Shown here in pieces: positions 1 to 64,000 of a DNA stretch of 64,000 nucleotides. The position numbers were made by a program, and so were the translations under genes. The stretch's first letter is position 1. Every line of letters begins with the position of its first letter. Source of the DNA: Bugula neritina. Taxonomy: Eukaryota > Bryozoa > Gymnolaemata > Cheilostomatida > Bugulidae. A model generated the notes under the pieces. It saw only the letters and a list, made by a program, of their open reading frames with translations. It did no database searches and was not told the DNA's origin. The stretch covers positions 16,363,498-16,427,497 of the forward strand of contig OZ037767.1 of the NCBI GenBank assembly GCA_964035545.1. The letters are read 5' to 3'.

Positions 1-224
1 CTTACTCTATCTGTATATACTTACTCTATCTGTATATAACTTACTCTATCTGTATATAACTTACTCTATCTGTATATAACTTACTCTATCTGTATATAAC
101 TTACTCTGTCTGTATATAACTTACTCTGTATGTTTATAACTTACTCTATCTGTATATAACTTACTCTATCTGTATATAACTTACTCTATCTGTATATAAC
201 TTACTCTATCTGTATATAACTTAC
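1..224. repeat. 20-bp minisatellite carrying splice-donor copies in BUBR1 intron 3
   Basis: About eleven copies of a 20-bp unit run from the window edge to the donor of BUBR1 exon 3. In gene sense each unit reads AGA|gtaagttatatacagat, so every copy recreates the donor context AGA|gtaagt and also holds a tatacag acceptor-like motif. Confidence 0.85.
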
Positions 225-1451
225 TCTCGGTATTTCTTCAAAGTGTTCAAAGGCTGAGCATCAGCACTGATGCCCTCCAGTAGGATTCTGTCTGCCCGCT
301 TGGTGTCTCCCTGTTCCTCTACACACGTAGCCCAGGCCACGTAAAAGGCCGTCATCTGCACGCCAATAGACTTGCTTTTCATGTATTGGAACATCTCATT
401 GGGCTCACTAAACTTTCCACACTGTATAAAATACAGAGTTTTATCACTAGTTATACTGGGCTGGTTACTCTTTTAACTCATATTTTAATTTTGTAACATT
501 ACCCTATGTCTAAATCAGCGAACTCAATAGCCTCAACTTTGCAGATTGATTATAAAACCTGCACTTGATAGCAATGAACTTACAAAATGAATCCAGATTT
601 GAACAAATCTGTCATCGTTGTTGTATTGATCTGTGTTCTTAAAGTTCATCACGCAGGCCTTCAACAGCTGAGTCAGCTGGCTAGACTTCCCTCCACTCGG
701 GTAGTTCTGCTCAGTCCAGTTTATATAACTATGCCACACGGAGAGGGGGTCGTCTCCCTCGTATGACCGTAGTGCTAGCTCATATTTCCTAGAGAAGTGT
801 TGAATAATTGTTACATATAAACTAGGTATGTTGCAAGACAAACTCAAAGTGTTGCATCTTTTACTTTTAGATCAAAGTCTTAGAGTTAGTACATGCATTT
901 GAAATATTGTTACAAGTTACAGTCTCACTTTAACTTTTACTTTTAGTAATTTAAATTATAATTAACAACTACTGAACTAGTAGTAGTACTACTAGTAGTA
1001 GTAGTACAGTACTAGTAGTAGTACAGTACTAGTAGTAGTACAGTACTAGTACTAGTAGTAGTACTACCATTGTCCATTGGCATTTAGCAGTTTGTTGTGC
1101 TATTGATAATTGCCAAGCACTTAGTCGCATGCATACTAATCTGCATACTCCATCTCATACTCATAGACTGATAGTGATAGTCACTATGACATTGACTATC
1201 ACTATGACTATCAGTATCACTATCACTATGAGTATCACTATCAGTATGTCTATGATACTGATACTGAGTGATAGTCATACTCACTCTTTCTCAACTTTTA
1301 GTTTTGCAGACACGTCGAAATCGGATATTGCGTTTAACCCAGTGTTTAACTTTCTGGCACTGCGACCTTCCTTTCTTGGTTGGACGTTCTCCTTGCTTTT
1401 TTCCCATTCTGGGGTATCATAGCCGTCGTCATCTTCGCCTTTGCGCTCCAT
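225..1451 (-). CDS. BUB1B: BUBR1/Mad3-like spindle checkpoint protein, 5' part (3 exons)
   Basis: Coding exons on the minus strand are 1285-1451, 584-788 and 225-421; the gene continues past the left edge. The start ATG is at 1451. Residues 20-22 form a KEN box in the context SKENVQP, as at the N-terminus of vertebrate BUBR1, where it inhibits APC/C-Cdc20. Exons 2 and 3 encode the MADBUB TPR-like domain, with motifs DDPLSVW, INWTEQNYP and GG closely matching BUBR1, then a segment like its second half (AFYVAWA). Splice phases agree (GA|G at the first joint). From family knowledge the protein acts at kinetochores in the mitotic checkpoint complex. The KEN box and N-terminal layout favour BUBR1/Mad3 over BUB1. 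Whether a C-terminal kinase domain exists cannot be seen. The donor after exon 3 (at 224) lies inside a 20-bp tandem repeat. Confidence 0.88.
970..1270. repeat. Imperfect simple repeats in BUBR1 intron 1
   Basis: About 970-1070 is a (GTA)n-type tract, agtagtact and variants. About 1150-1270 is a degenerate run of tatcac / tatgac / tcagta words. Both lie in the first intron of the BUBR1-like gene. Any open frames through them are a by-product of the repeats. Confidence 0.7.
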
Positions 1452-1821
1452 TTTTAAATATCTTCAGTTTTCCCGAACTTGCAACAGGCTCATTGATTAT
1501 TGGTCGGTCTTTACTTCAATCGAATTTTATCGATACGACCGCTGTGACTTGTACGAGAGATTTCGGCTTATAGAACAATATTGACATAAGTTGGTCGAAA
1601 AATTAAGGGTTGTCCTTCTTACACTAAGCAATGGCTCGCTCGACACGACTTTTGTTTTAGTAGAAAACAACTCCTAAGTTCTAAAAATGTTCGCGTTTGT
1701 GTCACGTGTCTGTTTCTTCCATATTGAATACCTGGATCAATTCATCTGAATACGTTTTTATAACTTCTTTTTTCTATATAAGTAGAATCAGAAATTTGTT
1801 GTTATTTTTCATTCAAATCCG
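1452..1821. promoter_or_regulatory. Probable bidirectional promoter between BUBR1 and NOVA genes
   Basis: Only 370 bp separate the divergent start codons at 1451 (minus strand) and 1822 (plus strand), so both 5' UTRs and promoters must lie here unless there are upstream non-coding exons. No clear TATA box or named factor site was recognised. The assignment rests on gene geometry. Confidence 0.45.
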
Positions 1822-4800
1822 ATGGAGATGCAATCAGATTCTCGTAAACGACCTTTAGATTCAGATGGGGATGATGGCATTACTAAGAGATCTAATCAAG
1901 GAAACCTAGGTAAAACTTGAATATTAAGTTAACTAATTATTATTAACTTCAACTTGAAGTTAAAGTTAAACATATTCATATTGATATAAACTTAAAGTTA
2001 AACTACAAGCTCAACCATGTTTAAGTTCATGTTGTTCAAGGTCAATCTGAATATGTTAGACTTTGTGGCGAATTTGACCACGCTTGACGTTTTGACCTGA
2101 ATAAACTAGTGTAACTGTAAGTTCTCGGCAGTAAATTAATAATTGAATTTGATGTGATCACACTTTCACTTTGAGTTTAAGTTAAAAATTTAATAAAATT
2201 AATTCAATTTTAATTCAAGTTGAATTTGAAGTGTTACGTTATTCACTTATTGTTAATCATTATGATTATAATTATTAATTATTAAAAATGCAATTACATA
2301 AATCATGTTCATCGGCCATTTGTATTGACATTGTTTACAGTTTTATCAAATTCGATATGAATATGATAGTATTAGTTTTAACTTTAGATTGAAACGGCTG
2401 CGGTAGTAAATGGAAGAACACTTATTAAAGTTCTTGTGAATTAAACCTAAACACTTTCAATTTAAAAATTTTATAAGATAGCAAATGAAAAACGACAGTT
2501 CAGTTTTTTTTTGTTGAACATACAAAACTTTTCATTCTCATTTTAGGCTTTCAACACGCACCACACACTAATACCCTGTCTTTCGTTGCATTTTTATCAC
2601 AACCTACGCTTATGTAAAACAAATAAAATTTAAATGAAATATTCTTTGAAATCTAGCTTGGTTATTGTGAGAACTTCACTGTAGTTTTATGAATCTGAGA
2701 AGTTTGCTATTGATAATTTGAATCAGCTATTATGAGAAACCATTGCTCAGTAGCAGCCATGAACTATCATTTTAAAGAGGAGCATTAGGCACTGCTCTAC
2801 CACAAATTATGCTCCACCTTCTTCTCCGTTTTAGATCCACAGACTCGAGATGATGTTCACCTGAAAATGCTAGTGCCGAGCTGTGCGGCCGGCGCTGTTA
2901 TTGGAAAGGGTGGGGAGACAATTGGGAAACTTCAAAGAGATTCTACTGCCAAAATGAAAATGTCTAAAAACCAGGATACTTTCCCAGGTAGAACTCATCT
3001 GTAGCTCACAATTTTAGGCCTGCTTACCTCCAGTTCACCTTTGTTGGTAGTTCAGTTATGTTGCACTCCTTGTAATAAAATGTCATTATTCAGGAGTTGC
3101 ATTCCCCTTTGTTCTCAATGTATATGACAAATAATATGACAACCTTATTTTTGCTATTTGTGTGTGTAAAGACTTTTGAGCTTTATTCTTCAAATTATGT
3201 AAGACATGCTGTAAAGGTATGACTAATGTACAATACCAGTACGAGTCATGTGTATAATCTCCTTCACAGGCACATCTGAAAGAGTCTGTCTCATTGTTGG
3301 CACCGTGTCGGCCTGCCAGAAAGCGCATGAAGATGTCGCGCAAATCATCTATGATAAACCGGATCCACAGCCGAAACCAAGCGGAGATGGTGACGGGAAA
3401 ATCAACTATCAGCGTCACCAACAGGTATTAGAACTTCATATAATACTTAGACTTGTACCGGTGTAGCTGCGCTTTTAAGCAACTATATGAGACTTGTCTG
3501 CCTGCTGTTCAAGAGCTAGTTTGAATTTGATATAAAGTTTATGTTCGCCAGAAAATTATATCAGAATATTTTATTTCTTATTTTAAATGTAAATAAAATG
3601 TTTGTTGCCTGTTGGAGAAAACTGAAAGATTGATTGATTGATTGATTTATTACATATCACAAACATGACAACACGTTGCAAAATTCAGTGTAAATACTGG
3701 CTATAATAAGTAGGAATGAACAAAAATAAGAGAAAAAAAAATCAAAACTCTGTTGGATTATTTAAAATAGAAGCTCATTTAAAGTATTTACAAGATGTCG
3801 CAAGAAGCTATCTCTGCCCCATGCCCCTCTATATTTGATGGTTCGATATCTTCCAGAAGGGCATTGACTCAGAAAGTTATTGATGAAATGGTCATTGTCT
3901 ATTATATATTTGATGGCAAGTTCTTTAGTGAGTTTCTGAATGTGCAAATCAATGTTTAGATACTCAATTCCGAGTTTTGAGCAATCTTTGAGAATTCTTC
4001 GAATAGCCTTTTTATCACTGGCATAGATACAAGTAAAAATAGTAGGTAGACAATAGGCGATGCGGGACATGATGAAACTTTTGAATAACATATTTGCTAG
4101 AGGTTTAGAGCTAAGATTCGCAAAATTCTTCACAATATACATTCTTCTTGATACTGTTGTTACTACTGATTGTACATGTTCATGAAATCTCAAATTTTGA
4201 TCCACTAACACACCAAGATATCTCACTTTTTCAGACAATACAATGTTTGTTTCATTCAATACAAGAGTAGGGGTATGAGGTTTCGCACGTTGGGTTGAGA
4301 ACATCATTTCTTGGGTCTTGCTAGGCTAGGCTAAGGGAGTTACTTTGTATTTCTTGGCTAACTGACCCAAGGGTCTACGTATTCAGGCTTGCCAGTAACT
4401 GTATATGTTGTTTCACAGACCAAGTTCCTCGTACCTAATGCAAGTGCCGGAGTGATCATTGGCAAGGGCGGGGCATACATAAAAGAGCTGAAGGAATCCA
4501 GCGGAGCCCATGTCAACGTGTCGCACAAAGGAGAGAACCCAGAGAGGATTGTTACAGTCTCAGGTGAGAAGTAAAATTAGTTTGCTCTAGTTGAGGCTGT
4601 TTCTTTTACTCGTGCCTTGCTAACGGCAGCATTGTGCAGGACTTGCTGATTCATTATGTCACCTTGTATACGTCATAATGTCAGAGAGTTGATGTCTCAT
4701 CAAAACTTACTAAACCTCCAGGTGATTCCTCGGAGATCAGAGCAGCCATGGGGATGTTGTTGGAGAAGTTGGCAGCTGACCCACAGAGCTCCCTCTACCC

Positions 4801-6300
4801 CAGTCTAAACTATGCCAACATGCATTCCGGGTATGTGTGTTAGCTCTCTCTATCCCAGTCTAAACTATGCCAACATGCATTCTGGGTATGTGTGTTCCCC
4901 TTACTATACTGAACACAGGCCCTCGTATTTGTAGTTCGCACATAGAATAAAATACTTACTTTTTTTCTCTTAGACCTTTACTTGTCATAATTATTATGCA
5001 GTTGTATTCATCATTCAACAGTTTTAATTCAAGTGTAAGCTGACTGTCCAGAACATCTGGCAGTTGTTGCCATTCAAGTGTAGCCGTAGTATTGGTAAGT
5101 GACGTCATGTCTAAAGCTTCATAGAATTGATTTATATTCACAGCGGAAACATGGCGTCTGCTAGCAGCTCATTCTCCAGTTTGAACAACAGCTCAATGGG
5201 TGGCATGAACATGGGAGGAATGGGTGGGGGCGGTAGCAACATGACCCCTCACCAGGTACAGCAAGCTGCTCAGAGTCTCAGCAATAGTGAGTACTAAAGC
5301 GTATATCAAATACACACTACTATAGCATATGTGTTATGGTAACTGTATGACATAAGGAAACTGAACACTGGTCATGGTTTAATCTACCTCCATATATCTA
5401 TTTCTATCACTTCTCAATCAATCAAACTTTCCTACACATTTCTTTATCCAATGGGTAGTAATGTTGTTAGTCGTGCCTCTTAGCTGGTCCCTTAGGAATC
5501 ACACTGTCTGCCTCATTACAGTGATGAGAAGTTTCAACAACCTGGGCAGTGGTATCAACAACCTGAATATTGGTACCCGTCCACGCAACCCAGTGTTGGA
5601 GCAACTCATACAGACCCTGAAGCTCACAGGCTACACGGATTCAGCTGCGGAGGAAATAGCCACTGCCCTGGCCACACTAGCCAACTACGGAGTGCTCAGT
5701 CTAACTGGAGGTAGTTTACTCGGTAATCTCATGAACCTCAACCGTCTCAATAATGGTTCTCCGGCTGCCAATGGCAGTCAATCTTCTGTACCTTCATTAC
5801 TCGGAGCAACGCAGGGCTCTAGAACTGATGGCCAGTCTGCTTTTGGTAGCTCTGATGATGACAGTGCCTCTCTCTTAAGACAGCTCACACAAACACTGGC
5901 TCGCGGCAAAACTGGGGGCGGTGCTGATGGGTATGCAGGCGTCAAAGACGAGCCTGGTGTCTACAATAGTGGCTCGCTTTTTGATAGTAGCGGCGGTTAC
6001 GGTGGGTTTGGCGGTCAGCCAGGGTCAAATAGTCCCGAGCCTCAGGAAAATCAAGAGATTGAGGTTGCTGAAAATCTCGCTGGGGCAATTATCGGCCAGC
6101 AAGGCAGGGGTATTACAGAAATCCAACACTTGACTGGCGCTAGCGTTTCCGTAAGCAGAAGAGGTGTGTATGCGCCTGGCACTCAAAATAGAGTCGTTAC
6201 TATAACCGGGGCGGCGTCTTATGTTGCTAAAGCCGCTATGATTGTGCGGCAAAAAATTCAAGAGGCTGAGCAAAGGCGAGCCGCGCAGACATCGTACTGA
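1822..6300 (+). CDS. NOVA: NOVA-like KH-domain RNA-binding splicing regulator
   Basis: Seven coding exons: 1822-1909, 2835-2987, 3270-3424, 4419-4563, 4722-4830, 5144-5286 and 5522-6300. Their total of 1572 nt gives 523 residues, and all splice phases agree. The N-terminus has the NOVA nuclear-signal motif SRKRPL followed by TKR. KH1 (exons 2-3) has GAVIGKGG and [10 protein letters not shown]2 (exons 4-5) has GVIIGKGG and RIVTVSG. A Gly/Asn/Ser-rich linker with a helical stretch ([15 protein letters not shown]) leads to KH3 at the C-terminus, with [11 protein letters not shown] and [10 protein letters not shown]. From family knowledge NOVA proteins bind YCAY clusters in pre-mRNA and steer alternative splicing in the nucleus. 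KH3 has GQQG in place of the usual GKGG loop. Intron 3 carries a LINE fragment, and the end of exon 5 is tandemly duplicated. Confidence 0.93.
3629..4335 (-). mobile_element. 5'-truncated LINE (non-LTR retrotransposon) in NOVA intron 3
   Basis: A 181-codon open frame (3762-4307, minus) resembles the C-terminal part of non-LTR reverse transcriptase ORF2: [10 protein letters not shown], then a Tyr/Arg-rich helix RRMYIVKN, then [12 protein letters not shown]. On the element's sense strand the 3' end is a short AATC microsatellite (gattgattgattgatt on the plus strand at about 3630-3647), as in CR1/L2-type LINEs that end in microsatellites instead of poly(A). No upstream RT or endonuclease is present, so this is a 5'-truncated copy. 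Family assignment beyond LINE is a guess. Confidence 0.7.
4787..4896 (+). repeat. Tandem duplication of NOVA exon 5 end plus its splice donor
   Basis: Two adjacent 55-bp copies (4787-4841 and 4842-4896) differ at three positions, all C/T. Each contains the last 44 nt of exon 5 and the donor GG|gtatgt. The second copy therefore offers a second donor and a new acceptor-like tatcccag|TCTAAAC. Confidence 0.9.
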
Positions 6301-9247
6301 GTTGTTTTTTACCATCAGCATGGCTACCCAGACCCGCACTGCCCATAACTAGCTGCATTTTCATATCGGCATTCATTTATACCAACAAGTTTTCTGTGTC
6401 GCTATAATCATCGCTCTCTCCTAGCATTTTGTAAATATCTCGTGTTTTGGTGATCTTGTCATTTAAGTCATTCACAATTTCAAGTTTCTAGAGGCTACAA
6501 TTCATACGACTTATTATCCTTCTTGTATTTTATATGTTATTATTATTCATACAAATTGTATTTTGTAGCTCTGTAACACTTCATTCCACGTCTAGTGGAA
6601 TTCTTTGTATCACAAGGGGTTCATATGAAAGTCTTTGTGAATTTCTTCTTTTTCATCAATTTATTCTTTTGTCATATTATAGTCATTAAAATACATGAAG
6701 CATCATGCACGCAATACACAAACTTGTACTGTCTGTCAACCTAACTCTCCAGCTGTGCTGTGTAAGTAAGTCAGGAAGTAACCATTCAAGTCTCATGCTC
6801 TCTCATCTAGTCAATTTAGTAGCCATATATGGCAAGTATAACGTTGGGACATCTCAATTAACTCTAAGTAACTGCCAACTAACCTTGCATGGACAGGGCC
6901 TGCTAATTTAAAAGATCTTATCATGTTACTCTTCCACAACCAACGCAAATGGTTCAAGCTGGAAGACTGCAAATGTCTTATGCGCCATTTATTTAAAATT
7001 TGTCAGACTATCATCCTTTCCATAACAGTTCTGATATTAGCTCATGCATTCAGCTAACTATTTCAGTCTTACATGTTATGCATGCCTATTCTTATATACT
7101 ACCTAAACACTCCGATCGTCCCAGTCAAATGACGTCATCCGCTATCAGCCAATCAAACATCACATCACGGTAAGCCTGTACCACTCTTCTACCATACACC
7201 TGGTTTGCTTCTAGTGCAATGTGTGTTAGCGCCACCCTATCATGCTTCATAAAATACGTGTCTATTGGCCTTAACAAATCTGTTTTCTTAACTTCACCTT
7301 ACGTGCTTTCCGACCTTTCTATTAGCTTTATCTTGTTTATTCCTACAAACACGTTATCTGGCAGCAATTTTAAACACATTTGTATCTTACGGTGAAACAA
7401 CTCCTGGAGCTCTATTAGTTTCCAATTCTAAACCTTTTCCTGTCTTCTGAAACTGCTGTCCCTTTGGCTCAAGTAACTTCATGTCTAACGCAAAGTGTCT
7501 TTAAATCTGAGGTTTGCCCATGTCTATATTGATTTTGTAATTTTAGCTGAATTCTCAGAAGCTGCAGCTGCTTAGTAAGTGGTGAGATGGATCTGGATTT
7601 ATTTTGGAGTATATTGAGCCGCCTTAAATGTGGTAAGTGTGAATAGTATTGGATCTCAGTTTAGTTGCTGTGTGAACGCCGCTGATTTATGAAGATATGT
7701 TTTATTTATTAGCTAATGAAGCACGTCTGGGATCTGGCCAGCTAGAATGACTTGTGGCAAGGTGTTCCAGACCCATACTTGGAATCTTCTGTACCCCATG
7801 GTAAGTTCAGTTGTGATTAGTTTGTTCCAAAGCAATCTTTCCGATACCATGTGCTGAAGCAAATTGGTCTACTCACTGGAAATACTCAACCGCCATTGTA
7901 AAGTATGGCTGGTAAATTATGGCATTATGTGACATCATAGTCTAATACATGTTAATGAAAGAGGTAGGTGCAGTTGTGGAGAAATTAGGAAAAGCCTGTG
8001 ATCTAGATTAGAAATGTTGCATAAGAAATTATGTTCTCACAGAATTTTAGCCCATGCCCAAACCAAAGTTTAAGAAAAAGTTAAAGAGCTTAGGCTATGT
8101 CAATTTCTCCACTACTGCTCCTAAATGTAATTAAACAACTTGTTACAGGAAATATGCTCCACATACTGTTTCCTCTGTGTAGTTTTATTCTTTACACTTC
8201 TGTCTTAAAATGCTACTCATTTGTGTTTTTATAGATTAATGAACCAGACTGGGGCAGCCTTTCCGTTGTGGAACTTAAGGAATCATGCAGTCTTATTGTG
8301 ATATTGATTTCTGCTTTTACTAATCTTTCAGCTGAAATATGTTGTATATATTTTTGTTGCTGTTTATTTGAAATTCAAATGTACTGATAAAAACGTTGAA
8401 TGTTTTTTTGGTATAATTGACTGTATTAATATAAGTATGGCCTGTTACCTACTTACTGAATACATTGACTAGTATTTTAGTGGCATCACGTAACTATGGA
8501 TGCACCAATTAGCATATAACAGCAGTTAACTGCAATAAAACACTTGAAAAATTGTTAGTTTTATATTTATCAGTCTATGATTTCACACGATTTACCAACT
8601 CCAATCAACTCTTCATAGTCAAGTAGATATTCCAGATTCCTAAAATCGCCATCTAGAGAGGCAATGGCTATTCAGTACCTAATGGTTATCAAGCATTGAA
8701 CTATATAAGGCCCATAACGTGACTCAACATATTGCATAAATATATATAACTGACCAATCATGAAAAGCTCTGACCCTTCAGAAAATTAATGTTGAATAAT
8801 AGAAGTTAGTGTAAAGCGAGCTTATATACTTGAGCATGGTGTAGATAATTGAATGCTACTAGGCTATTGATTAAACAAATGATTTGATCCGCAATTAAAA
8901 TATTCCTAGTATAGCAGTTGCAAACTACTAATCCTCTCAAAGAAAAGCTTGTTTCTATATATTTTATTTGAACATTTTACTGTCAGAAAGTAAATAAAAT
9001 GATTCTGCAACACAATGACTGATCAGCATAATCTTGCATGAAGCCACTTATCTCTGGTCATAAACCTCATATAAATGTCATCAAAAGCTACAAGTACCAA
9101 TACTAGCCCACAAAGTCGGGTAGTTGTTCAGAAAAAAAAATCACGTTTATAAAACATGCAAGTCATCCTGATATATAAAGCTCTAATTTGTTGTGCTTGA
9201 ATAAAGCATTACCAATGCAATAATTAAAGAGTTGGTAGAATGGCTGT
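6301..9247. other. No further coding sequence seen; NOVA 3' UTR and intergenic DNA
   Basis: This AT-rich stretch follows the NOVA stop codon. No exon with recognisable coding content was found on either strand. Part is presumably the NOVA 3' UTR; an AATAAA at about 8534-8539 is one possible polyadenylation signal. No tandem repeat of note lies here. Confidence 0.5.
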
Positions 9248-9724
9248 TTAAAATAACAGGACTAATGCCAAAATTAAGGTCATTACAGACAGTAGCATTC
9301 GCATCTGTGTGGCACCACTGTAAGTGGAGCACCCTTCAAGTACTAGCCCCTCATTCAGCTCAGTACACTCCTTGGAATCTGTTGGCTCACATATGCCTGG
9401 GTGACTCAAATCAGACACATCTCCTGGAGCCGGATCACCTTAAGACACCAGGAAATGACACCATTATTCATGTGTTGCTACATTGATTTGCTCAGACTCA
9501 ATTTGAATATATAATGAAATACAACTGTGAATAATATTTTCGATTCATTGCCATTTCTGACCATTCAACTATTGGTTATATACATAACATGGTACGATTG
9601 TAATATTATGATATATAGTTAGACGATATAATAATACTCATTCATGCAGCAAAATTCTTAATATCTGAATGCATGCTTGATATGATTTGGTAACACAATA
9701 CTGAATACATTCGTACATCAATTG

Positions 9725-9771
<47 letters not shown>

Positions 9772-9792
9772 TATATATATGTGTGTGTGTGT

Positions 9793-9849
<57 letters not shown>

Positions 9850-11877
9850 AGCATTCCTAATTCTGAAGTGTTGCTATTTAGAATCAAATTCAATTTATTT
9901 TTATTTTAAGAAATTTTACGTTACTTACTGTACAATTATGTAAAAAAATCAAGATTTATCAATTCAATATATTATTGATTGGCATTCCAATACAAATGTC
10001 AGCAAATGTTGGCATATTATGATAGGTTAGGTTATTTACCTTCACTCCAGGTGCAGTCTGGGTCTCCCAACTCTTCCCCCATTAGTCTTACCATCTCCAT
10101 CTGAGTCAGCTTCGCACAGATATTTTGACCACGACTACAACAAAGTCACAATAATGTCAGTCTATACTATAGATATAAAGTAACTTTATAGATGCTTATA
10201 AATGTATAAATGTGATTTATAGATATTGTGCTGGCATATACCTGCATGTAAGAGTTTTGCTAAGCTGCAGAAACTCAAATATTGTTGGTTTTGAAGTGTC
10301 ACTGGTTAACTTGAGTCGTATATTAGGGCAACAAAATTACCATAATAGAAGTACATATAACTCCCCATACCCTGGCTACAGTTAATTAGATTCACAATGC
10401 CTATATCGCTTTTGTTATGTAGTAAGATATTTCATCAGTCTTTTTCATATATTACCTTTTTCCCAGAATATATGCATGATTCTATATATTTTGACTACTA
10501 TGATGTAATTATTGTGATATAAGATGTGTGATATCATGTATATACCATATGATTTCAAGTGTTGGTGATTAAGTACACAGCCAAAATTAAAGTGAAACTT
10601 TTTCATGGTCCATCGGATTTTGTCATCCTACATTCTAGCTTCATTTAAAAGAAATTTGCCTGTATACAAATCTGTGTTGCCAGGTATAAAGTGTTTAACA
10701 TTATATTGCTGTAATTTGTATTGTAGATAATATTCATCAACGGGATATGTAGTATACTGTTATATAATATATTACATACAAGCTATTACTTGCAGCTGCA
10801 TATATCTTATAATATTCAGATCAACGGTTGGGTTTTAACAGATAAGGAAACTTCTTTCATGTTTAAAGCTAGTGTTACAGAGGACTTAGTGCAGTAAAGT
10901 TGGCAGCCATGGTAACAAACATCCATAACTATTGAATATATATATTATGTGAGCAGATTCTAAAGTCAAGTTTCATATCCCCAGACACCCATAACATGCA
11001 AATAAATTTATTTTCATGCATTTATAACTGCAGAGAAAACACAAAACTGTATAAAACAATCAATAATTATATCCTTCCAGAACAATCTCTTATTACAATG
11101 AATAGTACGCTCTATGAAATAAAAACTCACAGTTCCATTTCCGAAGTCTTTGCCGAAGCTATTTCTCACACCGCCCCCTCCAGGCACCAAGTGACCCACC
11201 CCACCCCACGAGTTGTCATCGCAGGGACTCGGCACTCTGTCTCCATTCGGGATCTTTGACTGGAAAGTCTGGTAACCTTGGGTGTAGAGTACAAGGCTGG
11301 CGACTACCACTAGACTGAATAATAAATAATTGGTACTAAATAATAATATAATACGGTCAGCTTTTAATAAACTGAAGAAAACCTGCACATAGGTCAGTAA
11401 AGTGTATTGTGTAATTAGCAGCATATTGAAAGAACACAATAGCTAGCCTAAAAAATCTAAAACAAGCTGACGGGCACCTTTGTATTGGTCAAAGTTTGGC
11501 ACAATGCCAGTGCCTGCCAGTAGAAATTTTCTCTGTTGTGTAAATATAAACCAACAGGTTTCAGGGTAACATATATTTTCAAATCACTCTTTACATTATA
11601 TTTATATTATTATCACATCATATATCATTAAATTATATTTCATGTTACCTTTTTACATGCATCCCACACCTTTATATACTAGCCTTTTTATAAGGGCAAC
11701 TGAAATACTTAAATTCTATCACATCAACGTATTTTAAGCTCAATTCTAGCGTTTACATTAAACTATAATTCATAAATAAAACAATTATAGACCATAACAT
11801 ATACAATAATATAGTATGGTTTGTTTAGTTCGTGATAGTTGCTACTTCAACACTTACCAGCTTAGCTTGCCATGCAT
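9248..11877 (-). CDS. Temptin-like secreted protein, with a one-base frameshift in exon 3
   Basis: Four minus-strand exons: 11858-11877, 11131-11314, 10040-10134 and 9248-9438. Exon 1 plus the start of exon 2 give a signal peptide, MHGKLSCLVVVASLVLY. Exon 2 then has YQTFQSKIPNGDRVPSPC, GVGHL, GGGGVRNSFG and KDFGNG. Exon 3 has the acidic EF-hand-like motif DSDGDGKTNG and then, one base out of frame, EELGDPDCTW. Exon 4 has SHPGICEP and a hydrophobic C-terminus preceded by a short Thr/Ser-containing stretch, which could be a GPI-attachment signal. This motif order is that of temptin, known in molluscs as a component of a water-borne pheromone complex, with relatives in many marine animals. The plus-strand CCCCC at 10076-10080 has one base too many to keep the frame, so this is either a sequencing error or a broken gene. 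Confidence 0.75.
9728..9850. repeat. (TA)n / (TG)n microsatellite
   Basis: Two AT-dinucleotide runs are separated by gtgtgtgtgt. They lie upstream of (in plus coordinates) temptin-like exon 3, within its last intron. Confidence 0.9.
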
Positions 11878-13298
11878 GTTGACAAATTACAGGTGAATGC
11901 CTCTACTTTCTACACAACAGTTTAATAAATACGGCTGCAGAATGCCAGGCATTGTGCACGCACATGGCGTATTGTTCCCTCGGCCAATTAATGCTATACG
12001 CTTTAGAATACTATAGACACTACTGCGTGACTAGGCACAATCAATGAACTGAAACTGTAAGTTATATAACTATAAGTTATGGTTCAATGGGCACAATATA
12101 GACGATATTATGCACATGGGGGTTATGCATACATGTATTATATACTCGTATATGATTCTGAAAGTTTATATACTTTTGCACCATATAAAATATCATGTTT
12201 GATCAATTTTTGCAATAATTATTTTCACTCTTGAAAATCATTAGTCTGTATGCAAAGAGAATAAGTTATCTACATATTGCTATGACTACAATGTTTACCA
12301 CCTTGTCAAGTTATCCACATGGGAAATACATAATGTAATTAACTCGTCACGAAAAGAATTGATTTCACAGCGTCATGCATGCAGATAAACAATTTGCCCA
12401 TGCTTAAGGATGCTGCAGTATAGACATATATTCCCTCAAGTCATGTCTTTACATTATATCAAGTCATATTTCAAGTCACTAATAATGCCCAAGTCTTGCA
12501 GAAAAGTTTTATATTTTAAAGTAATTAGCTACAAAATTATGAGTCAAAATTTACATGTTGTTTCAATATATTATTATAATACCATGCTGCATAAGAATAT
12601 ATTATCATGTCTATATATATCATTTAGTTATTGAATTTATTAAACTTATATATAGCAATTGTGTTATAAAAAAGCTAACAATATTGAGTAGAAAATTTGA
12701 AAAAAAGTTATATGATAATTGTTAGTATAGATTTAGTCCCCATTTAAATAGCTCACAATTTATGTTTGGTCTTTTCTTATAGTATATTGTCAATGAAAAT
12801 TTTATGAATTGAAACTAGTTTATTTTCTATTTCATTAGAACTAACTTGAATCTAAAAGCTAGCTGTGAATCAATGTTGTATTATATGCACCATGGACAAC
12901 ATTTAAGGTTATATTATTATGACGAAATACGCTTTATATACTCATGTAAAATAACAACTTATTATATTTTCGCACAATATAAAAAAGCCAATTTTTTTAT
13001 ATATTTATTTATTTTGAAAGTTGACAAAAATTCAGACTCTAGCATATTTTTTGTCTTTCCAACTCTAACTCTACAATTCATTAATGCTTTATAGTACAGT
13101 ACTAAGTTGAAAACACATTATTTGGTTATCTAGAGTTATCTTTTCAAATGTTTTATGTATGGGGCTTAGCGAGTCCAACCATCAGTATTCTCATAATTTA
13201 GTTTGGCAAGGTGCCCGCAGCGTTTAGTGTCATCATAAGCATAAAACTTCGAGTTCGTAGCTGTTATTTTGCTCGGAAACCTTTTGCTTATAGCCATA
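11878..13298. other. Intergenic region between divergent temptin-like and SelW genes
   Basis: The two start codons point away from each other, so both promoters should lie here. The DNA is AT-rich. The open frames present (for example around 12410-12634 and 12846-13094) have compositionally biased translations with no family resemblance and are not called genes. Confidence 0.5.
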
Positions 13299-16200
13299 AT
13301 GCCCAAAGATAGAGCCGAAGTTCACGTTGTATACTGGTAATTATTATTTCAAGCTGCTGTTATTATAAGTAAAATTATAAATACAATATTCAACTTTATA
13401 TCAACTTTAACTTTTAAGTGAACTCAAAACTGTAAAGTCTAAAGATTTATCATTTTGATTTGTATTTTACTAAATTTAGTGCTCAGTCTAGAAGTTCAAG
13501 TATAACTATCAGTATTAAGTTTAGTTACAATTGCTTGTCAATTGTTATTAGTATTACTCTCTGCTATGTAAGTAAATACACGGCATCTGCTTCGTCACAC
13601 TCATAGTCAAGTTATACTTCCTTGCTTGATGTTGATCATTATATTTATTTTATCAATAACTCTCTAAGTTTACCCAAGGCCAATGGTATTAATATTATTT
13701 CTTGCAGTGTTAGTACTACTCTACTAGTACTGCAAGAAATAATACCACTGAGTTACAGCTGTACAGCTGAAATTTCTAACCGGTCTATTTTTTCTCTCTT
13801 TACCATTCCTATATTTATAATTTATATTATTTTCTATCACCAATATAATGCATATTAAAAACTGTTTCAACGTTACCCCACATAATTAACATCCCCCCCC
13901 CAAGGTTTTTTTGATTAGAATAATATTTAGGCTTAACATGATATTGATGAAAAAGCTGCACAGTCATAGTTCTATTCACTGCTTTTAAAATTAACAATGA
14001 AAGATCAAAATCGTTATGCAAGACAAGTGATCAAAAGTGATGAGTCACAGGCTGTTGATAATAATATGTTATGTAATGTAATGAATGGTTTGGTAATGTT
14101 GATAATGTGCTAGTCGGATATTTTCATATCTTAGGCAACCACTCTCAACCTTTAACAAATTAACGGTGTATCTTTTCTATGGTATATGTTAAATTTCAAA
14201 CTTATCAACTATAAAATGCGAATAGAATTCTAGCATGATTTAGCAGTTTTTGTCTTTGCTTCTCCTTTGTTGTTGAAGAATAGTAGCTGTAAAGTTTTTA
14301 TGCAGGGAAGTGTGAAATGAAATTATAGCTTTTCAATACTCTTCACATTGAGTTTTCATTCATACCAAGTCATTTATGTGAAAGGTCAATATTATTTGTT
14401 TGGTAAGCTCCATTCATTCATGTTATTGTGAGTTATTAAAAAAACTTGCAAAGTAATTTCTGTTTCTTCCAAGTGACTGCAGTTTATGTATATTCTACTA
14501 TGATTACTGCCACCAGTATTCTGCTGCCAGCTGGCCCCAACAGCAATAAGAAATTATTAGACTAGTAGTCAGGGTTGAGACGAATAGCTCATTTATAGTG
14601 AAGAGTTTTAAATAGATATATGGATTGACTATGAACTGAATGTGTGTCCTAAGTTATTAAGTTATAAGGCTATTGAAATTCTCAAGTTCCAATAAGATTC
14701 AAAATGACATCATACATTTAGGTAATTTCTGGTCTATTTCCTATTAGTTGTAGTCAAACTGGCCTGTAGACCAAACAAAGCTTGGTTTTATTTCGCCTAC
14801 ATATGGTTTAGACTATGTATTTATGTTTTGTAGTGGTGCCTGAGGCTACGAACCAAAGGTGAGTCTAACTTACTCATCAAATTATCTTCAAGTTGTGTTT
14901 CCAGAGCTAGAAATGTCAGTTCCAGAAAGTAACTAAACATTTATATAGACAGGAAGCATAATTGGAAGGTTTTAACACAAAATTCGTCCTCAGTAAGACT
15001 GATGGGGTGACTTTAGTCCAAATTTTAACTTTAAAGCCTCACAATAAGACTTGATGCATGTAATGTTTGTAATGTTACCAGATTTTCCAACACGCTATTG
15101 AAGTTGCCTGATATTTGAACTGTGTAAAATATTTTTGTATTTGTATAAATGTATAAACTCGTGTTGCTGTGTCCGATTTTCTAGTACCTGCGCCTGAAGA
15201 CTGAACTTGAAGACGTCTTTGGCGACGCGGTGCTTATGGTGAGTCCATTTTGTTGTATATTCATAACAAAATAATATACGTAACGTAATGCATACTTAAC
15301 TTAATAATATATAATTTATATTCATACCTGCATTGACTGTACCAGTATAATTATACAGACTGTCACACATGCAGCTATATAATATGCAAGTCAATGTGGT
15401 GCAATGTGTACCAGTATATCAGTATAAGATTTAAAATAGAGATGAGAGATAGTGGTAATGGAATTGTTTAAGTAATAGAAATACACTTCCACCTTGAATT
15501 CTCTGCTCTGTATACTCTACTCAGTATACTCTACTCTGTATACTCTACTCTGTATACTCTGTATACTCTGTATACTCTGTATACTCTGTATACTCTGTAT
15601 ACTCTGTATACTCTGTATACTCTGTATACTCTGTATACTCTGTATACTCTGTATACTCTGTGTACTCTGTGTACTCTGTGTACTCTGTGTACTCTGTGTA
15701 CTCTGTGTACTCTGTGTACTCTGTGTACTCTACTCTGTGTACTCTGTATACTCTACTCTGTATACTCTACTCTGTATACTCTACTCTGTATACTCTGTAT
15801 ACTCTGTATACTCTGTATACTCTGTATACTCTGTATACTCTGTATACTCTGTATACTCTGTATACTCTGTATACTCTGTATACTCTGTATACTCTGTATA
15901 CTCTGTATACTCTGTATACTCTGTATACTCTGTATACTCTGTATACTCTGTATACTCTGTATACTCTGTATACTCTACTCTGTATACTCTACTCTGTATA
16001 CTCTACACTGTATACTCTACATACTCTGTATACTCTGTATACTCTGTATACTCTGTATACTCTGTATACTCTGTATACTCTGTATACTCTGTATACTCTG
16101 TATACTCTGTATACTCTGTATACTCTGTATACTCTGTATACTCTGTATACTCTACTCTGTATACTCTACTCTGTATACTCTACTCTGTATACTCTACTCT

Positions 16201-16790
16201 GTATACTCTGTATACTCTGTATACTCTACTCTGTATACTCTACTGTGTATAATACCATATAATAAACATTTTTACAGACAGGGGAAGGAACTCCTACTAA
16301 AACCGGGTTCTTTGAAGTTACCATCAAAGGAGGAAAATTGATCCACTCTAAAAAGGTGAGGGCTGTGCTATTATTAGTGTCTTCTCTAATAACTGTAAAG
16401 CAATATTGATGGCTACATAATATTATATAATGTGATCTACTTTGGAGTTATTCTATCACCATGTGCTGGTAGGCATGCTAGCATGTTGGGTGTTGGTGAG
16501 GCTTTACCATTATCTAGATGTTTGTACTCCTGGGGTGATAACTCTATGACTCCTTATTCCTGTGAAATCATAATGATGGATACAAATGCATGATTTCTAA
16601 GGCATGACAAACATGAATATAAAATAGGAAATTATATAAATTATTTATTTGAAGACATACAGACAGACACACCAGTAACTTAGCTACTCCATTGACAGAG
16701 ATTTTGTGTTGTTTGTTTCAGAATGGAGACGGATTTCCCACCAAGCCTGACAAGATTATAGCAGCAATAGAACAGTTCTTGTCAGAGTAA
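13299..16790 (+). CDS. SELENOW: Selenoprotein W (UGA-encoded selenocysteine)
   Basis: Five coding exons: 13299-13336, 14834-14858, 15185-15238, 16278-16355 and 16722-16790. Their total of 264 nt gives 87 residues. Exon 1 ends VVY-TG|, and exon 2 supplies T-GGT-GCC-TGA-GGC-TAC, so the protein reads C13-G-A-U16-G-Y, the CxxU redox motif of selenoprotein W, with the TGA at 14841-14843 read as Sec. Downstream YLRLKTELEDVFGD, TGEGTPTKTGFFEV and GGKLIHSKK match the SelW/Rdx thioredoxin-like fold. From family knowledge it is a small cytosolic thiol redox protein. All splice joints are in phase only if TGA is translated. A SECIS element is present in the 3' UTR. Automatic annotation will probably miss exon 2 (25 nt) or stop at the UGA. 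Confidence 0.95.
13684..13746 (+). other. Strong hairpin in SelW intron 1
   Basis: Left arm tattatttcttgcagtgtta (continuing gta) pairs over about 23 bp with the right arm ending actgcaagaaataata, with only two G-U wobbles and a loop of about 6 nt (ctactc). A pre-miRNA-like foldback or a tiny inverted duplication would both explain it. The left arm also contains tttcttgcag, a good 3' splice-site consensus. Confidence 0.55.
15500..16248 (+). repeat. (TACTCTGTA)n minisatellite in SelW intron 3
   Basis: About 750 bp of a 9-bp unit tactctgta, with short variants (tactctact, tactctgtg). The block of tgtg variants at about 15660-15728 is clustered, pointing to local expansion. The same unit occurs in ZNF106 at 44565-44815. 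Confidence 0.95.
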
Positions 16791-16802
16791 ATGGTAAATA
16801 TA

Positions 16803-16945
16803 ATATGTATATATTACATAGTAAGTATATGTATATAGTATATATAGTAAGTATATGTATATAGTATATATAGTAAGTATATGTATATAGTATATATAGT
16901 AAGTATATGTATATAGTAAGTATATGTATATAGTGTATAGTAAGT
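16803..16945 (+). repeat. AT-rich minisatellite in the SelW 3' UTR intron
   Basis: Repeats of agtaagtatatgtatatagt lie just after the inferred 3' UTR donor ATG|gtaaat at about 16793. Each unit contains gtaagta, a donor-like motif. Confidence 0.75.
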
Positions 16946-17032
16946 ATTAGTAGAAAGGTTTATGCTGATTTATTTATTAATTTTAGCCCCAGGTTTGAAT
17001 CCTGCTACTGTTTGCTATATGGTGTTATTTCA

Positions 17033-17103
17033 AAAAAGCCACCCATGACGGGATGACATCAACCCTGCTCGCAGAAGTGTCTGTTCCCGAATCTCAGGCT
17101 ATA
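17033..17103 (+). promoter_or_regulatory. SECIS element of selenoprotein W
   Basis: The sequence has the SECIS core order: ATGA (17045-17048), 12 nt of helix II, unpaired AA (17061-17062), an apical mini-helix ctg-ctcg-cag, the returning strand tgtc...ttcc, then CGAA (17088-17091). Flanking agcc (before) and ggct (after) can form helix I. The 12-nt spacing from ATGA to AA is the expected one, and the extra mini-helix fits a type 2 SECIS. It lies in a 3' UTR exon that starts at 16987 after ttttag. It would recruit SBP2/eEFSec to decode the UGA at 14841. Confidence 0.85.
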
Positions 17104-18458
17104 CTTTGCTTTAACACTCATCACATACCAAACGGAGGAGATAACTCATTCCTGTTTTGAATATTTTGTTATGTGATGTTTTACTTATTTACTAGGTTAT
17201 ATGAAATTTACAGCAATCATAATCTTGCCTGTTTATCTGCAACATATGTTATTTTTTAACAAATGTTTTTCTAATATATTTTACGTATTTCATATTGTTT
17301 AAACTTATATTTTGAACTTTATGATAATTTTTATTGTACCAAAATATAGGCAAATTTTTTCATATAAAATTTTGCTCTTATATCTGACCCTGTGTGTTCT
17401 CTTCGTACTCTGTTATAACTTATTTTAAAACGTAATTGTTGTTGATACCAGATGCATTTATTGCAAGGATTCTCATACGAGTTGCCTTCATTGGCTTTTG
17501 CTACACATCTGCTTAGCCCCTAGTGCTGCAGTTAATACATATAACATAGAGCACTTGAAGTTGTGCATGAGTAGAGATGCTTGTATATTGAATCTGGTCG
17601 TACTGCTGGTGGAAGGGAGAGTATAAGTTTAATGATAGAATTGATGTTTTACAGTCAACTATGCTACGTTGTGGTTATTTTCTTTTACAAAATATATATA
17701 TAGTCACAAGATTTCGAATTTTATAAAGGCAAATTGGAAGAAAGACGTTTTGGGGTGGAAATTATGTCCGTCATTTTCTACCGAACTTGAATTTGTAGAA
17801 CATTTATAACTGCATGTTGAATGTAAATTTGTAATAAGTTTATAAATTATACCTGTTTCTATGTATTATGTAACATAATGTACACAAGAACAATTAGCAG
17901 TAAAGAGAAAAGCTAATGCTATATAGGGATACTAACCCATTGCAAACATTGAACAAGAGAAAATAAACACTGCACGTGTGTTGGTGATCCATACTACATA
18001 CTGATTTATCAATACTTTTTAATATTACCACCATAATATTTTTCTTATAGTATCTTGACAATCTGCTGGTAACTTTCATAATGTGTGATTAAAAAATTGG
18101 TGAGTTCAGTGTCTTAAGATTGAGAAAGAATTGTAATTACATATGAAATTGGTTTCAAATGAAAATGTATAAGTTCATTTTCCTGTTGCTAACAAAAAAT
18201 ATTTATAAAATCCATCAATATTTTATCCTAATTGTATTTCATTTTCCGACTGCACAAGTAGAAAGTTGAACGACCAATTGCAGTGCGGATGTTAATCAAA
18301 ACACACGACGCAATGTTTTTCAAAGTATTACAGACGGCAAACGTTTTTAGATGTTAGTCGAGTTTTGTAAGCAGGGAATGAAGCTCTGACTTTTCAACAG
18401 TTGGTAATCAGCTCTAAATGTTGTGGCAGCTACCACGGCAGCGCCATAGCAAGAAACT
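17104..18458. other. SelW 3' UTR remainder and lectin promoter region
   Basis: AT-rich sequence with no exon-like open frame supported by similarity. The lectin gene start at 18459 limits it on the right. Confidence 0.4.
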
Positions 18459-21143
18459 ATGGAGAACTTACTGTCGGTTAAATTTTGTTTATTTTTGTTG
18501 CTTTTCGCTCATTTAGTTGTGCATTCTGGGGTGAGTACGTCGAGTCTTCAGCATATTTTACAAAATAATCATAACTTTAGCATTCAGAGCTGTGAGTGTG
18601 GATTGTTGCTATAAATGATTGAGCTATTAACAATTATATATAAATACATCACTTTTATCGTGTTTTCTATATATCTGCTTTATTGTCAAAAAGTGAAAAC
18701 AATATTGCTGTACATCTCGATCCTATTAGAACTACACAATTTAATGTTTTGTAGTACATACTGCCACAAAATATTTTGTTAAAAGTGTTCATAGAAGTTT
18801 TATGTGAAATATTACAATGTATTTTAATTTATAACAAGAATGTAATGCAGATGCTAGTTTATAAATTATAAATGAACATATTTGTCTATATTTAGCTGTA
18901 AATAAAATGTGTTACTTTCTAAACAATATGAAGCAAGCTATAGTTTAAATAATTGATTTTTATAGTCCCCATTATCACATATAACATTTTACATCACTGT
19001 ATTGTTTATGGGTATACTTGCTTATTGAGATTTGGTTGTGTCAAGTTTCAACAATTCTTACCATGATCTCTTCAATGCAGTTTCAACAGTGGAATATAAT
19101 TTTACTTTATATTCAAGCTCAATTTCTTGTTTTAATGTTAATTTCAGCCATGCCATCGGCCATTTTTTACACTTGTAAAACACCATTTTCAATATATTTT
19201 AGTGATATAAGACAAGCTATTTTGAAACATTATAATGTAACTTTATATATGCATATCTAAATAATATAAAGCATGCTTTAATAAATGTATAAAACTTATG
19301 CCGAAGAATGCTTAGAATATTTAATTATGTAAAATATACTATATAATGAAAGCATTAAGTAAACCATCAATTGTTGTATTCAGGGGCAGATAATTGCTCA
19401 GTTCAGTCGCTTATCAGCGAACTACAGCCTGGAGAACACAACTTCTCTCTCCAACATCAGAACAGTGTCATACTGCGCTGCCGAGTGTACTAACAAAGGA
19501 GACAGCTGTTTGGTAATATCCTACGACAGTGAGCAACGCACTTGTAATCTATCCAATCAGATGGCTGTTTACAGCAAGACGCCTCCTGTTAGCCAGAAGA
19601 CATCAATTTTCGCCCGTAAGTGTATGCATGTAAACTAAAGCATTTGTGGTGAGCGAATTTTATACAGGTTTTTATTCTGTGAACAGAAAAATTTTGTTAT
19701 TATCTAAGCTTAAATTTTAGAATTTTTCCAAACAGAAAGATCCACTAAAATAGATTTTTTTTCTTAAAGGGTGGTTATGGTGCAACAAATATTTCTTAGA
19801 AGAGTTTACAGGTTCTTAGTCAACTTTTGCTGTCACCCTATCTAATTATATATACTAAATATAAGTCAAGTTGGATTGGAAGAGACTCTAAAACCTCCAT
19901 ATTTTAATATTGTCTGAGTGACGATCTAAAAGATACAAGAAATTATGTTTGAGTAATTTAGACTGGAAATACTCACTAATAACAATTTTCTCATGTTGCT
20001 GTAGACCGATAGTCTCAAACTCGCAGTCTAAAAGGTTAATTCTTCACGGTTTAGCTTCATTATACGTATAACTACTACTTACCTACACTATACACCATAT
20101 TATGTACACCAATAATTACACTACAATATATATATAATAATGTTTCCCCACTGGGATTAGAATCCGAGACCTCAGGCTCGCAAGCAGGAGCACTCTCCAT
20201 TGCACCACAGGGACTACTGGGTAAACTCAACACTACACAATATACTACACTACTACTTATACTAAAATATACCAGCTGTAATTTACACAGCAACATACAA
20301 TTACCTGATGAACAAAATAGCGGTTTTTTCACTAATTATTAAACACAAATAAAATAAAACTTTCTATTAAAGTCATTTTTTAACGAACAAAATGATATAT
20401 CAAACCATAGTATTATGTCTTAAAGAAACCTTTCTTCATTATTGTTGTTGGTATTGATACTAGTATCATGTATTATTATTGTTATAATATTTAATTAATT
20501 TTTTTCGATTACTATCATAAAGTCTATTATTCCAATAGGGGTTTTACCTCCCATGTGCCCTGAAGGATGGACCATGATGGATGTGAAGAAAACATGTATT
20601 TTAAATAAAGGCAAAGAAGCAGTTTCATGGAACTTTGCTAAGCATGAGTGTGAGCAAATAGGAGCGCACCTACCATATTTTGACAGCAAGGAAGCATTTG
20701 ATTGGTTTCAAAACTTCAGAAACAACTCGACCGGTTGGTTGACAAAGCTTACCTAAGTTACAGATCTGAGATAAAAAAATATTTTAGTTATATATATTAT
20801 AAAACGTTTAATGCAGTAAGGTGGCTTTGAGTTAGAGATTTTTACTATTTCAGTGTTAAAATAACATTCAAAAAGAAGTGTTACAATAATTTTAGATACA
20901 CACAATAAGAATGTATGGCTTGGAGCAAAGTTTGAGACGAAGGAGTTCCAATGGGGTAATGGAAAGGCATACGGACTCCATAACAGCAGTGACTGGTGGT
21001 GCAAGGAGAGAGGAGAACCGGATGGGGGCGGGATTTGCATCGGTTCATTTCCTATTTGGAACCAGTTCCTGTTACGGGATCAACATTGTAATAATTACAT
21101 GGCAGGATTCCTTTGTGAAAAAGCCATGGACCACATGACCTAG
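18459..21143 (+). CDS. Secreted PAN/apple-like plus C-type lectin domain protein
   Basis: Four coding exons: 18459-18530, 19384-19615, 20539-20733 and 20896-21143. Their total of 747 nt gives 248 residues with consistent phases. Exon 1 is a signal peptide (MENLLSVKFCLFLLLFAH...). Exon 2 has a Cys-containing segment (RTVSYCAAEC, GDSCLVISYD, TCNLSNQ) resembling PAN/apple modules. Exons 3-4 form a C-type lectin domain: CPEGWTMM at the start, WNFAKHEC, the core WLGAKF, then GEPDGGG, WNQFLLRDQHC and GFLCE. The usual Ca/sugar motif EPN is EPD here and there is no clear WND, so sugar binding is uncertain. Such proteins act outside the cell in recognition or immunity. An AATAAA signal lies at 21394-21399. 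Confidence 0.85.
20146..20217 (-). repeat. tRNA-like sequence (tRNA-derived repeat), copy 1
   Basis: On the minus strand it reads ccctgtggtgcaatgg, an A-box-like start, and ends with attctaatcccagt, a decayed B box. It shares order and words (cctgcttgc, aatcccagtg) with the copy at 32525-32594. No sound anticodon stem forms, so it is more likely a repeat than a working tRNA. It lies in lectin intron 2. Confidence 0.55.
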
Positions 21144-21931
21144 TTTGAAATTAACTCACATGATAGTTCATGCTGCTACGTTTGACATCAACATATAATT
21201 ATGGGGACCGATCAATAGCTCTGACTGGTTCAACTTACGCTTGGATAAGATTTAATTACATTACACGTGTGCAGTTGCAACAGGGTGCACCAATAACTAT
21301 AGTTTTATCTGATTGATTGTTTTTAATTGAACCATTTTCCTCAATAATTCTCTTTTCTATTGTACTTAAACTTTAAGCATGTTGTTAACACTAAATAAAG
21401 TATTTTTCTATAACATTCTTATTTACTCATGCTACTTAGATTCACAACAACTATGAAGAAATAACTTCAGCAAACTATTATTTTATTTTTATGCATACCA
21501 ATGTTACTTGTGTCAAATTTTATTTCTGCAAAGAAAAGATGGTTACCAGTAGGGTGATATGTCACATAATATATATAATATAAACTATTATGTTTAATAA
21601 AATATAGCTTTTTATTGAATATATACTTTATGAAACAATACAATATTTACAAGTTGCATAGTTACTAACAAAACGAGGCTCAGTAAGGTGATGAGCATGA
21701 AATTATAAGAGTAAAGAGAGATTATACAAAATTACACCTAGTCAGTATTCAAGCAGCAGAAGCTCATTGAAATGTCGAAAAATGTCTTCAAAGTGCAGCA
21801 GATAATGTTGAGTGACAGGAGAACCTGCCATGTTTATATACATTGTATCAGACAACACTATTCGCATACAGCTACACAATGAATATGAAGATTCTAGAAC
21901 ATATAACACACATAGCCTAAGTAAAGTAATA
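21144..21931. other. Intergenic region between convergent lectin and VPS72 genes
   Basis: Both genes end here. It holds the lectin AATAAA (21394-21399) and, on the minus strand, a TTTATT at 21610-21615 that reads AATAAA for VPS72. No coding sequence is recognised. Confidence 0.6.
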
Positions 21932-24753
21932 TCACTTGACTTGACTAGACACTGGGGAACGTGTAGCCCTCTGTTCTATCACGACAGTAGCCCCCTCAGA
22001 TTTACAGGCTAACTGCTTTTTTAAAGCCTCACGCAAACATCGAAAAGCCTTGGCAGTCGCGAACGGAGTTTGCGTGATCGGATCAAAGTAACGGGCTTTC
22101 AGTCTGGTGATAGGACAGATAACTCTAGGACGTACGCGTCTCTTCGGAATATTGAAATAATCTTTGGCTGTTTTATCATCGCTAAATATTAGAAAAGTCC
22201 GAGAGCATTTTTCTGTTGTATTTGATTTGTCTGGAAGGGTGTCTGATACCTCCCTGAAAGAAGAAAGATACTATTAGTTATCAGACTAGGGGAGAATACA
22301 GTTTGTAGGGGAGATAACTCCGACCATAGTTACACCGACCGCACAATTATTACCCAATTTTTGAGATTTAGACAAGTTTTTAGGAAGCATAATTAAATTA
22401 ACGAAAAAAAGTTAATGCCCTTGAGAATCTTGCAAAGACTTGAATTCTCCAGCGTATAGCGGAGTTACTGTTGGTAGCTTCCTTTATATAATTTAAAATA
22501 GAAAGGGATGCAGAGAAATCAAAGTAAAAGGTGAGATTTTGTAATGCAGCGCTTACGTGACGTTGGGTTCGGAGTCATCTTCCCGAATAATCGGCATAGC
22601 AACCGAGTGGTAGCGAATCATAGGGCCAGATGAGCTCGTCTTCTGAACTCTCACTTTCTTTCGCTCCAACTCCAGCTTGCGATAATGTTCTACAAGGAAA
22701 TGCAAAAACTTGAGTCGCTGAGCTACAGTTATACTATTCTACAGTTACACTACTCTACAGTTATACTACTCTACAGTTATACTACTCCACAGTTATACTA
22801 CTCAACAGTTTTACTACTCTACAGTTATACTATTCTACAGTTACACTACTCTACAGTTATACTACTCCACAGTTATACTACTCTACAGTTATACTACTCT
22901 ACAGTTATACTATTCTACAGTTATACTACTCTACAGTTATACTACTCTACAGTTATACTACTCTACAGTTATACTACTCTACAGTTATACTACTCTACAG
23001 TTATACTACTCTATCAAGAGACTTGAGAATACTTACCAAGAGACTTGAGATTACTCTGTTCCGTGATTTTAGCCTCCGCCAACAACTCTTCCTGAGTCAG
23101 CCGTCTCACTGCTGCCACATTTTTCCTGGCAGCAATGTCTCTCAACATTTTCTCCTTCTCCTTTGCCATTCTGTCCTTCTCTCTAGTCACAAACTGCTCG
23201 GTCTTCTTCACAGTCGACGATCGTTTAGAACGAAACCCTGTGGTCCAAGATTCAGTGTCAACACTATTTAGTTAGTATACAATACGTTGAAATCTATACC
23301 CTACTTCATAGAGCTAATATAGTGTTTGGTTGAACGCTTAAAACACAGGCTACAGAATAAGTTGATGGTCCTAAAGCTAAGAACATCTTTCCCATATCTA
23401 CTAACCAACCACTCACCACTAGAGTATATCTGACTCCTTCCCATATCTACTAACCAACCACTCACCACTAGAGTATATCTGACTCCTTCCCATATCTACT
23501 AACCAACCACTCACCACTAGAGTATATCTGACTCCTTCCCATATCTACTAACCAACCACTCACCACTAGAATATATCTGAACGCTGGAGGAAGCAACACT
23601 CTGTCTGGTCCTCTTCTTTCTTGGTTTGGAAACATCAGGCTTCTTTACAACTTTTCCATCCTTTGCTCGCGCTGGCTCCTACAAGCAAGAAGTATATAAA
23701 GTCAGCAGTGTATAAAGTCAGCAGTATATAAAGTATTATATATAATAAGTAATTCAAAATGTTAACTAGCCCAAATTCCAAATACTTGCAAAAAAAAATC
23801 AAAACTGCCAAGTCTATAAGTTGAACTAAAATCTTGAATCGAGTCAAGGTATTTCAAAATTTTAACAGCAACTCGAAAAAATTTAATTTTTGACAAATAA
23901 AGGTATTATATAAAAAACTTAAGAGGCACTAAAAATATTAAAATAAACAAGACAAACTTTGTAAGCTTTAGTGTCAATGCCACGTTTCTTGCGCTTGGGT
24001 GTGTCATCTTCACTGCCACTTTTCACTTCATCGTTTTCGTCGATACTAAAGTCTGAATCAATCACATCTTCGTCATCGTCTGATTTGGCTACAAACTCTC
24101 GGTCATCATCCGCCTTGAAAATACAACAAACTCACAGTCCACTGGGCAAAGAACACATTTTTAATAAAGTAGATGCAATAGTTGCACAACACTATTAGTT
24201 GAACTCATACTTTAAAACTAGCTGCCAAACTAAGTTAAGCACCACTTATTTTGATGAAAAAAAACTCGCGCAATTTTATAGTTGCTATCTCTGTGAGAAA
24301 ATCCTGATGGAAAGGTTTTTGTTTAAGCAGGCTAAGAACTTATTCGGATATGACACAGGAGCAATTATGACTGAATGCTCTTCCTAAGATCACCAATGGC
24401 CTTTGTTAGGGTTTGAACACATGATTTCTTGTTCACTGAGCAAACGCTCTAACCCCCTAGACCACGGCTGCTCCCTATAACTTATTGTAATAAAGTACCT
24501 CATCAAACCCCCCATAAGTTGTAGTATAAAATACCTCATCAAACCCCCCATAAGTTGCAGTATAAAGTACCTCATCAAACCCCCCATAAGTTGTAGTATA
24601 AAGTACCTCATCAAACCCCCCATAAGTTGTAGTATAAAGTACCTCATCAAACCCCCCATAAGTTGTCGTATAAAATTCATCTTCTCCTTCATCTTCGAGT
24701 AAGCGAGCCATTTTATTGCCGGCATTGGCCCGTCTCTCTCTGGTCGCAGCCAT
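21932..24753 (-). CDS. VPS72: VPS72/YL1, H2A.Z chaperone subunit of SRCAP/TIP60
   Basis: Six minus-strand coding exons: 24643-24753, 23958-24113, 23564-23678, 23037-23237, 22557-22689 and 21932-22253. Their total of 1038 nt gives 345 residues, in phase throughout. The N-terminus has NAGNKMARLL, then the acidic EDEFYTTTYGGF, as in YL1, which binds H2A.Z-H2B. Further acidic/basic sequence (VIDSDFSIDE, TKAYKEP) follows. A middle motif RRLTQEELLAEAKITE and the C-terminal YL1_C region (CSRTFLIFSD, CPITRLKARYFDPIT, PFATAKAF) complete the family order. It acts in nuclear chromatin remodelling to deposit H2A.Z. Two of its exon ends are duplicated in tandem repeats. Confidence 0.95.
22700..23012 (-). 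repeat. 16-bp minisatellite in VPS72 intron 4
   Basis: About 19 copies; in gene sense the unit is agtagtataactgtag. It fills most of the intron between exons 4 and 5. Next to the exon 4 donor (23036) a 14-nt piece of exon end, ctcaagtctcttg, is also repeated inside the intron. Confidence 0.9.
23388..23583 (-). repeat. 49-bp repeat duplicating VPS72 exon 3 end and donor
   Basis: Four copies of a 49-bp unit. In gene sense each contains cagatatactctagtg|gtgagtgg, the last bases of exon 3 plus its 5' splice site. The copy nearest the exon (donor at 23563) is inferred to be used, because it gives the right phase (G|GG) into exon 4. Confidence 0.9.
24262..24474 (-). mobile_element. tRNA-derived SINE, copy A
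   Basis: On the minus strand it starts gcagccgtggtctaggggg (A-box-like), has tgttcaaaccc (B-box-like), then a body including cattcagtcataattgctcc. The same head and body occur at 37800-38012, and part of the body at 60662-60765. It is inserted in VPS72 intron 1, at the end of the 36-bp array, and interrupts its last unit. Confidence 0.8.
24480..24665 (-). repeat. 36-bp coding minisatellite with five in-frame splice donors (VPS72 exon 1)
   Basis: The unit is 36 bp (12 codons). In gene sense it encodes YGGFDE, then the donor GAG|gtac, then VLYTTT. GT donors lie at 24642, 24606, 24570, 24534 and 24498, exactly 36 bp apart. Because 36 is a multiple of three, any of the donors keeps the frame into exon 2. 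Confidence 0.92.
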
Positions 24754-26566
24754 GTCACTCAAAGAGAGGGTAGGAATCAATCTTCCAAGAGTCAACTGCT
24801 GAACACAACAATGTCTATCAATATATAACTTCATGAATCAACATTAGATAATTGTTATCAATATCTTTTACATTTTTAGGCTGCAAGTTGCCTTACAGTA
24901 TAAAGCATATATGACTTTATTATTTGCTATTTATTTTCAATTTACAAACAATATTTTCCATGATCACTTGCCATGAATATAATACTAATACAGTAATACT
25001 ATTCAAGGCTTGGTCAAGGAACATTGATGATCATAATAATAACAATGCTCTCAGAAAGACTAAATAATAATAATAATTGTAATAAAAAAAGAATAGTACT
25101 AAGAAATTAACAATCAAGTGCTGACTGCTTCCCAAAATAATTTGCAAAATAAAGTTGCTATAATAATTATATAAGCCTAGAGCATCACTATGGATTATGG
25201 ACTATAACCGTACGAGCACCTCAGTATTAGTAAGTAATCATGGTATCAGTGTTAAGATGATCATTACTTCATGATGGTAAGTGAAAATGAGAAGATAAAG
25301 TTTAACGAGTAACTGTAAAGTAAAACTCTCACTCTTGAAAGTTAAAAATCTAAATTATTTTATTTATTTTCAAATTTCTATTTGCTATACTAAAACTTTG
25401 TTTTACTCCAACTCTTAAACTACGAGCACAACTACTGTAAGTGCAACTGTCTACTTTGAACAGCACATAACTAAAAGCAATGGAATGAGTTACCATTATG
25501 ATTACGAGAACTGTTACTTTAGTGACTGAGTCTTCTCCAACAAAGCTTGAAGTAAATCACCAAATCATGCCCAACTTTTTTTCGTTTTATATTTAAAATA
25601 AATCTATAGTTATATTATTAATATTTAATATTAATTGAGTAATATTAGTATTACTGTTAGTGCTAGTGTTACATTCCAGTTCCTTTTAGTTTTACTTCAA
25701 GATTCAATTTAATTTGGTTTCATGATTTATCAACATCATATTGAATTTGATATTAATATTTATTAGAGACTTACACAGTTACAGTTCCCCTGCAAGTTAG
25801 TGTTAGTGTTACACTTACTGTTCGTGTTAGTGTTGCAGATACTCCGACTCGAATTATTAGTATTACTTTTAGTTTTAGTATATCTCGTTCTACAAGTACA
25901 AGTGAGGTCTCGAATTTTACGTTTACATTGATTTGAAAGCTGTTAATAAAATAAACACAAGCTACGGTAGAGCTTTAATAAAACCTAATTGCTCAAATTA
26001 CTATTATACCTGTTGTACTTGTTATACTAATACCATTACTTATTTACTAATCAATCACTGATCAAATTCAAGAATTTAAATGACCTCTATTTTGACGACC
26101 TTGCCGAGTTTCTTTCAACCTACAAGATTGGGCGATCTACGCTAGGCTGAGGTTTAAAACGCATGAATTCACGTGACGTTACTAAGCCTATAAGCAGTGA
26201 ACAGACAAAGGGGAGGTTACTCCTGATATTTCAATTTCCTTTACTCACATTATTTTTTACTACATGACATAATACTAATTATATTTTCGAAGAACTATTT
26301 TTTTAACACTAATCCACTTAAAATGCTCATTTTCCTAGCAATATAAAACAACATTATTTTTTGCAGATATTAGGTTAAAATTTTGCTCCACTTAACTCAT
26401 CTTGGAGTTAATAGTAATACTTATACCATGGCTCAACAATAATTTGATGTGAGAGTTAGTGTCCGTCACATGCCCTTCAACGCAATTTTTTCAACTATCT
26501 TTGTGGATGTGCTATATATTGTGATTCTAGTAATCTAAAAAGTAATGCTGTTAAAAACTATATACC

Positions 26567-26569
<3 letters not shown>

Positions 26570-26650
<81 letters not shown>
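26570..26650. repeat. (TA)n microsatellite
   Basis: About 80 bp of TA dinucleotides; a second run follows at 26803-26858. Confidence 0.95.
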
Positions 26651-26652
<2 letters not shown>

Positions 26653-26722
26653 GTATGCTGATTGTCAACCTAGTTGGAGTTCCAGCGAAGTAAAGTGCTC
26701 GATATCACGGGTGACAGAGCTA

Positions 26723-26802
26723 ATATAATGTAGTGTGTTCAGATTGTTAATGATACATATATATATATGTATCATTAACAATCTGAACACACTACATTAT
26801 AT
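26723..26802. repeat. Perfect 80-bp palindrome
   Basis: The arms match base for base about a centre between 26762 and 26763. The non-AT part, tgtagtgtgttcagattgtt on the left, has its exact complement on the right. It can extrude as a cruciform with an AT-rich tip. Confidence 0.9.
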
Positions 26803-26820
26803 ATATATATATATATATAT

Positions 26821-26860
<40 letters not shown>

Positions 26861-27241
26861 TACATTTTATACCAATGAATTAACGCTGTGTGACTTCCAT
26901 AAATATATTTATATAAATTACAATGTTGATATTTGCACAATAATTGCAGAATAAATGTAAAGTATAATAAAATGCATGAATACAAAATTATTTATTGTAG
27001 AATAAGACTAATACATTAATGAACATGATAACACTGAATGCTAACCTAAGATGTCTATACAATATCTTGTTATCTTACAGGAATTAATAGACCATACTAC
27101 TTTGAATAGTGACAACAGCGTTGCTATGTCATGCATAGGTCTAAAAATATTTTATTAAAACACAACTAACTGCAGCACTATATTAGCTAGTATTTAATAA
27201 AGAAGCCCTACTAGCCGAGTCCAAAAAACTTTCTTAGGCTT

Positions 27242-40613
<13,372 letters not shown>

Positions 40614-43557
40614 GCTTAGCTCAATCCAACTGAAGATTTTTATAACTGATCATAGTAGAGACTCTTAAGCGTATGCTAAGCAAGAACAATGAAATTGAAA
40701 GTTTAACTGATGTGAAACTCTGAAACTTGGCAAGACCTGTTGAGCCAATTATGTACACAGCAAATGAAAAGACAGCGTGTAACTGGCCAATCAAATTTCA
40801 GAGTTTTATAAACTGATCAGCTATGACTAAGTTTCAACCACTTATCAATGTTAGAAAGAGGTTATAGGGTTATGTATTTTTATAAATATCAAGTACTTTC
40901 TAATCGGCATTGTTCTGTATTCTTTATTAAAATTTACATTTAATTAAATTTATTTAAAATATACTGAATGAAATTGTAACAGGATTTTGCATTTATGTAT
41001 TCCGTTGCTGGAATATAGTTACAAGTATATAAAAACAGAGTGCTTCTAAAGGTACATATGCATATGATAAAAACTATAAACAATATTGGGTAAAATATTT
41101 GAAAGAAATTCCTATGATAATTGTTAGTAAGGATTTGGTTTGTGTTTAAGTAGCTCATATATATTTATGTCACACAACGACACCACATACACAAACAGCG
41201 CACCAACACACACATAGACACCATGAGATATATTGAGATACTACTGTGTTATACGTCAAACTGTACATCTTGGTTCAAATATTTCTTCACATTATTAAAA
41301 AGCTCCCCATATAAACAAATACTTTCACCACGAGAGATGTGAATGCAGTGGACATACCGCTATAGTCAGAAGTAGTAGTACAGACAGATGAAAGAGATGA
41401 AATATCACATATTAGTACTAACTCACCAAGTCAGCAAAGGCGAATACTAACTCTCCTGTCGTCACCCAGCTGAACTTGACCTTGAAAAGAGAGTTGTATC
41501 GTTTCAGTGTGTAAGAACTACGCTTCTGCTGATATTTTCAAGTAGTTTCCCTCTTAAGCTCAGTTCACCAGCAATCAAAAGGCAGTGGAGAACAAAAAGT
41601 GGTGGATGCTGTAGAAGGCTGTAACTACAATTAATGGCAGTCTTTCTGGGTAGCTGTGTTTCACTGCCCCAGCCAATAGGGGACGGTCTACTAATGTTGA
41701 TGTGATTCTTTTCAAAATTTAGGACCTATGGTTTTAGTTTGTTGCTATTTTACAAACCTGTTTTTATTAATTGTTTTATCTTTTGATTATTGAACTTTTA
41801 ACTTGACCTAAAATGTTAGAGACAAACACCTGTAACTGATTACAGTTTGTATATAAACATACTAAGTCCTTCTGTCTATTGAGGTCTATCATTTCTTAAG
41901 AAATTCAATGTATGGAGAATAGACAATACAAACTTGTTATGCCATAGTAAATTCAGGACATATTTGAAGATATATTTGTTTATTATAAAGTTAGCTGATA
42001 TCGTTGTCTACTTCCCAGGATTTCAAAAAACAGTTCTGGCAAAATCTCAAATTTCACATTAATTCGGTTGTTTTTAATACGTAATTTTAGAATATTAAAA
42101 AGTGAAAACACAAGTGGCTTTGGCATCGCTGCCTTTCTTCCAAGGGTAGAAATGACCAGATAATCCTGACACAGTATGACAGAGTATTAGCTTATTGAAT
42201 GCCCATATTTCAGCTAACTGAATTAGACTGTTATATAATATTACATAATGTAATGCTGGAAAACTATAAAACAGATGAATTGAATGTCATTGTCTGCCAA
42301 TTCAGGTCCTTAACTTGTACGCAGCTGCTGTCATGCCTTAATTCTCAAATGGTGTGATGCCATCAGGGAGCCAGTAACTCCCCAACTAGCTGCCAGTCCA
42401 GCATTTCAGTTTAAGCTGCTGTTTATTTTGAGAGGTTTTGGTCTTACTAATTGGGACATGGTTGATCACTTTTTTTGTAGCATTCAACAAGAAACTAAAT
42501 TCACTATAAAAGTACTTTAAATATTACTATAACAAAACTGCTGCAAAGTTTAGGCCCACCATAACAAAAATAAGCAGTGTTGTAACAAATGATAATCTTA
42601 ACCAAGCAGAAGTGATACATTAACAATAAATGTTATATTTGTGGTGATGGAGCACACACAGCTTCAAACTAAAAATGCTACATTTGCTGTAAAAATTGAC
42701 AGTTAAAGCTGCACCTTGTTTACGAAAACTGTTTCCTCTCACAATTATAAAAACAGGAAACAATTCAAATATATTTCAAGTAGACTATTTAAAGTACAAT
42801 ACAATTCATCCTTTGCAGTGTTATAACTCAGTGTTTTATCATAAGTCACATCTGTAAAGCCATCATTGTTCCAAACATAACATAATTGATTTACATACAC
42901 CAGTTACAGACTCAAATATATTCATTCTTAGCTATTCTACATTTAAAACCTGACATTTTAACTCAAGCAATGCATTCTTTATAGGGGACTCACAAGTTAC
43001 TAAATCACTACACTGAGTAGTAATAGTACTGAGTGAGTAGTATTACTCATAGTACTGAGTGAGTATTATTAGTCATAGTACTGAGTGAGCAGTATTACTC
43101 ATAGTACTGAGTGAGTAGTGTTAATCATAGTACTGAGTGAGTAGTATTACTCATAGTACTGAGTGAGTATTATTAGTCATAGTACTGAGTGGGTAGTGCT
43201 ATATTAGGTAGTGTGATGAGTGACTAGTATGTAGTGAATAGTAATGTCCTTTCACATATCATAAGGAAGTGACAGAATGATCAAATGTTACAAATGGTCA
43301 TGCAAAGAGCATAATATAATATAATATAATATAGTAGTAATATATAAACAACGTAGTGATAAGTTGTACTAGTAATTTGTTATGTGAGCAGTTTATTGTA
43401 TCTCAAATTGTATCATTATTTACAGTCTATAAAGATGAGAAAAAAATAAAATGGCTGTTAATAACTCTGAGTGATGATAATTCTGTTTATAAAATTCCTG
43501 TAATATGCTGCCAGAGAGAGAGAGAGAGTCAGCAAATCCAAACGAATACACTGCCCA
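40614..43557. other. Intergenic region between transporter and ZNF106
   Basis: Mostly AT-rich non-coding DNA. At 41428-41480 the minus strand has a 53-nt stretch with good splice borders (ttttcaag| and TTG|gtgagt) and open frame VKFSWVTTGELVFAFADL; it could be a 5' exon of the transporter or of an unknown transcript. A repeat of about 28 bp, gtactgagtgagtagtatta, lies at 43010-43200. Confidence 0.5.
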
Positions 43558-46500
43558 TCAGTAGCTGTTGATATGTGCTTCATACAGGTGGCACCGTAGA
43601 GCCTGAAAAACAGCATATGTACAATACAGCATATGACGCAATGTACAACTTATAATATAATATATTATAATATACAATGCAGTATATCGCAAACTATACA
43701 GTGTATAATGTAATATACAGATATCTGAATTTCGACCTGGTCGGTCTATTTTTACAAGCAAAATTTGGGTTCAGAAATTGAGTGTTGATTGGATGAGTGT
43801 TTTTAATTGGTCCAATGCCAACATTATCATTCCATTCAATAGAAATGTAGTGACACCAAATAGTAAGTAATGTGACGAGTTAGTGTCATGTGACTAGCTG
43901 GTGTCATGTGACCAGTAGACACCATGTGACTAGCTGGTATCATGTGACCAGTAGACACCATGTGACCAGCTGGTGTCATGTGACCAGTTAGAGAATGACT
44001 TACGTCGACGGACTTGTGGTGTTCGGACGAGGAGCAGCCATCCCAAGGACAAGTTCGTCGGGAGAGAATATCGGTAAGGTGAGAAGAGAGGATGTGGTTG
44101 ATGAGGTGCTGGGGGTGACCGTACGGCATGTTGCAAGAGTTTATCTGCAGAGAAAACGGGATATAATTTACCAGCATAAAAGTTGATCTGCTGAAAACGA
44201 TATCAATAAACCACACATAGCATATTAGAGGACAATTTAACTGAGTACAAACACTTACCTTGCACTTTACCTGAGTACAAAGATTTACCTTGCACTTTAC
44301 CTGAGTACAAACACTTACCTTGCACTTTACCTGAGAACAAACACTTACCTTGCACTTTACCTGAATACAAACACATACCTTGCACTTTACCTGAGTACAA
44401 AGATTTACCTTGCACTTCAACTGTGTGCAGTTTACACTGAAGGATTTCGTTAACCCATTTTGATCACCGAAAAACACTTTTCCTTTTTTATATGTAATGG
44501 AGAGCAGAGTAGAGGGGAAGGAGTAGATATTGATCAGCTTGAGATTCTAGAAAGTATATCACAGAGTAGAGTATACAGAGTATACAGAGTATACAGAGTA
44601 TACAGAGTATACAGAGTATACAGAGTATACAGAGTATACAGAGTATACAGAGTATACAGAGTATACAGAGTATACAGAGTATACAGAGTATACAGAGTAT
44701 ACAGAGTATACAGAGTATACAGAGTATACAGAGTATACAGAGTATACAGAGTATACAGAGTATACAGAGTATACAGAGTATACAGAGTATACAGAGTATA
44801 CAGAGTATACAGAGTGATATGATACGGTAAGTTTACCTGAATATCATACTGAGCCAAAGTTCCGTCCTCAGAAGCAGTATAAAGTACGGGTGTATCATTA
44901 TTCCTCCCGATACAGAATGATCTGAGGCTTCCCAAGCTAGATGTAAGTTCAGAGACGAACTTACCTTTCTACAGAGTAATAACATTGTGAGTACAGTAAA
45001 CACTATTGTTATATAGCACATGACAGTGCAGTGTACTATGTACGTACGTACTAAGAAAGAAAAGTATATCATCTTACATATGATAGATACACTAGGTAGT
45101 AGGTAGGCTATAATGTAATTATGTACTTACATTTTGATATAAACACTTACCTCATAATTATATACTTTCACCGAGTTTCCAGATGATACGTACAGATAGG
45201 GTCTAATCTCATCCACCTAAGTAAACAATTACAAACATATCTAGAGAAAAGATATGTTATGATATATAGTCAACACAAGCACCTGATATGCTATGCACAC
45301 ACCTGCAAGCACCTTGGTAACTGTGTCACCGATGGCAGGTGTCTGATGAGAAGCCCAGACTTGATATCTCTAATGCTGACAGTACAATCGTAAGAGCCGC
45401 ATATGAGGACGCGACGAGCTCCTTCCTGGGCGGAGCATATCGACATGATTCCTGAACTTCCTGTTTGGTACTTCTCCGCCACACAATCTTCCTGTACGTA
45501 GAAAATATATACACTTACTGTATACACTTACACGTAGATACACTTACACGTAGATATACTTACTGTATAATCTGTACATATACTTACTATATACACTTAC
45601 AAGTAGATATACTTAATATATAGACTTACATGTAGGTATACTTACTGTATACAGGTATAACATACTTACTATCATACTGTATGATACAATATCCCCGTTA
45701 TGAAGGCCGAGGTAAAGGAGCCCAAACGCCTCCATCATACACAATATCGAATGCTTAAGGTCAACTTTCTTCACTATCTCTCCTGTCTAAAACATTAAAA
45801 GCAGAAATTTAGTATTCAATATACTCGCTAATGCCTAGATATAAAATCACCGAGTAACTCAAAAATGATGTTATACGGACTCATTACTATATCAACTTCC
45901 TGTCCAGTGCAGTTCTCTTATGACACAGCATTCGATCAGGTTTGATATGACCTCAGGGTATGAATGTTCAAAGAATTAAAAGTCAAACCATTTTAATAAA
46001 CCCTAAAGATTCAGAATTTTATAGGAAAAACTGAAATAGATACATCGTTATGATAGCTCAGAAGAGGAAAAAGCACACAGTATGAGAGTTATTCCCACAT
46101 ACATCAGCGTTAAAGTGAATGAGTACACCGTCCATATCACCGCTGTACAGCACAATCTTCTCGCTGTGTTTAGAGAGAACAAGCAGAGATCTGATGCTGC
46201 TTTCATGTCCGTGGTAAGTGGCTATACACGCCCCAGTCTACAACATACAGTAGACTCTTATTGGCCGAGACAGAGAGAATTGAGAGTTGTCTGTTCTTTT
46301 AATTGATTCAAGAACTATGCTCGTTGTTTTATATGCTGTATGTATTTAGATATACAAGGTGCCAGTTATGAAACTTGATTGTTTGACACAACTTTTTCAT
46401 AATCCAGATTTGCAAATAAAAAATGGGGAGCAATAAACCAGAGTAGCAAGCTATCAACACCGGCGATAAATTAATAATAACAAACTTTCCTAATCAATTA

Positions 46501-49500
46501 CTTCTGTGTAAATATATTATTCTGTAACTGTATCAAGAGAGGGTTACTCCAGACTATGTTATGCTCACACAAACGAGCACACACATCCACAAGTTACATG
46601 TTTACATAATCAAAAGCAAACAGTTGACTCCATAAAAAAATTTAATTTCCTGGGGAAATTTTAAGTCATTACACATATTTGCAAACAACTATAAAACGCA
46701 ATATACTACTCTATTTTAGTACAAATTCAAAATAAAACAAACAAAATTATACTTAAAATGAGAGAAATGGTAAAATGAGCAACAAGCATAAAGAAGCAAA
46801 TGGTTATTACTTCAAGAATACTGATGATCTCTGCATAGGTTACTGCATACAGTAAACTTACAAAGTATCTGTTAGCAAGATTACGAATAATAGGAGTATT
46901 GTAAGATGTTGTTACAATGTAAACACAGTGGCAGCAGCAGCAGCATGTTCAACATAGTATACACAAAGCAATATGCTAGATAAATAGTTAAAGTTGAAGG
47001 TTGTAAAACTGTTCGATATATCTTCATTAGCTTAACATAAGAAGTATTAAGCTGGCTGGGTAGGCTGTCTACGGATAGATTAGCATATGCATGAGGGTAC
47101 TCGGCTGCGGCCATCTTGTAATTGATAGTAAAGTGGTCGTGTGCCAGGGTGAAGGGGTTAATGAAGTCTTGAGTACTTGAAGTGACTTGAAGTGACTTGA
47201 GCTGAAGTGACTTGAAGCTAATCTATGTCCACTGACAATCAATCAGTAGCCAGTATTACTGTAATTTTGGTATTTAAATCTCGTTTGTGTGTAGAGATGA
47301 GAAGTTTAGCCTGTGGTACCAATATCTGCAGAGCTAAGCCTGTACCTCCCCTCTCCATAGCCAATTTTATTACCCTCTTGGTTTTTAATACAGAGCTGGC
47401 TTCATGGTATATTTAGCGCAACAAGGGTTATCTGTCACTAAACTATATTAATTTATTAATATGTATAACAAGTTTTATTATACATGTATAGCCCTTGAAG
47501 TTAAAATTATTTTATTTAACATTGTATTAGCAGTAATTATAACAATTTATAACACTGGCATGGTAGCTCATCTTTATAGTAGGCTGAGTACTAATGTTAG
47601 AACTAGCATTAAGTTTGTACCTCAACGTCAAACCGTCGGATTGTACGGTCACCGGAGCCGCTGAAAAGAGAGTCCCCTTTAACTACCAGACACATGACGG
47701 CAGCGGTGTGTCCCTCGTACACCATCTCATTGTCTGTTTGCATAGCGGTGCGTCTAGCCTGACTCTCTACTATGGCCTTCATCCTTCTTTCTACACTGTT
47801 CAGTCTACAGAGAGAGAATGAGCTAGGAGAGGGATTGTAGGGGTACACAATAAGAACAGGGGAGGGGATTAGCGCCAAGCAACAATACACATTTCAAACT
47901 ATGGTCTTTCATACTATTGTTATTCAAAAATATCACATATTTAAGACAAGTATTTTTTTATAGCATACTTATTGTTAATGATATGAGAGTTCCGTGTTTT
48001 CACTAATCATTTAGCTTACAGTTATGACTTGATAATTGTTTGAGCTATGCGACATATGTCCATGAAGAACTGAATTTATTTTTATAAAGCATAATTTCAC
48101 AAAAAAATAAAAGCAGAGAAAAAAGTTAAAGCAAATGACTGAGAGCCAAACAGCACTAAAGTAACTTCGAACACTATGTAGGGAACGAGGGCCTTGCACA
48201 CAACGATCATTAGCATGAGTAAAAAGACTATTCTTTTTTAGGTTTGACCAGTTAGCTTAAGCTTAAGACAAACATAAAAAACCCGATATTCACTGCGTTG
48301 GAAAATATCTAATTAAGCAGTAGTATACAAATATTAATCAAGATTGCTGCCATTATTCATGGCAAAGTCAACCAAGGCCACATCTAAAAAGGTAGAAGTA
48401 GATAAAATGTATTTGCTTTTATCAACAGGTTAATAATTGCAAATCTTAATTACTATTGGTTAAGTATTGTGTGGGTTTAGAACTGTAGCCGTATTGACCA
48501 ATGAATCCCAGGTGCACGTTGCTAGCCCAGCAAATAGTCAGCAAAGAAGTTGAGTATCATTTAGCCACAACACTTTAATGAGGTAAGATATTGTACGTGA
48601 TCTATAGTGTATAGTATCGCATTTTTGGCTTATGTCCAAGTTCAAAACATAGTTTAATGTGCATAATAGAATTACATTATTTTGCACATATAATGTATAC
48701 ATAAATTGCAGTGCTTTTATATCCGTGGTGTTTTTTAAGTATGTATTTGTAGCCTTTATCATATCATCATAAATTTTGTTATTGCGCTGTTTTGTGGCAC
48801 ACGATGTTTTATAAATGCATATACTATTTTGTATATAATATGCATTTGTTATTACGCATGTATTTCTATGCTATTTTGTATGTATTAGGCAGATGCTAAT
48901 TCATACAGAAATACCAAATTATTGCGTTATTGCTCCAATATTATTGTTATAGAATAACTATTCTTGTCACGAGGCATATGAAAATAACTTGGTGTATTTT
49001 GTCTTCTATAATACAAGAAATACTCAGTCCCTAACTTAGGTTTCCTGGTTAAATCCTATGTCTACAATGTCATAAATAAAAAATTACACCTTACAGAAAT
49101 TATGTTTAACATGGCGGATTTACTATGTTATATGTACACATGGGATGAGGGTGCTATCCCCAGCACAAAACTGTATATAAAAATTGCTTTTGAACTATAT
49201 TTATAATACAATTATGAATTAAAAACTAATTTTAGTAAAGCATTGTTAAAACAATTTCAATAAATTAACTAATTTTAGAAATGGCTAAGCATAATATACT
49301 GCGGCTATTTTTCAGTTTTTACACCACGTTTTAACTCTTTAGCTCGGGGAAAGATGGCGAATAAAATAGAAATGCAGTTGACTGAGAACACAACAAATCC
49401 TTTTCCAGATTACAACTATGACAAATTATTCAATCACCCAGACTTACTGGATTGTCGAAACATCAGCTTGCTGCTGCTATGCCCGACACAATTTGTTGAT

Positions 49501-52500
49501 AGGCACGGGTATGACCAGTATCATCTTTGTACCCAGTACATAGTAAGTGTGAAAACATGCTAGCTTTTTTATTCACAATGTCAATAATTTTTGTGAGAAT
49601 GATTCTTTTCAAAACTTGTTCACAGTGTTTTGTAATCACAGGGTGAACTCGGCATTTATGACTATGATGGGTTCAAAAGTGTCCAGAAAATCAAACATGT
49701 TATATACGGATGGTGCATCACTGTGATATGCTTACTAGGAATTGTGGGTAATATTCTGTCCTTTATAATCATGCAGAGTACAGACTTTAAAGGATCTACA
49801 ACAACTATATATCTCAAAGTAGGTACTTTGCAGACTGTTTCTTTTACCCACTACTACCTATCTTATATACAGCGACAGCAGCAGACATGGCTACAGTATT
49901 AATTGTATTAACTAGAACATATTTTAATTTTGTGTTTCGAATCAATCGAATTAAGCTAATTAAAGCAAATAAACGAGTTTCTCAAAAACGAAATTATTTA
50001 TTCCATATCTGACTAAGCCATCATAAAATTAAAAACTTTCAATATTAAACTTGCACTTGTTAAAGATATTTTATTTAACAATTTATGCAGCGTTATCTGT
50101 TAAGTCAATTCAATCATAGTAAAAATGGTTGAGTGAAACAGAATTTCTAATAAATTATTTAGTAGAATGCTCAGATTCCCAATCCACTATTGTAGGCATT
50201 GATGGTAATTGACTCATTCTACTTATCTGCCAACCTAATCTACTACGGCTTGCTTTTGGGAATGAAAGTTGGTAAATGGACAATTACGATGTTTCCAGCC
50301 ATCACGCGGATATACGTGGCATTCAACATAATAGATATTTTTAGAACATGCAGTGTACTTTTCACGGTAGCAGTAACGGTAGAAAGGTATGTTCAATTTT
50401 TTAAAAAATCAATTCTCAACATTATTTAATTTTGCGACATGTATTATACGGTGCTCTGTCATATATAGCCAGTTTAGCTAACAACTCCTTATCAATTTAC
50501 TGCATTGATATACTTATGTACAATTATCATAGTAGCTTTGACCTTTGATAGGAAAGTAAGAATTAGTGCAAACTCGTTTAAACTTGTTAATATCAAAATA
50601 ACAATCAAGACTAGTTAATTACGACCTAATTGACAAAAGTAGATGCTTGTACAAAACACTACAAATAGACATATGCAGACATCAATGTTTTTCTAACTTT
50701 TATTATTGCTTGAATATAATAGAATGTGTATAACTTTTTAGATATATATACATTTGCCACAGCTTTCTAGCCTCGAAATTGTGTACACAGAAAACAAGCA
50801 AACTTGCTATATTGGCTATGACCTTGATAGCGATGATATATCAAATACCAAGGTTCTTTATTTTAAAGGTACGTGTGTGTATATATATAATGCTATATAT
50901 TAAAAAGCATAAAATGAGATTCACCAAAAACCATAATAGCACAGCACATCTTCTAACCAAAATCTGAACTTATTTAAAATATCATTATGAATTAAAAATA
51001 GCTAGAGTCAGACTTGTAAAAATAACCAGAATTGCTGTCCTGCATATAAGAATAGAGTCAAGTAGCTTTTCTCTTTACAATTCTTTTCTTTGGCTTCAAT
51101 AAAACATTATGTTGACTAGTACACCTATAACGGAGATATCAAGCTTTATAGTGATATCCTACATTTATTTAACACCAATAACAAGCCCCAATTTTAATAA
51201 CAGAAAACGTTTAGTTGACAGCAACCATTTACAAATCACATTCAAAAACTTATAATACTCATAATGATTGAATTGAATGTGCATCAAAAATTGAAACACG
51301 CTATAAATTAGGCTGGGAATACATATGATTTTACTATAATTATACCTGGCTATATAGTAATAGTGTGTTTAGGTAGATGTGAAAGATGGTGAGGCAGGTT
51401 GTGGCACTATGTACCTCATAGCCTCCTCAGAGAGGATAACAGAGAAAGCTGAGGAGGCCATCGGATACACGGGTATGGCATTTGAAACAGTCCAAATATC
51501 TGCGTGCAAAGTTTAGTATCGAAATGAATTGCTATCATTCCTCCATCTATTTACTTTTTATAATAAACTGACTTATTATGGGTAATTATTGTTGATCAGT
51601 AGGTATTCTTAAGTTGCCACTACTTTAAATTAATTGTGCAAATATTCAAAATGTATTACTCCTTTAGCAGAGTGAATGGTGTTCAAGATACAAGCAGAAC
51701 TTATTGTCCATGATTTTGCAGGATTAGTCTTGTTCATTCTTGTCCCGCTGGCTATACTAACAATATTGACTGTACTGCTTATTAGAGAAATAAAAAAATC
51801 TAAAATGTTTCGAGAAAGTATGCGAGTGAGAAGCATCACATCTCGCCAAAGCAGTAAAGGGGTAAGTAAATATTAGGGTGGCAATTGGCCTTTTCAAATT
51901 ATAAAAATATCAAATACTTTTAACTTTTGTTACCCTACAGAGTAATTAGAACAATGGTATCTCAAAAAATTTATTTACTTTAGGAAAAGAGAGGAAGAAA
52001 ACATGAGAACACGACTATCGTATTGGTATCGGTAGTTGTAACATATTTAGTATGTAACTTACCCAACACGACAGTTTTACTACTGCGATTCACCAAGCTC
52101 GGGCAGAATTGGGTAAAAACCTTCGAAGGGAGCATATTCTACATTATATCCATTTTATTTCTCAACATAAACAGCGCAATAAACGTCCTACTATTCTGCT
52201 TTTTCGGAAGCAAGTTTCGACGAGTTTTTGTACGAGTTTTTCTCAAGTGTCAGTGGGGCAAGTCGAGAACGAGATACCAGTCTATCTCGCAGACTGCATA
52301 CTCGCACTATGTACACAGCAGACCGTCGATACAGAGGGCCGACGCCAAACCCACCCAGTCTGCAGACGCCGACATAAAACTGTGAGATTAAAAAGAGCGA
52401 GATCCTGGAGGAAAAGCTTCGTCCATTGTTTACAAAATTTTTGAACCAGTTAGGCAGCAACCGAGTGAACATTGACATTACATATGTAGACTGTTCTACA

Positions 52501-55500
52501 TTGAATCATGCAACTGCCTAAAGCAACATTTGAAGGAAGGACAACTACCAACAACAGTAGCACTGTTAGTGTAGTTTTACTACATGCGTGGAGATGCAGC
52601 ACAGCTTACCCCGTATTTCCGCCGTTGTTAGAATGGGACACGTGTGGAGGAAGACTGTCTGTTGCAGACACACCATCAGAGCTCTGCGACAAGCTCCTTA
52701 CCCTGTCTTTCAGCACGGAGAATGCCCTCAGCTCATCTTCATCATCTATTAGAATATGATCAACTTTCTAGTAGATTATACCAAACTTTCTAGTAGAATA
52801 TACCAAACTTTCTAGTAGATTATACCAAACTTTCTAGTAGATTATATCAAACTTTCTAGTAGATTATATCAAACTTTCTAGTGGATTATATCAAACTTTC
52901 TAGTAGATTATATCAAACTTTCTAGTAGATTATACCAAACTTTCTAGTAGAATATACCAAACTTTCTAGTAGATTATACCAAACTTTCTAGTAGATTATA
53001 CCAAACTTTCTAGTAGATTATATCAAACTTTCTAGTAGATTATATCAAACTTTCTAGTGGATTATATCAAACTTTCTAGTAGATTATATCAAACTTTCTA
53101 GTAGATTATACCAAACTTTCTAGTAGAATATACCAAACTTTCTAGTAGATTATACCAAACTTTCTAGTAGATTATACCAAACTTTCTAGTAGATTATATC
53201 AAACTTTCTAGTAGATTATACCAAACTTTCTAGTGGATTATATCAAACTTTCTAGTAGATTATACCAAACTCTCTAGTAGAATATACTAAACTTTCTAGT
53301 AGAATATACCAAACTTTCTAGTAGAATATACCAAACTTTCTATTAGAATATGATTACCTTTCTAGTGGATTATACCAAACTTTCTATTTATGGTGAACCT
53401 TCTATTATAATATAATATAATGAATTTTTTAATAGAGTATGTTAAACTGTTTATTACAATATAATAAACATATATTATAGTATAATTGGATTTCCATTTG
53501 AATATGATGAAATTTTTATTAGAATATTAATAACTTATAGATTTGTTTTCTCAGATATTTCCTATTAAAGAAATAACATTTATCTATTAAATATCAAAAA
53601 CTTTCTATTGGATGGTAAACTATATTTTAGAATGATTTTCACGTAAATAATAGAATACCAGTGACTATATAATATAATATAATATAATATAATATAATAG
53701 TACAAAACAAAACCTGATCACATACAACTGTAAAATTTGGAACAAGACAAAACAAACACCCACTAGCAGAGATCTCTTAGCAGGGGGGGGGGGGATAGTT
53801 TACACAAGTTTGACCAAACACAGTATACAAATAGCTTCAAATAGACAGGAAAGAGGGTACCATTAGAATTAAACCACTTTACCTGCCAGGAAGCTGCTTG
53901 CTAAGAACATATCATATGCAGTATACTGGCTGACTGAGAGAATCATTACGTCAGCTATGCTCAGTATAATATACTTACACTCTATTAGTCAGGAGCAAAT
54001 TACAAAATATACTCCAGTATGAAACAATTAGGAGGACACAACTACATAATATCAACGTGCTTAAAGTGATGGCTTTAACATGTTTCATTGGATCAGATGC
54101 AAAATACTTCTAACAAACATGAAGTTTCTGCTCTATTCTATATAATAGCGGGGGGGGGGGAGACTCACCCGTAGTGATGAATCTGCCAATATATTGTGAG
54201 TTGGTGACCAGGTCGGCTGTATTGGATGATGAGATGTCAGACTACAATATAATACAGTGTAATATATACAATATAATACAGTGTAATATATACAATATAA
54301 TACAGTGTAATATATACAATATAATACAGTGTAATATATACATTATAATACAGTGTAATATATACAATATAGTATATTATTATATGCAATATAATACAGT
54401 ACACTGTAGTAATATATACAATATAATTCAATATAAGATAATAACATATACAATATGATATAATATTATATACAATATAATATAATATGATAACATATGT
54501 GTGTGCATGTGTATAATATAAATTTACAATATTTTGTGATAATATATATTATATAATTCAAGTGCAACAAGTTATGAGTTATCTTCCCAAAGTTGTAAAC
54601 TGATAGATAAGGGGAGAAAAGCAGCATTAGTGAACTATTTAGGTGTTATATTACAACGCAAAGCTTTGGAGTTGTGTCTCCTACAAGGAGTTATCAGTAC
54701 CTGCTGGAGAGAGAAAAAAGAGTTCTTCAGTTCACTATCATTTGCCTTCTTCAGTATCTCCAGACGAGACTTGCGTAGATTTTCCTCCTCTTTAGTGATG
54801 GAGGTAATTTTAGCAGAAACTTCCGATATCTACAAAAGTATGAACATTGGGTTGAAATTGAGGAGGTGGTACGGGCCCTACACATTCAACATCACATGTA
54901 ACCAGAATGAGCTAAGGCTAAAATGACTGCTAAGCAGAGTGAAAGGTATAAAGCAGCCCCATCCAATACCACAGTAACTTCAACTGAACATAACACAGCA
55001 TCCTTTCTTCCTTGAAATTACTAATGACTTTTGAATCAGACTAAATATGAATATTAAACACATCAACAGGTGAGTCAGAGTAGACCAGGTAACTCTACCT
55101 TCTGATCCAAAGACTTTCTCTGCTCCAGAAGGTCGTTGCTCTGCATGTTAAGCGTTGCCAGCTCCTTCCTAATATCCTCTTCTCTCACACTGATGTCTAA
55201 GAGGGTCTTAATCACACGCTCCTCTCCGAGCTTAGAGGTCACGGGTGGCTCCGTTTGGACTTCACCAGCGTCATTCTACACAACAGAACAGTAGATTAAA
55301 AACTTACAGGTGGTAGACCACTTCACACTCAGGGGTTACATATCGTATGCTTTACACTGCGTATAGAACACTTACTTGTGGGAGCACAATGGGGTTAGGG
55401 GTGGAGCTTGTGCTGGATATGGGCGGGCCTGAGGTGGGTGTGGTTGAGGTGGGCGTGGTCGAAGTGAGTGATTTCTGAAGTTTATCTGAAGCCAAAATTA

Positions 55501-58500
55501 TGTATATACAAGATGAATAATATAATATTTTATTATAGAACCTCACTCACGTTTTTTTGAGTGAGTTTATATAATATAATATTTTATTATATGATGTCAT
55601 ATTATGATAATATAATTTACGCACCTTTCTTAGTTTTGATCTGTTTGTTCTTCACTACTTTAGTTTTAACAACTTTCTTTTTCACTGAAGGCTTGACCTT
55701 GACTTTCTTTGTAGTAGTTCCTGGCGTGGTCTGAAAGAGAGGCTGATGTACGGAATTGAGTTGAAAGAGAGGCTGGTGTATAGAATTGAGTTGAAAGAGA
55801 GGCTGGTGTACAGAATTGAGTTGAAAAAGAGGCTGATGTACGGAATTGAGTTGAAAGAGAGGCTGATCATAGAATTGAGTTGAAAGAGAGGGTGGTGTGT
55901 AGAATTGAGTTGAAAGAGAGGGTGGTGTATAGAATTGAGTTGAAAGAGAGGGTGGTGTATAGAATTGAGTTGAAAGAGAGGCTGGTGTGTAGAGTTGAGT
56001 TGAAAGAGAGGCTGGTGTACAGAATTGAGTTGAGAGAGAGGCTGATGTACAGAACTGAGTTGAAAGAGAGGCTGATATACTTCACAGTAACAAAAGCTGA
56101 GAAATGATTGACTCACCTTCTTAGCCTTCTTGCCGGCCACCGCGGAGTTGGCAGAGTTAGCCTCAGCACCCACAGCAATACCAGCTTCAGTCTGGGAGCG
56201 TTTCTTCACTTTGGAAACAGTAGATGATGAAGTGGATGGAGCCTGATTGGCAGCGTCAGCAGGCAAGTCTAAAGAGTGTTGAGCTACACAATATAGACAG
56301 TACATATTACTATGTACTATATTACATATATTACAATACATATTACTACATACTATATTGCCTATACTATATCATACATATACCACAGTTACCATTACTT
56401 TGAGCATTTGAGTTGACATATCCGGGGAGCTCCAGAACCTCCCGAGTTGAGTCCATTGTGGCAGCAAACTGGTCATCTGCTACGCTCTCTCTGGCTGCAG
56501 AACTCTCCTCCACCATTGCTGACTGGGCAGGCGGCGTCGGCTAGAAGTAAGTAGAATATTGACATGAAACAATAGTCATGGGAGTTGTCTTTTCAACTTG
56601 GGGAAAACTCATGTTTCAAGTTGAACAGCAGCAACAACTGTGACACAAATTCCCTGAGTCATACACAGGTTAAACTTACTAAGTGTCTTAATTTACTCGT
56701 TTAAACAGATAAATCCAAAACTAGTATTACTAAGGTTCAGGCATTTAATTCAAATTGCTGCTACAACAACTGCAACAGGTAGAATTGAATGGCAGCACAT
56801 CTTTTCACTTGCTTGTCACAAAGCCAGAAAGTAGGAATTGTCTCATTCTTTGATTCATGCATTTACTTTACATTGAATACAACACATTCACACATGTACA
56901 GACAGACCTTAGGTGATTGATGCCGAGGTGGGGGGCTGCTTAGGAGGCCCCCAATCTCCCCGATATCCTCGGCATTCACGCTTTGCAGCTCACATGTGAC
57001 GGGCAGGTCTGAGGAAGCCTCTATTTCATAGTTCCTTCCTGTGAGGAGAAATTCGCATGACAGATGTGTGACAGATATATACAGATGTGTGACAGATACA
57101 TACAGGTGTGTGACAGATACATACAGGTGTGTGACAGGCACACTTACCTCGAATTCTCTGCTCTTTCACTACATTCTGAAGTTCGTACTGAAGCTGCCTG
57201 TTGGATCGACCCGACAGCAGTGTCTTCAGGCTGCCGCGCTTGGCTGCGGGAGGCTAGAAAATGTCAACAAGTTTTACAATGCATTATGGGAAAAAAACTA
57301 AACCAATATTACCACCGGCAAAGCTAAATACAAACTACGTCAGTTGCTGGCCTAATGTATGAAGAACAGAGTTATTGAATATATTTTTCGATTTTGCTCG
57401 TGAGATTCAGAGACTATTATCTGCAGATGAAGGAATTTGATTTTGAATGAAATGAGGAGTTATGAGCCCAAATGATGATCCTACACAGAATGTGTACATG
57501 AAATGTCGATTGTACTCTATGTTAATGAAACAAGTAATGAAGCTTGTAAATTGAAATAAAATTATAAATCACACAGTGAATAATGTAGAATTATCTTCCC
57601 ATATCTTTCTTAACCTCTGTGAATATACTTGTTTTGAGTGGATAGAAAACTGAATTAAACAAAAAGCTATTCAACAGTGTTATGAACTTCTCAAATAATC
57701 AGAATATTATGAAATCAATACTAGAGATCAGATCGACTTTAATTTAATGCGAGGAGATAACTCTGAATTATTCAACCTTATGTGGAAAAGAAGCTTTTAC
57801 AATTACCGTGTTTGCAGACACGAAATCAGCTACAAATTGTTGCAGATTCTAAATACAGCAACAAATAAAAGTAGATGAAGAAATAGTAGCCATAACAACA
57901 GAGGTGGTTGCTAAGAGACGATGTAGCCATAGCAACATAGAGGGTTGCTAAGAGATGAGATAGCTATGGCAACAGAGGTGGTTGCTAAGAGACGATGTAG
58001 CCATGGCAACAGAGAGGGCTGGGAGAGACAATGACTGAGATGAACAGGTCATATAGTAATGAAGCAATTGGAGATGATTGTGATGGGAGGCTAACAACAC
58101 ATCAACTTACAAAAATAAGTAAGTTCCGTGAAAATAAGATTAAGACTATTTGCATAAAATCTATGAAAAATCTGGTACTAGGAATAGATAAATGATGTAC
58201 AGCTAGCAATAGAATACAGACTACACTGCACATGCTGGACCACAGGCTACCTACCAATTTGCTCTTCTCACACGACTTGTTGATAGCAGGGAGGGGGGCA
58301 TCTGGATCAGGCTTGATGTTCAGTATGAGCTCAGGCTCCTCCTGGGGTTCTTCTCCACCCTGCACAGGGGGTTTCTTCTGACTAAATCCACCACTGGACT
58401 CGCTAGCAGTTCTTCGTCGCTCCTCCTCGTCAGCGACTGATCCACTTTCATCAGGCCTTGACCTCAGTTCGCCGACACTCTTCAGGCGGCTTTCGGAACT

Positions 58501-61382
58501 GCACGAACCAGACTCGGACTGACGGCGAGTTCTTTTAGCCAGCTTTGATTCAGCTCTCTGTTTACTCTCACCTTTGACCTTTCTCTCATCTTTAGTACTC
58601 AGCTTTGCATCTTCACCTTTGTCTAGTTTTAGTTTTGAGCTGCTGCCTGGTTTAGTGAGAGAACTAATTTTAGACAGCTTCTTATCACCGGTTGGCGTTT
58701 TTCGACCAGGTTCCGCTGCTGAAGAAGATTTCTGATGACTAGGAGATGATTTGGCACTATTTGTGAGAGACTTATTCGAAGAACTTCTTTTAAGAGAGGT
58801 CTGTGCAACTTCCTGTTTGCCAGCTGGCGAGGATTCCGAAGGAGGAATGTTGGGAGAGTTTGAGCTCACAGAGGTGGATATTTCAGGGGGAATCTGGAGC
58901 TGCCTGAGTGAAGGAATGTTGTCTGAAGCAAAGCCCATGTCAAAAGACGGGGCGGGGGCGGGGCCTGGACCGCCATAACGATAGCCTGGATGATAGACTG
59001 AGGGAGGACCTTGGCCAGAGTATGGCGGACGGTACATGGGCGGGAAACCAAACCCCCAACCCCAACAGTTCTACAAAAGCAGATTCAGGTTTAAAGGCTA
59101 TTAAATTTAATTCCATCACTTAAAACAGGAAGTGTAGAGTATTTCAGCGAACCTGAGGATACTGGCTATTGATATCAGCACCAAAGTCGTCACTAAATGC
59201 CGCATCAGGACCCAACTGGTTCCACCTGCCCTTAGTAACATCCTGATCCTTCGACTTCACGTCCTTCTTTGAGTGGTCGTCTGTAACGATTCAAACAATA
59301 AAGACAAACCATTTCTGTATTCACCCTCCTGAGACACATTAGATGAAGTATTCTTCACGTTATTTAGTTCACTAGTATTCAGTTACTGACTGTTGTCTTG
59401 AGAATTTCTCATTTTAACCATCAGTGTTTTGTATTCTATTGAATATATTCTAAGAAAATAGAAATATCATTCAATCCTATGTAATAGCAGCCACAGAGCA
59501 TCTTGTATCAGAGAATTGTGATGTGCAAGGTGCACATTGAATATAAAGTATTTGAAGAAAAGAAACGTTCAAAGGGAAACGACTGATCACTACCTATATA
59601 ACGATAACTCACTATTGTTATATCAACTATCAGAGAAGACAACTTCTATTCAAATACATTAGATAACTTTACATTAGATAATCATTGAACTTCCCTATAA
59701 TATTTTCTGTTAACAATATAATGTTGTTGGCCCCTAATAATAATACATTCTAAGCTACTTTGAGTAATAAAATGTACTCACATAAACTAGGGAGATAGGC
59801 TGAGAGTATAGACTGAGAGAGTATAGACTGAGAGAGTATAGACTGAGAGAGTATAGACTGAGAGTATAGACTGAGAGAGTATAGACTGAGAGTATAGACT
59901 GAGAGAGTATAGACTGAGAGAGTATAGACTGAGAGAGTATAGACTGAGAGTATTGACTGAGAGTATAGACTGATAGTATAGACTGAGAGAGTATAGACTG
60001 AGAGTATAGACTGAGAGAGTGTAGACTGAGAGTATAGGCTGAGAGTGTAGACTGAGAGAGTATATAGACTGAGAGTATAGACTGAGAGAGTATAGACTGA
60101 GAGAGTATAGACTGAGAGTATAGACTGAGAGAGTATAGACTGAGAGAGTATAGACTGAGAGAGTGTAGACTGAGAGAGTATAGACAGAGAGAGTATAGAC
60201 TGAGAGTATAGACTGAGAGTATTGACTGAGAGTATAGACTGAGAGTATAGACTGAGAGTATTGACTGAGAGTATAGACTGATAGTATAGACTGAGAGAGT
60301 ATAGACTGAGAGTATAGACTGAGAGAGTATAGACTGAGAGTATAGACTGAAAGTATAGACTGAGTGTAGACTGAGAGTATAGACTGAGGAAACTAACCTT
60401 GCCGTCTGGATAGGTTCGTTGCCTTCTCTTCATGGAGCTTTATCCCAGATCTAAAGTCAGTTAATTATTCAGCCATCATAACAGTAGTTTGTTAGTAGAA
60501 CACATTATAAATTCCTTTAGAGTCAATTAGACTATACAGGCTATTGGAATCACAGAATACAGATTCAAATTAGAATTTAGAAAAGCACAAAGGTTTAAAA
60601 AAACTATAAAGAAGCACGTTATTATGAAGTATATTATATGAATTCATGTGAAATATAACATGTCATAAGTGCTCCTGTGCCCCATCTAAATAAGTCCTTA
60701 GCTCGACCTAACAAAAACCCTTTCCATCAGCGGTTTTCTCACAGGGATGGCGACTATAAACTTGCCTGAGGTTTTTTTATGTAAGATATAACAACATCTT
60801 TCGACATGTGTGATTGTAGCCAACTAAGGTATAGACTCACAGTTTATATTTGAGCTTGTCCTTATGTGAATGAGTGTTGGAGTGAGCGATGTACATCTCT
60901 AACCTCTTGAAGTTTCTCTGACAGCAGTTACAGTAATGTGATGTAAAGCTGAAAATTATCAAAATAAAACCTACAAATGTTCCCACACACAAAAATGATA
61001 GCACTCAAAGGAATAACATGACAGGTTATAAACACTTACTGTGGCAAATTTGATAGCTTATTGTGATGTTCAATTGTATGAATGTGTTCATGATGCTCCT
61101 AAAAAGAGAGAAATACAGCTCGTTGTTTCAGGGCAGTGTATTTGACCAATAAGAATCGGCCAGATTATTTATATGAATTGGACATTGATGTGTGAGCTGT
61201 TAGACTGTTATAAAAAGCTTTCCAATCAAAAAGGAGAAAACACAATAGGCTAAAGTCTTGTTGAACATGACCGAGTAACCAGTAGACCAAGGTCAAGGTC
61301 GACTATGAGTGACACCTACCCATTTGGCAGTGAAGCTGAGTTTGCACAGATGGCATTGTGGAGAGTTTGAGCTTGCAGGCAT
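43558..61382 (-). CDS. ZNF106: ZNF106-like zinc finger and WD40 protein
   Basis: About 26 minus-strand exons: 61320-61382, 61040-61098, 60841-60948, 60398-60450, 59153-59280, 58255-59070, 57807-57848, 57148-57253, 56908-57038, 56393-56540, 56117-56268, 55625-55730, 55376-55485, 55099-55275, 54701-54829, 54169-54241, 52610-52745, 47621-47804, 46103-46237, 45670-45786, 45303-45491, 45151-45216, 44837-44968, 44409-44420, 44004-44144 and 43558-43602. Total 3558 nt, 1185 residues. The N-terminus has two zinc fingers (CHLCKLSF, YCNCCQRNF). A low-complexity middle follows, with the conserved coiled coil KTLLDISVREEDIRKEL. The C-terminal WD40 part has SAQEGARR, ICGSYDCTVSIRD and SGLLIRHL, nearly as in human ZNF106, then two C-terminal fingers (CKINSC, CPWDGC). 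ZNF106 binds RNA and splicing factors in vertebrates. It is shorter than human (1883). Upstream non-coding exons are possible. Confidence 0.92.
43868..43990 (-). repeat. About 37-bp repeat in the last ZNF106 intron
   Basis: Three to four copies of a unit with ctggtgtcatgtgaccagta, starting about 20 bp after the donor at 44003. Confidence 0.85.
44229..44420 (-). repeat. 30-bp array of micro-exon units in ZNF106
   Basis: In gene sense the first unit is cag|TTGAAGTGCAAG|gtaaat (44409-44420), encoding LKCK. Five further units at 44379-44390, 44349-44360, 44319-44330, 44289-44300 and 44259-44270 read cag|GTAAAGTGCAAG|gt, encoding VKCK, separated by 18-nt spacers gtaagtgtttgtactcag. A degenerate seventh acceptor follows at about 44240. 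Every unit has both an AG acceptor and a GT donor. Confidence 0.92.
44565..44815 (-). repeat. (TACTCTGTA)n minisatellite in ZNF106
   Basis: About 27 copies of tactctgta in gene sense (tacagagta on the plus strand), between the exon at 44837-44968 and the micro-exon array. Identical unit to the SelW intron 3 array. Confidence 0.95.
49354..52385 (+). CDS. Class A GPCR, peptide (FMRFamide-receptor-like) type, nested in ZNF106 intron
   Basis: Seven coding exons: 49354-49542, 49642-49818, 50196-50386, 50742-50868, 51373-51472, 51698-51861 and 51984-52385. Their total of 1350 nt gives 449 residues, in phase. A long N-terminus with NxT sites (ENTT, CRNIS) precedes TM1 (GIVGNILSF, with the conserved GN). 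The end of TM3 has VERY, the DRY-motif position, followed by IYICHSFLA. TM5 has ILVPLAIL with its Pro. TM6 has YLVCNLPNT in place of CWxP. TM7 has NINSAINVLLF in place of NPxxY, then a basic helix 8 (SKFRRVF) and a Ser-rich tail. This pattern is typical of invertebrate neuropeptide receptors of the FMRFamide group. It should act at the plasma membrane through G proteins. The ligand is unknown. Confidence 0.87.
52747..53395 (-). repeat. 22-bp minisatellite ending at a ZNF106 acceptor
   Basis: About 28 copies; in gene sense the unit is aaagtttggtataatctactag. The last unit (aaagttgatcatattctaatag) is itself the 3' splice site of the exon 52610-52745, so the array is a repeat of the acceptor region. 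Confidence 0.92.
54242..54480 (-). repeat. 24-bp AT-rich repeat ending at a ZNF106 acceptor
   Basis: In gene sense the unit is tatattacactgtattatattgta. The final unit ends ttatattgtag directly before the exon 54169-54241. The more distal part decays into ATA-rich sequence. Confidence 0.88.
55731..56085 (-). repeat. 30-bp repeat of a polypyrimidine tract at a ZNF106 acceptor
   Basis: About 11-12 copies; in gene sense aactcaattctgtacaccag then cctctctttc. The copy next to the exon 55625-55730 ends cctctctttcag and is the true acceptor; the others end ...tttcaac. Each holds a possible branch-point word (ctcaa) and a pyrimidine tract. Confidence 0.9.
57060..57140 (-). repeat. About 21-bp repeat in a ZNF106 intron
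   Basis: Four copies of a unit with cacctgtatgtatctgtcac (gene sense) between the exons at 57148-57253 and 56908-57038. Confidence 0.85.
57890..58020 (-). repeat. About 52-bp repeat in a ZNF106 intron
   Basis: Two to three imperfect copies of agcaacagaggtggttgcta followed by agagacgatgtagccat (plus strand). Confidence 0.8.
59800..60388 (-). repeat. 14-16-bp minisatellite in a ZNF106 intron
   Basis: In gene sense tatactctctcagtc with length variants. It starts within about 10 bp of the donor at 60397 (CAAG|gttagtttcctcag...). Every unit holds a ctcag acceptor-like word. Confidence 0.9.
60662..60765 (+). mobile_element. SINE body fragment, copy C
   Basis: gtgctcctgtgccccatcta, then cttagctcgacctaac, then cggttttctcacagggatgg matches the 3' body of SINE copies A and B in the opposite orientation. 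The tRNA head is missing. Lies in a ZNF106 intron. Confidence 0.75.
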
Positions 61383-62010
61383 CTCACCACTAAAAGAAAA
61401 ATACTCGTTCGACAAATTATGAAAGAATTATAATAACCAAGTGTAAGAGCAAACGAGCAACCCAGTAGACATAATCATAATGCTAGTACCAAACAGTGAA
61501 TGTCACTGTGAACAAGTATAACTCATCAACTGTTTAAGTACTGTAAGCAAGTGTAATACACAGTCAAACTGACACTAATTCTAAACCTCAGTAATAGCGA
61601 TAGTATAAGTACGACTATGAGAGTCCGTAAGCGTGACACTACCAGTGGCAGTACCACTACCAGAATTATTCAGTTGAAGCAACAGTAAGTGTAACACTAA
61701 CTGTCACTGTAAGTGTAGCACTAACAACTAACTTGTAAGTTGCAAGCTAAAGTTGGAAGTGCAAGACTTAAACATAGAATAAGTATAACCATAAGTATAA
61801 CAGTAATGAGTTAACACCAACAGTAAAACTAACACCAACAGTAACTGTAAGAAACTAAATTTAAGTTAGCAGTTACTAATTACTACTAGTGCTAGTGTTA
61901 CACCAAGTCCAACAGTAACACTAACGGTATAACTATATTTAAGTTTCGTCATTACTATTACTATTTGTTTTAGTATTACTAAAGAAGATACACTAAAAAT
62001 GAAGTGAGCA
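61383..62010. other. Upstream region of ZNF106 with degenerate simple repeats
   Basis: Irregular runs of agtgtaacactaac, agtaactgtaag and similar words. No coding exon recognised; the ZNF106 promoter or 5' UTR exons should lie in this region or beyond. Confidence 0.4.
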
Positions 62011-62029
62011 AAATGAAGAGATTTTCTCG

Positions 62030-62307
62030 TAAACCGGATCTGTGGGCCTCTTGCTAATTTTAAACCCTTTTTCAAGCATCTGAAAAAATCAATAACCAAA
62101 ATTCCCCTCTCATTAGTCTTACAAACAACCAAAACAAACGTACTGAGGACCGCAAAGAATGCGCTGAGCTTCTTAACAACTTCTTCCAAGAACAATATTA
62201 CAAGGGCCATCGTCGAACGGATCACCGAGTGGGACTGCTTGCCAGAATCCTTGGGGATGAGGAACACCACAGCGCACTCTCGATCAGTTACGATGAAATT
62301 ATGTAAA
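62030..62307 (+). mobile_element. LINE ORF2 fragment
   Basis: An open frame includes ISLTNNQNKRTEDRKECAEL then LNNFFQ, resembling the stretch before the reverse transcriptase domain of non-LTR elements (ILT...D...KAExLNxxF). It ends at a stop near 62307. No RT motifs follow, so it is a fragment. Confidence 0.5.
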
Positions 62308-64000
62308 GCAGATCAAAAACCACCATGTACACTTGTGCTGCCAGCCGTGAACAACTGAATTCAATACATGCCTTATCAAGCGTTTTCAGAGACAGTTTCC
62401 TTCTCAGGACAATATGAATATGTGATATGCGTCTAATACAAAATGAAACTGATGACTAATGTCAAACAGCGTTACGCTGCAACCCCAGACCATAGTTTCT
62501 GCAAAACCGTTTTTACTTAGCACACCTGAGGCGCTTCGCCTGTGCTTCTAGCAATCTCGAGCGTGCAAAGGATACAGAGGTAATATTACTATTACTATTA
62601 GTATTAGCATTAGACTTAGTAAAAGTTAAAGTATATAACTTAATCGTTAATTATTAATAACATAAGTATTACCACTAGTACTTACTAGTACTACTATTAC
62701 TATCAGTATTACTATTACCATTACAAATACATTAGACTTAGTATTAGTATAAGTAAAATACATTAACTAGTCTAAGTCTAGCAGTAGTAGTAGTATTACT
62801 ATTAGAATTACTATTACTATTAGTATTAGACTTACTAGTACTACTATTAGTTATTACATTTTGATTTACTATAAGTATAACTGTTAGTATTAGTATTACT
62901 TTAGTATTAGTATTACTATTACTATTAGTATTTAGTATTACTATCGTATTAGTATTAGTATTAATATTATTATTTATTATTACTAATACTACCCAAGAGT
63001 GAGTAGTCTACGGAGTACCTCTAAAAAGAGAGAGCCTGATTATTTATTAATTAGATAATTTAATTACCGACAATTATTCAACTTAGCTTGAGCAATTGTC
63101 AACTGCAAAAATAGAAAATTTAGGAAAATTTAAAGCTGGACCCGCGTGCTTCGTAGTGTGTTTAGTATGCATGTTTATATTACACAACGTGCACGACGAA
63201 GACATCTGAAATATTTGCCATCACAGCGAGCCAAGTTGTATTCGATAAATTCTCAAAGAGCCTTAGATTATCAGAAAATCAATTACTAAAAGCTTATCCG
63301 CAGTTCTATGCTGCAGTTTCTATTGGCAGACTACTCCATCTACTTGATTTTATTGGCTCGAACGAAAGTATTATAAAACATAAAGCATAATGTTACAAAC
63401 GCACGGGCTAGCAAACAAAAACTTGTCAACGTATGGGTGCAAAATCAAATAGCTGTAAAACTAGTTAATGTAAGAACGAAGAATTTAATTATTGGAATGA
63501 AAGAATTAGAGTATAAGTAATAATCAAATTTATGTCAATGTATTTGCACCTTATATGTACAAGGAAAAACTTAGGTCTCATGTTATAGGTTGCATTTTAG
63601 AGCTGGTGTTTTTTATATATATATTCATATTGATAATTGATTTATTACTAATTTAAATTAGTAAATGTAATCTACTAATAAAATTAGCTTTTACTTTTAG
63701 TTTTAGCGCCTTAAGCTTGTGTAACACTAAAAGTCACAGTAACTCTAACTGTATGGTTATCAGTACCATTATGACCACGAGTATCAGTATGAGTGTATCA
63801 GTATGAGTATGAGTATCACATTCAGTTTCACTATGAGTATGAGTATGACTATGAGTATGGTTTACAAATATCACGATGACTTAGTCTAAATCGTATGACT
63901 TATGAGTAAGACTAAGTATATTTGTCAGTATGAACTTGAAGTGAATATGAGACTAAGTATCAGAATCACTATTATCATTATGACTATCACTATGACTCTC
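62308..64000. other. Low-complexity right end
   Basis: About 62580-63000 is a long irregular run of tactat/tagtat triplets. About 63720-64000 is a run of gagtatgagtatcac words. Between them is unremarkable AT-rich DNA. No gene is seen. Confidence 0.6.

Follow-up and report, generated by a model that had tools for sequence, protein, structure and literature searches.

In the ZNF106 gene of the bryozoan Bugula neritina, a 30-bp minisatellite repeats the end of a WD40 exon together with the start of the following intron six times, placing six 5' splice sites in a row. By its anatomy, as far as this can be read from sequence, the array is a mirage, very likely in a phylum new to the class and with all of its donors in phase. 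Our reading, to which we assign a probability of about 0.65, is that the array is a minisatellite of the mirage type, that its first donor likely yields the main product, and that the other donors would mostly be spliced out together with the intron. Positions given without a contig or locus are those of the window, that is, the whole stretch of 64,000 nucleotides that was analysed.

The host gene

The gene on the minus strand around the array has WD40 repeats and, after them, C-x4-C fingers at the C-terminus, with similarity to ZNF106 over the whole C-terminus; vertebrate ZNF106/ZFP106 has the same order of WD40 propeller and C-x4-C fingers. Pfam WD40 and ZNF106-type matches place the upstream WD40 exons at 44837-44968, 45151-45216, 45303-45491, 45670-45786 and 46103-46237, together with an exon ending at 47621 (span 44837-47800). 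The last WD40 exon (44409-44546, minus strand) is 138 nt long, has phase 0 at both ends and closes with ...SVNCTQLKCK, as judged from its open frame and the ZNF106-type alignment. The next exon (44003-44144, minus strand), with the acceptor ttttctctgcag in front, reads INSCNMPYGH... and encodes the remaining C-terminal fingers. Once the two are joined, a C-x4-C finger (CKINSC) results, its first Cys coming from LKCK. Against the Pfam WD40 model the joined exons reach 56.8 bits, with a cut-off of 27.

A protein search with the long query returned 99 proteins, the best two of which were unnamed WD40 proteins with a coverage of 79%. Ten vertebrate ZNF106-type proteins (one hypothetical, the others annotated as zinc finger protein 106 or ZN106) showed 28-31% identity, with a coverage of 97-98% in nine and 89% in one, and in these alignments SVNCTQLKCKINSC is paired with RLNLIQNYRCWWHGC or a similar sequence. 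The vertebrate proteins have no repeat and only a short linker at this junction, whereas the Bugula gene has the array there. A search for a paralogue of the two ZNF106 exons found none beyond the locus itself. With use of the first donor, the C-terminal part of the gene has seven introns, which measure 86 to 1383 nt.

Anatomy of the array

TRF describes the array as 30 bp x 6.1 copies with 91% matches and a score of 308 (44236-44417, minus strand; 182 bp), bearing out the six-copy 30-bp tandem array of the initial annotation. In each unit the 5' splice site sits centrally, between about 15 exonic and about 15 intronic nucleotides, a division that follows from the TRF period and the common exonic bases. 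On the gene strand every unit reads CAG, then 12 nt, then GT; the 12-nt stretch is TTGAAGTGCAAG once and GTAAAGTGCAAG five times, encoding LKCK once and VKCK five times. The exonic half of copy 1 is formed by the final 15 nt of the 138-nt exon, CAGTTGAAGTGCAAG, which recur ahead of all five later donors with two mismatches.

This recurrence bears on the acceptor (cag) that the initial annotation had assigned to each unit. In the exon, CAG, a Gln codon, directly precedes TTGAAGTGCAAG, and the cag of copies 2-6 occupies the matching position. As the last 15 exonic nucleotides recur in the later copies, the cag there is best read as a copied exonic Gln codon, and ahead of copy 1 there is no intron at all. 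The proposal of complete 12-nt micro-exons fares no better. From 44546 on, the frame stays open across the first LKCK, the array, the remaining intron and the next exon, and the ZNF106-type alignment continues up to LKCK; LKCK is therefore the tail of the 138-nt WD40 exon, and copy 1 is continuous with that exon instead of being bounded by introns on both sides. The splicing scheme put forward with the micro-exons, in which a unit is joined to the exon at 44968, leaves out the 138-nt exon (44546-44409) altogether.

We consider it highly improbable that one 12-nt unit is spliced into each transcript as a micro-exon. Copies 2-6 do each have a cag before and a GT after them, and splicing from donor 1 to copy 6 would remove an intron of 138 nt and leave 114 nt to the exon at 44144. 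Against this stand the place of copy 1 within the 138-nt exon, the exonic origin of the cag, and the spacers of 18 nt, which are far below the 86 nt of the smallest of the seven listed introns and had rightly been called too short for introns. What stands of the idea of a minisatellite whose unit is a whole exon with both splice sites is that splice signals lie in the unit; the repeated part is an exon end with its 5' splice site.

The mirage reading, by contrast, agrees with the array in three respects that define the class. The copies are arranged head to tail as in a minisatellite (TRF), the unit crosses the exon-intron boundary by 15 exonic nucleotides of an exon established by alignment, and the copies carry splice signals in the form of six AAG/GTA donors. 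Past donor 6 the intron continues with gtaagtgtttgtact and then CAGTTAAATTG. This intronic CAGTTAAATTG (44233-44243, minus strand) is identical at 9 of 11 positions to the exonic CAGTTGAAGTG (44423-44413), and the pair is our proposed seed of the array: a single-copy ancestor would have had the two 11-nt near-repeats at a distance of 30 bp, and the first duplication may have arisen between them. Growth after that first step could have been by slippage or by unequal exchange.

An assembly artefact can practically be dismissed as the source of the array, since the copies differ at five spacer positions, the array is just 182 bp long and the layout recurs at other genes. An introner element was considered and rejected: a 60-nt piece of the array matched the ZNF106 locus alone in the 215.8-Mb assembly, in a search that skips very common words.

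Choice among the six donors

The six donors all lie on the minus strand and differ in calculated U1 pairing. Donor 1, AAG/GTAAAT (first base 44408), pairs with -6.8 kcal/mol and is the junction that yields the conserved protein. Donor 2, AAG/GTATGT (44378), reaches -8.7 kcal/mol; donors 3 (44348), 4 (44318) and 6 (44258), all AAG/GTAAGT, reach -12.5 kcal/mol; and donor 5, AAG/GTAAAT (44288), again has -6.8 kcal/mol. From donor 6 the intron would span 44258 to 44145, or 114 nt. The initial annotation had seen gtaagt as the donor of every unit. GT is indeed present in all six, and the context GTAAGT occurs in three, next to GTAAAT in two and GTATGT in one. Each later unit also contains a secondary donor-like site, CAG/GTAAAG, in phase as well and with a pairing energy of -9.1 kcal/mol (five sites within 44270-44390, minus strand; G at 44390, 44360, 44330, 44300 and 44270).

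Phase 0 is common to the six donors, and the stretch between them is free of stops. The finger is complete whichever copy is used, as had been claimed for the 12 in-frame nucleotides ending in KCK. Because the period of 30 is divisible by three and each copy ends in KCK, the array is predicted to be tolerated whichever donor is chosen. One donor per transcript would be joined to the acceptor before 44144. Use of donor 1 would give the conserved protein, and the later donors would then leave with the intron in the main product. If a later donor were used, 10 to 50 Cys-rich residues are predicted to be added between the propeller and the finger, with neither of them broken.

With moderate confidence we regard donor 1 as the source of the main product and the in-frame extension as its chief rival. 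According to this rival, which we hold to be possible but unlikely, the later and stronger donors dominate, the exon is lengthened by one to five extra Cys-rich modules of 10 residues, and donor choice and copy number together set the length. The evidence for it is not negligible. The extension is open and in phase, reading VNLCTQVKCK VCVCIQVKCK VSVCSQVKCK VSVCTQVKCK VNLCTQVKCK. Donor 1 shares the weakest calculated U1 pairing with donor 5 (-6.8 kcal/mol, where three later donors reach -12.5), and copy 1 forms a more stable hairpin (-10.6 kcal/mol) than the other two unit types that were folded (-6.7 and -4.4 kcal/mol); both points speak against the donor-1 reading. Moreover, where donors compete, the intron-proximal one is often preferred, as excerpts of a report on DOK7 describe (PMC5585400). 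On the other hand, the linker is short in vertebrate ZNF106-type proteins, and the 143-residue version that includes the array matched no Pfam family. The module is also without a sign of selection, given that the copies differ at five spacer positions and, by eye, every one of these differences changes the amino acid.

Two further comparisons concern the weakness of the first donor. Six other donors of the ZNF106 gene that were scored range from -2.7 to -12.6 kcal/mol in U1 pairing, a range that includes the -6.8 of donor 1. At a second locus, one of two ITPR arrays described below (L034), the last two donors are likewise stronger than the first (-12.3 against -10.7), which limits any claim that a weak first donor is peculiar to ZNF106.

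As to folding in general, each of the three unit types forms a small hairpin (-4.4 to -10.6 kcal/mol), and the donor lies in its loop or beside it. The whole array folds with -63.2, compared with -51.1 in shuffles (z -3.0).

Donor arrays elsewhere in the genome

Within the window the layout occurs a second time, in a VPS72/YL1 gene (24490-24674, minus strand). There, an exon end, ...FYTTTYGGFDE, and its donor are repeated with a period of 36 bp, giving five donors (G at 24642, 24606, 24570, 24534 and 24498); the exon matches VPS72 in the PDB with 1.6e-10.

Genome-wide, three AGGTRWRT sites spaced 12-42 nt apart gave 8,413 matches (4,780 forward and 3,633 reverse, overlaps counted), compared with 426 (212 and 214) for the same pattern read backwards. 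A permuted control, AGTAAGGT three times, gave 246 and 68 matches, and its reverse 0 and 9; this control is non-degenerate, and its fair partner is the count of exact AGGTAAGT, not that of AGGTRWRT. Exact AGGTAAGT at all three sites was found by eye in 22 of 100 among the matches listed.

The 100 listed matches, which come from one strand of the first 2.7 Mb of one contig, contain 14 distinct arrays by eye. From these 14, extrapolation puts the total for the genome at probably about a thousand arrays. At 8 of the 14 the first donor closes a coding frame, which is backed by a database match in five cases and by the open frame in three. The database matches are to ITPR (L033 and L034), PUF60/half-pint (L030), a caspase (L032) and Cactin (L039). 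For L027, L028 and L037 the exon is called from the open frame, with no confident family; no exon was seen at L026, L035, L036 and L038, and at L029 and L031 the exon call goes neither way. On the other strand of L031 (C1:1359500-1361100), an exon-like frame seems to stop at the far edge of the array.

At the junction arrays the copies share the last 4 to 29 bases of the exon, with at most two mismatches. Joining exon pairs at the first donor, which was done for four pairs (two of ITPR, one each of PUF60 and Cactin), produced best alignments without a gap across the junction for ITPR (7.8e-44 and 8.4e-28) and PUF60 (1.3e-56). For Cactin the alignment crosses the junction with 7e-12 and has one gap before it. 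Searches of Pfam gave no match for L027, L030, L033, L034, L037 and the Cactin pieces, and a sub-threshold ankyrin match only for L028; the L030 exon alone had no match in the PDB.

In seven of the nine arrays tabulated with exon phase the extension runs into a stop, so that in general the main donor is probably not one of the later copies. The later donors are all in phase in two of nine junction arrays (ZNF106 and L028) and in five of six cases in L034, numbers too small to judge selection on frame.

A sample of 264 kb, made up of the 64-kb window and 20 stretches of 10 kb, served as a second comparison. Of its 133 merged arrays, five both begin at a repeated donor and have an open frame of 40 codons or more; when the letters were reversed, none of 133 did. 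Two of the five lie within the window, and one is of low complexity by eye. Together with the genome-wide counts, this difference argues that the repeated-donor layout is more than chance. U1 pairing alone flagged 14 of 266 array-strands (the same 133 merged arrays), several of them with no exon in view. An apparent enrichment of GTAAGT within tandem repeats in this sample (41 sites among 46,978 repeat positions, 163 among the 478,128 positions outside repeats) was dropped, as a few arrays dominate it. A crude open-frame test on the 14 arrays found at least 44 codons in eight, with a background of 21-26% (P 0.003 and 0.012). We relied on the database matches instead, since the crude test counts L038, which is not taken as an exon, and misses L039.

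Further candidates, called from their frames, lie in the randomly drawn part of this sample. At L021:6676-6761 and L008:7281-7450 (minus strand), open frames enter a repeated donor at the start of the array. At L007:6536-6650 (plus strand), a frame of 343 codons stops at the array start, and the donor is unrepeated.

A more far-reaching interpretation would combine two proposals: that 5' splice sites seed minisatellites in this genome, affecting at least hundreds of genes, and that the ZNF106 array is a working length dial, in which six competing donors, the first of them weakened, insert from none to five modules of 10 residues, with Cys at every fifth position, between the WD40 propeller and a finger that is always rebuilt. 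Taken as a whole, we find this interpretation doubtful.

Relation to known systems

The closest precedent is found in lancelets, where mirages have been described in Adh3, the globins BflGb6 and BflGb9, TnC and PGBD5. They are minisatellite-like tandem duplications across an exon-intron boundary, carry AG/GT signals in many of their copies and reportedly leave regular splicing undisturbed (PMC3087553; PMC3902484). The ZNF106 array shares with them, as far as the consulted parts of these reports go, a repeat unit that crosses the exon-intron boundary and contains splice signals. It differs from what those parts describe in that the Bugula arrays belong to Bryozoa and have units that are for the most part short (19-38 bp among those tabulated), in that the layout is not confined to single genes but recurs at VPS72 and at 8 of the 14 arrays sampled, and in that the six ZNF106 donors are all in phase within an open frame. 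Among the titles and abstracts listed in searches of the open-licence literature, none described mirages in bryozoans or a set of them covering a whole genome. Reported in the literature found for only a few lancelet genes so far, mirages would now extend to a distant phylum and to several sampled genes.

Minisatellite expansion at exon-intron boundaries also alters gene structure in human genes within segmental duplications (PMC2812944). Those internal tandem repeats are defined by copy-number differences among recent paralogues, and rows of complete donors are not described in the portion of the report that was consulted. Tandem alternative donors, known from wobble splicing and 2-12 nt apart (PMC2878309), resemble ZNF106 in having several donors at one exon end; they differ in that the ZNF106 donors are 30 nt apart and are whole copies of one junction.

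A different origin is offered by the Rogers model, in which tandem duplication of an AGGT-containing segment can give an intron, the copies providing AG and GT, as reported for the potato RdRp (PMC4974935) and fission yeast (PMC3629103). Applied to ZNF106, it would make the array an intron in the making or part of intron growth, which we regard as very unlikely. AGGT does occur twice per unit, three other introns of the gene are largely or wholly tandem repeat, and the excerpted report on fission yeast describes introns built of 24-nt repeats (PMC3629103). However, the array is already followed by an intron that has a unique part and an acceptor of its own, and the donor copies stand at the front of that intron; compared with Rogers-type gain as presented in the sections consulted, no new intron is shown here.

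Bugula offers a natural series of multi-donor substrates, with 5 to 20 near-identical 5' splice sites per row in ITPR, PUF60, Cactin and other genes, both with and without an open frame. Spliceosome choice among near-identical donors at different distances, and the feeding of intron growth or gain by such arrays, could be tested within this one species. Gene predictors may misplace exon ends at these arrays.

Other repeats and frames in the window

Several introns of the ZNF106 gene hold further repeats on the minus strand. The intron 45669-45492 is 83% tandem repeat (45506-45653), with many GTAAGT motifs spaced at periods of 16 and 29 bp, and its repeat begins 16 nt past the donor. In another intron, an array of 30 bp x 11.5 copies (55732-56074) reaches the acceptor; the unit carries a polypyrimidine tract, and the 3' splice site therefore seems to lie within the repeat. 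Two more arrays, at 57060-57137 and 43870-43991, start within about 12 bases of donors of the gene.

Two arrays 28 kb apart, at 15546-16227 and 44568-44815, are built of the same 9-bp unit (TACTCTGTA in one register). A GCA repeat of 765 bp (34826-35590) is directly followed by an array of 82 copies of 17 bp (35734-37122). Two open frames lie on the plus strand. One, of 1039 residues (28221-31340), resembles by eye the polyprotein of a gypsy-type retroelement. The other (5461-6300) contains a KH domain, is 97% identical to a Bugula neritina protein (184 of 189 residues, 68% of the query), and is, we presume, NOVA-like.
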